The translations under genes were made by a program, and so were the position numbers. Positions 1 to 64,000 of a DNA stretch of 64,000 bases are shown in pieces (positions within the stretch are counted from its first letter, which is position 1; each line of letters begins with the position of its first letter). The notes beneath the pieces were generated by a model. The model was given only the letters and a program-made list of their open reading frames with translations. It had not been told where the DNA came from and made no database searches. Source of the DNA: Candidatus Endolissoclinum faulkneri L2. GTDB lineage: Bacteria > Pseudomonadota > Alphaproteobacteria > Thalassobaculales > Thalassobaculaceae. Where the stretch lies: positions 1,255,266 to 1,319,265 of the forward strand of contig NC_019566.1 of the NCBI RefSeq assembly GCF_000319385.1, read 5' to 3'.

Positions 1-2
1 CT

Positions 3-1220
3 CTAGGAGGAGTAATCGCTATGTTAACGATTACTTTGTTCCCTTATGTTTATCTACTAGCTCGAGCAGCTTTTCTAGAACAATCGGTCTGTGTAATCGA
101 AGTCAGTCGGACACTAGGACAAACACCTGTACAAACATTTATACGAATTGCATTGCCGTTAGCAAGACCAGCGATTGCTGCGGGTATTGCTTTAGCTCTT
201 ATGGAAACGTTAGCTGATTATGGCACTGTATCTTATTTTGGGGTACAGACCTTTACCACAGGGGTGTACTTAGCAGTTTTCTCTTTTGGAGACATAGTCG
301 CTGCAGCTCAACTTGCCACCGGCTTACTCATCTTTGTGATCATAGTCATTGCCATTGAGCGTTTTTCCCGTGGACGCCAACGATTTGATCACACCACCAA
401 CACCTATCGCACATTACCTATATTCGCACTCACTAAAATGAAAGCAGCAGGCGCCTTTACAGCTTGTGCTATACCCGTATTTGTAGGTTTTTTACTGCCT
501 ACTATTCTGCTAATTCACATGGCAACAACCAACGGGCACAAGTTGTTTGCTATACGCTACATAACCATGACGATTAATAGCATTACCCTAGCCGGGATTA
601 CTTCCCTCATAGCTGTTTTAATGTCTTTGTTGCTAGCGTATACAAATAGATTATCGAAAGATTGCGCAACTAATTTACTTACCAAAATAGCTGCACTCGG
701 CTACGCGGTGCCGAGTTCGGTTATTGCCATTGGTATTTTGATTCCTGTATCGATATTCGATCGTTGTGTAGATGATGCAACACGACACATATTAGGATTA
801 TCTACCGGATTGTTAATTAGTGGGTCTATTGCAACTCTGGTGTACGCATATTTAGTTCGTTTTCTTGCAGTATCACTGCATACTACCGAAGCAGGATTGA
901 CTAAAATAACCCCAAACATGGATCAGGCTGCCCAGGTTCTAGGGCACTCTCCCAAATCAATACTGAAACGAGTACATTTACCAATGTTGCGAAGCAGTCT
1001 GCTAACCGCAACACTTATTGTGTTTGTTGATGTGATGAAAGAGCTGCCAGCAACGATGATTTTACGTCCGTTCAATTTTAATACTCTTGCTGTGCAAACG
1101 CACAATTTAGCAGCTGACGAACGGTTAACCCAAGCTGCCACACCAGCACTAATTATTTTAGTGGTTGGCCTTCTACCGGTTATTCTTCTCAGTTGGCATA
1201 TTTCGAAATCGAGAATCTGA
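3..1220 (+). CDS. fbpB: iron(III)-type ABC transporter permease, 5' end cut by window
   Basis: Inner-membrane permease of the SfuB/FbpB/AfuB type, a fused double permease that normally has about 12 membrane helices and takes Fe3+ from a periplasmic binding protein. About 400 residues are visible. The frame stays open to the left edge (codons before the first ATG at position 21 read L-G-G-V-I-A, as in the family), so I treat it as truncated by the window; family members run to roughly 550 residues. Two permease (EAA-type) loops are visible, at residues 35-54 and 306-325 counted from that ATG, each followed by hydrophobic segments. The first half carries the family strings YPYVYLLARAAF-like (here FPYVYLLARAAF) and DYGTVSYFGVQTFTTG. 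Its ATPase and binding protein are not in the window. It converges on lepA with a 79-bp gap. A thiamine (ThiP) permease is the main alternative. Confidence 0.85.
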   Translation, partial: LGGVIAMLTITLFPYVYLLARAAFLEQSVCVIEVSRTLGQTPVQTFIRIALPLARPAIAAGIALALMETLADYGTVSYFGVQTFTTGVYLAVFSFGDIVAAAQLATGLLIFVIIVIAIERFSRGRQRFDHTTNTYRTLPIFALTKMKAAGAFTACAIPVFVGFLLPTILLIHMATTNGHKLFAIRYITMTINSITLAGITSLIAVLMSLLLAYTNRLSKDCATNLLTKIAALGYAVPSSVIAIGILIPVSIFDRCVDDATRHILGLSTGLLISGSIATLVYAYLVRFLAVSLHTTEAGLTKITPNMDQAAQVLGHSPKSILKRVHLPMLRSSLLTATLIVFVDVMKELPATMILRPFNFNTLAVQTHNLAADERLTQAATPALIILVVGLLPVILLSWHISKSRI

Positions 1221-1271
1221 TATCAATAAAAATATATCAAATATATTAAAAAGCTAGTAATTTTAATTGAA

Positions 1272-1298
1272 TTACAAAAGGTAAAATACTTTTTGTAA
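1272..1298. terminator. hairpin between convergent permease and lepA
   Basis: Arms 1272-1283 and 1287-1298 pair over 12 bp with one G-T wobble and a 3-base loop. It lies between two converging stop codons and ends one base before the lepA stop codon, so it could serve both genes. There is no clean T-tract, so termination is inferred. Confidence 0.4.
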
Positions 1299-1299
1299 C

Positions 1300-3102
1300 T
1301 TAGACATCTAACTTCAAGACAGCAATAAAAGCGGATTGTGGAATTTCTACTCGTCCAGATTGCAACATCTTTTTCTTACCCTTTTTTTGTTTATCCAATA
1401 ATTTTTTCTTTCGCGTAACATCTCTACCATAGCATTTCGCTGTTACATCTTTACGCATAGCGCTAATAGTTTCTCGAGCGATGATTTTCCCTCCAACTGC
1501 TGCTTGGATGGCGATTTTAAAAAGCTGTCTGGGAATAAGTTTTTTCAAAAGCAAACACATAGCTCTAGCACGTGGATCAGCGCGAGTTCTATGAACAATC
1601 ATCGATAATGCATCCACGGTCTGAAAATTAACCATGATTGACAACTTAACCAAATCGCTCTTGTTATAGCCAGCCATTTGATAATCAAAGCTTGCATAGC
1701 CCTTGCTATTTGCTTTTAAACGATCATAAAAGTCAAATACAACCTCATTAAGAGGCAGAAGATAAACTAGCATTGCTCGGTCTCCCGAATATATTAGCTT
1801 AATTTGCTCACCTCGACGTTCAATGCAAAGAGCTATGATATGACCAAGATACTTTTCTGGCACAAAAATTGTAGCCTTAATCATTGGCTCTTCTATATAT
1901 TTAATCTTCATTAATTCGGGTAACTCAGTAGGATTATGCAGGCAAATCATTGCTTTATCGACTGTGTAAATTTTGTAAACCACGCTTGGTGCAGTAGTAA
2001 TTAAATCAAGATTAAATTCCCGCTCCAAGCGTTCCTGGATGATTTCCAGATGAAGTAAACCAAGAAATCCACAGCGAAAACCAAATCCCAGCGCAGCTGA
2101 GGTATCAGGTTCAAATTGGAAGCTAGCGTCGTTTAAACGTAATTTCTCTATACTGTCACGCAAAACTTCACAATCAGCTGGATTAACTGGATATATTCCA
2201 CAGAAAACTACGGGAATAATTGGCTTAAAACCTACTATCAACTTATCTGTTGGGCGATTTTCCTCAGTTATTGTATCCCCAATATTAGTATCAGCTACTT
2301 TTTTGATAGAAGCATTTATGCATCCTACTTCCCCTGGACCTAATTCATCAACAGAAAGCCTTTTTGGCGTCATCACACCAACTAGCTCAATTCGATGCAA
2401 TGCACCAGTTTGCATCATTTTCACCTTCTGGCCCTTCTTTAGGGTGCCTTCATTTACACGTACAAGACAGGTAACACCAAGATAGCTATCGTACCAACTA
2501 TCTATCAAAATTGCTTTTAGCGGAGCCTCCTTAGTACCATTCGGAGAAGGTAAAAAGTCAATAATTGCTTCAAGTAATTCATCAATGCCAAAACCAGTCT
2601 TTGCCGAAATCATTATAGCATTAGACGTATCCAGGCCAATCACCTCTTCAATATTTTGCCTGACTCGCTCTGGATTAGCAGCAGGCAAATCAATCTTATT
2701 TAAAGCAAGTATGATCTCATGATTTAGCTCAATGGCCTGATAAACGTTAGCTAGTGTTTGCGCCTCAACACCTTGCGCAGCATCAACTACTAGAACAGAG
2801 CCTTCACAAGCTGCTAGTGATCTGCTAACCTCGTAGCTAAAATCTACGTGTCCAGGCGTATCAATCATGTTTAACGTATATCTATTGCCATCCTTAGCAT
2901 CGTAAATCAGACGGACAGCCTGTGCCTTAATAGTAATCCCTCGCTCCCGCTCAATATCCATAGAGTCAAGGACTTGCTGCTTCATCTCACGGTTAGTGAG
3001 TCCACCACACATCTGAATTAGACGATCAGCTAATGTGGATTTTCCATGATCAATGTGGGCAATAATCGCGAAGTTTCGTATACTAGAAATGTTTGTTGTC
3101 AT
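1300..3102 (-). CDS. lepA: elongation factor 4 (LepA), ribosome-associated GTPase
   Basis: Translational GTPase that acts on stalled or misplaced ribosomes. The 600 residues are the normal length. The GTPase domain shows G1 AHIDHGKST (residues 15-23), the switch region [10 protein letters not shown]3 DTPGH, G4 NKID and G5 SAK. The EF-G-like middle domains follow, then the LepA-specific C-terminal domain with [29 protein letters not shown] and the basic KQKKGKKKM stretch. The ATG start gives the family N-terminus; no Shine-Dalgarno is visible before it. The gene faces the permease and is preceded on its 5' side by 3.6 kb without genes, so it is probably a single-gene transcript. Confidence 0.97.
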
Positions 3103-6100
3103 ACTATTAAGCTATAATGCTGATTATATATCTACTCAAATAAACAATTTATACTTATCGCCTGACAACAGTTTAGACAGAGCGATTTACCATAGAATAT
3201 GCTAAAGCACATGAAGAAGAATTACTTTTTAAATCGACTATCGTCAAAGATTACTAAAGCAAGTTGTTTGTTTTTCTAAACAACGCCTGATATAGCGCAG
3301 TACGCTAACAACAAAATTACTTTATTACTTGATATTTTCTTTTATTTAGAGATAAACTAATATACTAGGGTCAACCTATATACCATATTTAAAAATGTAA
3401 ACAATTAATTTCGAATGATTTTATCAATTAAGAGGCCAATTTTAAAATTATTCTTAATGTATAACAAGTTAGAGATAGAATCAATATTGTAGGCAATTGA
3501 CTTAATAATATACCTATGCTTGGCTTTGCCAAGCAGTCAACAAAAATAAAGCAGCACTATAAAATAAATAGTATTAAAGTAAAATAAAAATATAAAAATT
3601 AGTTGTCAATTTTCACTAAAGTCATTTTCCGTTCGGCCTAAAAGAGGATAATATAAATAATTAAATTTATTCTTAATATTCAGTTAGTGTCCATGTTTCA
3701 ACTAAAAATACAATAGTTACAAGCGAATAAATTGAATTAAGTAGGCTTCAACAAATTAAATTTTTTAAATTTAAAATTCATAAAATACCTGTCCAATCGA
3801 AAAAAAATCTTTCATAGACTATATAACTTTAAGCAATTAAATAAGCGCATTAATTATATTACACACTGTACAATTTTAAGTTTATCCATACACAATTGCG
3901 ATTCTAATAAATTTCACCTAGCTTTCATCCAAGAGTTAATTATTCTGCTTGTTACTACCTATGACATGTTTGTAGCTTGCTTAAATGAAATCGTTTTTTT
4001 TTTAAATTTCAAACAAACTCCGGAAAATCTTTTATCGTTTAGCCTAATAAGTTTAATGTAGAAAATCCATTAAGAGCTTATGCAAATCATATATGATTAA
4101 AGCATCAATAATGCATCGAAGTTTATCTCCTTAAATGCTAAGGATTTTGTAAACGATTGTTAGCTTTCTAAATACTTATTCAATCGCAAATATTAATTTT
4201 TATAATACCAACAATATGATTATAATTTTGTTCAGTTAGCCAAAAGTATAATAAATTCATGCTAGATAAGTAAAAATGCTATTTATGCCTAATTTAAGCA
4301 TTTAAATGTTCATTTAGTGAGTAATCCAACAAGATTAGTTAAATTGATAATACACACAACCAATTCATCCCAATAAAAGTTAGTAATTAGCATATTAAAA
4401 AATTAATTGTTTAATCAATTAAGATTAATTTTGACTATTGCTCATTAAATAATAATTTAAATAGATTAACATATACTTGCTATCAGCATAATTGCATATT
4501 TAAAGACAAACTTTTATTAAATACTATACTTGAATCTTCTGCCTAAAGGTTAGGCTAACCTTTAGATTGAAAAATAAACTGATTAAGGATAATTTTAAGT
4601 AATTAGTAAATATATTTCAAAAGAAATACTTAAAATAAAATAACTTTATGAAATAATTAGTGTTACTTTAATTAACTATGATAAAGTAACAGAACGAATC
4701 ATTTGTTAACGATATCATAGTATCCTAATAAAAGATTAAAAAATGATACTAACTGCTTATAAAGCAAGCATCAAAGTAAGATTTCCTAGCGTTAATTCTA
4801 ATATTAATTACTTTAGAAAAAGTAAATATGTCTATATATTATCTCTACAATAGTATTATTGGTTTTTGCTCTACTACTAAGCAAATTAAAATGATTATTA
4901 ACCGTAATTAAGTTTAATTTACTTAAATTAAAAAGATAATTTACTCAATATGCATTTGCAAATAAAACACTCTAATTAGAGAGTACCTAATAATAGCAAT
5001 GGCTAAATTAATAAATATCTATTATAGAAATATCTTAATTTATCAAAAGCTGAAACGTAAAAAAAAACATTCTTGCAGACTAACACTACAATGAAATGAT
5101 AAAAACAATATCTCTTTAAGATCAGTTTAGCAGCACGAACAATAATCCGTCAGGTTTAATTTTAAATAATTCTATTATCGCAAGATATAAATTAACTTGT
5201 TGATTAAATTGGAGTTGTATGCAACGAAAAAGGTTTAAATATCAATTTCCGCACAAAGCAGTCAATAGGGAACTTTCTAGAAGAAATTCATAGGAGAGCA
5301 GGATCAATTTATTTTAACAAAGATACTAATTAACAACTTATTTTATTAGCATGTCTAATAAAACTAAAATAATAAATAGTATTTTTCAACTAACTCGTAA
5401 ATTGCTGCTAAGGTTGATTTTTACATTTATAAGAAAAGCAAAATTTTAGTTACTCGTCTAAGAAATCCTTAATCAGTCAAAAAAAACGTTTATTTCTACA
5501 AATAAACCAACTAGCAAATCGTCTTATTTGTCTGGCTAAATAGCTCAGCTCAATTCTTGAGCATTAGATTTGTATAACTGCAAAATGTCATTTTGCGAAA
5601 TGGAGTTATTTGTTAATACTAATTATTCATTTGCACTATATTTTCATCTATTTTTTAGGATTTTTTTACAAAAGATGAGCAAATTACTACAAACACTATC
5701 CTACTAAAGCAATTCAATTACAAAATTAAGCAACAATCAGAACTATAAGCAGGATAATATGGCTTCTTATACTAGTAAGTTCAGCATAAAACTAGTTGTT
5801 TTTTAAGATATTTCTTCGCAAGAACGTACTATAAGTTTTTTTGTAATTTTTGTATATAACTAAGCATGCAATCGATAATATTATCGAATCATTTCTTATC
5901 TAAGACATAAAATTATGTAATTTAGTATTAAAATATAAAATAACTTATCGTACATAATAAGTGTAGTGTTTAAAAACATCTAAATTATCTAAAGTATTGA
6001 TGATAAAATAATTAATTTTCGCAAAAGATTGCCTTAATTTAATACTTAAAACTAATCTAAACGATAAAACAGCGGCAATGCTAAAGTATGCAATTTTTAC

Positions 6101-6767
6101 CAAAAAAAAATTTAATCTAGAGATATAAATACAAAATATAGTTGCTTTGTTTTAAGTTAAAAAACAAAATAAATATTATTTAATGTTTGCGTATAATAAC
6201 TATCATATTTTACTTAGTTTATTAAAATTATTAATTTTATTGGCAACAATAGTCTTAAAGAAGGCTATTCTTGATTTTATTAAGAATAGCTATTACCTTT
6301 TCGGGATAAAAATACCGCTAAGCAAAAGTTAATCTCAGTAATAAAAACTTACCTTACAATACTCCAAATTTTTTAAACCATTATAACAACAGTATTTGCT
6401 GGTCATACCTTGATTCTTTTTTTCTTTTAAGAAAAGCCAAATGATATTATCAACTCAATAATCAATATTTCACTATTACGCTAACGCAATATAATACTAT
6501 ACTAGATAGTATAATTCAGTTAAGCTTAAAGATTAAAGCATTTTACATACAAATAGTTAGTTTAAGTAATTAATTATAAATTTTATACACTCTATAATCA
6601 GTTTTCTTGATTTTCAAAGTTAAAGTCGGATTGTTATTAACAAGTCTTGAAATGTTCTATAATCACATGTATAAATATTATTATCAATTTTAACGACTTT
6701 AACGACAAATTGCTTGAAAGCGAATCCCACATAAAATTTAAATTAGGGTTTTTTGCGTGAGGACGAA
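3103..6767. other. 3.7-kb gene desert between lepA and mntR
   Basis: Very AT-rich DNA with no frame of 60 codons or more and no protein relic I can recognise on either strand. Small hairpins are visible at 3517-3535 (8-bp arms), 4543-4565 (10-bp perfect arms, 3-base loop) and 6264-6290 (9-bp arms). A copy of the 14-mer TTTCTTCGCAAGAA sits at 5811-5824. A D-arm-like piece near 5534 does not make a tRNA. The upstream region of lepA and the promoter of mntR must lie within it. Confidence 0.7.
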
Positions 6768-7205
6768 ATGGCGAACGACTGTATCTTCCAAGCTATCGAT
6801 AACCAAGCGGGAACCTTTAAACGATTGCGCGATGAACATGCACGTGAGGTTACGGAAGATTACGTGGAAATGATCGCTAACTTGATCGATCAGGATGGCG
6901 AAGCCCGTGCAGTGACTCTAGCCGAACGCTTTGGTGTAACTCCAGCAACCGTCAACAATACACTAAAAAGGTTGGAGCGCGATGGTTACGTTACCAGTAA
7001 ACCTTATCGTGCTATCTTCCTTACTGACAATGGTCGTGTCTTGGCAAAAACATGTAAAGAGCGCCATCAAATGGTCTGTAATTTCCTCATAGCTATTGGT
7101 GTTGACCGAGATATCGCAGAGGCAGATGCTGAAGGTATTGAACATCATGTTAGCGAAGCTACTATTTCATTTTTTCGTGATTTTGTAGCTAAGCAAATTG
7201 GATAA
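6768..7205 (+). CDS. mntR: manganese-responsive DtxR-family regulator MntR
   Basis: Metal-sensing transcriptional repressor that usually controls manganese uptake (mntH). The protein has 145 residues: a winged helix in the first half (AERFGVTPATVNNTLKRLER) and a dimer/metal domain ending in AEGIEHHVSEA. Residues matching the Mn ligands of Bacillus MntR (Asp8, Glu11, His77, Glu99, Glu102, His103) are all present (EDYVE, ERH, EGIEHH), so metal sensing looks intact. I chose the ATG at 6768 because GAGGA at 6759-6763 is well placed; a TTG at 6753 would add five residues. A TATAAT at 6658-6663 could be the -10 box but no good -35 is seen. No mntH or other target lies nearby: empty DNA flanks it for 3.7 and 2.6 kb. 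Confidence 0.9.
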   Translation: MANDCIFQAIDNQAGTFKRLRDEHAREVTEDYVEMIANLIDQDGEARAVTLAERFGVTPATVNNTLKRLERDGYVTSKPYRAIFLTDNGRVLAKTCKERHQMVCNFLIAIGVDRDIAEADAEGIEHHVSEATISFFRDFVAKQIG

Positions 7206-7965
7206 TTTATTAACTACCTATTTTGAACTATAAAGTAACTGTATTAAAAGTTAATGCTGTTTTATCTTATGAGCATGACAGCTGTAATTAAAGAATTAGA
7301 TTGACAATAGTTATTACTTTGAATATCAAAATATTGGTGAAATGGAGCGATATATCTCTATTCAGAGAAACAAGATTAGTTAATCAAGAGTAGATTTTGA
7401 TCTTATTTTGTAATTTAGGTTGTCCATAAAAATATGAATTATTTCTCACATCGCTGACCCAAGTTAGTAATTTTTATTCATGCAACAAGCAATATGCTCT
7501 AATCAATTCAGTAATGAACAGGTTTTTAGGAATCAAAGTAGGAAACGCTCCTCTAATGAGCTTTATTAGTTATATACTTCATTGTCACGTACATGAACAA
7601 TTGAGTTAAATAAATTAACATAAGTAATTTAGCTTGCCTCTGCAAGGAAGCATCTAACTAAAAAAATAATGATAAATCACTAGTATAAAGTTAATAAAGA
7701 TAACTTAATTATCTAATTAAAATAAGTATTTCTAGTATCAGCCGAATCATTCAAACAGGTTGTTACTACCTAATTACAAATTATTTGTTTTAACATAAAT
7801 GATGATCTTGTTGTTTGCTTAGCTAAACCAAATCTATGCTCATATTGATTTTCCTTTGGAGCTAAGTTCGACCTATTATCAATATAATACTATGAATTCA
7901 ATTCACTACGGGTAAGATATAGTTTGGCCTCAATAATAAAATCGACTCTATGATCGATACTACGT

Positions 7966-8004
7966 AACTAAAAAAAATAAATATCTTATTTATTTTTTTT
8001 AGTT
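7966..8004. repeat. perfect 18-bp inverted repeat, 3-base loop
   Basis: Arms 7966-7983 and 7987-8004 are exact reverse complements, separated by TCT. The stem is made almost only of A and T with an A8/T8 block, so in either direction a transcript would have a stem running into U residues. The nearest gene end is mntR, 760 bp away. Function unknown. Confidence 0.85.
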
Positions 8005-9714
8005 ATTTCTCAATGCGATCGGATCGCTCTCGATCCAAAAATCAGCAATATGCTGTAAATGATACAATCATGTATTAATACGATAGCATTAAAATGCTTT
8101 AATCATAATTCGATATCTTACTTTATAGTTATTCCCAGTATTAGCCCTAATTTTAACGAAAATAGCTTTCTATTGGTAGCATATCTTTATGCAGTTGGTT
8201 ATTTTTACATTCCTTGACGAAGTGAAAGAAGATTACTGCAATGTCCAATTGATCGAGGAAAAATGGCTAGCCATTTCATTCAAAATGATATCAACATTCT
8301 GAATCGAAGATTGTCGATAGGTTTAATGCGAAAGCAGTTCAACCACAACATAAGGAATTGTTCCGGAGTAATATCTAAAATGAGCAAAATAACCATTTTA
8401 TTATCAAAATTTTAAGATATTGTCTTCTTACTATGGGCTATTGAATAACAACTGCAAAGTTAACTGGCTAAATAAGATAACAGCAGATCAATTAATTTGG
8501 ATTTCGATAAAAATCGGTAATATGCTGTTGTCAAATTGAAGAAATTGACTAAGCTAATTTCAAGTTAAAATTAGCTATCCGCGCAAAAATACGTTAATTA
8601 TTAAGAAATCCAACAAGATCTATTCAATTAAGATGACTAGGAAGAACATTGCATAAGCAAGCTAAAGATTAATCAGAGTCTTTTGTAAAAATATTCTATA
8701 TTATCATGTTTTATTTCAATTATATGTACCTTATGAGCAAGGCACTTTTCTCTTTTTACTTATTAGGCATGACTAATCTGCTATGTATAAAAATATTCTA
8801 ATCGTTAAAAAATACTAAGATCTAAGTGATAAACAACTATATCTTTGATAATTAAAGAAAAAAGTTCTTTTGCATTATCCGTGATGTAAAAGCTATAAAT
8901 TTGGCTAAATATTAAGTGCTAATTTTTCTAAGACATATGATGCAGTGCATTATAAATTCAGTATATAGAAATAATTATTACAACAAATAAGCACTTACGG
9001 TACAAAATGATACTTAATGGTATTAAAAGTTTTTTATTTAAGATTATAGACTAATTATAATAATATAATGAAAAAGCGCATCTTTTCTTCGAGAGTAGGT
9101 CAACAGAAAAGACGGTTTTTGTGGATATAACATCTTTCGGTCCATTACGTTTTAAGCTAGGTTCTTCCTATAGAGATAAAGCCTTGAAATATTTTGTAAA
9201 AAAGTTGATTAACTTATAATCAAACATTACCTATTCACTAGGTGAGCTAAAATTTATACTGTTTTGTTGCAACTAAACTAGTAGGAATATACTACATGTA
9301 TAACTATAAAACATTATAAAGTAATAAAGTATAAATTTTACCAATGACCTGAAAACATTAAAAGTAAAACTTAACATACGCACGATTACATAGCTAATCT
9401 TTTTCTGTAACAATAAATAATTTCTGAAAGGTGCCTAAACAAAAAACTTTTATTAACTGTATATCGTATTTGTTTAATATATCTAGGAGAGAATTTCGAA
9501 ATATATTTAAAATATTAAACAATCATCGTATGCTTTAGTTAACTTAAGTCTGAATGTTGTCTAAAGTATAAAATACTCTTTCCTTATGAAGATACAAAGC
9601 AATAATTATTGTGCAATACTTCTAAAAATATCGAGAGTAGTTAATAGCTTAATCTAAGGCAATTAATGCGGTAATAGACTACTGTACAACAATTAATTGT
9701 ATAGCGTAGATCCC

Positions 9715-9744
9715 TTGACGTTATACAAAAGTATAGGATATTAT
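9715..9744 (+). promoter_or_regulatory. sigma-70 promoter of trkA
   Basis: TTGACG at 9715-9720 and TATTAT at 9739-9744 are separated by 18 bases, about 60 bases before the trkA start codon. It is the best -35/-10 pair seen upstream of a gene in this window. Confidence 0.55.
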
Positions 9745-9807
9745 AATGTGATTATAGGCTAAGAAATTATTTAGATATTACTTTTTTTATATGAAGTTTG
9801 TACTAAA

Positions 9808-11184
9808 ATGAAAATAGTTATTTGTGGTGCAGGACAGGTTGGCACTAATATCGCTAAACAGCTTGCCAGCGAACAAAATGATGTCATACTAATCGATCAA
9901 TCAACAGAACTGATCCAACATATAAGTGATACACTTGATGTGCGAGGAATAGTTGGCTTAGCCGCTTATCCTAGCGTACTAGAAGCAGCAGGAGCGCGTG
10001 AAGCAGATATGCTAATCGCGGTAACCTATAGCGACGAAGTTAACATGATGGCCTGTCAAGTTGCTCATTCAATATTTAATATACCAATCAAGATTGCTCG
10101 AGTGCGCAACCAGGATTATTTGAATCCAACCTGGGGTAATTTATTCTCAAATGAGCACATTCCCATTGATGTGATCATATCACCTGAGCAAGAAGTTGCC
10201 CGCGCGATTGGTCAACGCCTAGAATTACCTGGTACGCTTGAAGCGCTACCTATGGCAAACGGCAAAATTAAAATTGTAGGAATACGCTGTAATAAAACAA
10301 CACCCATAATCCATACTCCCCTAAAACACCTCGCCTCGCTCTTTGCTAAATTGCTCGTAGTTATCATCGGTATTATTCGGGATAATAAAACTATTTTGTT
10401 AAAAACAGAAGAACAACTATTACCAGGAGATGATGTATATTTTGTATGTGATAACGAGCAAATATCTTATACACTAGCTAGTTTTGGAAATAAGGAACCT
10501 GAACCTCGTAGCATCATAATTGCTGGTGGTGGAAATATCGGTTTGGCAATTGCCGAAGAAATTGAGTGCAAGCATCGCGGTGTAACCACTAAACTGATCG
10601 AATGCAAAAATTCCCGTGCGCATTATATTGCCCAATCTCTCAAGAATATCACGGTAATCAATGGTAATGTCCTCGACCCAGAAATTATGGAGGAGGCAAA
10701 TATATCTCAAGGAGAAACTTTTATTGCCGTTTCTGATGACGATGAAGTAAATATCTTGAGTTCCTTACTAGCTAAACGTTTTGGTTGTAAACGTACGATA
10801 TCACTGACTAATTCATCCACCTATGCTCCGCTAATTAACCAGATTGGGATTGATACCTTGGTGAATCCACGGACTATTACTGTTTCTACAATTCTCCAAC
10901 ATGTTCGTCAAGGTCATATTTGTCAAATATATTCGATAAGAGAAGACTTTGGCGAAATAATTGAAGCAGAAATAACAGAAAAATCAGTACTGACTGGGCA
11001 TCCATTAAAAAATACTCCTCTACCTCCCGGAGTAACAATTAGCGCAATAGTACGTAGAGATAAGGTTATTCTACCTACTTCTGATACCGTTATTTGTGTC
11101 AATGATCGTGTGATAGTATTTGCTAACTACAAAGTGGTAAAGAAAATTGAAAAATTGTTTTCTATTGGCTCTGATTTTTTTTAA
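9808..11184 (+). CDS. trkA: Trk potassium uptake regulatory subunit TrkA
   Basis: Cytoplasmic NAD-binding subunit that gates the TrkH/TrkG potassium channel. The 458 residues hold the usual duplicated layout: RCK N-domain 1 with GAGQVG at residues 7-12 and the acidic D at the end of the second strand (ILIDQS), its TrkA-C domain at about 150-220, a second RCK domain with GGGNIG at 240-245 and LIECK, and a final TrkA-C domain. Length and motifs look intact. There is no clear Shine-Dalgarno; a promoter lies 60 bp upstream. No trkH is in the window. In related bacteria hfq and hflX follow trkA; here 1.7 kb of empty DNA follows. Confidence 0.95.
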   Translation: MKIVICGAGQVGTNIAKQLASEQNDVILIDQSTELIQHISDTLDVRGIVGLAAYPSVLEAAGAREADMLIAVTYSDEVNMMACQVAHSIFNIPIKIARVRNQDYLNPTWGNLFSNEHIPIDVIISPEQEVARAIGQRLELPGTLEALPMANGKIKIVGIRCNKTTPIIHTPLKHLASLFAKLLVVIIGIIRDNKTILLKTEEQLLPGDDVYFVCDNEQISYTLASFGNKEPEPRSIIIAGGGNIGLAIAEEIECKHRGVTTKLIECKNSRAHYIAQSLKNITVINGNVLDPEIMEEANISQGETFIAVSDDDEVNILSSLLAKRFGCKRTISLTNSSTYAPLINQIGIDTLVNPRTITVSTILQHVRQGHICQIYSIREDFGEIIEAEITEKSVLTGHPLKNTPLPPGVTISAIVRRDKVILPTSDTVICVNDRVIVFANYKVVKKIEKLFSIGSDFF

Positions 11185-12917
11185 GCAAATCTAATTGTTA
11201 GTTGCTTATCATTACATTTTATTTTATATACTGTAATGCAAAAGTTCCTATACGCAGGACTGCATTATCCAATTTTTGCTTTTTATACTAAAGTTCAAGT
11301 TCATAGCAATACTTATATATCATGGGTAGTTAACTAAAAATTACATGTTTTATATATAAAATAGAAAATTTTTAATTTAGCATTAAGTATACAGTATATG
11401 TGTTTTTGTTACAAAAATATTTAATAATATTTCTACAAGTATACCTTCAATTTTAAGAAGTAAAATATTATGTTGGCATGTAATTACATATTAATTTTTA
11501 TTAGCAGAATACTTCAAAATTTTCTTATGCTGCATTTATAATGCTATTATTATATAGCTAGTTCTAACAAATAAAATATAAGTAAACGTTGTTTAACAGG
11601 ATCGTCTAACGATTAACAATTATACCGTCTACATAGTAAACTTACTAATCAGATACTTAATTAGCAGTTTATGTCAACTTATTGAGTATTATAGGATTGA
11701 ATTAATTGCTAGATTGCAATTTACTCATTCATGGATTGCTTAAAATTTACAACATGTACTAACTGCAATTAAACTACGCCTATTTTAGGCGCTCGTTTCA
11801 TAAGCAAAAATAACTTATTAGTTTTTAAGCAAGATAAATTTCATAGTCGGGAACGATTTAAAAAAAACATCTTAATTGTTAGCATTTAGAAGAAAGAAGT
11901 CGAATTATTGCCATATATCGAATATATATCTCAATCATAATGAACAGATCGCAAACAATTAGTCATAAAAATTATAATAAAGATGATAATTTATACTTTA
12001 TTAACGATAAACTTTAAATCTCCTATGTAATAACTAGCTACCATTTAGCTATTAGCTTAAAGGCCTTTTGCAAATAGTATTATCGGAAAACTGATGATAA
12101 AACTTAAATAGTCAGACAAGCAAATAGAACATTATAAAAATCATTTACTTTTATCTAAGTTTAGCAATTTTTTTCATTCCGTTGTAATCAGGTCTTATGT
12201 TTAAAAAATTGCTTCTACGCATAATGAGTAGATTAATAGGCAAGCAAATTGCTCTTGTTTTACATTGACTAACTCGCATTCCCTGGATATTGATCTATTG
12301 AATTATCAATAAAATGTTAGTTAAATACAAACGCAATTTGCTAAAAATATGATAGCTTTTCTTCGAAAAAAATCTAACTAATAAGGGTGATTAACATTCG
12401 TAATAGCGATGATCTGTTTTTATTAAACAACTCCAATGGAATTTTGAATTACACAAAAGAATTATCTAAATATAAATAATATTATAGAAAAAGAAAATAT
12501 ATGACAGCCTTTATTATACGTACAATATAAATTATACATATTATTAATATATAAATATCAAAAATTAATTAATGTAATAAATATTTAGCGTATACTATAG
12601 ACAATAATATTTAATGTTATTAGCTGACTAATTTAACTTAAGATATAATGTATTATACGCTTACTTTATTTGTTTTATACAAAAAACTATAAAAACTTAT
12701 AGCAAAGTAATATTTCTTGCATCTATTAATTATTCAATGCATCTAAGAAATCTAAAATGAACAATCTAGCTGCATAAAGGCACCTTTAAGACCTACCATA
12801 AATTAAGAAGAAAATGACTAATATAATGACCTATTGCAATTACCCTCACGATTATAGCAAAACTATATGTATAATTGTGATTTCATGTTTTGATATGCAA
12901 AGTAGTACTATAATACC
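11185..12917. other. 1.7-kb gene desert between trkA and dnaG
   Basis: AT-rich, no frame of 60 codons. I looked for the conserved Hfq strings expected after trkA and for gatB/yqeY-like relics expected before dnaG and found none. A TATAAT at 12870-12875 lies 43 bp before dnaG but has no matching -35. Confidence 0.65.
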
Positions 12918-14873
12918 ATGTCGCTTCCTCCGCATTTCATTGAAGAACTACGTAATCGCTTAACAATATCCAGCATAATTAGCCGGAAATGTAAGCTAAA
13001 ACGAAACGGCCGTGAATTCATAGCGCTATGTCCATTTCATAACGATAATAAACCATCGCTCTCTGTAGTTGATGACAAGGGTTTTTATCACTGTTTTGCC
13101 TGCGGAGCGCACGGAGACATATTTAAATTTCTTATGGAAACCAATGGCATAAAATTTATGGAAGCCGTTGAACAGCTTGCTAGCATAGCGGGAATCTGCA
13201 TACCGAACTCAAGATCAGAAAGCCGGCATCACATCGAACGTCGCAAATCCATTCAATCGATAATGGATATTGCTTGTAGCTGGTACGAACAACAACTTCA
13301 CACAAACGCTGGAGAAGCTGGCCGTAATTATTTAATGAAACGCGGTATAACCAATGAAACTATAAAGAATTTTCGTATCGGTTGGGCTCCAGGATATCGC
13401 AATGCATTACAGCATGTAATGAAATATGAGGGTGTGAAGAATGAAATTCTGATAGAAGCAGGTTTAGTAAAACACTATAAAGAAAAGAAAAATTCTAGTT
13501 TGATGGTCGATTATATGCGAAACAGGATTGTTTTCCCGATAATCGACCGGCATTGCAATGTTATTGCTTTTGGCGGAAGAGTTTTAGGTGACAACCAACC
13601 AAAATACTTAAACTCACCCGAAACTCATTTGTTCAACAAAGCCCAAATGCTTTATGGTATCAGTCAAGCGCGTAATTTAATCTCAAAGTTTGGCAAGATA
13701 ATTGTTACTGAAGGTTACTTGGACGTTCTCTCTCTAAATCAAGCTGGTCTTCCAGCTGTATCTCCACTTGGCAATACACTAAGCAAATATCAGCTCATAG
13801 ATTTATGGCAAATCACGGCAGAACCTTTCATATGCTTTGATGGAGATAAAGCTGGCTATAGAGCTGCGCTACGCGTTTGCGATCGTGCATTACCGTTACT
13901 AAAGCCCGGCCAATCCTTACGCTTTGTAACTTTGCCACATGGACAAGATCCAGCCGATTTGATTAGGCTCTATGGCAAAGAAGTGCTACATGAATTCCTA
14001 GCTGCTGCTCGCGGGCTAGCAGAATTTATATGGGACAATGAGTTATTTTTGTCTGACCTGCAAACCCCAGAGAGCAAAGCTAAATTTAAACAAGACATTG
14101 ATCTAAAAATCAATAATATATCGGATAAATATATACGTTGTGAATATCATAATTTTTTTCGAAAAAAAAATAGCGAGCTATTTGATAATGTTGATTGCCA
14201 ATATCACGACATTCAAAAATCTACTAAAGAATTATATTCACGATCAACTAAAAAATATATGCATAATCATAGCATAAGTGGAAAAAACCACTCTCTTAAT
14301 CAAAGAATTTTTAACAAAAAAAATCACAAAAAACTCTTAATCAATAAATCATTCAAGTCTCGTAAAGATTTTACGGTATCATCTTCCGAAATTAGAAGAG
14401 AACAATTAATAATTTCGATTATTGCAGCTCATCCATCTTTACTCGATAGATTTGGTGAATGTATCGAATATGAAAATTTTATTGATCCAATACACGAAAA
14501 TGCCCGTCATGCTATCTTTAGCTTCGTGAGAAATTATCCAGAAGCAGCATTTGAATCTCTAAAATTTTTTTTAAAGGTAAATTTTACAAATAAAATTATT
14601 GTGAGTAAAAATGTAAAAAAAATATTTCCATTTTGTGATCAAAATTACAACGCAGAGTTTGCGGGAAAAGCTCTTTTTGTTTTATTAATGAAAAATAAAA
14701 TTAAAAAAATCGAGCAAAAAATAGATTCTCTTATTAAGAAGAATAGTCAAGATATTAATAATAATACACTAGAAATTATTATGTCTCTTCGAGCAACCAG
14801 AATTAATTTAATAAATAATATTCATGCGGTGGATCATGATGAAATAGGTACAATCGACACAATCGGAATATAG
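12918..14873 (+). CDS. dnaG: DNA primase DnaG
   Basis: Makes RNA primers at the replication fork. The 651 residues show the N-terminal zinc ribbon (C38-x2-H41 and C59-x2-C62), the RNA polymerase core with AFGGRVLGD and PKYLNSPET, and the TOPRIM site with Glu265 (TEGYLDV) and the Asp pair at 308 and 310 (FDGDKAG). After about residue 395 the protein becomes rich in Lys, Asn and Ser (DNA about 14100-14380), a low-complexity linker, before a short C-terminal helicase-binding-like region that is poorly conserved. The start is ATG with no visible Shine-Dalgarno. rpoD follows after about 180 bp, the common dnaG-rpoD order. Confidence 0.96.
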   Translation: MSLPPHFIEELRNRLTISSIISRKCKLKRNGREFIALCPFHNDNKPSLSVVDDKGFYHCFACGAHGDIFKFLMETNGIKFMEAVEQLASIAGICIPNSRSESRHHIERRKSIQSIMDIACSWYEQQLHTNAGEAGRNYLMKRGITNETIKNFRIGWAPGYRNALQHVMKYEGVKNEILIEAGLVKHYKEKKNSSLMVDYMRNRIVFPIIDRHCNVIAFGGRVLGDNQPKYLNSPETHLFNKAQMLYGISQARNLISKFGKIIVTEGYLDVLSLNQAGLPAVSPLGNTLSKYQLIDLWQITAEPFICFDGDKAGYRAALRVCDRALPLLKPGQSLRFVTLPHGQDPADLIRLYGKEVLHEFLAAARGLAEFIWDNELFLSDLQTPESKAKFKQDIDLKINNISDKYIRCEYHNFFRKKNSELFDNVDCQYHDIQKSTKELYSRSTKKYMHNHSISGKNHSLNQRIFNKKNHKKLLINKSFKSRKDFTVSSSEIRREQLIISIIAAHPSLLDRFGECIEYENFIDPIHENARHAIFSFVRNYPEAAFESLKFFLKVNFTNKIIVSKNVKKIFPFCDQNYNAEFAGKALFVLLMKNKIKKIEQKIDSLIKKNSQDINNNTLEIIMSLRATRINLINNIHAVDHDEIGTIDTIGI

Positions 14874-15054
14874 ATTGACGAATCTATAGCGTACGCACAT
14901 CTAACTTTATGGTCGCAAATGCGTTGGAGCGGAATATGCTTATAACAGATTATTTCCAGCGTATTACACAGCTTTGACTATACACTTAATAGTTTAAAAA
15001 TATTGTCTGCGGGAGCAAAGTTCAATTTGACAATTAATGCGAGGTCAACAGCTT

Positions 15055-17004
15055 ATGGCGACTAAAACAGCAGCGGCATCCCAAAACGACCAAGATACCC
15101 GCGACAATGATGCTGCGCCAAATAGTTTGCTACTGAGTAGCATCAGCCAACTAATTAATAATCTTATTAAAAAAAGCAAAGAGCGGGGATGCTTAACTTA
15201 TGCTGAGTTAAATTCTGCCTTACCACAAGAAGATCTATCCTCAGAGCAAATCGAGGATGTAATTAGCGCACTAAATGAAATGGGTATTAATTTTGTTGAT
15301 AACGAATATAATCCTGAAAGGGAAGAAGAAGTTGATAAAGAAAATACATTTACTGGAAATGTTTCTGATGAGGATGTCAGACGTACCGACGATCCAATGC
15401 GCATGTACTTACGCGAAATGGGTTCGGTTGGCCTATTGTCTCGCGATGGCGAAATAGCTATTGCTAAACGGATCGAGACTAGTCTTGAGATGATGATTGG
15501 CGGTATCTGCGAAAGTCCGCTAACTATCCGTGCACTTGTACACTGGCGTGACCAACTTAAAGACGGAACTATCCTATTACGCGACGTCATCGATCTGGAA
15601 GCTACTTATGGTGTAGAACATGCTACCCCAGATCCATCCTTGGATGGAAACGACAAAAAAAATGAAAATAATTCTGAAAAAGATAAACGTGCTAATAATA
15701 AAGAAGAAGATGAATACTCTGACGATAGTGAAGAAAACAATATATCTTTATCAGTAATGGAGGAACAACTAATTCCACAAGTATTAGAAAAATTTGATAA
15801 TATTGCTAATACTTACAGTAAGCTTGCAAAAATGCAAAAGCGTCGAATTGATAAATTGACTCGTGGCGAACAGCTTGCTAGGGCAACTGAACGTAAGTAC
15901 GACAAACTTAAAAGAGACCTAATCAAAGCTATGGAAAGCGTACGTCTGACCAATAGCAGAATCGATGCTATTGTAGAACAGTTATACTCATTAAATCGTA
16001 ATATGATTCAAGCAGATACGCAACTTTGGCGCATGGCCGACAGTGTCAATGTATCTCGTAAATCATTTATGGAAGAACATTTTGGCAAAGAATTAGAACC
16101 TGGATGGGCTGAACGAGTTGCGAAAAAAAGTGAAAGCTGGAAACATTTTTTTAAAAATTATAGTAATCAGATCGAAAAACATCGTTTGAATTTAGCAAAA
16201 ATTTCCTCTGACGCAGGACTACCTATTAGCGAGTTTCGTCGCATTGTGCAGACAGTGCAAAAAGGTGAACGTGAAGCGGCGAGAGCAAAGAAAGATATGG
16301 TTGAAGCTAATCTACGCCTCGTTATTTCTATCGCGAAGAAATATACTAATCGCGGTCTTCAATTTTTAGACCTTATTCAAGAAGGAAATATCGGCCTAAT
16401 GAAAGCAGTTGACAAGTTCGAATACCGTCGGGGATATAAATTTTCTACTTACGCTACCTGGTGGATTAGACAAGCTATCACTCGCTCGATTGCTGATCAA
16501 GCTCGCACCATTAGAATTCCTGTACATATGATTGAAACTATTAATAAGTTACTTCGCACCTCACGACAAATGCTTCCAGAAATAGGTCGCGAGCCAACTC
16601 CAGAAGAGTTAGCGGAAAAATTATTAATGCCACTGGATAAAGTTCGTAAAGTACTAAAAATTTCTAAAGAGCCTATCAGCTTAGAAACACCAATTGGCGA
16701 TGAGGAAGATAGCAATTTAGGCGAATTCATCGAAGATAAAAACGTTATACAGCCGCTAGATGCTGCTATACAAACCAATTTACGTGAAACAACCACGCGA
16801 ATATTATCTAGCTTAACTCCGCGTGAAGAACGTGTATTACGTATGAGATTTGGCATAGGAATGAATACCGACCACACTCTAGAAGAAGTCGGACAACAAT
16901 TTAGCGTAACTCGTGAACGAATTCGTCAGATTGAGGCTAAAGCACTACGCAAACTTAAACATCCATCGCGATCTAAAAAATTACGCAGTTTCTTTGAATG
17001 CTAA
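15055..17004 (+). CDS. rpoD: RNA polymerase housekeeping sigma factor RpoD
   Basis: Primary sigma-70 factor. I prefer the ATG at 15055 (649 residues, beginning MATK) because GAGGT at 15041-15045 is well spaced; an in-frame ATG at 15037 would add six residues. Region 1.1 is followed by region 1.2 ([17 protein letters not shown], about residue 112), a charged low-complexity insert rich in K, N, D and E, region 2 (about 416 onward, with [12 protein letters not shown] for -10 melting), region 3, and region 4 (from about 587) with the -35-binding helix-turn-helix [19 protein letters not shown]. All parts needed for promoter recognition are intact, and the few promoters seen here are of the sigma-70 kind. 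A terminator hairpin begins at the stop codon. Confidence 0.97.
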
Positions 17005-17037
17005 CATTAGTCTATGAAATTAGATTAATGTTATTTT
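17003..17037 (+). terminator. rpoD intrinsic terminator
   Basis: Arms 17003-17013 and 17022-17032 (11 bp, one G-T wobble) with an 8-base loop, then ATTTTT. The stem starts inside the rpoD stop codon. Confidence 0.7.
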
Positions 17038-18049
17038 TAGGAAAACACGCAAGAAAATAATTAACTTTACTTATATAATGAATATTATACCTATCAATGT
17101 GTTTAAAGCAGTTATTATCTTTATTTAAAATAATTTAAAAAGACAATATAAAGTAAAATTATTAATTGGTAGTAATTTATAAGCTATATCAAGTGCTAAT
17201 TATTAGCTAGTATATTTAAATAGCTGCGACTTAATCTATTTGATAAACAAATTATTTATAGTTATGGTGGGAATCTTAGATCTTATTTTATAAGCAAATC
17301 AGTGAATTGATATTCACTGCTAATGAATTAATTTTTGCAAACCTTTTATAATCAAGTTCTTTAATTAAGTTTTTAGCAAACCAAATAGCTGTTGTCTGCT
17401 TTATATAATATTATTTTTCTTATTTATTCATTAGGTATCAAGTTGTATAACTAAAACAAGTATTAATATCTAATATATTACATCAGAATCAATTTTTTAA
17501 TGAATAGTAAATGCAAATAGATATAATCTAGAAGATATCTAACTTATTATACAATAATATTTAAAATGACATTAGCTATAACATAAAAATATGATTAATC
17601 TACTATAAGATATAGTGAAATATTCTCCTTATCTTTTTAAGGATAAGGGGAATATTCTTTTATCATCCTTACTAAGAAGTAAAATATTTTAGGAAAGCGA
17701 ATTTAGTTAGCTATCATCGGCTTTGTATACAACAAAATATTTTTATTACTCAATAATACAAACTGGCGTATTCAAGACTAGGTTTTATTGACTAAAATCT
17801 TAACAAATCTTCTTTTATTTAATAAGTACTTGTTTTCCAAGCTAGGCTTAAGTAATTTGCTATCAATAATGTCTTTACACTTATTGATCATCTTCCTGCT
17901 CTATAATAGTATTTATTAAATAATGTATAACTTATACAGCATTATAATGTATCAAAAAGATAGTTTTAAAATTAAAAAATTTTTATAATTTTAAAACTAA
18001 TTATTGTAGGGTTTTTGTAATTTAAATTTAGACAACCGGAGAAAGTTGA
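17005..18049. other. 1-kb gene-free stretch between rpoD and uppP
   Basis: Apart from the rpoD terminator, it holds a second strong hairpin at 17619-17656 and no recognisable gene. The uppP Shine-Dalgarno (GGAGA, 18038-18042) is at its right end. Confidence 0.7.
17619..17662 (+). terminator. terminator-like hairpin with T-rich tail
   Basis: Arms 17619-17634 and 17641-17656 pair over 16 bp with two G-T wobbles and a 6-base loop, followed by CTTTTAT. It looks like an intrinsic terminator on the plus strand, but the nearest plus-strand gene ends 615 bp upstream and already has its own terminator, so it may mark a lost gene. Confidence 0.5.
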
Positions 18050-18841
18050 GTGTCTATTGATCATATAATTTTCATAGCACTAATTCAGGGTGTTACTGAA
18101 TTTCTTCCTATAAGCTCTTCCGGTCACTTAATAATGATACCAACTATACTTGGCACTAGTGATCAAGGAATGATAATTGATGTAGCGGTTCATATGGGCA
18201 CCTTATTGGCTGTTTGCCTATATCTATGGCGCTATATCAGTCGAATCATCCTCGGTAGCGTACGAGGATATCGAGATCCGGACTTTCGCCTAACTATGCA
18301 AATAATTTTAGCAAGCATATCTGTTATTTGCGTTGGTTCTGTTGTGAAGTATTATATAGATGATATTATTCGCTCTCCAAAGATAGTTGCTTGGGCAACT
18401 CTTGGCTTTGGCATTTTACTCGGAGTTGTCGATCGTTTTGGTATGACAAGCCGACGAATTGAACATATGTCCTACAGAGATGCTCTCATTATCGGGTTTG
18501 CCCAGGTACTCGCCCTGATTCCAGGCACCAGTCGTTCTGGCATAACTATAACAGTATCCCGGGCGCTGGGTTACGAACGACAAGAAGCAACTCGTTTTTC
18601 AATGTTAATAGGAATTCCAACAATTCTTGCTGCAGGAACAGCAATTAGTTTAGACTTATACAATTATAATGATCTTCAGCTTACTATCGATGCATGTCTA
18701 GCTGGTGGATTATCATTTTTTGCTGCTCTGATATCAATCACACTAATGATGAATTGGTTAAAGTGCGCAAGCTTTTTTCCATTCGTAATTTACCGTATCT
18801 TATTTGGAAGTGGATGGCTGATCTGGCTCTATAAGACATAA
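18050..18841 (+). CDS. uppP: undecaprenyl-diphosphatase UppP (BacA)
   Basis: Inner-membrane phosphatase that regenerates undecaprenyl phosphate, the lipid carrier for peptidoglycan and LPS precursors. The 263 residues match the usual length. The catalytic motifs are present: EFLPISSSGH at 17-26 and PGTSRSG at 158-164, with eight or so hydrophobic segments. The start is GTG with GGAGA seven bases upstream. It stands alone between gene-free stretches. Its product supports the LPS genes downstream in function, not as an operon. Confidence 0.96.
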   Translation: MSIDHIIFIALIQGVTEFLPISSSGHLIMIPTILGTSDQGMIIDVAVHMGTLLAVCLYLWRYISRIILGSVRGYRDPDFRLTMQIILASISVICVGSVVKYYIDDIIRSPKIVAWATLGFGILLGVVDRFGMTSRRIEHMSYRDALIIGFAQVLALIPGTSRSGITITVSRALGYERQEATRFSMLIGIPTILAAGTAISLDLYNYNDLQLTIDACLAGGLSFFAALISITLMMNWLKCASFFPFVIYRILFGSGWLIWLYKT

Positions 18842-21415
18842 AAATTTGCTTACTCTAAATAATGTCATGCTTAACAAATAACGAGCATAAAATCATTCAT
18901 TATATAACTACGCACAGGGCTTTCGCTAACTTAAGTATTTTTAAGGATTATTTTTCTTTCTAGAAAATTAATAGTCCTTTACTGTTATTTAATCAATTTA
19001 TAACAAAGCTAGCCTTTTAAAAATACTCATTTGGTTTAATGTTAAATAGTATTTAACTTGTATTGTTATATACTTAATTTGTAAAATATTATATTATGCG
19101 CAGTATTAATATTTTGTATATTTTAGTTACGGCAATACTCAAATAAGCAAAACGCTCTCCAAAGCTACGGCGGCTATTATTCTTGCTGAAATTACAATTT
19201 AAGAAAGCATGGAATACAAAGCTTCATGCTTTTGTTGTGTAGATCAGGAAATAAATTTTGTTTATGCAGTATTGGATTTCTTAGCAATTATGCTAGGTGT
19301 ATCCATATCTGCTGGTTAAAAATCTAAGCATAGTTTTTATTTATTTTCATAAGCAGTCATAAAACCCATAATAATTCTTGCTTAACATTCGTTATCCCTA
19401 TTTAATATATTAGTCTTAAATATATTTTGACATAAACTAAATTCAACAGTCGTTGTCAAACTACAAAAATAGAATAGTTTAGAATAAAATGTTTAGTTTA
19501 AAAAAAGTAATATATCTACAATTTTCTCATATTAATCTTTAGGTATTTGCGGAAGCTAGCCTGGCTTAAAAATAATCTAATCGCTAAGTCAAATAGTAAG
19601 CTTAAGATATAATATAATTAATTCTTACAACATATAACAATTAATAATAGCTAAAAACATTTTAAATTGATTCACAATTAAGCACTTAATTAAAAAATTA
19701 ATAGCTTATCATATACTAAAAACTACCTAAAATGGTAAGCTAATTAATAATATAAAGATAAGATATTTAAATAACTATTAAATATTTTTACTAAGATAGT
19801 ATGATCAATAAATTATTATATCACACTATACTTTAGTTTTAAAAATTAAACTATATTCTAGATTTGCGCCAATAATTAGCATGTCAATCCTAATCAATAA
19901 ATTTTTAATAAGAGGACATAAATTTATATAATTGTTTATAATTTTATGTCCAGTGAATTAGGTAAAAGAAGCGATTGCAATAAGTATCAAAATACAATTG
20001 TTGATGCAAATCAACAGCAATTAATTAATTTAAAAATTTCTTAGAGGAATTCTTTACTATTTGAAATACTAAAATGAAAGATTGTATAATATATAATAAA
20101 CCAAACAATAAATTCCGCTAAAATCAATGCTAATTTAGTTAGTAAAATATATTTAAATTAAATAGAAAAATATTATATTAACTTTTGAGCCTGTTGTTAA
20201 TAAAAACAAGTAAAGTAATTGATTAAAAATAATAAATAAAATGAATTGTTCAAAAAAAAACTAGCGTAACTAAGCTAAACAAGGTTTTCTTATTTTATAA
20301 CATACCTTTCCATATCTCTATAAGACTAATGCATTATTACTTCTGTCTACAATAAGGAAAATAATTATTTTTATTGTATAGCTTTATACACTCATAAATT
20401 TTACCTAGAAGATAATAAGTATTGAAAATAAAATGGGTTATTTCCCGATTGTGAGTTTAAACGATAAAATACTTTTTATAAAATTTTTTTAGTTTGATCA
20501 AATCAACGTTTGATATTATAAGACTAGAATAATAGGCTAGTCTATATTACGGTTAATTAATAAGATTGACGCTTGTTTACTTAAAGTAAATTATTAACTG
20601 TGAAATATTTTACTTATCTAATTAACATTATTAATATTTTCTTATCCTAAAGCATATATAATGTATTGTATATTTTCTCTTCGACAAAGAAACCTTTAAT
20701 ATTTGGTTAATATTTTTTATAAAAGCACAAAGGTACCAAGCTATAGATTAGAGGTATTCTCTCTAACATTAGACAAAATAAAATACATCTAATTTTAATT
20801 CCTAAACTCCATTTATTCAGTTAGTTAAACTAATTATTAAAGTATAATTGTATTATTATACTTTAATAATATCAATCTAGAATAATAAAACTAAAATTTT
20901 TGATCAATGAATATACCTTAACTAAAAGTTATTCTTTCTGCATAATTAACACAAGGTAAATTCAAATATTTATTGTATAAAATTGATAGAGCTAACATTT
21001 TATATTCATGTATTATTTTTTTTTGGCAAAATTTATAAACTGCTTGATATTAAATCATTATACTAAATGGAATGATAAAACAAATGAAAAAATTAGCTAA
21101 TTTTTAATTAAAATAAATAATTATGCTATTCCGTAATCCTTTTGATTGTTAGTTTCAACTTGTGAAATGAAGTTAATTACGATTTTGCGATCAAAGAAAA
21201 CTAGATATCTACTGAATTTTGTGATTATATCAATGATATTTAATATGTTGCATTCTATAAGAAGATAAATAAGCCAATCGGCCATTAAACAAAAAATCAC
21301 ATCTCACTTCCTCTAAGGAAATAGTTATAATAATTACCTTGTACTATTGGAGAGTGTATTGATAATCAAATATCTATTAATTATTTATCATAACTATCAA
21401 TAATAAATAGTAGTT
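18842..21415. other. 2.6-kb gene desert between uppP and lpxK
   Basis: Converging gene ends flank it. Most is extremely AT-rich. A less AT-rich stretch at about 19090-19320 keeps a plus frame open for over 70 codons apart from one stop, but I cannot assign its translation on either strand to a family. Nothing else is supportable. Confidence 0.6.
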
Positions 21416-22387
21416 TTAAAAAGATAACATACGATTCAAAAATACGCTAAACGCTGTAGGATCGCTCCAAACAAGGGATATTTCCACCACGGTGACATTT
21501 ATTCGAAACCATAGTGGTAAGCGCGTAGCATCTTTCGATGTAGTCACTAAAATTGCATCTTCAAAAACCGCTTGTTCTACTAGCTCAATCAACTCAGATG
21601 ATCTATAGGGATGATGATCAGCAAAAGAACGAAACCCAATCACCTTAGCGCCAATTTCTATTAGAGTTTCATGGAATTTATCCGGTCTACCAATTCCTGC
21701 AAATCCTAATACACGACGGTTGCGTAAAGACAAAGCAGCAGGAGATGGCTCTAACGCTCCATGTAATATTAAATGTTGATCGCCAATCAGTGATTTAATT
21801 TCCTTACGATCCTCGCCTATCAATAATACAGCATGCGCTTTTTGTAAAGAATCGTTCCATGGCTCGCGCAAAGGCCCAGAAGGAATTATTTGACCATTTC
21901 CGATTCCAATAACAGCATCAACTACAAGTAAAGAGATAGTTGGTACTACAGAAGGATTCTGCAAACCATCGTCCATAATAATAACATCACAGTCACTATT
22001 CTCCAACAATCTAGCACCATCAGCCAAACGACGTGCAACAACCGTTGGAGCTATTTCAGTCAACAAGATAGACTCGTCCCCTACATCAGCGAATGTATGC
22101 ACAGTTAAGTCAACATGTAAAGTTCCAGCATATCGTCCACCATAGCCCCGTGACAATAATCCAACTCGCTTGCCGTCATCAATCAACTTATTAGCAATGG
22201 CTAACACAGTTGGTGTTTTACCAGCACCGCCTACTATAGCATTACCTACGCAAATTAGTGGCAAACTCGAACGATACGGTTTCGTTATCGCTTTGCGAAT
22301 ATCGGTAACTAATCTCCAAAGCCAGCTAATCGGTATCAGAGTCAACGTTAGCCAACCACCGTTTTGCCAAAACCTAGGTGAAATCAC
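21416..22387 (-). CDS. lpxK: tetraacyldisaccharide 4'-kinase LpxK
   Basis: Phosphorylates the lipid A disaccharide to make lipid IVA at the inner membrane. The 323 residues carry an N-terminal hydrophobic anchor, the P-loop VGNAIVGGAGKTPT (about 48-60), MDDGLQN (Asp-Asp pair) and FADHHPY near the C-terminus. It begins with GTG overlapping the waaA stop by four bases (GTGA), so translation is probably coupled. It is the last gene of the acyltransferase-waaA-lpxK operon, a usual alphaproteobacterial arrangement. With WaaA it shows that lipid A-Kdo synthesis is kept. Confidence 0.95.
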   Translation of the reverse strand: MISPRFWQNGGWLTLTLIPISWLWRLVTDIRKAITKPYRSSLPLICVGNAIVGGAGKTPTVLAIANKLIDDGKRVGLLSRGYGGRYAGTLHVDLTVHTFADVGDESILLTEIAPTVVARRLADGARLLENSDCDVIIMDDGLQNPSVVPTISLLVVDAVIGIGNGQIIPSGPLREPWNDSLQKAHAVLLIGEDRKEIKSLIGDQHLILHGALEPSPAALSLRNRRVLGFAGIGRPDKFHETLIEIGAKVIGFRSFADHHPYRSSELIELVEQAVFEDAILVTTSKDATRLPLWFRINVTVVEISLVWSDPTAFSVFLNRMLSF

Positions 22388-23655
22388 ATGGGTTTCTCGG
22401 GAAGCATTGGTTCTAATGCCTCCAAAATAAAATTAATTTTAATAGCTCTCGCCATAGCGACTCTTCGCGCACATGCCCCCATTTTACTTGTTGTTACTGG
22501 ATCGTCTAGTAAATCTCTAACCGTTTTAGCTAAGCTACCAGCATCATTAACCTCTCGTGCCCCGCCAGCTGCAAGAAGAGCATCAGCAGATTCACGATTA
22601 TTCGCTATAAGTGGACCGAATATTAGTGCAGTACCGCAATAGGACGCTTCCATCGGATTATGACCACCTACTTTTACCATAGAGCCAGCTAAAAAAGTAA
22701 TTGGTATCACACTGTAGAAAATAGCAATCTCGCCCATCGTATCAGCTAAGTATACAGAAGTTCTTTCTTTTATTGGCTGATTAGCGGAACGACGAGCTAG
22801 GCTTAATCCATTTCTTTCCGCCATACAAGCAATCTCATCGCTTCGATTTGTGTGGCGTGGCACAATCACTGTTAGCAAGTTTGGTTTACTCTTAACGATC
22901 TGAGCATGAGCATCAAAAACGATCGCATCCTCTCCTCGATGAGTGCTAGCAGCAAGCCAAACCGGACGACCAGCAATAGCGTTTCGCAATGTTGTAGCAA
23001 TTTTTATATCTACTTTTGGAGGAACAATGGAATCTTTTAAATTACCCACATAGCGTACATCAACACAACCCAAGGCAAGGAAACGTTTTACTTGCTCATG
23101 ATTAGCAGCGAGCACCAGGTCAAATGCGCCAAACAAAGGCTTGGCTAGATTACCTATACTTTTCCAGCGTTGAAATGTGCCAAAAGACAATCTACCTGAA
23201 ACAATAACCATATGGATGCCGCGTCTATCAGCTTCACTCACCATAGTTGGCCACAAATCTGACTCCATCCAAATAGCTAAATCTGGCCGCCAATAATCAA
23301 GAAATCGCTCCACCCAAGCCAGTCGATCGATTGGTATAAACTGATGAATCACCCCTTCAGGTAATAATTTACAGATAAAATTACCTGAAGTAACAGTGCT
23401 AGTAGTGAGTAACAAAGTAACCCATGGCTTAGTATCATGCAGAATTTTAATTAAAGCAAGCAGCGCAGCCGCCTCGCCTACACTGACGGCGTGCAACCAG
23501 ATCAATCTGCCTGATGGACGGGATTGAGTAGCTATACCGCGTCGCTCTTCTAAACGAGCTTTATTCTCCTTTCCTTGCAATACTTTTAATCTAAAATAAA
23601 CATCAAGAAATAATCCTAACAATGTAGCAATCGCTTTGTATATTTGTAAAATCAC
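22384..23655 (-). CDS. waaA: 3-deoxy-D-manno-octulosonic acid transferase WaaA (KdtA)
   Basis: Adds Kdo to lipid IVA. The 423 residues start with a membrane helix, followed by the glycosyltransferase-30 signature LIWLHAVSVGEA with the catalytic Glu61, and the C-terminal nucleotide-sugar site HNPMEASYCG with FGPLIANNRE. GTG start overlapping the acyltransferase stop by four bases, and GTGA overlap with lpxK downstream. Normal length, no lost residues seen. Confidence 0.95.
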   Translation of the reverse strand: MILQIYKAIATLLGLFLDVYFRLKVLQGKENKARLEERRGIATQSRPSGRLIWLHAVSVGEAAALLALIKILHDTKPWVTLLLTTSTVTSGNFICKLLPEGVIHQFIPIDRLAWVERFLDYWRPDLAIWMESDLWPTMVSEADRRGIHMVIVSGRLSFGTFQRWKSIGNLAKPLFGAFDLVLAANHEQVKRFLALGCVDVRYVGNLKDSIVPPKVDIKIATTLRNAIAGRPVWLAASTHRGEDAIVFDAHAQIVKSKPNLLTVIVPRHTNRSDEIACMAERNGLSLARRSANQPIKERTSVYLADTMGEIAIFYSVIPITFLAGSMVKVGGHNPMEASYCGTALIFGPLIANNRESADALLAAGGAREVNDAGSLAKTVRDLLDDPVTTSKMGACARRVAMARAIKINFILEALEPMLPEKPM

Positions 23656-24353
23656 GTCGATACACCCTGTTGTGGAGGATCCGGTGCTGTAGGTTCCATC
23701 CCCAAATAATGGTCTGCCGCATTTGTCACATTGGTTAGTATTCCTTCGACTAAAAGGCGTGCTTGTTCTCGATTATCTTCTTTAGTAAGATGAATCGGTG
23801 CACCAATCATAACTACCCCATTGGTAAATGGTAGAGGAAATAAAAATCGATCCCATGAAGCAATTTGTATACACGGGCGCAAGCTACAAGTAAATGGAAG
23901 TACTGGAATGCCTGTATATCGTGCCACCTCAATTACGCCAGGCTGGCATCTCATACGAGGTCCGCGTGGTCCATCAGGAGTAATTGCTACCGGATAGCCC
24001 TTTTTCAAAGCACGCAACATACCACGCAGAGCATTCATAGGCTTACGTCTGGTTGAGCCCTCAATCGGTAAAGTAATAAAATCCGACATTGCTTCACTTA
24101 TCATACGACCATCAGAGTGGGATGAGTGTAGCATCGCTAGCGGCTTACCACGTGGCCAACTACTAGGAATTAAACCAAGACGATTGTGCCAAAAAATCAC
24201 TAAAAAAGGTTCGCCACTAGTGATAATAGCGTCAGATTTTTGATCTATGTATCGTTCAATGTTAATCGTTGCGAAAAGCATGCGAATATAAGCACGTGTA
24301 ACTTTAGTTAAAATAGTATAACCAATATAACTACGAACAATAGATTTCAGCAT
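23652..24353 (-). CDS. DUF374 lysophospholipid acyltransferase family protein
   Basis: Inner-membrane acyltransferase of the DUF374 group commonly paired with waaA. The 233 residues show FWHNRLG at about 55-60, HSSHSDG with His79 and Asp81 (the H-x-D acyltransferase site in this family) and TPDGPRGPR, which binds the phosphate or glycerol part. Its acceptor is not certain: a lipid A or phospholipid precursor is likely from the neighbours waaA and lpxK. First gene of the three-gene operon; the upstream side is a 2.4-kb gene-free region. Confidence 0.88.
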   Translation of the reverse strand: MLKSIVRSYIGYTILTKVTRAYIRMLFATINIERYIDQKSDAIITSGEPFLVIFWHNRLGLIPSSWPRGKPLAMLHSSHSDGRMISEAMSDFITLPIEGSTRRKPMNALRGMLRALKKGYPVAITPDGPRGPRMRCQPGVIEVARYTGIPVLPFTCSLRPCIQIASWDRFLFPLPFTNGVVMIGAPIHLTKEDNREQARLLVEGILTNVTNAADHYLGMEPTAPDPPQQGVST

Positions 24354-26750
24354 AAACTTAGCTGATGATTACTAAATTAGTAAAAGGCATGATTTGATGT
24401 ACTAACATTTTTTTATAAAATTTATTTATTTTAATAAATATAGCGTTAAAAAATGACATATTTTTCTTTCATCTAGATTGTTCTTTGCAAAAGATAAATT
24501 GCTTAAAGTAATAAATTTTTATAGGCAAGCTGTATAGCACACTTAGTATTGTCATTAAATTAATATATTGCCTTTTAAGGCAACTTTAGCTAGTTAAAAT
24601 TAAACAGAATAAAATAAAAATCATATCTAATAATTAATCTTTTACTGAAGAATGTAAAAATGCTTTTTGATTTTAGTTTTAATAAAACATATTTTATATT
24701 TTTTAATTAAAAAATGCTATTGGTATTAATTTATTTTAACAATTACTTGATTAAGTAATAGGGATTTATTTTGTTTAATCTTGGCCGATAATTGCGAATT
24801 ATAAGCTGATTTTTATTAGCAAAGTAGAATTTTTCATAAAAAACTCATCATAACATAGAAATAATTTATTATTACGTATAAATTTTAAAAAATAAAATGC
24901 AAAAAATATCATTGAATTATTAATCAATTTTATAACATCAAACCACAATAATCTAACATGATAAGGCGTTAGCTTAACCATCTTTTGTCTTAGTATTATT
25001 TTCTAAAATAATTAAGCATTTTTAGGAAAAAAATAATTCAACTACAATACCAATATGGTTTAATAAAAGTATGGCTAACGTTATGGTAATTTATTGCACA
25101 ATAATATTATTGAAATTAATCTTCAGGTATAAATAAAAATTAAAAAGCCTATTATTAACTTAATATAGCTTTAGATAAATAAAATTACTCATAATCCAAA
25201 AAACACGCAATAAAGAAAACAAGTAATTATATACTTAACTTTTGCTAAGTATTAATTTTGATAAAATTCGTGAAACACAATTGAAAATAGGATCAATGCT
25301 AATTCACTTATAGTATAAATTAGCAAAAATAAAAATTAATATGATCAAATTAATCGAAATAAATATCAATTATAATTGACTATAGTATTTAGATAAATAT
25401 AGCACAATTTAAGATAATGAAATTATTTCTTAAATATTACCTAATTACATAGCAATATCTAAAATATAATGCAAATTCAATTACCGGCCTTGCCAAGGCA
25501 AATGCTAAATTTTAGCATCGTATTAATTTTTAATTTGGCAGTTAAATCAATCAAAATGTTTTAATTGCAATACTTAAAAATAAAAAAACAAATATGAAAT
25601 TGTCATTTATCCATTTGATCTATAGTGATTAAAATGCGATAGCATATAGCTAAGTTTTGCTTAAATAAATTGATTTATCAAAATGCGACTAGCATTAGTA
25701 GTAAAAGTACTCTTTTTAAGAATAGTAAATTAAAGTGCAAGATGCTTTCTTAACTACATTATTGATTATATCTTGTACTATAACTTATTATTTAAATTAA
25801 ATTACTTTAAATTAAAAAAGAAAGATCAATTTTATTTTGTTTTAATAATGACAGTAATACACTTGCATTGGTTAATTATTTACCTGAATGGTAATATATA
25901 GTTTGCTATGGATCAGACAATTTTCGATATTATTCTTATATAAATATGCAGATTAAACAACATTATCTTTTTGATAACATCGAATGTTAGTTGAATTAAG
26001 TAAGAGTTAACGTTAATTTTCAGTATTCGTTTAGTATAAAAATGACGATGAATTGCATAGATTATTTACTCGATAAAATATCATTGCTTTTGATCATAAG
26101 TCTTTATGCAAAGATAAAATAGTATCTGCTTTAGTCTTATTTCAAATGCGATTGGGTATTAGATCGATATATCATTAACTTCATATATTACCATTGCTAA
26201 TAGTGCCTGATAAATTGAAGCTACCTAAGCCGCTCGATAAATTTAGTAATTATTATTATCTTTGTAATATTCTAAGATATTTATTATTCATTTGTTTTGA
26301 AATTTAGATATAAAAATCCTTAACAATATATTTATAATTGTATAATCTATTTTAGATCAATGGAGCTTTATAGTGCCCTAGTACAATAACTAGCTTCAAG
26401 CTACTAAAGATTTATAGCTTCAAAAAAAAATCTCTTTAAGCTCCTCTATAAAATGAGTGCTTCTCTGTTATAGAGACGTCATTTTCTGTTCACAAATAAA
26501 GTACATTATCCAAAATAAAATACTTTATTATACTGCTTGCAACTATTGACATCACTTAAATCATGTTCATGTAGCAAAACTCTGAAAGATAATTAACAAT
26601 AAAAATAGTTTTTTGATTAATAAATAAGAGGCCTATAACAAATGGCATATTTTAACTTTCTTCGCAAGAAACAAAGGTCATTGATTAATATACAAGAAAT
26701 ACAATAGCTTAACAGCTTTGTTTCTTGCGAAGAAATAATAAAGTTATTAG
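24354..26750. other. 2.4-kb gene desert upstream of agmatine deiminase
   Basis: Very AT-rich. The 60-codon minus-strand frame at 24799-24981 has the composition of random AT-rich sequence. A 7-bp hairpin with a 2-base loop lies at 24568-24583. The right end carries the 20-bp inverted repeat at 26657-26735. No gene relic recognised. Confidence 0.65.
26657..26735. repeat. perfect 20-bp inverted repeat before agmatine deiminase
   Basis: Arms 26657-26676 and 26716-26735 are exact reverse complements with a 39-base spacer. The right arm ends 15 bases before the ATG of the deiminase gene. Each arm contains the near-palindrome TTTCTTCGCAAGAA, which also occurs at 5811-5824. It could be a two-site operator or a leader-RNA hairpin next to the ribosome-binding region; function not shown. 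Confidence 0.85.
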
Positions 26751-27848
26751 ATGAAACGAATAAATTTACTGCAGAGTACTCCAATAGAAGATAATTACTG
26801 GATGCCAGGCGAGTTTGAGCCTCATTCTGGAACTTGGATGTTGTGGCCTGAGCGTAGCGATAATTGGCGCAACGATGCTGTGCCGGCAGAAAAATCTTTT
26901 GCTGCTGTTGCCCAAGCCATTGTCGCTGTCGAGTCATTAAAAGTTGGGGTTTCTACGAGAAGGCTAGCGCGGGCAAAATCTGCATTGCCCAGTGCAGTCA
27001 CCTTAGTAGAAATGGAAAGTAATGACGCATGGATGCGTGATGTTGGTCCCACCGTCGTAATCAACAATAAAGGTTCTAAGAGAGCAGTTGACTGGATGTT
27101 CAATGCTTGGGGAGGTACAGAACATGGTTTATACCAGGACTGGCAAGCAGATGATGCGGTGGCAGGTATCGTAGCCAAAAACGAACAGATGGATCATTAT
27201 CGCGCACCATTGATTCAAGAAGGAGGAGGCATCCATAGTGATGGAAAAGGTACTATCTTTGTTACCAAAGAGTGTGTGCTTAGTAGTGGTCGTAATGCTA
27301 GGTTAGGCTATAGATTATGTGAAGAGATATTAAAATCTTACAGTGGAGCAAGTCAAGTGATTTGGCTACCATGTGGAATATATGCAGATGAGACTACGGG
27401 ACACATCGATAATCTGTTACACATAGCTGGACCAAATATAATCTTTATCACATGGACTGACGATCCATGTGATAAACAATATGTGCGCTCAGCCAAAGCA
27501 TTATCTATACTGGAAAGCACGCGTGATATTCAAGGTAATCCTTTCCGCATCATCAAATTGCCTACGCCAGGTCCACTGCATATGACAGATCATGAAGCAA
27601 GTGGTATTGTATCAGGGTCAGGAAATAAATCCCGTAAAGCAGGGGATCGATTGGCTGGATCATACACAAATTTCTATTTAGCTAATGGTCGTGTTTTAGT
27701 TCCCCTACTCGATCCACGCACTGACGATAACGCATGCCTAATCATCGGTGACGCATTACCTGATCGAGAAATTATTCCTATACCAGCACGCGAAATATTG
27801 ATTGGAGGTGGTAATATTCATTGCATAACACAACAGATCCCGCTATAA
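26751..27848 (+). CDS. aguA: agmatine deiminase
   Basis: Hydrolyses agmatine to N-carbamoylputrescine and ammonia, a step toward putrescine. The 365 residues are of family length and the guanidine-modifying fold motifs are all present: MPGEFEPHSGTWMLWPERSD near the start, MRDVGPT, QEGGGIHSDG, TTGHIDN and GGGNIHCITQQ with the catalytic Cys358. It stands alone: arginine decarboxylase and N-carbamoylputrescine amidase are not in the window. A 20-bp perfect inverted repeat lies immediately upstream and may regulate it. No strong Shine-Dalgarno. Confidence 0.95.
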   Translation: MKRINLLQSTPIEDNYWMPGEFEPHSGTWMLWPERSDNWRNDAVPAEKSFAAVAQAIVAVESLKVGVSTRRLARAKSALPSAVTLVEMESNDAWMRDVGPTVVINNKGSKRAVDWMFNAWGGTEHGLYQDWQADDAVAGIVAKNEQMDHYRAPLIQEGGGIHSDGKGTIFVTKECVLSSGRNARLGYRLCEEILKSYSGASQVIWLPCGIYADETTGHIDNLLHIAGPNIIFITWTDDPCDKQYVRSAKALSILESTRDIQGNPFRIIKLPTPGPLHMTDHEASGIVSGSGNKSRKAGDRLAGSYTNFYLANGRVLVPLLDPRTDDNACLIIGDALPDREIIPIPAREILIGGGNIHCITQQIPL

Positions 27849-27884
27849 ATTATTATTCGCATATTTGCTCTTACGCATCCTTTT

Positions 27885-27907
27885 ATGGTATAGTATCACT
27901 ATACCAT
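27885..27907. terminator. hairpin after agmatine deiminase
   Basis: Perfect 10-bp arms 27885-27894 and 27898-27907 with an ATC loop, 37 bases past the aguA stop. Preceded by TTTT on the plus strand, which would be AAAA after the stem on the minus side, so there is no U-tract in either direction. Confidence 0.45.
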
Positions 27908-28058
27908 CATTACTGTTTTACCTAAAATCTTTTTGTTGGCACCTAATGTAGCATCAAAATAGATGGAAAAATTCCTTTGCAGCATGCAATGAATGCTTGA
28001 ACTTTAATACCCACTATCATTACTCAATGCTTGGGTAATCAGATAATCTGTAGGACAC

Positions 28059-28098
28059 ATAGTAATCAAATTTACTAGCCTATAAATTTGATTACTAT
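28059..28098. repeat. perfect 16-bp inverted repeat after secA
   Basis: Arms 28059-28074 and 28083-28098 match exactly, 8-base loop, 67 bases downstream of the secA stop. There is no T-tract on the secA strand, so it is a stable 3' hairpin that may protect the message more than terminate it. Confidence 0.7.
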
Positions 28099-28164
28099 TA
28101 ACTCTAGATGATTTTTAAAATCAACTTTAATCCCAAACAAAAAAAGAGCAAACATTCGTATAAA

Positions 28165-30930
28165 TCAGTTAAAACGTCCATGGCAGTGCTTATATTTCTT
28201 TCCAGACCCACACGGACATCGCTTGTTACGTTGAACATTGCCCCAAACTGCCGAGCTATTCGGCTCTGAAGTTTTCCAATCGATGGGTAAGTGCGGAAAT
28301 AAGGTCGTCATTTTATCCCTATCTGTGAGCGATACTGCCTGATGATTATCTTTAGTAACTGAACGAATCGCATTACTATTTATTAATTGATTGTTCTTCG
28401 TGCGATGAATACCAGTTTTGCCTGCAGTAATTATTTCAATATCATCTGATGATTGTGCGCGGATTTCTAGATGTGCAATTGTAGAAGTTACGTTACTACG
28501 TAAATCAGTTAACATCTTCTCAAACAAGCAGAATGCTTCGCGTTTGTATTCATTTAACGGATCTCTTTGAGCATAAGCTCTTAAGCTTATACCTTGGCGA
28601 AGATAATCAAGCGATAACAAGTGGTCCTTCCACAATTGATCTAAAATATGTAATAGTAACTGTTTTTCAGCTATTCGCATCAGTGTAGAGCCAAAATTTA
28701 TATCCTTCTGACTCAAATGAGCATTAGAAAATTCACGAACGCGTTCCAAGATATCTTGCTTAGTTATGAATTCTTCCTTAGCCCATTCAACCAGAGGTGG
28801 AGTTATACCAAGCAAATTTTGCACCTCACTACACAACAATTCAAAATCCCACTGATGAGAGTATGAGCCTTCTTCAATGACCTGACTAACAATATTATCG
28901 ATAGCTTCGTTACGCATATCGATAACCAACTCATGTACTTCAGGCAAGCGCATAATCTCCCTACGTTGTTCATAAATTATCTTGCGCTGATCATTCATAA
29001 CATCATCAAATTTCAATAGTTGCTTACGGATCTCAAAATTACGAACTTCTACTTTATGTTGTGCCTTTGCCAACGCCTTATTAATCCATGGATGAACAAC
29101 TGCCTCCCCTTCTTGCAGGCCAAACTTTTGTAGCATCCCGTCAATCAATTCAGAACCAAAAATACGCATTAAGTCATCTTCCAAGGACAAGAAAAATTTA
29201 GAGCGCCCTGGATCACCCTGACGGCCCGAACGACCGCGTAACTGGTTATCAATACGCCGACTCTCATGACGTTCAGTAGCAATCACATATAAACCACCTG
29301 CTGCTAATGCTTTGTTTTTATTTGCTTCAAATTCAGCAGTAACCTTCTCAACGATTTGTAAGCGTGCAGACTCATCATACACCCCTTCTAGGGCCTGAAC
29401 TAAACACATCTCTATATTACCACCCAACTGGATATCAGTACCGCGTCCTGCCATATTAGTAGCTATAGTTACAGAACCAGGACGCCCGGCCTGGGCAATT
29501 ATACGAGACTCTTGTTCATGGAAGCGAGCATTCAAAACTTTATGTGGAATTTTGCGCTGTTTTAAAATTCTAGAAACAGCTTCTGAATTTTCGATTGATA
29601 TGGTTCCAACCAGTACCGGACGTTCAGAATTACGACATTTCTCAATCGTTTCTACAACAGCTTCATATTTTTCTTTAATGGTTCGATAAACTTCATCGTC
29701 TTCGTCAATACGTGCAACAGGGGCGCTAGTGGGAATCGCTACAACCTCGAGTTGATAAATTTCTTGAAATTCAGACGCCTCTGTCATTGCCGTACCAGTC
29801 ATGCCGGCCAGCTTAGGGTAAAGACGAAAATAGTTTTGAAAAGTTATTGAGGCCATAGTCTGGTTTTCATTTTGTATAGCAACTCGTTCTTTAGCCTCTA
29901 GTGCTTGATGCAAACCATCGGAATAACGACGACCATCCATGGCACGTCCAGTAAATTCGTCAATAATGACCACTCGATTATTTTTTACAATATAATCCGT
30001 GTCACGCGAAAAAAGCTTGTGAGCTCGTAAAGCTTGATTAACTTGGTGTACTAAGCTAATGTTTTGTACGTCGTACAGCGTACCCATACGTATAATACCA
30101 GCGTTACTAAGCAATAATTCGATCTTGTCAGTACCTTTGTCAGTTAAAATAATTGTTCGTTGCTTCTCGTCTTTTTCATAATGATCTTCTTCTAAATACA
30201 AAATCAACTCGTTAATCTGACTATATAATTGTAAATTGTCTTCGGCTGGTCCAGAAATAATCAACGGTGTACGAGCCTCGTCGATCAAAATCGAATCTAC
30301 TTCATCAACAAGAGCATAATGAAAATCCCGCTGAGTCATATCTTCAAGTCGAAACTTCATGTTATCTCGTAAATAGTCAAAACCAAATTCGTTATTAGTG
30401 CCGTATGTTATGTCGCAAGCATAAGCCGCTTTACGTTCACGATCCTCAAGATCGTGCACAATACAGCCAACTGTTAAACCAAGAAAATTATAGACTTTAC
30501 CCATCCAGGCAGCATCACGCTGGGCTAAATAATCGTTTACCGTCACCACATGAACACCGCTGGCAGGCAAAGCATTTAAATATGCCGGCAAAGTCGCAAC
30601 CAGGGTTTTACCTTCTCCGGTTTTAATTTCAGTAACTCGACCCTGATGCAAAAAAATACCACCTAAAATTTGAACATCAAAATGGCGTTGCCCAAGAATT
30701 CTTTTAGCTGACTCTCGCACCACCGCAAATGCTTCTTCCATAAGATTGTCGACTGTTTCGCCGGCAGCTAAACGTTTTCTAAAAAAAGCAGTCTTCTTCT
30801 GTAAAGCTTCATCTGATAAACTTGCAATACTTACCTCAAGATTATTAATTGCATCGATATGCTTTTGCATTCCCTTGACAATGCGATCATTCTGCGAACC
30901 AAATATTGCCCTAGCAATGCCCCCAAGCAT
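28165..30930 (-). CDS. secA: preprotein translocase ATPase SecA
   Basis: Motor that drives proteins through SecYEG. I use the ATG at 30930 (921 residues) because it gives the family start [11 protein letters not shown] and GAGGA lies seven bases upstream; an upstream in-frame ATG at 30978 would add 16 residues. Walker A GEGKT is at 105-109, the [12 protein letters not shown] motif follows, helicase-like motif VI is [13 protein letters not shown], and the C-terminus has the SecB-binding zinc site [13 protein letters not shown]. Complete and of normal length. Divergent from the PPIase-argJ operon, the common alphaproteobacterial arrangement. Confidence 0.97.
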
Positions 30931-31624
30931 GGAAAAATCCTCGATAAAAATACGTAAAATACCGATGTAGCGCTGCAACTAAGAAATTTAGGCGTGAAAC
31001 CATGCTCTGTCAACGCAGGTGGCTAATCAAAAAAATCTATTAATCGTATTAATGCATTACTTTATTTTAAAATAAATTAAACTGAGTATAATTGTTTGTA
31101 ATTGAGATTTTATACGAAGCTAAAAAAATAAATTATAGCTCATGGCGAGCAATTTTTGCTTACTAGACAGTAAGTATTTTGGATCATCATGCTAACTTTT
31201 ATTAACAAAGTTAATAAAATGCATCATAATATTTTTTTCTTGCTACTTTATTACTATCTATCTTAGATTATTTAACTTTAAATATTGTGCAGAGTTCAAA
31301 ATTTAACAAAAGTACTAAATAATTATAATACGTATATATATCAAATATTTACCAGCAAATTCAATCGCAGAATAAAGCTAGATAATTTGATATGTATGAG
31401 TTCACTTTTTAATCTAAATTAGATATAATTATTATACTACAACCTAACATAAAGTGTAGTATACATAATTACCCATTTAGGTAATTTGATAGAACGAATA
31501 AAACTCTGCTCAATAAATATGCTTGCTGGGAATCAAAAACGTTTCTAACACTAATCATAAATAGGATTACGCTAATCTAGATATTGCACACACACCTGCG
31601 CATAAGTTTTGAAAGGACACTCGT
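30931..31624. other. divergent intergenic region secA // PPIase
   Basis: About 690 bp between two divergent starts. It must hold both promoters. Apart from the Shine-Dalgarno AAAGGA at 31612-31617 for the PPIase gene and GAGGA for secA, I see no conserved element and no gene. Confidence 0.65.
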
Positions 31625-32503
31625 ATGTTGTTCTCCCTGCGCCGTGCGATCGGTGCGGCTTTAATTTTGCTTAATATTGCGGTCTGTAGATCGGTAATCG
31701 CGGAAGACCATAAATCAAGCACAACCAAAGAATCGTCTCTTGATTTATCCACTGTTGTTGCGCGTGTTGGTGATAAAAAGATCACGTTTGGCGAATTGAT
31801 GAAAATGAGAAACCATCTGCCGGAACAGTACCAAAAATTGCCGTTAGAAACTATCTACAGACCAATGCTTAATCGAGCAATCGATCATATACTAATTACT
31901 AGAGAGGCTCTCGCTAGCGGAATAGCAGAAAATGATGACGTAAAGGCGCTAATTAAAGAAGCAAAAGATCGAGTTATTACCGAAGCATATCTGACTCAGA
32001 ACATTGCCTCGAAAGTAACTGATGATCTTCTACGCAAACGATATAAAGAAATTATTGCCAATCGGGCTGGTAAACAAGAAATTAAAGCACGGCACATCCT
32101 GCTGGAAAGTGAAAAAGAAGCCAAAAATATTATTAAAGAGCTTAATAAAGGTACTGATTTTGCTAAGTTAGCCATTGAGAAATCGACTGATCCATCAGCC
32201 GTTCGTGGTGGTGATCTTGGTTGGTTTCAGGCTGATCAGATGGTGCCAGCATTCTCAGATGTAGCGTTTACCTTAAAGCCTGGAACTTACACTAAAGTAC
32301 CAGTAAAGAGCCAGTTTGGCTGGCATATAATTCTTCTAGAAGATAAACGCATAGCCACCACACCTAATTTCGATCAAATGCATGAACAACTTACTGCTGA
32401 TATAACTAGTGAGTTAATTTACTCACATTTAAAAACGTTACGCAAAAAGTCTAATGTTTATCGATTTGATATGAATGGTAAACCATTACTAGAACATGAG
32501 TGA
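31625..32503 (+). CDS. periplasmic parvulin-type peptidyl-prolyl isomerase
   Basis: PpiC/SurA-like folding helper. The 292 residues begin with a signal peptide (basic MLFSLRR, then a hydrophobic stretch, cleavage probably near residue 25). A helical chaperone part follows, then a parvulin domain from about residue 152 to 245 with KARHILLESE, the GGDLGWF turn, MVPAF and SQFGWHIILLE. The N-terminal fold and small size resemble alphaproteobacterial periplasmic PPIases placed between secA and argJ. AAAGGA is seven bases before the ATG. argJ follows after 47 bp, probably in the same transcript. Confidence 0.92.
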   Translation: MLFSLRRAIGAALILLNIAVCRSVIAEDHKSSTTKESSLDLSTVVARVGDKKITFGELMKMRNHLPEQYQKLPLETIYRPMLNRAIDHILITREALASGIAENDDVKALIKEAKDRVITEAYLTQNIASKVTDDLLRKRYKEIIANRAGKQEIKARHILLESEKEAKNIIKELNKGTDFAKLAIEKSTDPSAVRGGDLGWFQADQMVPAFSDVAFTLKPGTYTKVPVKSQFGWHIILLEDKRIATTPNFDQMHEQLTADITSELIYSHLKTLRKKSNVYRFDMNGKPLLEHE

Positions 32504-32550
32504 TAAATTAATCATCGTTAGATTGTTAAAACTAATAGAAAGTAATAATC

Positions 32551-33792
32551 ATGAAGCCGCTTCCGGTTTCTCCGCTAGCACCAAATAAAAAACAGATTTT
32601 AACGCCTATTGCTGGTTGCCGAATGGCTTCCCGAAAAGCTCGTATATACTACGACGGACGTTGTGATATGCTATTGATGGCTTTTGATCCAGGAACAACC
32701 GTCGCAGGCGTTTTAACATCCAACCAAATGTCAAGCCCTTCGATTAATTGGTGTCGGAAACATCTTTCTTCCGGTACAGCTCGCGGTCTTGTAGTAAATG
32801 CCGGTAATGCAAACTCCTTTACAGGAGCACATGGAGTAATAGCATGCGCCGAGACAGCAAAATCAGCGGCAGCAGTACTTAGATGCGAGCCAAAAGAAAT
32901 CATGATAGCATCTACTGGTGTCATAGGCGAACCCATACGCTACGAGCGAATAATTGAGAATCTACCAGCAGCACAAGCAGGACTAGTGGATGATGCATGG
33001 GAAATTGCAGCAGCTACCATCATGACTACTGATACTTTTGCAAAAATGGCATCACGCACGGCAATTATCCACGGAGAGGCTGTGAAAATTAACGGAATTG
33101 CTAAGGGATCTGGTATGATCGCGCCTAATATGGCAACGACTCTATCTTTCATTGTAACCGATGCTAAATTACCCTCATCTTTCCTTAAGACATTGCTAAC
33201 CCGCGGAATAGAGCGTAGCTTTAATTTAATAACCGTTGATAGTGATCAGTCCACTAACGACATGGCAATGATGTTTGCTACCTGCAAAAGTGGTCCACAA
33301 AATATAAAAATTAGTACTACAAAAGATCCTGCTTTACGCGACTTCCGCAGACAATTGTATGATCTACTGCATGATCTGGCAATACAAGTCGTGAGTGATG
33401 GTGAAGGGGCAAGCAAATTGGTTAGCGTTGCAGTTTCCGGCGCTGCTTCCACACTAGCAGCTAAGCGAATCGCTATGTCCATAGCTAATTCACCTCTAGT
33501 GAAAACTGCGATTGCTGGAGGAGACGCTAACTGGGGCCGCATAGTAATGGCAGTCGGTAAATCTGGTGAGAAAGCAAACCAGGATAAGCTTAGCATTGCT
33601 ATTGGTGGCATTGAAGTAGCAAGTAATGGAATGCGTGTAGAAAGTTATGATGAGTCAAAGGTTGCTAATCATATGAACAATAAAAATATTGACATTGCAG
33701 TAGATGTAGGAGTAGCCCGTGGACGATCCAAAGTATGGACCTGCGATTTAACTCACAAGTACTTAGAGATTAATGCTGATTATCGTAGTTAA
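32551..33792 (+). CDS. argJ: bifunctional glutamate N-acetyltransferase / N-acetylornithine transacetylase ArgJ
   Basis: Recycles the acetyl group in arginine synthesis. The 413-residue precursor is expected to cut itself at Ala195-Thr196 (KGSGMIAPNMATTLSF), with the new N-terminal Thr196 as nucleophile; that motif is intact. VNAGNANSFTGAHG and GDANWGRI are also conserved. It follows the PPIase gene and ends with a clear intrinsic terminator. The other arginine genes are not in the window. Keeping argJ suggests that the symbiont still makes arginine or ornithine, which may also feed agmatine. Confidence 0.96.
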   Translation: MKPLPVSPLAPNKKQILTPIAGCRMASRKARIYYDGRCDMLLMAFDPGTTVAGVLTSNQMSSPSINWCRKHLSSGTARGLVVNAGNANSFTGAHGVIACAETAKSAAAVLRCEPKEIMIASTGVIGEPIRYERIIENLPAAQAGLVDDAWEIAAATIMTTDTFAKMASRTAIIHGEAVKINGIAKGSGMIAPNMATTLSFIVTDAKLPSSFLKTLLTRGIERSFNLITVDSDQSTNDMAMMFATCKSGPQNIKISTTKDPALRDFRRQLYDLLHDLAIQVVSDGEGASKLVSVAVSGAASTLAAKRIAMSIANSPLVKTAIAGGDANWGRIVMAVGKSGEKANQDKLSIAIGGIEVASNGMRVESYDESKVANHMNNKNIDIAVDVGVARGRSKVWTCDLTHKYLEINADYRS

Positions 33793-34127
33793 AATTTCCT
33801 TATGCATCTAGCAAGAGCATAAAGTATCCAGTAAGCACACAGTAGTTGTGCTTTTTGCATTTTACTACACAATCGATTGATAAAAATACAGCATAAAATT
33901 ACTAGCAAGTCTAGTAATAAGCATTGGACTCGCCTAGTCTATTATCTGTAGTATCGTACGGGTTATAAGATAATAAAATCTTTGCTAACTGTAACAAGTT
34001 ATAATGAATGCATATCAATTGAATTTAGCTAGTACGCATTTTGTACTTATTGATAAGTAATGCTACTTAGATTTGATTGCAAAATACATGATAATGACCA
34101 CTAGGTCCAATTCTATAAAAAACTTTT
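33793..34127. other. convergent intergenic stretch argJ / ndk
   Basis: Holds the argJ terminator at 33833-33856. The remaining 270 bp show no gene or repeat that I recognise. Confidence 0.75.
33833..33856 (+). terminator. argJ intrinsic terminator
   Basis: Arms 33833-33839 and 33847-33853 pair over 7 bp (AAGCACA / TGTGCTT), running directly into five T residues, 40 bases after the argJ stop. Confidence 0.75.
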
Positions 34128-34571
34128 TTATTCTAAATGTTGACGCAGGCAACCGACTATTTCTTTATCGCTAAAAAATTGAGCAATTTCAACCCTAGCA
34201 GCTACAGCTGAATCAGAACCATGAACAGAGTTTTCGCCTATCGACTTAGCAAAAATTTTGCGAATGGTGCCGTCAGCAGCCCGAGCAGGATTAGTATCGC
34301 CCATAAGATTACGGTAAACACTTATCGCGCTCTCACCCTCTAATACCTGAACTACGACCGGAGAAGATATCATAAAATCCACAAGTTCGTCAAAAAATGG
34401 ACGATCCTTATGAGAATCATAAAAAATATTAGCTTGCTCTTTAGTCATCCTAATCCGCTTCTGAGCAATGATGTGCAAATCAGAATTTGCTATCGCAGTG
34501 TTGATTGCATTAGTCAAATTACGCTTGATAGCATCCGGTTTAATTATAGATAAAGTACGTTCTATAGCCAT
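34128..34571 (-). CDS. ndk: nucleoside diphosphate kinase
   Basis: Transfers the terminal phosphate between nucleoside triphosphates and diphosphates through a phosphohistidine. The 147 residues show [11 protein letters not shown], the [11 protein letters not shown] loop and the active-site His117 in NSVHGSDS. Complete. holC lies 141 bp upstream on the same strand, so the two could share a transcript. AGAGAGCAATGGC-like context gives a weak Shine-Dalgarno. Confidence 0.97.
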
Positions 34572-34712
34572 TGCTCTCTCTTCGATTAATTTAACTATTA
34601 ATTAAATTACTTCTATAAAAACTAACAATTTGTCCGGTAATTTCACTGCGCATCATAGTAACAAAATAATACCAACAAGTGTTTACTTATACGATTAAAA
34701 AACAAAAATGTT

Positions 34713-35162
34713 TCAAGCTATTTTGAGCCAAGAACCATTATTTTTTTGACGCCAGTAAGTAATTACATGTCCAGCATCACGCGCTAACTTCCAACGTAGT
34801 CTTGCAGCAGCAATCGACTTATGATTATGACCATCAAACAGATCAAAAACTCGCTTAAAACTGCTCAAGTCAAAAGCTTCCACTCGTTCAATAATAAATA
34901 AGAACCTAGCTCCATTTGGATTCTCATTTCGATGAGTAAGCCAAATTGGTTGCAAATTAGCATTATCGTATTTCTGCGCTCCATGAGGCAGCCAAGATCT
35001 TTCATCATATACCCAAAGATGATAATCAAGAGCTTGTACTTTTTCGGCTGAAGCTAGAAGTACAATTGCACGTTCTCTCGCTGCTAAAGTTTTACACAGC
35101 AATTTAGGTAAGGCTTTATTCACAGTTATAGACGTCAGATGGTAAAATATAATTTCAGTCAT
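34713..35162 (-). CDS. holC: DNA polymerase III chi subunit HolC
   Basis: Clamp-loader accessory protein that contacts single-stranded-DNA-binding protein. The family start is MTEIIFYHLT, so I use the ATG at 35162 (149 residues); a longer frame from 35204 adds 14 unconserved residues. Conserved strings include LLASAEKVQALDYHLWVYD, WLPHG, PIWLT and NPNGARFLFII, then FDLFDG and GHVITYW. In relatives it follows pepA; no pepA remnant is seen in the upstream gap. Confidence 0.92.
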   Translation of the reverse strand: MTEIIFYHLTSITVNKALPKLLCKTLAARERAIVLLASAEKVQALDYHLWVYDERSWLPHGAQKYDNANLQPIWLTHRNENPNGARFLFIIERVEAFDLSSFKRVFDLFDGHNHKSIAAARLRWKLARDAGHVITYWRQKNNGSWLKIA

Positions 35163-36196
35163 ATTGGTTATCGATCTAAAGACTTGTAGTATGCATTTAT
35201 ACAATTAATGCTCTAAATTTCTATGACCACCACTAGTAACAATACACTAAAAAATTTCTTGCCTAGCATAAATATTCTGCCTTAACCGTAAATAACAATT
35301 ATATTAAACGCATCACATGCCAAAATGCCATCAAGTATTCCATCTAAACTACACTCTGTAAAATAGCAAGCGTTACTTAAAATCTATTTAGTTTAAGGTG
35401 CTTAATTAAATTCTACCAGCCTACTAAAACACTATACTAATTCTAAACAAGCCCAATTAATAGTCTAAACATTGAGAAAAAAATGTACCATATAAATTTA
35501 CTAAGAGTAGATGATTTTTGGCTGATAAATTTTCTTTAGTAAGACTTTAAATAAAAAACATATAGTTGTCTTCTTTTCTAAAAGAAAAAAACATCTGCCT
35601 AATTCGATATTTAGAATAAATTATTGCTCTTCTTATATTAATTAATTTATCAAAGCCAAAAATATAAACAATAAATAACGCCGTTTACGAAAGTAACTAT
35701 CATTACTTAGCCTCAATTCATAATTAAATTTAGCAAACGCCAAATAATTCAGACTAAATTGAAGTTATATTTCAGAATAAATCGTAAAAATATCGCATTA
35801 AGCACCATACTGTAACCAAGCACAAAAACTTACTCACGTAAGTGAGTAAAAATCAATACTAATCTTACTAGCTAATGATTCAAGGACATAGAATAAAGAA
35901 TTCTATTTTATATCAAATATTTAAATTAATTAAAAAATATATTGAATTAGTAAAACAACAATAGTTCGCACGATAAAGCTAAGAATTATAACATTAGATT
36001 TGTTATAATTAGTTTGTAATAATACACTCATCTCTTTATATAAGTTGATATACTGACATCAAACAATAAAAAAATTACATAAACCTCTCAAAACTTATGC
36101 GTAAAATAATTAATACTTTAAAAGTAACAACAGTGCTAAATCTTCAATAAAAATAATTTAAAAAGCGTATATATGATACAGTAGCATTTATCACCA
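35163..36196. other. 1-kb gene-free stretch between pgpA and holC
   Basis: AT-rich throughout. One clean hairpin at 35830-35849 (8-bp arms TTACTCAC / GTGAGTAA, 4-base loop). No gene relic recognised. Confidence 0.7.
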
Positions 36197-36694
36197 CTAA
36201 CTATAATCTAAAAAAAAACATAACCAAACCAATAAGGTAGTGTAAGTACTGGCAACCAAATCGTCAAGTATTACGCCAATTGGACTACGCATATTATGAT
36301 CAATCCAATTTGCTGGAAAAATTTTAACAATATCAGCAAAGCGAAAAATAATAAAGGCAAGCCACCAATACATTGGGTTTAGCGGGCAAAACACTAAAGT
36401 TAACCACTGACCAGCCATCTCATCAATTACCACCACTTCGGGATCATGAGTACCAGTATTTTCTATGTATATCCAAGTTGCCCATGTACCTAACCCAGTG
36501 GCTAAAATTGCAGTAATTAGCAAAAACACACGTCCATTACTTTGTTGGGCAATTGGCCAAGCTGAAACTGCTGCTATCATCGAGCCCCAAGTTCCTGGCG
36601 CTTTGGGAAAATAACCAATTCCCAGTCCGGTAGCGATCAATTTCGCTATGTGGGTAAAGAAGTAGTGACGAAGGCTAAAAAAAAATCTATTCAC
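36197..36694 (-). CDS. pgpA: phosphatidylglycerophosphatase A
   Basis: Membrane phosphatase that makes phosphatidylglycerol. The 165 residues carry the PgpA signatures: GYFPKAPGTWGS (about 23-34) and DPEVVVIDEMAGQW (about 83-96), within several hydrophobic helices. GTG start overlaps the ispDF stop by four bases (GTGA), implying translational coupling, as seen in other alphaproteobacteria with ispDF-pgpA. Confidence 0.94.
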   Translation of the reverse strand: MNRFFFSLRHYFFTHIAKLIATGLGIGYFPKAPGTWGSMIAAVSAWPIAQQSNGRVFLLITAILATGLGTWATWIYIENTGTHDPEVVVIDEMAGQWLTLVFCPLNPMYWWLAFIIFRFADIVKIFPANWIDHNMRSPIGVILDDLVASTYTTLLVWLCFFLDYS

Positions 36695-37881
36695 GGGACC
36701 ATTGTTGCTGGAATTGCTATAGTTGCAGCAGCCTGCACAGCAATGCCGTTAGCACAGCCGAAAAAATCAAGTCTTTCAGTAGTTGTAGCCTTTACTGATA
36801 CCCGTATTATTGGGATGCTACAGATCTTTGCAATACAATCACGCATAGCTTCACGGTGCGGGTTAATCTTAGGGAAATCACAAATCACTATAAGGTCCAG
36901 ATGACGAATTTCTCCACCAGCCTTACGAAGTTGATTACAAGCATGTAATAAAAACTGATTAGATGCTGCCCCATCCCATTGCGGATCGCTGTTTGGAAAA
37001 TAAACACCTATATCTCCTAACCCAAGTGCTCCTAGCAAAGCATCAGTAATAGCGTGCAAAACAACATCAGCATCAGAATGACCAAAAAGTACCTGATTAT
37101 GCGGAACAACAATACCTCCTAACAAAAGGCCTTTACTGTCGCATTTTAGATTATCTACTAAACGATGCACGTCGAATCCAATACCAACACGCGTTTCCAC
37201 GGCTCCAGCTAGCAAGCGCTCAGCCAATGCAAAATCCTCAGCCATAGTAATTTTCATCGAATCCTCCGAGCCCTTGACTAGAATTACTGTTTCCCCCGCC
37301 CATTCCATCAGAGTTGCATCATCAGATGCAGAGATATTTTTGTCCCTTGCAAGACGATGAGCTTTGAGTAAATTGTCGAATCGCATTCCTTGAGGCGTTT
37401 GGGCTCGCCACCATTCATTATGGCTCGGATAGTTCATCGAAATACATTTTGTCTCCACTTGACGTTTTAAGGTATCAACTACCGAAATCACAGGTAAGGC
37501 GGCAGTTGACATTTCCAACGCGTCCAATACTCGATCAATTACTATAGTTGGAACTAGTGGACGTGCAGCATCGTGAATCAGGACTAAATCTGGTTTATCT
37601 TTCAATGCCAAACTCTCTAAGCCATTTAATACCGAAGATTGACGTTTGGCAGCTCCAATCACAGGAGGAGATAAGTCAAGCCCATCAACAACTACCTCGT
37701 ATAAAGTACGATGTTCCTCTGCAATTATTACTCGAACATAATCAATTCTAGGATGTTTTCGAAAAGTTAATATTGCTCGACGCAACACAGGTATACCACC
37801 AAGCAACCGATACTGCTTAGGCAAATCGCTGCCAATACGCATACCTTTTCCAGCAGCAAGAATTAAGACAGTAGTAATCAT
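36691..37881 (-). CDS. ispDF: bifunctional IspD/IspF of the MEP isoprenoid pathway
   Basis: Fusion of 4-diphosphocytidyl-methylerythritol synthase and MECDP synthase. The 396 residues split into IspD (1 to about 230, with ILAAGKGMRIG, LPKQY and HDAARPLV) and IspF (about 233 to the end, with FDVHR, FGHSDADVVLHA metal ligands and KATTTERLDFFG). Both sites look intact. The fusion is typical of Alphaproteobacteria and Campylobacterota, so it helps place the organism. It supplies precursors used by UppP's lipid carrier. pgpA is coupled downstream. Confidence 0.97.
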   Translation of the reverse strand: MITTVLILAAGKGMRIGSDLPKQYRLLGGIPVLRRAILTFRKHPRIDYVRVIIAEEHRTLYEVVVDGLDLSPPVIGAAKRQSSVLNGLESLALKDKPDLVLIHDAARPLVPTIVIDRVLDALEMSTAALPVISVVDTLKRQVETKCISMNYPSHNEWWRAQTPQGMRFDNLLKAHRLARDKNISASDDATLMEWAGETVILVKGSEDSMKITMAEDFALAERLLAGAVETRVGIGFDVHRLVDNLKCDSKGLLLGGIVVPHNQVLFGHSDADVVLHAITDALLGALGLGDIGVYFPNSDPQWDGAASNQFLLHACNQLRKAGGEIRHLDLIVICDFPKINPHREAMRDCIAKICSIPIIRVSVKATTTERLDFFGCANGIAVQAAATIAIPATMVP

Positions 37882-38070
37882 TACCTAAACTATATAAACC
37901 TTATTATTCAATAATAGGTAGAGCAATCCACCAAACAGTATATATCAAGTTATGATAATATTTGATATACAATATTAAAGAATTACTTAAGAATAATAAA
38001 AATACGGCTAGCTAGCGTTTTTGCCGATAAACAAGACTAACGATCATTGCCAATTTATATTGGCCAGCAA

Positions 38071-38937
38071 TTAAGCGCCTCGAATTTTGCCTGGTCCAGT
38101 TTCTACCGGAGTATCTTGTCGAGAACCCCACTCAGACCATGAACCATCGTATATAGCTACATCTGGATAACCAAGACGAAAAGCAGAAATCGCTACATTA
38201 CAAGCTGTTACGCCAGAACCGCAAGAAGCTATTATTGGTTTCGATAGATCAATACATGCATTATCAAATATCATAGCTAGTTTATTAGCATCAATCGATA
38301 ACATAGTTTTCTTATCGAAGAATTCACTGCTTGGGATAGATATCGAACTTGGAATATGACCAGAACGCATTCCCTGCCGCGGTTCAATCTCTTCACCAGT
38401 AAAACGAGCAAAAGGACGAGCATCAATAATATTCGCATCGCCAGCATTTACTGCTGCTAGCACTTCGTCACATGATTTAACAAGTCCGCAGCGAAAAATT
38501 GCATTGAAATTAGCTAAAGAACGATTTTTTATTGAGCCCGTCTCTACTAAATATCCTTCAGCCTGCCATTTTGGCAAACCACCATCAAGTACAGCAACTT
38601 TGTCGTGACCAAATAATCTAAACATCCACCAAGCCCTAGCGGCAGAATACATTCCATAAGTGTCATATACTACAACTATTTTATCGTTGTTTATGCTAAG
38701 TTTACTTACTTCTTTCGAAAAAATTTTTACGCTGGGAATCATATGAGGCAAGGAATTATTAAGATCACATATTGTATCAATATCAAAATGCTGAGCACCT
38801 GGAATATGGCTATCTAAAAATTCTGCTTTAGCGTCACGCTTAAGTGAGGGCATGTGATAAGTACAATCAAGCACAATTACATTAGAATTATTTAAATTAT
38901 TCGCTAACCACTTGGCGGTAACAAAAGCATCAGTCAT
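38071..38937 (-). CDS. sseA: sulfurtransferase of the 3-mercaptopyruvate / thiosulfate type
   Basis: Two-domain rhodanese that moves sulfane sulfur. 288 residues. The catalytic loop is CGSGVTA with Cys239, the form usual in 3-mercaptopyruvate sulfurtransferases. The N-terminal inactive rhodanese domain contains HIPGAQHFDID and VVYDTYGMYSAARAWW, and the second domain has ARPFARFTGEE and RSGHIP. Stands alone between ispDF and a 1.3-kb gap. Substrate preference cannot be fixed from sequence alone. Confidence 0.92.
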   Translation of the reverse strand: MTDAFVTAKWLANNLNNSNVIVLDCTYHMPSLKRDAKAEFLDSHIPGAQHFDIDTICDLNNSLPHMIPSVKIFSKEVSKLSINNDKIVVVYDTYGMYSAARAWWMFRLFGHDKVAVLDGGLPKWQAEGYLVETGSIKNRSLANFNAIFRCGLVKSCDEVLAAVNAGDANIIDARPFARFTGEEIEPRQGMRSGHIPSSISIPSSEFFDKKTMLSIDANKLAMIFDNACIDLSKPIIASCGSGVTACNVAISAFRLGYPDVAIYDGSWSEWGSRQDTPVETGPGKIRGA

Positions 38938-40269
38938 CGTTACATTTTCCTAACTAAGCTATTATACTTGATAAAATTAACTCATTAATTTAGAGTAAAC
39001 TGTTTTAAATTTTCAGTATGAATAAGCATGGCAATATACAGTGATATAGTTCTCAATTTATGATCAAATGTCAAAAAAAAGCTTCAAAAAAAACGATATA
39101 ATTAATAATTAACTGTAATCTAATCATTAAAACTAATTTGTATTGGTTACTTAAACAAGCATATTATCAGATTAAAAATTAATACCAAATATCAGGAAGA
39201 ATTTTCCTATGCTTTTGTAAATTAGAATTAAATACTTAATTTACTATTAGTATATTAGTAACCGCATTAAAATAGTTAATGAAGTGATTTCCGTATCCTG
39301 TAATCCTACTTTAGTCCTATCGGACAGCAATTTAATTTTTTAGTAGATGATATAGCCAATATATTTAATATATTGTTATAATTCGGTGATTTTTGCTATT
39401 TAATTTGACTAAATACCAAACCTAACTAAATAGGTATCGAACAAGTAATTTATTTACAATTATTAAGATAGTTTAGGAATTTTAATTAAAGCTTTTATTA
39501 AATTCAATTACATCAAATTATACCAAATAAAAATAATCTCTATTATAAAGATATTTACCTAAAAATTTAAACGATTAGTGTTAACAACCATTATTCAATG
39601 TTAAAATAAATTGTACCTATTACAAAAATATTTTAAGGATAATAATCCAAACTAGATTAGCTTTTTCTATTAGAGCATCTTACAACATTTATAAAATATT
39701 AAATAATAGAATAATTTTCTATAAAAATTTCTTTCCAAGATCCTTTTAATAAAGGACATTTGAGTTAAAGATAACTAACTGATTATTTTACTAAAATTTA
39801 ATGTTGATTTTGCAAGCAAATCTCACTGAATTACATCAGCACTATTACAGACAAGTAACAATAGCTATATTCTATTTGTTATTATAATTCATATATTTCT
39901 TATTATGTATATCACTATAAAGACTAGAAAAAGATCACAATTTTTGAATAAACAAAAAGTATAACCTTTTTGAGCTTAATTTAGATTAATACTAAAATAT
40001 TAAAAACGTACTAGCTTATGTTTTGTATAAAGAAAGTTAGGTATTCATTAAAAATATAATGATAATTATCACTATCTTTAGCAGAAAATAATCAATGATT
40101 AGATTTTTACTCCTTCATTAAAATATAGTAATTACTATATAATTACTATATTACAAGTAATTAATCAAATAACCTATGCTAGATGGCATTTATTTTACTG
40201 AGAAAAATTTACTTAGAAATAAATGTATTGTATTTGCCATACATTTATTATAGAGCTGCAGCAGGTTAA
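38938..40269. other. 1.3-kb divergent gene-free stretch upstream of the Atm1-type transporter
   Basis: No gene relic recognised. Two small elements before the transporter may be regulatory: a Fur-box-like 19-mer at 40055-40073 with the palindrome GATAATTATC, and a 14-bp palindrome ATAGTAATTACTAT at 40125-40138 followed by a second copy of its right part. Confidence 0.6.
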
Positions 40270-42105
40270 GTGGAATCCAAGTCTTTGAGATCACATAAAT
40301 CCGATATTCAACAAAATGGTCATGGTGATTGGAATACTATTCGCACTTTGATCCCATACCTATGGCCAAAAAATCAAGTAACTATCCGTGCACGAGTAAT
40401 AGCAGCGTTAGTTTGCCTTTTGCTTGCTAAGGTAGCAACTGTTTATGTACCAATATTGTACAAATTAGCAATAGATATAATTTCTAACGGATCTTATTTT
40501 ACCATTAACTCACTGATCACTATAGTATTTGGCTACGGCTTGCTAAGAGTTGCGCAGCAAGCTTTTGGAGAATTAAGAGAGTTTTTCTTTGCCCGAGTAA
40601 CTCAGTTAGCAATTCGTACTGTAGCATTAAAAACATTCAATCATTTACACTCGTTATCGTTGCGATTCCATATGGATCGTCAAACTGGCGGTCTATCTAG
40701 GGCGATCGAGCGTGGAGTTAATGGTATTGAGTTTTTACTTTCATTTATGCTTTTTAATATTTTACCAACGCTAATTGAAATTATTATGGTCTGTGCTGTC
40801 TTATGGTATTTTTTCAATTTTTGGTACGCATTAATAACGTTATTAACCATAAGTAGTTATATAGCATTTACTATGTTTGTCACTGAGTGGCGGCTAAAGT
40901 TTCGACGTCAAATGAACGAACATGACCAAACGGCCAATACACGAGCAATAGATAGTCTACTAAACTTCGAAACAGTTAAATATTTAGGTAACGAACAACA
41001 CGAAGAGAAGCGTTATGACACTTCATTGCAACGTTACGCGAATGCAGCTATTGCCTCGCGCAGCTCGTTATCATTACTTAATGTAGGTCAAGGTGTTATT
41101 ATCGCGAGCAGTTTAATTACTCTAATGTCTATGGCTAGCTTTGGTGTTAAAGCTGGTACTATGTCAGTAGGTGATTTTGTAATGGTTAATACATACTTAA
41201 TTCAACTTTTTTTACCATTAAATTTCCTTGGCTTTGTTTATCGTGAAATGAAGCAGGCACTGGCTGATATGGATGCAATGTTTTTTTTGCTTAAAGTAAA
41301 ACGTGAAGTAGCAGATAAGCCAAACGCTATTTCCCTAAAAAAAGGAGCTGGAAGAGTTGAATTTGAAAATGTACATTTTTCCTATTGTAAAGAAAGAGAG
41401 ATCCTTCGAGGTCTTTCATTCGCCATAGAGCCTGGTCAAACTGTCGCTATTGTAGGGCAAAGTGGAACTGGGAAGTCAACTATTGCCCGTTTACTATTTC
41501 GCTTTTATGACGTTACAAGCGGGGCTGTTAAAATCGATGGCCAGGATATTCGTGATGTCACTCAACAGAGTTTGCGTGCTGCAATTGGAATTGTTCCTCA
41601 GGATACAGTACTGTTTAATGATACAATTTACTATAATATAGCTTATGGTAGACCTGGCGCGACTCAATCTGTAGTGGAAGCTGTTGCTCGCCACGCGAGT
41701 ATTCATGATTTTATTAAAGGATTGCCAGACGGTTACCAGACTATGGTTGGAGAACGTGGTCTGAAGCTTTCCGGTGGTGAAAAGCAACGCGTCGCCATAG
41801 CGCGCACGCTTCTTAAGGATCCAAGAATTTATGTCTTTGATGAATCTACTTCCGCTTTGGATAGTCATACTGAGCTTGCTATACAACATAGTTTGCGTAA
41901 TATCTCTTTAGATCATACTACCTTGATTATAGCCCACAGGCTATCCACTTTGGTTGATTCGGATAAAATTTTAGTGCTGAAGGATGGTAATATTATCGAA
42001 TACGGATGCCATGCGGAACTACTAGCTCACAAAGGCATCTATGCCTCTATGTGGAGTACTCAACTGCATGATGACAATGAGAGCCAGAGAAAACCTAGAT
42101 CATAA
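40270..42105 (+). CDS. Atm1/HMT1-type ABC exporter (fused membrane and ATPase domains)
   Basis: Half-size ABC exporter of the mitochondrial Atm1 family, thought to export glutathione-linked sulfur or metal compounds. 611 residues: six-helix membrane domain (about 30-330) with TQLAIRTVALKTFNHLHSLS and the LNFETVKYLGNE loop typical of Atm1, then an ATPase domain with Walker A GQSGTGKST (about 395), signature LSGGEKQRVAIAR (about 500), Walker B IYVFDESTSALD and the switch His in IAHRLS. GTG start; no strong Shine-Dalgarno. Stands alone. Iron control is possible from the Fur-like site 200 bp upstream, but that is speculative. Confidence 0.93.
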   Translation: MESKSLRSHKSDIQQNGHGDWNTIRTLIPYLWPKNQVTIRARVIAALVCLLLAKVATVYVPILYKLAIDIISNGSYFTINSLITIVFGYGLLRVAQQAFGELREFFFARVTQLAIRTVALKTFNHLHSLSLRFHMDRQTGGLSRAIERGVNGIEFLLSFMLFNILPTLIEIIMVCAVLWYFFNFWYALITLLTISSYIAFTMFVTEWRLKFRRQMNEHDQTANTRAIDSLLNFETVKYLGNEQHEEKRYDTSLQRYANAAIASRSSLSLLNVGQGVIIASSLITLMSMASFGVKAGTMSVGDFVMVNTYLIQLFLPLNFLGFVYREMKQALADMDAMFFLLKVKREVADKPNAISLKKGAGRVEFENVHFSYCKEREILRGLSFAIEPGQTVAIVGQSGTGKSTIARLLFRFYDVTSGAVKIDGQDIRDVTQQSLRAAIGIVPQDTVLFNDTIYYNIAYGRPGATQSVVEAVARHASIHDFIKGLPDGYQTMVGERGLKLSGGEKQRVAIARTLLKDPRIYVFDESTSALDSHTELAIQHSLRNISLDHTTLIIAHRLSTLVDSDKILVLKDGNIIEYGCHAELLAHKGIYASMWSTQLHDDNESQRKPRS

Positions 42106-42900
42106 ATTAGGTGTGTATTGTATAGCTCTTGCATAATAACGCAATACTTCTAGTGACTAATCACTTAATAAGCGGGATAGATCTACTTTCAGTGCCAAAG
42201 ATTTTGATAGGAAGATTAGCATTTTAAATGAATAATAAGCCAATTATTATATCTTTAAGAAAATGACTTAATTTGTTTTTTACAGACTGACTATAGCACA
42301 TAGTAATTCTTGATCAAATAATCATAGATTAAGACAAAATAGTGTAGTATCTATTAATAAATTTGTATGGTAGAATGAGCTTAGCGATTTAAGATAATCT
42401 TATTCTCTCTACTATTTTGATTGTAACAAAGTTATAACTCAAATACCAATAAAATATTTAATTGAGTATTAATTTAACAATCTAATAAAGACTTATAGGT
42501 TGATCTTTTGGTTAGATAAATAAACACTTACTAGTCAATGTAGCATTGAAAAAAAAACGACTGCAAGGATACGCGATAGCTTATTATAAATCAAACAAAT
42601 TTTACTAATAACAGATTAAAATCTGATTTATTTTTTTTATTGAACTAATATCCAATCAATCATTAAATTTTAAGCTTAAAAAAGCTAACTTCTACTCCTT
42701 GCTTAAAAGAAAAGTAGTTAGCTTAAATTCATTAGGTAGTTTGCTTTAATAAATATAATCCGACAGATTCGTATCTTTTAGTAATTTTGCAGCATAACAT
42801 TGCTTGTTACACTGCAATCAGTCAATTAATACCGCTATCTATGTTAGTTCTTACCTGCTTTGATTTTTTTTGCTATCTCGCTATCCTTGGATATTATCGT
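42106..42900. other. convergent gene-free stretch between the ABC exporter and uvrB
   Basis: About 800 bp of AT-rich DNA. A 9-bp stem (42682-42690 with 42716-42724, 25-base loop) is the only structure noted. Confidence 0.7.
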
Positions 42901-44961
42901 TCAATTAGTATCAGTTAACGCTTTGATAGATTGCAGTCGATTAATTTTGTCGCGTATACGAGCAGCTTTTTCGAATGCTAGATCATCGACAGCCTTTTGC
43001 ATGCAGATCTTCATATCTTGAATAATCTGTTGAACTGGTTTATCAAGAAATATTTCATCGTTGTTATTGCTTTCAACTAAAACGCGGTCACCTCGCTCGT
43101 AAATACTATCTAAAATATTGTCAATGTTTTTCTTTATGCTTTCTGGTGTAATACCATGTTTGGCATTGTATTCCTTTTGTCGACAGCGACGGCGACTGGT
43201 TTCGCTAAGAGCATATTTTAAGCTAGTAGTCATTTTGTCAGCATAAAGAAGAACCCTGCCTTCTACGTTTCGCGCAGCACGGCCGATAGTTTGCACTAAA
43301 GCTGTTTTAGAACGCAAATAGCCTTCCTTGTCAGCGTCAAGGACGCAAACTAGAGCGCATTCTGGAATATCAAGCCCTTCGCGTAATAAGTTGATGCCAA
43401 CCAAAACATCAAAAATACCTCGTCGTAGATTATTAATAATATCGATACGCTCTAGTGCATCTATATCGGAATGAATATATTGTACTTTGATTCCAATCTC
43501 TTTCATATATTCAGTAAGCGCTTCAGCCATCTTTTTAGTTAAGACAGTAATCAGTACACGATGTTTTTTGCTTGCAACATCCTGACACTCAGCTATACAA
43601 TCATCAACCTGGCTTTTAGCCGGACGTATTTCGCATATAGGATCGATTAAACCTGTTGGACGTACTAGCTGTTCGGTAAACAATCCACCAGTTTGATTCA
43701 TTTCCCATAAACCTGGTGTAGCAGAAACAAATATTGTTTGTGGCCGTATACCATCCCATTCCTCAAACCTGAGAGGGCGATTATCCATACAGGAAGGCAA
43801 ACGAAATCCACACTCTGACAAAGTGTATTTGCGAGCGTAGTCACCCTTAAACATGCTACTGATTTGTGGAACAGTAACATGACTCTCGTCGACGATTAAT
43901 AAAGAATTTTTTGGCAAATATTCAAATAGTGTTGGCGGTGGATCTCCAGGGTTACGGCCTGAAAGATAGCGAGAATAATTCTCTATGCCAGAACAGGATC
44001 CAGTTGTTTCGATCATTTCAATATCAAAGATAGTGCGTTGCTCTAATCGCTGAGCTTCCAATATTTTGCCAGCTTTATTCAATTCATCAAGCCTGACCTT
44101 CAGTTCTTCTTTAATCAAGCGAACGGCTTGCTGTAACCTTGATTTTTGCGTCACATAATGCGAATTAGCAAAAATTTGAATCGAATTGAGAGCAGAGATT
44201 ATTTCACCTGTCGTAGAGTCAAATTCCTGGATTGACTCTAGTTTATCTTCGAAAAAAGATAAACGCCAAGCGCGATCTTCGAGGTGAACTGGCTGAATTT
44301 CCAAACTATCACCTATTACACGAAATACTCCACGCTTTAATTGACTGCGCTTGCGCTTATACTGCAAATCAATTAGCTTACGTACTATAGCTGTATAGTC
44401 AATTGGTTCCCCTACTTTTAACTTAATAACCATATTTGCATAGGTTTCGATTGCGCCAATACCGTATATGCAAGACACTGAAGAGACAATGATGACATCT
44501 TTCCGTTCTAGCAAGGCTCTAGTTGTAGCGTGGCGCATACGATCAATTATCTCATTAACCGAAGATTCTTTTTCAATAAATGTATCAGTGCGTGGTATAT
44601 ATGCTTCAGGTTGGTAGTAATCATAGTAGGAAATAAAATACTCTACCGCATTGTTAGGAAAGAAGTTTTTCATTTCTCCGTAAAGCTGAGCAGCTAAAGT
44701 TTTATTAGGTGCTATAACGATAGTTGATCGCCCTATAGCTTTAATGACATGGGCAATAGTAAAAGTTTTACCTGAACCGGTAACACCAAGTAAAACCTGG
44801 TCCATTTTTTTGTTTCTTATACCGTAAACTAACTCTTTAATTGCTTGTTTCTGATCTCCAGCAGGAGAATAGTCAGAGACTAAATTAAATAGTAGATTTT
44901 CATCTTGATCAGAAATATTTTCATTAATCTTAGTGCTAAATACAGTATTCGTAAAACTCAC
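42901..44961 (-). CDS. uvrB: excinuclease ABC subunit UvrB
   Basis: Damage-verifying helicase-like subunit of nucleotide excision repair. 686 residues: Walker A GVTGSGKT at 59-66, the beta-hairpin segment YYDYYQPEAYIP, DESHVT, helicase motif VI QTIGRAARN, and the C-terminal UVR motif (FEKAARIRDKINRLQ) that binds UvrC. All intact. The first 23 residues are not conserved; the family core starts near LVSDYSPAGDQ. The start is GTG, and its first G is the last base of a G10 tract (minus strand) preceded by A9, so ribosome-binding spacing depends on a slippery homopolymer. Confidence 0.96.
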   Translation of the reverse strand: MSFTNTVFSTKINENISDQDENLLFNLVSDYSPAGDQKQAIKELVYGIRNKKMDQVLLGVTGSGKTFTIAHVIKAIGRSTIVIAPNKTLAAQLYGEMKNFFPNNAVEYFISYYDYYQPEAYIPRTDTFIEKESSVNEIIDRMRHATTRALLERKDVIIVSSVSCIYGIGAIETYANMVIKLKVGEPIDYTAIVRKLIDLQYKRKRSQLKRGVFRVIGDSLEIQPVHLEDRAWRLSFFEDKLESIQEFDSTTGEIISALNSIQIFANSHYVTQKSRLQQAVRLIKEELKVRLDELNKAGKILEAQRLEQRTIFDIEMIETTGSCSGIENYSRYLSGRNPGDPPPTLFEYLPKNSLLIVDESHVTVPQISSMFKGDYARKYTLSECGFRLPSCMDNRPLRFEEWDGIRPQTIFVSATPGLWEMNQTGGLFTEQLVRPTGLIDPICEIRPAKSQVDDCIAECQDVASKKHRVLITVLTKKMAEALTEYMKEIGIKVQYIHSDIDALERIDIINNLRRGIFDVLVGINLLREGLDIPECALVCVLDADKEGYLRSKTALVQTIGRAARNVEGRVLLYADKMTTSLKYALSETSRRRCRQKEYNAKHGITPESIKKNIDNILDSIYERGDRVLVESNNNDEIFLDKPVQQIIQDMKICMQKAVDDLAFEKAARIRDKINRLQSIKALTDTN

Positions 44962-44979
44962 CCCCCCCCCTTTTTTTTT
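44961..44979 (-). promoter_or_regulatory. A9-G10 homopolymer tract overlapping the uvrB start
   Basis: Plus strand shows C10 (44961-44970) then T9 (44971-44979). Read on the uvrB strand this is nine A then ten G, with the GTG start codon formed by the final G plus TG. A G10 run is striking in such AT-rich DNA. It could act as an oversized Shine-Dalgarno, or vary in length by slippage. Confidence 0.6.
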
Positions 44980-45726
44980 AAAAAAAATATAACAAATATT
45001 AAACTTCTTCTCAAATACTAATTTTTAATTTGCATCAAATTATTAATGTTAATTTTTAACGATATCATAACAACCCTCTTTTAAGCTTAAGTTGAAATGA
45101 ATACTCTAGATATCTTAAAAAAAAATAACAACTTAAATTACGATTTTCTTGATTAATGATAGTGAATTAAATACTAGTAGACATACAATAATATTTTAAT
45201 CCTATTGTAATATTCTAATAAATAACTGGTATTATAAATGCTTCCCTTTAAAAGTTGAATGATCTTATCTAGCAATGTAATTGCATTGTAATTATGCTGA
45301 ATTTATTACAGAAAAGCAAAGGTAGACATTGACGAGTTAATAAAGAATAAAATTTTTTACTAAAAATTTAGTATTAAATAATTTTTCAAAAGTATTTAAT
45401 TGATATAATTAAGAAATTAATAATTTATTATTGACTATATAATTATAGCAAATAATAAATTTGTTGTGCTAATTTTTTCAGCCAATACTTTAGCTTAAAA
45501 AGCTTTAGTCATGCTTTGAATATTAGAAATGACATATTTAAACGTTCTGTATATTATTCCATCATTGGAACTTTAGATAGTTTTAAATGATTTTTTTACC
45601 AAGTTTATATTTATTGCTATTTTGCATAGGATTAGATAATTAGCAGCAATTTAATTGACATATTAGTTTTTTTGTATTAACCAAATTTTCCAAGAAAAAG
45701 TTATGATTCGTCAGACAATCACTTGA
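44962..45726. other. divergent gene-free stretch between uvrB and aroA
   Basis: 765 bp with the uvrB homopolymer at the left end. TTGACA at 45655-45660 lies 67 bp before aroA but has no properly spaced -10. I did not find the FYDLN-acid protein that often precedes aroA in relatives. Confidence 0.65.
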
Positions 45727-47100
45727 ATGCTATCTTCTGATATGGAGCCTTTAGTGACTAAGCGGCTGATTTCATCACGTGCTCGCTCGTTGGCTGGGAA
45801 AATAAATATTCCTGGTGATAATTTAATTTCTCAACGTTCCCTAATCTTAGGAAGCTTATCGATAGGTGAAACCATAATAGAAGGTTTGTTAGAAAATGAT
45901 GAAGTGCTTGCAACAGCTAAAGCGATGCAATCCTTCGGTGCTACTATTGAGAAGATGGGAAAAGGAGTACACTGGAGAGTAGTAGGTCGTGGCGTAGGTG
46001 GTTTAGACGAACCAACAGATGTGATCAACTGCAATAATGCCATTTCTAATCTGCAATTGCTGATAGGTGCAGCAGTAGGTCAGCCGATAACGACTTTTTT
46101 TACTGGCAATGGATCTTTCCAGCCTCAATCGCTATGGCAAACTGTGGAGCCATTGGAAAGTATGGGGGTTAAAGTTGTTGCCCACAAAGGATTTACTCTA
46201 CCAATTGCGGTAATTGCTCCTGAAACGCTCATACCGATTAGCTATATTATGCCAACTTCTTCCGATTCAATTAAATCAGCTATCCTCATAGCAGGTATAG
46301 CCGCTCCGGGTGAGACTACCTTGATTGAAACAGTAACAACCTATGATCATACTGAAATAATGCTGCGTTATTTTGGCGCTGAAATTAACATAAAAAATAC
46401 AGAGGCAGGTCGTTGCATATCGCTGCTTGGTGAGGTGGAGTTGACTGGGCGTCAGATCGTAATACCCGCCAATCCTGCCTCAGCTGTTTTTCCAGCAGTT
46501 GCCGCTTTATTGATAGAAGATTCTGAGATATTATTACCCAATGTAGGTGTTAATCCGCTGCGTTTCTACGTTTTCGAAGCTTTGCAAGAAATGGGGGCTG
46601 ATATTGAGCTGATTAACAGGCGTATGAAATGTGGTGAGCCAACCGCTGATTTAGCCGTGCGTCACTCACGTCTAAAGGGCATAGAAGTACCACAAAAGCA
46701 AGCTCTGTCGATGGTCAATGAATATCCTATTTTCTTAGTTGCGGCCGCTTGTGCTGATGGTGTGACTATTATGCGAGGGCTTATCTCTGGAATGAAAGTA
46801 AAGGAACGTAACCAGCTAATTGATACTATCAATGATTTGATTTCCGTTGGCGTTCAGATTGAAATAGATGGTGCTGATCTAAAAGTCATAGGGGCTAGTA
46901 ATGGTATAGCTGGTGGTGCAAAGATATCAGTTGATATTAACGATTGCATTATCCTAGCTTTTCTCGTGCTAGGCATGGTCTCGATGGATAAGATCGCTAT
47001 CGATGTCGTAACGGGGGTTATTAACTCTTTTCCCAGTTTTAGTAAGCTGATGAATAAAGCCGGCGCATCAATTACAAATATCGATGATTATTGCTATTGA
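45727..47100 (+). CDS. aroA: AroA (EPSP synthase) homologue with replaced active-site residues
   Basis: By overall sequence, length (457 residues) and position before cmk-rpsA-ihfB this is the alphaproteobacterial 3-phosphoshikimate 1-carboxyvinyltransferase of the shikimate pathway. Conserved frame strings remain (LLIGAAVGQPITTFFTG, IAAPGETTLIE, SRLKGIEVP). But the ligand-binding residues are gone. PGDKSIS reads PGDNLIS (Asn32, Leu33); the GNAGTAMR motif reads NNAISNLQ (103-110); the GDASLRKRP motif reads GNGSFQPQS (Gln134); SAQVKS reads SDSIKS (Ser181); TRDHTE reads TYDHTE; DEYP reads NEYP (Asn331); KESDRL reads KERNQL (Gln363); DHRI reads NDCI (Cys407). Arg37 and Glu360 persist. EPSP synthase activity is unlikely. 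It may be a repurposed protein, or a gene near death whose frame is still open. cmk starts inside its end. No Shine-Dalgarno; Met6 is an alternative start. Confidence 0.85.
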   Translation: MLSSDMEPLVTKRLISSRARSLAGKINIPGDNLISQRSLILGSLSIGETIIEGLLENDEVLATAKAMQSFGATIEKMGKGVHWRVVGRGVGGLDEPTDVINCNNAISNLQLLIGAAVGQPITTFFTGNGSFQPQSLWQTVEPLESMGVKVVAHKGFTLPIAVIAPETLIPISYIMPTSSDSIKSAILIAGIAAPGETTLIETVTTYDHTEIMLRYFGAEINIKNTEAGRCISLLGEVELTGRQIVIPANPASAVFPAVAALLIEDSEILLPNVGVNPLRFYVFEALQEMGADIELINRRMKCGEPTADLAVRHSRLKGIEVPQKQALSMVNEYPIFLVAAACADGVTIMRGLISGMKVKERNQLIDTINDLISVGVQIEIDGADLKVIGASNGIAGGAKISVDINDCIILAFLVLGMVSMDKIAIDVVTGVINSFPSFSKLMNKAGASITNIDDYCY

Positions 47101-47731
47101 TGGCCCAGCAGGGGCTGGTAAAGGTACTCTTTCGAAGTTACTAGCAGATTATTTGGGATATCCGTACTTAGACACAGGTGCGTTGTATCGAGCAACGGCT
47201 CTCTCTTTTATCAAAAATGCTGCCGATCCTGAGGATCCAACAGTTGCAAAATCTACGGTAGAATCTATCATAATTGATATGATTGATGGAGATGATTTGC
47301 GTACTAGCGAAGTAACGTTAGCCTCTTCTAAGATTGCTGCAATTCCGGCTGTGCGTGCAGCTTTGCTTGATTACCAGCGAAAATTTGCGCATCGTCCTCC
47401 TGGTGCTATTTTAGATGGTCGTGATATTACTACAGTGGTCGTGCCCGAGGCTAATGTAAAGTTGTTTGTTACAGCTTTATTAGAGGTGCGTGCTCTTCGC
47501 AGATATCAAGAGTTGCTAGATCGCGGTGAGGTCAGTATATATGATAAAGTTCTAACTGAAATTAAAACACGTGACGAGCAGGATAAAACTAGAACTAGTG
47601 CTCCCATGCGTAAAGCAGATGATGCGATTGAGATTGATACCTCGTACCTTAAACCGTTGGGTGTTTTGCGTATTGCTTTAAATATTATATCGAGGCGGCA
47701 AAAGGAAAATTTTAAGATTTTAAGCCTTTAA
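47084..47731 (+). CDS. cmk: cytidylate kinase
   Basis: Phosphorylates CMP and dCMP. 215 residues: P-loop GPAGAGKGT (7-15), LDTGALYRA, IPAVRAAL, the DGRDITTVV loop, and RDEQDKTR, where the Arg, Asp and Arg that hold the CMP phosphate in the E. coli enzyme are all kept. So, unlike its neighbour aroA, its active site is intact. It overlaps the end of aroA by 17 bases and so probably depends on aroA translation, which could itself favour keeping the aroA frame open. Confidence 0.96.
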   Translation: MIIAIDGPAGAGKGTLSKLLADYLGYPYLDTGALYRATALSFIKNAADPEDPTVAKSTVESIIIDMIDGDDLRTSEVTLASSKIAAIPAVRAALLDYQRKFAHRPPGAILDGRDITTVVVPEANVKLFVTALLEVRALRRYQELLDRGEVSIYDKVLTEIKTRDEQDKTRTSAPMRKADDAIEIDTSYLKPLGVLRIALNIISRRQKENFKILSL

Positions 47732-47931
47732 TTAAAGAATTAATTGCTACAGTTATTTTAAATAAATTTTATGTTAGAGAGGAGTATTATAGAAATTTTC
47801 ATCAATACTTACATAAGACAGTATATCTTAATACGGACTAACGCGGTATTTAATCCTCACTGCAAAGGAACATTTTTATACCAAATTTCCGTTATTATGA
47901 TTTTATAATACGTAGCTAACTTGTTGTTGTA

Positions 47932-47940
47932 TGCTATAAT
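47932..47940 (+). promoter_or_regulatory. extended -10 promoter of rpsA
   Basis: TGCTATAAT (47932-47940) is a consensus extended -10 box, 45 bases before the rpsA start codon in the 254-bp gap after cmk. No good -35 hexamer is visible. Confidence 0.5.
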
Positions 47941-47985
47941 TGTATTTTGTTATTTCTACTTTTACGTATTTTTTGAGGAGAACTA

Positions 47986-49689
47986 ATGGCAGAAGCCGCT
48001 TACGCGGACGAATTTGAATCCATGTTAGAGGAGTCATTCGGTCATGTACCCTCGATTGAGGGCAGTGTAGTTAAAGGTATAGTAGTAAGCTTGGAGAATG
48101 GAAATGCACTGATTGATGTTGGGCTTAAATCTGAAGGGATTGTGGCGCTGAAAGAATTCACTTCTTCGAGTCATGATGTTAAACTAAATGTTGGGGATGA
48201 GGTTGAAGTTTATGTTGAACGCTTAGAAAACAATAATGGTGAGACAATACTGAGTCGTGATAAAGCGCGTCGTGAAGAGGCATGGGCTGCTTTAGAGCGT
48301 GCATTCAATAGTAGCGAACGAGTTACCGGTATAATCTTTTCGCGTGTTAAAGGCGGTTTTACCGTTGACCTATCTGGTGCAATGGCTTTTTTACCTGGTA
48401 GTCAGGTTGATATTCGTCCAGTGCGCGATATTGGTCCATTAATGGGTACTCCTCAACCATTTCAAATTCTTAAGATGGATCGCCGGCGTGGTAACATTGT
48501 AGTTTCTCGTCGAGCTGTTCTTGAAGAGAGTCGTGCAGAAGCAAGAAGTGAATTAGTTGCTTCGCTGAAGGAGGGTATGATTCTTCAAGGGGTAGTTAAA
48601 AATATCACTGATTACGGCGCTTTCGTTGATTTGGGTGGTGTTGATGGACTGCTGCATGTGACTGATGTTGCTTGGCGTCGTATTAATCATCCTACTGAAG
48701 CCCTACAGATCGGTCAAACTGTAAAAGTGCAGGTTGTTCGTTTCAATCCGGAAACACAGCGTATTTCTCTAGGTATGAAGCAACTCGAAGCCGATCCTTG
48801 GGAAGATGTTGAAATGCGTTATCTTATCGGCACAAAATTTGCTGGTCGAGTCACTAACATCACTGATTACGGCGCTTTCGTTGAGCTTCAACCTGGTATC
48901 GAGGGTTTAGTGCATGTCTCTGAGATGAGTTGGACTAAGAAGAATTTTCATCCTGGCAAGATTGTTTCAACCTCTCAAGAGGTTGAAGTAATGATCTTGG
49001 ATGTTGATCCGCAAAAACGTCGTATCTCTCTTGGTTTAAAACAGTGTCTTGGTAATCCGTGGGAAGCCTTTATTAATAAATACCCGCTGGATGCAGAACT
49101 TGATGGGGAAATAAAAAACATTACTGAGTTTGGTTTGTTTATTGGACTTCCCGGTGAAATCGACGGCATGGTACACCTTTCAGATATCGACTGGAATATT
49201 CCGGGTGAAGAAGCAATCCAAAAGTACAATAAAGGTGATATAGTTCGTGCGAAAGTTCTAGATGTTGACGTCGATAAAGAGCGTATTTCTCTTGGTATTA
49301 AGCAATTAATAGCTGATCCTTTTGAAGTGGGTGCTGCTAATACTCGTAAAGGAGCGGTTCTGACCTGTATAGTAACTAAGATTACTGACGGCGGCATTGA
49401 AGTTAGTGTAGGCAACGGTATGAACGGCTTCATACGAAAATCAGATCTATCCCGCGATCGTTTCGAGCAACGCTCTGATCGCTTTGCTGTTGATGAAAAA
49501 GTTGATGCTAAAGTTATCAATGTTGACAACAAAACACGTAGGGTACTGCTATCCATTAAGGCCCGCGAAGTCGAAGAGGAGAAAAAAGCAATGCAAGAAT
49601 ATGGCTCTTCTGATAGCGGTGCGAGTCTGGGTGAAATTTTGGGTGCTGCGTTAAATCAACGTGAAGAAGGTAAAAAGACAAATGATTAG
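47986..49689 (+). CDS. rpsA: 30S ribosomal protein S1
   Basis: Binds mRNA on the small ribosomal subunit. The 567 residues contain six S1 (OB-fold) repeats beginning near residues 24, 107, 198, 284, 371 and 456, for example LQGVVKNITDYGAFVDLGG and FAGRVTNITDYGAFVELQPG. Strong Shine-Dalgarno GAGGAG (47973-47978) and ATG start. Repeats 3 and 4 share an exact 26-base DNA block at 48604-48629 and 48859-48884. Own promoter upstream; ihfB follows after 204 bp, with a weak hairpin (49802-49830) between them. Standard aroA-cmk-rpsA-ihfB neighbourhood. Confidence 0.97.
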   Translation: MAEAAYADEFESMLEESFGHVPSIEGSVVKGIVVSLENGNALIDVGLKSEGIVALKEFTSSSHDVKLNVGDEVEVYVERLENNNGETILSRDKARREEAWAALERAFNSSERVTGIIFSRVKGGFTVDLSGAMAFLPGSQVDIRPVRDIGPLMGTPQPFQILKMDRRRGNIVVSRRAVLEESRAEARSELVASLKEGMILQGVVKNITDYGAFVDLGGVDGLLHVTDVAWRRINHPTEALQIGQTVKVQVVRFNPETQRISLGMKQLEADPWEDVEMRYLIGTKFAGRVTNITDYGAFVELQPGIEGLVHVSEMSWTKKNFHPGKIVSTSQEVEVMILDVDPQKRRISLGLKQCLGNPWEAFINKYPLDAELDGEIKNITEFGLFIGLPGEIDGMVHLSDIDWNIPGEEAIQKYNKGDIVRAKVLDVDVDKERISLGIKQLIADPFEVGAANTRKGAVLTCIVTKITDGGIEVSVGNGMNGFIRKSDLSRDRFEQRSDRFAVDEKVDAKVINVDNKTRRVLLSIKAREVEEEKKAMQEYGSSDSGASLGEILGAALNQREEGKKTND

Positions 49690-49893
49690 TGAAATTTAGT
49701 CTAATAGCTTGCAAATTAATCTAGTTTACTTTGTAGTTTGATTGTTTTTAGTGTATTTGCTAGTAGGCATTTATACAATAATTTAATTTTTAAGCAAAAT
49801 TCATACTTACTGTTACCACTAGTGAGTATGAGTTGTATGAGAGTAGATGCTCTGTGCTTAGATTTATACAAAACTTAACAGAGGCTATAAATT

Positions 49894-50175
49894 ATGACTA
49901 AGTCCGAATTGATTGTTCGACTCGTTGAAACAAATCCACATTTGTTTCAACGAGATGTTGAATGTGTAGTTTCCACTGTATTTCAAAAAATCACAGAAGC
50001 GTTGATACGTGGTGACCGCGTTGAGTTGCGTGGTTTTGGTGCGTTTTCTATTAAGCAGCGTGAAGCAAGAGTTGGACGTAACCCACGTACAGGTGAATCT
50101 GTAAGTGTTGCAGGTAAATACATCCCTTTTTTTAAGACAGGGAAGCTGCTTCGTGAAAAGATAAACGTTAGTTGA
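49894..50175 (+). CDS. ihfB: integration host factor beta subunit
   Basis: DNA-bending architectural protein that works as a dimer with IhfA. 93 residues with the HU/IHF fold: helical N-terminus, [15 protein letters not shown] core strands, and the DNA-intercalating arm RNPRTGE with Pro64. ATG start preceded by AGAGG. It sits in its conserved place after rpsA. A 21-bp inverted repeat 110 bp downstream may end the transcript. Confidence 0.95.
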
Positions 50176-51712
50176 CAGGATTTTTTAAAATATACCTTTG
50201 CGTTTTTAGGATCACAACCATCATTCAGATACCGATAAATTCATAGACTACTTTATTATTGATAATTCAATGTATTGATGTATTTTTACAAGCTACTTTC
50301 ACAGATTATATATTTATCGTAGAATATCTGTGAAAGTAGCTTGTAATCATTAGTAAATTTATCAAACTTATTTTTGCCTATCTTTAGCAAAGATTACATT
50401 AGTACACGAAAAATAGTCAGTAATTAAAGAATAACCTAATAGATTATTTTGTGGATAATAACTTCAAGATAACTGATTTATAATTATCGTTTACTAATTG
50501 TCCTATAATTCAAATAGCAAGTTTAAATATGCTTAATTATCCAAAGTATAGTAGTACAAATAGCCTAATTTATTGCCATTATTTTTATAAAAGAAATTAT
50601 TTCAAAAATAATATTATTGCTTTTCCATTTTGAAATAGATAATTAATATAGTCCTCTATAGTTATTATTTTGTATAGTACTAAAAGAGTAAGGCGTATAT
50701 AATAAAAGTATTTATCTTAAATAAAATCACTGCAAAAATAAATTTGATTAATAAAAATTATCGCAAATTTATTAAAGAATCTATTATCCGTGAATTATCT
50801 ATCATTAAGATATTTGTGTGATTAAAATATACCAAAATCTAAATTATTAATCCTAAATTATGGTACATTCGCTTAAATATATAAAATTTTTTGTAAATTT
50901 TTTATATTGTTTGTTTATAATTAATTTTCGATTATAATCGAGTATGTCCTTATAACCCTACCTAAGGAAATTGTTATTTTATTCCAAATAAACTAATGAT
51001 TTTAGTATTTAAAAAAGCAATCAAAATTCTATCAATTCAATCGATGATATATACCTAATATTTCTTTCCTGGCTTTTGCCATGATAAAAAGAAATTAAAA
51101 ATTTCAGTAAGGTTGTCTAAGAGAGAACTATTTTCTTTTTTTTAATAGATTTCACCAAATAAAATATTTTACTTTATTAAAATTAATATCTATTAAATGC
51201 CATATGTCAGTTCGCTGTATTCGCAATGCTGAAAAAATTAATTATTGTTTGCTGTTTTTGGTTAACTATAAAATAATACTCTATAAGCAAATAAAATTGA
51301 ACAATAACTTACTGTCTTCAAAGGGTGAGTAGATTAATACACACGAAAGTATATGATTAATCAATCCATAATATAAATTTTTACAAATAAATAAATACTT
51401 TTCCTCTAGGCATTAGATTATTAACTAGGTAAAGACTAAGCTAAGATTAATCAAAAGATTAAATTAACATATTATAACCATATTAAAATACAATTTATAA
51501 TTAGTCTACTCCAACAAAATACATGTATTCATATATCAAACGTATCTTTAATACTACATTAATAAACTTACTAATATTGCTTAATACTACTAAGTATTAA
51601 GGTAAAATTGTAAAGTAGTATTTTAATAAATTACAAGATCAATGCACTCAAGATTAAGCTCTGGAATGATCTTTGGATATTGCTTTTTTGACGGAAAAAG
51701 AGAGAATAGAAG
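50176..51712. other. 1.5-kb gene-free stretch between ihfB and addA
   Basis: Converging gene ends. Contains the long inverted repeat 50286-50346 and a 9-bp stem (51583-51591 with 51614-51622). In relatives lapA often follows ihfB and trxA often follows addA; no piece of either is readable. Confidence 0.65.
50286..50346. repeat. perfect 21-bp inverted repeat after ihfB
   Basis: Arms 50286-50306 and 50326-50346 are exact reverse complements with a 19-base loop. It begins 110 bases past the ihfB stop. No T-tract follows on the plus strand, so it is not a textbook terminator. Confidence 0.85.
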
Positions 51713-54700
51713 TTAGCAATTATGATCAAAGTGTATCATAATGTTTTGAAGATAATCATTAGGTATCGGCATTAGGCAAGGTACACTTATCCAAAGAAAT
51801 GCGCAGCGTACTAACCGACCAGGGTATAAAAAAGATACTAATGTTCTATAAGCTGCCATCTGCTGTAGATATGATTCTTCTACATAACTAATTGACATTG
51901 GTGCTGATCGATTACTTTTGTAGTCAACAATAAGTATAAATTTATTACATACGACTAGTCGGTCGATTATACCGGAAAAATTTTGTAAACCATTTGGTCC
52001 AAGCAATTGTCCAATAATTGGCACTTCTGCTCGCGAGTTAAAAGCAAACACGGGAGCAAATTCTGGATCATTGAGGACAAGTAACACTTCTTCCAAACAA
52101 TCGTGTATTCTATCAGGATGACTAAAAGTATCGATATGTCTGCTAATTAAAGCGCGGCCGGCTTCAGGGCGATGTTTCGGCTCTAGGTTAGGAAGAACTT
52201 GAAACAAGCGATGTAATAATGCACCTCGCTTGAGCTGATCTGATTCATTCTTTTGCAACGGGGAATTAACAATATTATCATTAACTAATAAACGAGACGG
52301 AGCAATAGAGCGCGAAATAATCGTTTTGCGCGAAGCAATTGCACTAACATGAGCCCAAGAAGGTAGTGATTTAGGATACTGACTTGTATTAATGACACTC
52401 GATTGAGATAAATTTAATTTCTCCCCAGTAGTTAATACCAAGCTACCATCTTCTTTCTCTTCAGCAATGGAACGCATAGCCAAGTAAGCTTGTCCAAACC
52501 AGCTTTTTTCAATTTTGTCATACTTTTTCTTCCAGCCACAGAAGATCAGCCAATCTTCAGCTCGAGTCATGGCGACATAGAGCAAACGTTGGTATTCCGC
52601 TTCCATCACTGATTGTGACCTTACCCGTGCAGCCAAAGAAATATTATCGGCAGTAGAGATAGATGGCAACCATAGTGGTATATCAATGCCATCGTGATGC
52701 CAAATTATGGTATTACGCAACTGCGGTGCACGAATTGTATCTGGCAATATAACAATTGGAGCTTGAAGACCCTTAGCACCATGAACGGTCATTACTCGCA
52801 CCTGATTCACTTCAAGGCTATTTGATTGGCGTTTTACTTCATATTTGCTACTCGTAATCGTATGCAGAAAGCTTTGTAACGATGGTGGGTTATCATGTTC
52901 GTAATCTAAAGCATGATTTAAAAATTCATCAATCGCATCATTACATTCAACTCCGTATCGGGAGATTAAGCGCTCACGAACACGTTCAGTTGACAAAAGC
53001 TGCTGGTAAAAATCATAAGGGTGCAAGCGGTTTGCCATAATTGTCCAATTAGCAATTTTTTTAGCTGCCTTATCAAAAACGATGTTTTTATTTGCCACGC
53101 GCCAAAGCTCTGACCACAAGCGGTGCTCTTGACGTCCACAAGCAAGATCCAGCAAATCCTCTTCTTTCAAACCTATAAGTGGACTTTTCAGGACAGTAGC
53201 TAGAATCAAATCGTCATCAGGTAGCAGAATTACCTCACCCAAAGCTATTAAATCACGTACCGCCATATGCTCGGTTAGCACCATTCGATCAACGCCACCC
53301 ACTGGTATCCCGGTAAACTTAAAAGCACGAACTAATTCTGTCATAAAAATACCGCGTCGACGAACCAGTATCATGATATCACCTGGACGAATAAGGCGGT
53401 TTTTTGCCTCTAATAACTTTCCTGAACTAAGCCAGTCAGCAATGCGTTGCACAATAATTTGACTTAAGCGCCTAACAGGATGCTTCTCCACAATAGTAAT
53501 AGATGATAATGCTGACCAGTAATTAGATTTTTCCTTTTCGTTCGCTTCAATTAATGGCCAAATCTCAACTCTTCCTACCTGGCCAATACGACTACTCTGA
53601 TGCGTAATCTTACCCTTAACACCAGCAATGACATCTGATAACCCGTGATTTACGTTATCATAGCTAAAAACGGCATCTACTGCCCTTAATACAGCAGCTG
53701 TAGAGCGAAATGACACATTCATTTCCACATTACGAAAACTCTTATTGGCAGTTTTTGCTCGTTCAGCTAAATATGATCTTGCATTCATAAATTCTTCGAG
53801 ATCAGCTCCCTGAAAACTATATATTGACTGTTTTGCATCGCCTACGACAAATATACTACTCAAGCTTTTAGACTCTTTATCGCCTACACTATTCTCTCCA
53901 TTAAAAAAGATGTCGTCTGCCAACGCACGCACTATTTCCCATTGTGCTGAACTGGTATCTTGAGCTTCATCAATTAATATATGTTCCAAATTGTTATCCA
54001 ATTTAAATAGCACCCAAGCATCTTTCCTCTTAATAGCAAGTAAACGACGTAAACGTTCTACTAAATCTTCAAAATCAAGCAAACCAGAACGCGATTTAGC
54101 TTTCTCATAAGCACTAATTACAGCAACAGAGAGCCGAATTAATGCAGCTGATCGTGACGCCGTGTCTAATGCCTTACGCATCTCTTCGACTGCTAAGATA
54201 CGTTTCGCTTCATTGGTTAGATTATCGACTAAGCTAGCTGCTTTATTCTGAATTTTTTTAGTAGCAAATCTGGATAAAATGCCGCCTTCCTGTGTCAGGA
54301 AGGCGCGCTTATAATCATCCCAAGCTAATGCCATTGCTTTGACATTCGGTAGAGCAAGCCAAGTAAATACTGTATTCGCGCGTTTAATATCAGTTTTACT
54401 CCCACCTTCTAAGGCTCGTGCGGCATCATACAACGCTTTGCGATCGAACGCATTGTCTTTGCTTGCATTGCAACGAATACTTAAGTCAGTATCCGTTGCA
54501 TTGGTGCCAAGAGTATCATGTAAACTAGCAATAATTTCTTCGATACCACCTGCTAGCTCTAATGAATGCATCAACCGCACACGGTGAAACAACATAGTCT
54601 TTAGTAGATCACTTATATTTTGCTCAACAGCTCGCTCAGTTACTATACTTAAAGCACTAGCTAAAGCACTATCATTTTCAGTACATGCTAATTCCAGTAC

Positions 54701-55204
54701 GAAGCGCTGTGCATCATCCAGCATAGATACTTTCTTCCGATCGTCGACAAGACTAAAATTTGGCGTTATACCAGCTTCTAGTGGAAAGCGGAGAAGCAAA
54801 GAATGAGCGAATGCGTGTATTGTTTTAATATTCAAACCGCCAGGTATGTCTAGCACTTCGGCAAACAGACGCCTTGCTTTATTTATGCGCTCCTGGCTAA
54901 CTGCTCGATTATCAAGCAAGTTCAATTCTTGCCTTAAATCATCAGTGCTAATTATTGTCCATTTGGAAAGGATGTGCAATAAGCGTGTAGATATTTCTGT
55001 CGCAGCAGCTGTAGTAAATGTCAGACAAAGCAAACCCCGTGGATCACAATCAAGCAACAAAAGATTTAGCAATCGATCGATTAATACTTTAGTTTTGCCA
55101 GAGCCAGCTGAAGCAACTACCCAAACAGAAGTAAAGGGATTAATAGCTTCTCGCTGATTAAGAATAGCTTTCTTAACTGTGGTAAAAGAGTCAAAGGCAC
55201 TCAT
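51713..55204 (-). CDS. addA: double-strand break repair helicase-nuclease AddA
   Basis: UvrD-like helicase and nuclease subunit of the AddAB complex, which processes broken DNA ends for RecA. 1163 residues: Walker A ASAGSGKT at 31-38, LTFTTAAATEIS, IDEAQDTS, VVGDAKQSIYSFQGAD, MTVHGAKGLQAPIVILPD and MTRAEDW helicase motifs, and a C-terminal RecB-type nuclease with IDRLV and VDYKSN. All complete. addB ends 20 bp upstream on the same strand, so the two form an operon. ATG start with no clear Shine-Dalgarno. Confidence 0.96.
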   Translation of the reverse strand: MSAFDSFTTVKKAILNQREAINPFTSVWVVASAGSGKTKVLIDRLLNLLLLDCDPRGLLCLTFTTAAATEISTRLLHILSKWTIISTDDLRQELNLLDNRAVSQERINKARRLFAEVLDIPGGLNIKTIHAFAHSLLLRFPLEAGITPNFSLVDDRKKVSMLDDAQRFVLELACTENDSALASALSIVTERAVEQNISDLLKTMLFHRVRLMHSLELAGGIEEIIASLHDTLGTNATDTDLSIRCNASKDNAFDRKALYDAARALEGGSKTDIKRANTVFTWLALPNVKAMALAWDDYKRAFLTQEGGILSRFATKKIQNKAASLVDNLTNEAKRILAVEEMRKALDTASRSAALIRLSVAVISAYEKAKSRSGLLDFEDLVERLRRLLAIKRKDAWVLFKLDNNLEHILIDEAQDTSSAQWEIVRALADDIFFNGENSVGDKESKSLSSIFVVGDAKQSIYSFQGADLEEFMNARSYLAERAKTANKSFRNVEMNVSFRSTAAVLRAVDAVFSYDNVNHGLSDVIAGVKGKITHQSSRIGQVGRVEIWPLIEANEKEKSNYWSALSSITIVEKHPVRRLSQIIVQRIADWLSSGKLLEAKNRLIRPGDIMILVRRRGIFMTELVRAFKFTGIPVGGVDRMVLTEHMAVRDLIALGEVILLPDDDLILATVLKSPLIGLKEEDLLDLACGRQEHRLWSELWRVANKNIVFDKAAKKIANWTIMANRLHPYDFYQQLLSTERVRERLISRYGVECNDAIDEFLNHALDYEHDNPPSLQSFLHTITSSKYEVKRQSNSLEVNQVRVMTVHGAKGLQAPIVILPDTIRAPQLRNTIIWHHDGIDIPLWLPSISTADNISLAARVRSQSVMEAEYQRLLYVAMTRAEDWLIFCGWKKKYDKIEKSWFGQAYLAMRSIAEEKEDGSLVLTTGEKLNLSQSSVINTSQYPKSLPSWAHVSAIASRKTIISRSIAPSRLLVNDNIVNSPLQKNESDQLKRGALLHRLFQVLPNLEPKHRPEAGRALISRHIDTFSHPDRIHDCLEEVLLVLNDPEFAPVFAFNSRAEVPIIGQLLGPNGLQNFSGIIDRLVVCNKFILIVDYKSNRSAPMSISYVEESYLQQMAAYRTLVSFLYPGRLVRCAFLWISVPCLMPIPNDYLQNIMIHFDHNC

Positions 55205-55224
55205 TTTTAATCATTGTCATTCAA

Positions 55225-58200
55225 CTACCAATCACCAACACGCGCTAAGTGTTCGTAATCCCTAAAGCGTAAATTGTAATGCGAATAAGGAGCAGCGTAA
55301 TAAGGAGTTTTTTCATTATCAAAGGTAGCAATCAATGACTCCAAACCACTACGCGCTTCACTAATCAAATCTGGTACAATCTTGTCAACAAGATCTATTC
55401 GACCAGATTGATTGCCTAATCCCACTCTCCAGTATTCTAGCGAAGAAATATCTGTAGCTACAATATCTGAGAATCCTCTAGCGAGCAAAATCATAGCCTC
55501 CAAAGGAAGTTGTGATGCCCGACCATCTTTCAAATCACTTAATGTTGGGTTTAATCCAGTCTTATAATCAACAATTGAATAACTACCATCACTGTTTTTA
55601 TCAATACGATCAACGGTACCAAAAAGTTCAAAAGTCCCACCTGGAGCAGGTATAGCAATTGTCCCCTTACGCTCAATAGTCGAATAATCAAGCGACTTTC
55701 TTCGTTCTTGTTCTACTTTTATGAACCAACTTGCCACTCGTTCAAAAAATGGCCACCAAAAAGCCCAAATACTAAGGCTATTTGCATAAGCAGCAAAACT
55801 GCGCTTGCCATATGCAATTAAAACTTTATTTGGTTCAGACGGCAAAGTCTGAGGATAATCGTGTACAAAGGCACCTAAAGCGTCATGAATTGCCTTGCCG
55901 TACTCAGCAGCTCCAACTTTCATATCAATTGGAGCCAGCTTACGCAAATTTAAAATATAACGTGCATAAATAGAATAGGGGTCGCGTAACCAAGTATCAA
56001 TTTGAGTTACAGACAAACGTCGCGGCCGCTGATTCAACCGCGGCTGTGGCCGCGGTTGTTGTCCAGGATCAAAAACTTTAGGCATGTCAAGCAAAGTATA
56101 ACTGTAAGATGGTAATTCTTGCCAAAATTTTAACTTTTCTTCGCTATGTAGCAGACGAGCAACAGTATCGAGACGCAACAACCAGCGCGCAGGAATAGTA
56201 GGATTGCTGCCCGTTCTTTGAGAACGGGTAAGAAATATTTCTTGAACGCCCATAGCCATAGCTATATCATGGGCCATTTGACCAGTGGTCAAATCAACAT
56301 CTGGCAAACCAAAATTTCGACGCATGAGACGACTACTCATCCATGGATCTAATTGGGGTTTTGACGGGCATTTACCTTCGTTAAGCCCACCCAAGATCAG
56401 TCGATCAAAGGTCTGTAGCCTCGCCTCTGCGAATCCTAAAATATGCAATCTTGCATTCATGTTGTAGTGAGGTATCAGAACTCTTTTTTCTAATAACATA
56501 TTAAATAATTCAGGCCAATCCGCTCCAGCAATCGGATTAAGAGCACAAGCAACGTCAATAAAATCTCTAAACAGCTGCGCTACAACCTCGCCATCTTCCC
56601 CGGCCCATAATCGCAAACTGCCATGAGTATCATGAGAAGTTGCAAACATCTCCGCTGCACGCAAATGAATATCCATAATATCAGTTAATAATATCGAAGG
56701 ATTGGATAAAGCTACTTCAAGCGGTCCAAGAGCCTTGCTTAACCACTCGCAGAAATGAAACAATAGATCTGCAGCATTTTGATTAATGGTTTTTGATAGT
56801 ATTATGGTTTTGACAAACTTTAATAATCCAGCTAATCCAGTTGGAGGACGAGGTCCACGCAATACTTCGCGATCAATGACTCTAACTGCTAATTCTAAGC
56901 GTTCTGACGTTAGCTCGCAATTGCTTAACTGATGTTTAATCAGCGATAACAAAGCTACTGGGGAACAATCTATAGCTGCTCGAAGCACAAGGCGCATAAA
57001 TATTGCCGGTACACTATTAGACAAAGGAAAACTACCAAAATCTTTAATTGCTATTTCTTCACCGTATTCCTGCCTGATTTGCCAACGATGTAGCTCATTT
57101 GACACTCGACGAGCAAGATCGCGATCATTAGTAACCAACGCAGCATTCTTGTCAGGCTTCTCCAGCACTTCACGCATAAGTAATGCGATGACCTCAGCTT
57201 CCTCACGCGAAGAAGGCACTTCTATTTTAATAATTTTCTCAAAATCAGCTGGCTTAGGCCCTCCAACAGCAGTAAAAAGATTACACCAAACATTAGTAGT
57301 AACAGCAGGTCGCATAACCTCATGGATGAGTCGATCACGTCCAGTACTGCTAAGCGAAGGTGACCAGTACTGGACCTTAACTCGAGTAATGCCTAATGTG
57401 CTTATAATTTTGTTCATACCGTGCTGTGGATGGTTTGGGTCATTGGCAATAGCATTCCAGGTCAACTCGTCACTATAAATATCCAGACCAGGTAGCACAA
57501 TTGCCCCATTGGGCAAACCCAATACAGCTTTCATCAGTTCTGCAGTAGCAGGAATTAAGTTGGTAAATCCAGCTACGACAATCAAACTGTTAGGTTGCTT
57601 AGCAAGCAGGTATGAAGCTTTAGCTCTTATTAAAGCATCTCGTCGAACTATTGGATCAACCAACGACAATTCTTTCAACCGTGTATTCCAACCTTTCAGC
57701 AAAACTGTCAGCATTGCAAGGGTTTTATCCCAAGAGCTAGCATATGAATCTGGAACAAGGTCTTTTAACGAGGTAAAGCATAATTCATGAATTTGCATTT
57801 CATCGATCAGATGAGATAACTTTGTTGCTAAAAGATACGCTTGTCCTGGAGTATACGAAATATTTCCATTAGCATAGGTATGAAAAAAACCTATTATTAA
57901 ATGCATCAATTCTAGATTACGCTGCAAATCATTTATTGCGGGAAGAATTTCTAGAGCATAAGCTTCATCACTGTCTGGTTTTGCCTTCCAATCCAAAAAA
58001 TATTCCTGCTCATCTGTGATAGTAGATAATTTGGGCAACAATACCACAGGATTTGGCGATAAACGCAAGAAAGACTTCGCAATTGCACGTATTGCGATAC
58101 GATTGGGTAGTATTACCTGTACATCGGTTAATTCAATAAGATTGCCATTAACTCGTTCCCATATGCCTGCTGCCAAACAATCTAAAAATGGTGCAGTAAT

Positions 58201-58227
58201 GGGAATATTATACACTCCACTGGTCAT
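55225..58227 (-). CDS. addB: double-strand break repair protein AddB (alpha type)
   Basis: Partner of AddA with an inactive helicase fold and a C-terminal nuclease. I use the ATG at 58227 (1000 residues), which gives the family start (YNIPITAPFLDCLAAGI); a GTG at 58266 would add 13 unconserved residues. Family strings include EAEVIALLMRE, LGGLNEGKCP, SRLMRRNFGLPDVD and the nuclease motif GTVDRIDKN...SIVDYKTG. Complete. tsaE lies upstream on the same strand, but the two cell-wall-recycling genes usually between them are absent. Confidence 0.94.
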   Translation of the reverse strand: MTSGVYNIPITAPFLDCLAAGIWERVNGNLIELTDVQVILPNRIAIRAIAKSFLRLSPNPVVLLPKLSTITDEQEYFLDWKAKPDSDEAYALEILPAINDLQRNLELMHLIIGFFHTYANGNISYTPGQAYLLATKLSHLIDEMQIHELCFTSLKDLVPDSYASSWDKTLAMLTVLLKGWNTRLKELSLVDPIVRRDALIRAKASYLLAKQPNSLIVVAGFTNLIPATAELMKAVLGLPNGAIVLPGLDIYSDELTWNAIANDPNHPQHGMNKIISTLGITRVKVQYWSPSLSSTGRDRLIHEVMRPAVTTNVWCNLFTAVGGPKPADFEKIIKIEVPSSREEAEVIALLMREVLEKPDKNAALVTNDRDLARRVSNELHRWQIRQEYGEEIAIKDFGSFPLSNSVPAIFMRLVLRAAIDCSPVALLSLIKHQLSNCELTSERLELAVRVIDREVLRGPRPPTGLAGLLKFVKTIILSKTINQNAADLLFHFCEWLSKALGPLEVALSNPSILLTDIMDIHLRAAEMFATSHDTHGSLRLWAGEDGEVVAQLFRDFIDVACALNPIAGADWPELFNMLLEKRVLIPHYNMNARLHILGFAEARLQTFDRLILGGLNEGKCPSKPQLDPWMSSRLMRRNFGLPDVDLTTGQMAHDIAMAMGVQEIFLTRSQRTGSNPTIPARWLLRLDTVARLLHSEEKLKFWQELPSYSYTLLDMPKVFDPGQQPRPQPRLNQRPRRLSVTQIDTWLRDPYSIYARYILNLRKLAPIDMKVGAAEYGKAIHDALGAFVHDYPQTLPSEPNKVLIAYGKRSFAAYANSLSIWAFWWPFFERVASWFIKVEQERRKSLDYSTIERKGTIAIPAPGGTFELFGTVDRIDKNSDGSYSIVDYKTGLNPTLSDLKDGRASQLPLEAMILLARGFSDIVATDISSLEYWRVGLGNQSGRIDLVDKIVPDLISEARSGLESLIATFDNEKTPYYAAPYSHYNLRFRDYEHLARVGDW

Positions 58228-58713
58228 ATAACATTTAATATTAGTTTTATAAAGAAAATCTCTCACTGAGAATTACGCGTTATCGCATAAATTTTTAAAG
58301 TTTTAGGAAATTTATTTAGTGTCTTACTTCAAGTATTTTTAATCACGATAGAATAAATTAGCGAATTAATGCTAATCTGATCAGCTAATAATATAGATGG
58401 CTTATATTTATTAATTTGGAAATAGTGTATATATATAGCCAAATTATACTATAATAACTCTTAGCTAGAAGCAATACATCTTGTCTTAAGTAAGACTTCT
58501 CTCACCGCTAATTAGCTTAATTTTTTATCAAACATTTTACTGCTTTTATTTTAGTATTACAATGCTATCTTATGACCAACAAATTAATTAATGTTTAACA
58601 AATATTTGCATTTCACTTTAACCTATTTCATAGCAATAATAATATATCAAAATATTAATGTTACCGCTAGTATAAGCTATTGAAACAATTAATATAACAA
58701 TATAGCTTTTTAT
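58228..58713. other. 486-bp gap where amgK-murU would lie
   Basis: In many Alphaproteobacteria tsaE is followed by an aminoglycoside-phosphotransferase-like kinase (AmgK/COG3178) and a sugar nucleotidyltransferase (MurU/COG1208), then addB-addA. Here only AT-rich sequence without readable relics remains. Confidence 0.55.
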
Positions 58714-59193
58714 TTAAAAACTTAAAGACAGTCCATTAATATCACTAAAATGATTAATCCAAGTGCCGTATGGAATTAAATGCGCAATACGCCATTCGCA
58801 GCTATCACAAACTTCAAGACTCAGTTCAAGCCGATTAAATGGTAGATGCGTTCCAAGCTGATATGGCCATTCCACCAAAACAATTGACTCGTCGAATGCT
58901 TCTTCTAATCCAAGCTCTTCAATTTCACCTAAATTGCTCAAATGATATAAATCGCAATGCCAAACACTCCCGCGTGTAGATTCGTAGGATTGTATTATAG
59001 TAAAACTCGGACTGGGAACTTCTGCCTCCGGTTCGTTTAGCCAAGCTCGTACGAACGCACGAGCAAGCTCACTTTTACCAGCACCCAACGATCCTTTCAA
59101 TAAAATTGCCATGCCAATTGTAGCTCGTTTAGCAAGGAAAGCAGCAAGATTGTGCGTAGCATTTAGATTATCCAATAAGACGCATTTCAGCAT
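58714..59193 (-). CDS. tsaE: tRNA threonylcarbamoyladenosine synthesis ATPase TsaE
   Basis: ATPase that works with TsaB and TsaD in making t6A at position 37 of ANN-decoding tRNAs. 159 residues: P-loop GSLGAGKS (34-41), PSPSFTIIQSYE, the HCDLYHL Asp and LVEWP Glu-Trp motif. Strong AGGAGAG Shine-Dalgarno before the ATG. The order tsaE-addB-addA is retained from the larger alphaproteobacterial cluster. Confidence 0.95.
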   Translation of the reverse strand: MLKCVLLDNLNATHNLAAFLAKRATIGMAILLKGSLGAGKSELARAFVRAWLNEPEAEVPSPSFTIIQSYESTRGSVWHCDLYHLSNLGEIEELGLEEAFDESIVLVEWPYQLGTHLPFNRLELSLEVCDSCEWRIAHLIPYGTWINHFSDINGLSLSF

Positions 59194-60514
59194 TTTTCGC
59201 TCTCCTAAACGGCTATATTGATACCTTCAGCAGATAATGCACGAATAGCAATGATAATCATTTATTTACTTTTGCTTCTTTATTTTTGTTATATTCAACA
59301 ATAATTATTCCGTTTTGCAGAAAATTATACATTGTAACTAAAATTTGATACTAGAACAACTAGTATCAAATTAATAACAACTTTTCAATCACTTATTCGT
59401 CTTGCTTTCGTTCTTCGCGCAAATTTTTTTATGTCTAGTACTGTTATTCTATAAAAACTACTTATTCATCACATGAATAATATCAACTTTCTGCATCTGA
59501 AGCAATTAATGCATAAAAAGCACTAATGTTTAAAAAAAAATAATTGAATTTTAATTGCAAAAAATTTATTTAGTATTCATAAAATAATAATATCAATACT
59601 AGATCATATAAGTGAAAACATTTTGGGTTATTTTTTACCTCTTTGTTGGTATTAGAACGAAAATTCGCAATTGCATTCTAAAACATTATAAAGATTTTGT
59701 GAGAAAAAGCTTTAAACGAAATCATCGAAAGATTGCAATACGATAAGCAACTTAAGAAGCTATTTTTAAATATTACTTATAGCATATCCTCAAAATAAGG
59801 ATATGCTACTTAATTTGGGATTAGAGCCCAATTGATTCTCTGCTTAATCTCTTACAGCTTTAAATTCTAATGAATATATCAATTGATATTATCGCATAAA
59901 TTTTGAAGTTGTGTATTTCCTTGGAAGGAAAAGAAAGTATTTAAATAATAATCCAAATTATTATTCATAATCACATGATACTTATAGTGAGAACGATACG
60001 CTTGTATTTACTCGTTAACAGCTCAATATCTCATATTGATTATATAAAAAAAATTAATACCAAGAATCTTCTATTAATTTAAGATCAACAATAAAGTAAA
60101 ATAAGCTTAGATTAACATTACGCTTGTGTATTATACATTGCTGGCGCAATGCAAAAGTTCAATATCAAATCTAAATTTCCTTTCCTTAATACTAATTCAA
60201 TATCTTGTAATCAATTCATTCCATAACTAGAATTATTTCTGCAAATAAGGCTATTAGTCATAAAAAATAATCTAATCCTTTTACCCATATCTCCCACAAC
60301 AACCAACTCACTGCTGATAATTTTGTATTATTAAAAATTATTAGCAAAAAACTTTTGTAATTAAATCAATTCTGTGATTGAAGATTATTCTTCAATGGTA
60401 ACAAAAATTGTGCTTTAATCAGATTAAATAGCTAATAAATTTTACCATAATGATATCACCTATGTTATACTTCGTATAACATAGCTTACTTAAGGTTTAA
60501 ATTTGGAATTTATT
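59194..60514. other. 1.3-kb divergent gene-free stretch between tsaE and folK
   Basis: No gene. A hairpin with perfect 11-bp arms (59780-59790 and 59798-59808, 7-base loop) sits in the middle, about 600 bp from either gene. The folK promoter palindrome is at the right end. Confidence 0.65.
60442..60484 (+). promoter_or_regulatory. folK promoter inside an 11-bp palindrome
   Basis: TTACCA (60442-60447), 18-base spacer, then extended -10 TGTTATACT (60463-60471). The -10 box forms one arm of a perfect inverted repeat, 60460-60470 with 60474-60484, TTC loop. Nearly the same -35/-10 pair precedes rpoZ. Site overlap suggests possible repressor control. Confidence 0.45.
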
Positions 60515-61018
60515 ATGATTATTGTCGCCCTTGGTGCAAATCTTTCAGCGAATGGATACGATACCCCGTTAGCTACTTGCGAGGCGGCTGTCCTTTTTTT
60601 GAAGCAAGAAGAAGATATTGAAGTGCTACGCTGTTCCCGTTGGTTTAGATCTAAGCCGGTGCCAATGTCTAAACAGCCGAAATTTGTAAACGGCGCCGTC
60701 ACTGTTAATACTACGTTATCTCCCGAAAACCTTTTATCGCGTCTGCATACCATTGAGAATTCTTTCGGCAGAGTCCGCCAAGTACAAAATGAGGCACGAA
60801 AACTAGACCTTGATCTTATAGACTTTAATGGAAAGGTTAAAGTTAGTTCGGTTCCGCCTATGCTGCCACATCCACGTACAGCAGAAAGAGCCTTTGTTTT
60901 ATTACCAGTTCGTGATCTATCTCCAAATTGGCAACATCCGATTACTGGCAAAACAGTTTCCGCAATGATCAGCGCATTATCTTCAGATATACGAGATATT
61001 TATCCGCTTACTGAATAA
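60515..61018 (+). CDS. folK: dihydropterin pyrophosphokinase FolK
   Basis: Transfers pyrophosphate from ATP to 6-hydroxymethyl-dihydropterin in folate synthesis. I use the ATG at 60515 (167 residues), which gives the family start MIIVALGANL; a TTG at 60503 with AAGG seven bases upstream is an alternative adding four residues. Conserved features: RSKPVPMSKQPKFVNGAV, the catalytic ARKLDLDLIDFNG Asp pair and LPHPRTAERAFVLLPV. Normal length. rpoZ follows with its own promoter. Confidence 0.95.
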   Translation: MIIVALGANLSANGYDTPLATCEAAVLFLKQEEDIEVLRCSRWFRSKPVPMSKQPKFVNGAVTVNTTLSPENLLSRLHTIENSFGRVRQVQNEARKLDLDLIDFNGKVKVSSVPPMLPHPRTAERAFVLLPVRDLSPNWQHPITGKTVSAMISALSSDIRDIYPLTE

Positions 61019-61079
61019 TTAGTCGATACTATTTTAAACAAAATACTAGATATTAACTTGTTTTCTTTGTATTAAGACG

Positions 61080-61108
61080 TTACCAATGTAAATTGGTTAT
61101 GTTATACT
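61080..61108 (+). promoter_or_regulatory. rpoZ promoter
   Basis: TTACCA (61080-61085), 17-base spacer, extended -10 TGTTATACT (61100-61108), 41 bases before the rpoZ start codon. It shares the block TATGTTATACTT with the folK promoter. Confidence 0.5.
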
Positions 61109-61149
61109 TTATCGACTACGATTAAACACTTAAAATTTACAGGTTTTTG

Positions 61150-61407
61150 ATGGCTCGTGTTACTGTTGAAGATTGCATAGTTAAAATTTTTAATCGATTT
61201 GATCTAGTTATGATTGCGGCTCAACGATCGCGCAACATATCTTCTGGCTCAACTGTTAAAGTTGATAAATATAATGATAAAAACCCAGTTATTGCTTTAC
61301 GCGAAATTGCTGAAGAAACTGTCGACGTTTCGTGGTTGAAAGAATCGCTTATTAAAAAATTGCAAAAAAAAACAGATTTCAATGAACCTGAAGACGATGA
61401 CATGTAA
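61150..61407 (+). CDS. rpoZ: RNA polymerase omega subunit
   Basis: Small subunit that helps fold and assemble beta-prime and carries part of the ppGpp site 1 in proteobacteria. 85 residues from the ATG at 61150 (MARVTVEDC, the family start); the TTG three bases earlier is not needed. Conserved [17 protein letters not shown] and [17 protein letters not shown]. Followed directly by a decayed rel gene, the usual neighbour, so its ppGpp role may have lost meaning in this organism. Confidence 0.96.
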
Positions 61408-61659
61408 AGCTCGATTGGTTCCCTGATAGCATTTTAGTAACATCGAATGCTGTAATCTATTTTCCACACCTTAGCAAGATCGTACATCAAAAAAAATAGT
61501 CAGGTTAATGCTTGATAATTAGCAGTTCAATTATTGCATAAATTTTCTGCGAAAAGACTTTCACGTCAAAACTAGCTTAGCACAATGATTTTATGATCTG
61601 ACAAACTAAACTTATCGATACGAATCTGCACATAGGATCAGATACAAACAGGTCACATT

Positions 61660-62715
61660 GACAGCACCTACGTATTATGTGAGAGGAGTGTATTGCTCGT
61701 AGCTAAGAGCATTAGCCGATCCTTATTTGCCTTATCCATTAGGAAACTACATCTTCCATCTGCAAATTTTTCTTGCTTGAATTAAGATCCACATACTACT
61801 GCATAATAAGCCTTGCAAGACGAGGTAATCGCAAATAATGAATCTTATTTAATTTGGCTGCGCAATTTCCTAGGAGCCAAGCCAATTGTCTAGTGGAATT
61901 AGTCACTAATTTAACTAAGATAGAGCTGTAATCTTACTCTACTACAGGATGAAAGTTTTTTTTCTAAACTTATAGTTGGCCATGATTCAAGAGATTCATG
62001 TGTTACTAGTGAAAATTCCAGATAAAGTATATAATATGTTTACCTTGAATTTTATCAAAAATTGAGAAAAACGTCTTAGATTACCTGAAGATACAATTGA
62101 CATATACACTGCTCTTACAGTTCACGTCGGTATTAATGAAATTTAAGGGCACATACAAACCTCATTTACAGATATCAACCAGCAAAGCAAGTTAATCAAT
62201 CAACACTCGGATAAATTATCTACGCGATTAGGAGGAGATACGATTAACAGTATAGTCCGCTAAATTACATGATAAGTTAGTTGCTTATAGCGTAATTGTT
62301 TTTATCATTCGACAGAATGAAAAGCCATATTTGATATGACAAAATGCTTAAAAAGAAAGTTAAAATTGATCGATTATTTGATATTATAGTCTTCGTTTAT
62401 TAGTTGATAATATCATTGCTTACTACCAGTTTTTTTCGTCTAATGCATAGCTACCTATCTGTTGCGTCAAGTGCTTTAAACAATACACCTCAGCTAAAAA
62501 TAAATGTATATCGTTTACGACATAATGACCTGATTAGTTCGCATAGCGAACATACTGAAAATGTTGTTAAGCTTAAAGTTGATAATCACTGGGAATTAAA
62601 AAGAATCCTATTCAACTAATGACAGTAAATAATATTTAGGTTAATTTCCGTGAGTTACTTGACATTCTTGAGCAAGCTGCAAGTATTGAAGAATTTTTAA
62701 AAAAGCTAAACTAAA
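61660..62715 (+). pseudogene. rel: decayed rel (ppGpp synthetase/hydrolase) gene
   Basis: Plus-strand translations of this supposedly empty DNA line up in order with Rel/SpoT, the ppGpp synthetase-hydrolase expected after folK-rpoZ. DSTYVLCERS (61660-61689) and, one base out of frame at the right distance, LRALADPYLPYPL (61703-61741) match the N-terminal HD part (RASGDPYFSHPL). ALQDEVIANN (61810 on) sits where HDxxED belongs, with His replaced by Gln. VELVTNLTKIEL (61893-61928) matches VDGVTKLTKIEL. EIHVLLVKIPDKVYNM (61991-62038) matches DIRVLLVKLADRLHNM. EKRLRLPEDTIDIY and FTDIN (62165-62179) follow in the same frame across stops at 62063 and 62144. GGDTINSIVR begins the synthetase part. INVYRLRHNDL...ENVVKLKVD (62500-62583) matches the zinc-finger domain, and NFRELLDI (about 62643) the ACT domain. 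About 1.1 kb instead of about 2.2 kb: the synthetase core and TGS region seem deleted. Confidence 0.85.
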
Positions 62716-64000
62716 AATATATCAAGATGATATTCCTAATTGTCCCTAAAAATCAGATTTTCTCCAGCAAGGACGCTAGCCAATTAATTTTTGCCTAATA
62801 ACTCAAATGTGAGAGACCGAGAAATTAAGACGAAAACAAATTTATGTTTTAATACATTCATGACTTAACCTGAGTAATTATAGATCAAATTTATTATCAG
62901 TATCTCAAAAAAAGATCTAAAGAGCGCATATCAATGAAAGCTTCGTAGGCTTAAAGGGTAATTAGGAGTGATCTGTTTTAAGTAAGAACATGCTGCATAA
63001 TACTTTTCATCGCAAAGGCTATTCTTTTTCTTTCTAAAAGAAAAGACTTGAGCAGTTTCTCAAGCATAACACCATACTTAGCGTATGCGTAATCCCTATA
63101 ATAGAATCCTAGATAATCCGAAAATTACTATAAAAATATTCGTACGCTTTATGTCACCAGCTGCCAGGCAAAAATTATTAATCTTTTTAGATTAATAAGT
63201 GTATATGAAACGAGGAAGCAAAGCGATTACAATAAAAAACCCGAGGATTGCATAAATAGCATGACAATATGTTCCGTTAAATATTACTGTCATTCTTTAT
63301 GTTAGGAAATAAGGAAAGGAGCATCGGTATCATAAATACTAACAAGAAATACAAATCAATAATATTGTTGTAAACTATTATTGGACAATAATCCTGATAA
63401 CATCATTAATCTCAAGATTAATAAATTAATCAATCGATTTTTAAGATACTGATTGACGTGGAATATAATTGATTTTATCTACTTAACTATGATTATGGTT
63501 CCCTATGTGCAGCATACGTAATTAATTTTTGTATATCATACATAGTTAAGAAAATAATCTCGTTTTTATAAAAATTAATATAATGCTATTTTTAATGGCT
63601 AAATAGCCAGCTATTTAAGTATCATTTCTCTGTAAAACTTTTAGTAACAAACTAATTATTATACTTGCAACGATGGATTCATAATAACATGCTGGACAAC
63701 ATACCATTAAAATATAGCCTCTCTCCAGAGAAAGGCTAAAGCAGTTCCTTTTACCATCTATGTGAGCAATAATTTACTTAATTTTTTTAATAAAAAGATA
63801 CATAATTATATAATTATTTTTAGTTATATAAGCTACTTATGAATTATATAACTTTATGCTATGTTCGCAGAACACACTTATAAACAGTCCATTGGCTTTA
63901 GTATAAAAAACCTATTATATTGCTTGCTCCTGCAAACTAAATCCTACGTACCTGTCAAGTATTGAAATATGAGCTAAAAGATTAAAATTGCTGCCGAGAT
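62716..64000. other. 1.3-kb gene-free stretch at the window end
   Basis: AT-rich. pdxJ, acpS or lepB, which often follow rel in relatives, could not be recognised. Only small hairpins are present, such as TGGCTA/TAGCCA near 63595-63609. Confidence 0.6.

Follow-up and report, generated by a model that had tools for sequence, protein, structure and literature searches.

CP4-type EPSP synthase loci have the gene order aroA-cmk-rpsA-ihfB, and natural AroA-Cmk fusion proteins occur in other bacteria. Our literature search found no EPSP synthase pseudoenzyme. Cryptic pseudogenes have been described in young symbionts, where their evolution is neutral and their frames are open simply because too little time has passed (PMC3499248). 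For Candidatus Endolissoclinum faulkneri, Kwan and Schmidt suspected that some intact genes may be nonfunctional, and estimated 6-31 million years since the split of the two host lineages (PMC3851785). There is no mention of aroA or the shikimate pathway in that paper.

Here we analysed a stretch of 64,000 nucleotides (the window, G000 C1:1255266-1319265) of the sea-squirt symbiont Ca. E. faulkneri L2, the genome of which is one contig of 1,481,191 bases. It was compared with the sister genome of an L5-like symbiont (G001; 1,518,636 bases) and with same-genus genomes of free-living size (G002-G005). The wider comparison included 12 free-living relatives and 116-118 other alphaproteobacterial AroAs. 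The window has the same gene order as CP4-type loci, and the following features were considered around aroA:

45727..47100, forward strand: aroA, probable EPSP synthase-fold pseudoenzyme, open reading frame of 457 aa with full-length homology
47084..47731, forward strand: cmk, (d)CMP kinase, above the curated cut-off, with its start codon within aroA
47084..47100, forward strand: overlap of aroA and cmk, 17 nt
47986..49689, forward strand: rpsA, the gene after cmk, used as control, with its own Shine-Dalgarno-like GAGGAG
45643..45679, forward strand: TTGACA-bearing stretch (TTGACA at 45655), conserved in the sister, immediately 5' of aroA

Family identity, ligand pocket and shikimate pathway

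A preliminary description of this DNA had aligned the open reading frame along its whole length to EPSP synthase. This was borne out by matches to PF00275 (202.6 bits), to the TIGR01356 aroA profile and to the CP4 EPSP synthase 2gg4/2gg6, the best matching solved structures. The TIGR01356 score of 229 bits falls short of the curated cut-off (287). MurA identity was rejected for this frame (30.5 bits versus a curated murA cut-off of 392.7). The true MurA of the symbiont is found in L001 (553.8 bits) and is the only other AroA/MurA family member in the symbiont genome, in which no second aroA was found. Met6 (45742) is the likelier start of aroA and aligns with the starts of free-living homologues. 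In the sister the aroA frame is also open (L115:8024-9382), with 81% amino acid identity to the window AroA. AlphaFold2, given 20 aligned live homologues, predicted the EPSP synthase fold (pLDDT 88.3, pTM 0.87). The model lies nearest to CP4 2gg4 in its unliganded state (TM 0.90), with the liganded form a little further off (0.87). Without an alignment there was no usable model (pLDDT 34), so the model is steered by the live enzymes and is weak evidence of foldability.

Pocket positions were defined by mapping to the E. coli and CP4 enzymes. Nine replacements had been named before (N32, L33, S107, Q110, Q134, S181, N331, Q363 and C407) and all were correct. Of the residues said to be the only ones remaining, Arg27 and Glu341 are indeed kept, but so are the equivalents of Asn94, Ser169 and Lys340. 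The losses extend further, to Asp242 (N249), CP4 Arg200 (Y206) and His385 (D406). Among the equivalents of Lys22, Arg124, Gln171, Asp313, Glu341, Arg344 and Arg386, Glu341 alone is retained in L2. With the free-living G004 as reference, 16 of 21 pocket positions are changed in L2 and 15 of 21 in the sister. The main altered sites are:

45820..45837, forward strand: codons 32-37, former KSISHR (K22-S23..R27), now NLISQR; NLISQL in the sister
46033..46056, forward strand: codons 103-110, former GNAGTGMR loop, now NNAISNLQ; DNTSSIVQ in the sister; equivalents of T97 and R100 lost
46126..46128, forward strand: codon 134, former Arg124, Gln in both symbionts
46261..46269, forward strand: codons 179-181, former S-A-Q (S3P contact), now S-D-S; S-V-S in the sister
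46717..46719, forward strand: codon 331, former catalytic Asp313, Asn in L2 and Asp in the sister
46942..46947, forward strand: codons 406-407, former His385-Arg386, now Asp-Cys; Asp-His in the sister

The same replacement was found in both symbionts for K32N, S33L, T107S, R110Q, R134Q, Q181S, R206Y, D249N, H406D and T433N. D331N and R363Q are limited to L2 and R37L to the sister, and R407 has become Cys in L2 and His in the sister. Canonical residues are retained throughout the 12 free-living relatives, none of which shows the replacements of the symbiont, and the 116-118 other AroAs show practically no variation at 17 pocket residues. Since most of the pocket losses are common to both symbionts, the S3P/PEP pocket was already ruined in their common ancestor and catalysis was lost before their split, and the matching replacements in the sister together with the near-invariance elsewhere argue against chance or assembly error. 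As judged from the positions that differ between the symbionts, erosion of the pocket continued after the split. Among columns that are invariant in the 12 free-living relatives, 55 of 142 were changed in at least one symbiont in aroA, as compared to 3 of 56 in cmk and 16 of 339 in rpsA. The fractions were also high in maf (0.35) and hisG (0.23), so such loss is not unique to aroA and carries less weight. Two other alphaproteobacterial AroAs, L148 (G124) and L152 (G267), have H406D together with R407Y/H at the position that binds PEP, and keep the other pocket residues that are covered.

Searches for aroB, aroC, aroK, aroE (N-terminal domain), aroQ, chorismate-binding enzymes and class II DAHP synthase found none in either symbiont, with clear matches for the same searches in G002 and G004. 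The only shikimate gene found in the symbionts by these searches is thus aroA, and the earlier suggestion that the organism lacks the pathway held up, as the other aro genes searched for were undetectable in both symbionts and only MurA was found besides. The histidine biosynthesis genes hisA/hisF, hisG and hisD are kept in the symbionts, indicating that the shikimate loss is selective. A folate synthesis gene, folK, is retained in the window at 60503-61018 and no PabB-type chorismate-using enzyme was detectable, so that p-aminobenzoate or a later intermediate would need an outside source.

From the residues and the pathway it is close to certain that AroA catalysis is dead. That AroA still works as an EPSP synthase through an unusual active site, or that it is an artefact of annotation or assembly, is hardly credible: nothing was found in favour of either, the pathway to serve is absent, two separate genomes agree, and the residues in question are retained in the 116-118 homologues.

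Selection on aroA since the split

Selection was estimated between L2 and the sister with a pairwise codon model (GY94, F3x4). For aroA the dN/dS was about 0.24-0.25 (0.247) at a dS of 0.42, with a likelihood ratio against neutrality of 73. In comparison, cmk gave 0.246 and the genes of the window 0.06-0.32. The values by quarters of aroA were even (0.22-0.26), so the constraint is not limited to the cmk end. Third-position identity was 0.77, similar to the neighbours, and gives no sign of unusual RNA constraint. The 449 aroA codons aligned with the sister are free of gaps and the upstream spacer is scrambled, with the TTGACA stretch as the exception. No internal stops were observed in aroA, as compared to about 8 per lineage expected in simulated neutral evolution. 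When stops were forbidden in the simulation, 46 +/- 2.5% amino acid identity was expected, versus the 81% observed.

Two plainer readings of the open frame had been put forward in the preliminary description, and neither agrees with these values. In the first, aroA is useless and dying, with its frame open by chance. The destroyed pocket, the drift-like GC loss, the degraded 5' end and the small 3' frame change in L2 aroA all fit with slow decay, and so do the non-pocket family-invariant sites, which are five times less constrained than those of cmk (0.135 vs 0.026). However, neutrality is rejected, the expected stops are missing, the codons are gap-free beside a scrambled spacer, and far more identity is kept than expected. 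A dN/dS near 1 with frameshifts in the sister had been named as a sign of simple decay, and the values found were 0.24 and 449 gap-free codons. Slow decay is largely refuted by comparison of the sister sequences and we consider it improbable. In the second reading the frame is open only for the sake of cmk; in its pure form this predicts the 46 +/- 2.5% identity of the simulation, in disagreement with the 81% between the sisters.

The constraint differed between classes of sites. In aroA the dN/dS was 0.565 for the pocket, 0.134 for other family-invariant sites and 0.269 for the rest, and three classes were better than one (2 dlnL 10.35, 2 d.f.). The pocket value was not distinguishable from 1 (2 dlnL about 2.5). 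At all-hydrophobic AroA sites the dN/dS was 0.146. Invariant sites of live genes gave 0.026 (cmk), 0.020 (rpsA), 0.025 (murA) and 0.043 (hisD), and surface-like sites gave 0.26 in aroA, 0.30 in cmk and 0.29 in hisD, based on small site numbers (48, 30 and 45). These comparisons provide good support for purifying selection of ordinary strength on the AroA protein along the whole gene, with the pocket alone relaxed. The pattern reads as a pocket that could drift freely under AT-biased mutation, with the remainder of AroA held. The pseudoenzyme reading of the earlier description was upheld in that catalytic residues are lost, the fold is predicted, and purifying selection has acted since the split. 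Acceleration on the stem was rejected as a sign of repurposing: the stem/tip ratio was 5.1 for aroA, 2.5 for cmk, 3.3 for both murA and rpsA and 4.9 for hisD, and with such a value in hisD the acceleration of aroA is not diagnostic.

Alternatively, the pocket may have been rebuilt for another substrate. Identical new residues in both symbionts (N32, L33, S107, Q110, Q134, S181, Y206, N249, D406, N433) would be in line with changed catalysis, and the two agree at 14/21 pocket positions, a little more than expected if only the frame were kept (P about 0.06). However, the pocket has the highest dN/dS of all classes, not distinguishable from 1, the symbionts have diverged after the split at D331 (N/D), R363 (Q/R), R407 (C/H) and R37 (R/L), and the anion-binding Arg/Lys residues are nearly all gone. 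Changes at family-invariant AroA sites were mostly toward GC loss (33 versus 7). In the pocket, the changes resemble relaxed drift accompanied by GC loss rather than remodelling, and a new catalytic activity appears very improbable.

Possible coupling to cmk and other altered enzymes

In L2, aroA and cmk overlap by 17 nt; the sister, like most of the free-living relatives checked, has a 4-nt overlap, ATGA. No Shine-Dalgarno-like stretch was seen ahead of the cmk ATG, whereas rpsA has GAGGAG. Judging from this arrangement, coupled translation of aroA and cmk is plausible. A two-base length difference within window positions 47065-47100 shifts the last aroA codons in L2 and extends the overlap from 4 to 17 nt. 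The TTGACA stretch is a candidate promoter of the aroA-cmk unit; in a promoter consensus scan, promoter-like sites were no more frequent than in shuffles. The sister start with its Shine-Dalgarno-like GGAGAAG (window 45700-45741 versus L115:7990-8038) corresponds to an ATG in L2 that is followed by TGA after seven codons. The L2 ATG at 45727 stands directly after that TGA, leaving a small upstream ORF or a degraded aroA start. The curated AroA-Cmk fusion family NF008816 matches both the window AroA and Cmk, which makes a physical association of the two thinkable.

A similar case was found elsewhere in the genome. The Maf homologue (L164:12531-13154; G000:C1:296530-297153) is in both symbionts without the PRR of SASPRR, and its S-R-E-K-D-K signature lacks the Glu, Lys52 and the catalytic Asp, according to the alignment used. 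Mutagenesis of the equivalents of Arg13, Lys52, Asp70 and Lys82 inactivated Maf proteins, and Asp to Asn inactivated ASMTL-Maf (PMC3899018). The sister Maf carries Asp to Asn at the catalytic Asp. The maf frame is open, with a dN/dS of 0.184 and neutrality rejected at 50; maf follows infA and has no same-strand gene for about 1.6 kb downstream. Judged by these residues and rates, Maf is a second dead-but-constrained enzyme of the symbiont genome, so that such proteins are not peculiar to aroA. As Maf is held without an essential gene directly downstream, linkage to an essential gene is not the whole reason or a general cause. HisG (L164:9308-10009) adjoins MurA and HisD and has 34 of 145 family-invariant positions changed, with the histidine pathway kept. 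Considered as a further dead enzyme, it has an intact PRPP loop, hisA/hisF are intact as well, and it is possibly relaxed or re-tuned.

AroA could also be an inert leader locked in the operon, of which the translation is needed for cmk and from which missense changes are removed only since a misfolded protein of 450 residues is harmful. This agrees with the cmk start inside aroA without a visible Shine-Dalgarno sequence, the ATGA shared by both genes in the sister and in the majority of relatives, the conserved stretch upstream of aroA, the tight all-hydrophobic sites (0.146) beside a relaxed pocket (0.57), and aroA as the only shikimate gene found. However, the surface-like sites are constrained as in working cmk and hisD, and a dead Maf is held just as strongly (0.18) although no dependent gene follows directly behind it. 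In addition, 53 of 289 alphaproteobacterial genomes had no aroA match, so aroA loss is possible in general. The same survey found no other full-length dead AroA; six of the 289 were below the cut-off and the non-symbiont ones were split or truncated matches. Taken together, we consider an inert leader less likely than a non-catalytic role.

The reading we favour, at a probability of roughly 0.55, is that AroA has the EPSP synthase fold but no catalysis, remains under selection, is presumably still made, and serves in some way other than as an enzyme. Two long-separated lineages have both kept a dead AroA under selection, which indicates that it probably has a role other than catalysis. When the shikimate pathway was lost, aroA alone among its genes may have been held in place, with a promoter on one side and the start of the essential gene cmk on the other, and the start of cmk within aroA may have kept it transcribed and translated. 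The folded AroA could then have kept or acquired its non-catalytic role; the simplest form would be that of a partner of Cmk, or its leader, translated along with it. The GC-loss bias at family-invariant sites is what drift would give and counts against the favoured reading, as do the decayed 5' region of aroA in L2, where the sister's start meets a stop after seven codons, and a Maf that is equally dead but constrained without a same-strand gene nearby. The dead AroA may have been co-opted, perhaps as Cmk partner, for a function that is both new and non-catalytic, as one of a set that includes Maf; this possibility we hold tentatively. In that case genome reduction would strip catalysis from proteins of which the folded bodies stay needed. 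On thin evidence we prefer a non-catalytic function of the folded AroA, probably linked to cmk, over a leader that only has to fold; the link to Cmk we infer from the gene context.

Comparison with known systems

Reduced genomes are read as parts lists, in which a gene present is taken as a function present. Here an intact and conserved aroA is found without pathway or active site, yet guarded by selection since the split of the host lineages. It offers a clear example from nature in which selection on folding, on operon expression and on a non-catalytic function could be told apart, and suggests that other intact symbiont genes merit screening for dead pockets.

The Maf homologue resembles AroA in the loss of its active-site signature in both symbionts, the open frame and the low dN/dS. 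It differs in its fold, in its operon (after infA) and in that no essential gene lies directly downstream. As compared to class II (CP4-type) EPSP synthase (TIGR01356), the window AroA is alike in full-length homology and predicted fold, but its pocket is destroyed, its pathway is gone and its score is below the cut-off. The bifunctional AroA-Cmk fusion NF008816 (PRK11860) has the identical two proteins in identical order, whereas in the window the genes are separate and overlapping and the AroA half appears dead. Like the cryptic pseudogenes of young symbionts (PMC3499248), aroA is an open frame without its original function; unlike them, it is under purifying selection (dN/dS 0.24) and was dead before the sisters split. 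In general, AroA is probably a maintained pseudoenzyme, a folded non-catalytic protein tied to cmk, and as in other pseudoenzymes fold and purifying selection are kept while catalytic residues are lost. Where the role of a pseudoenzyme is known, a partner or a regulatory function has been identified; for AroA, a partnership with Cmk is our proposal.
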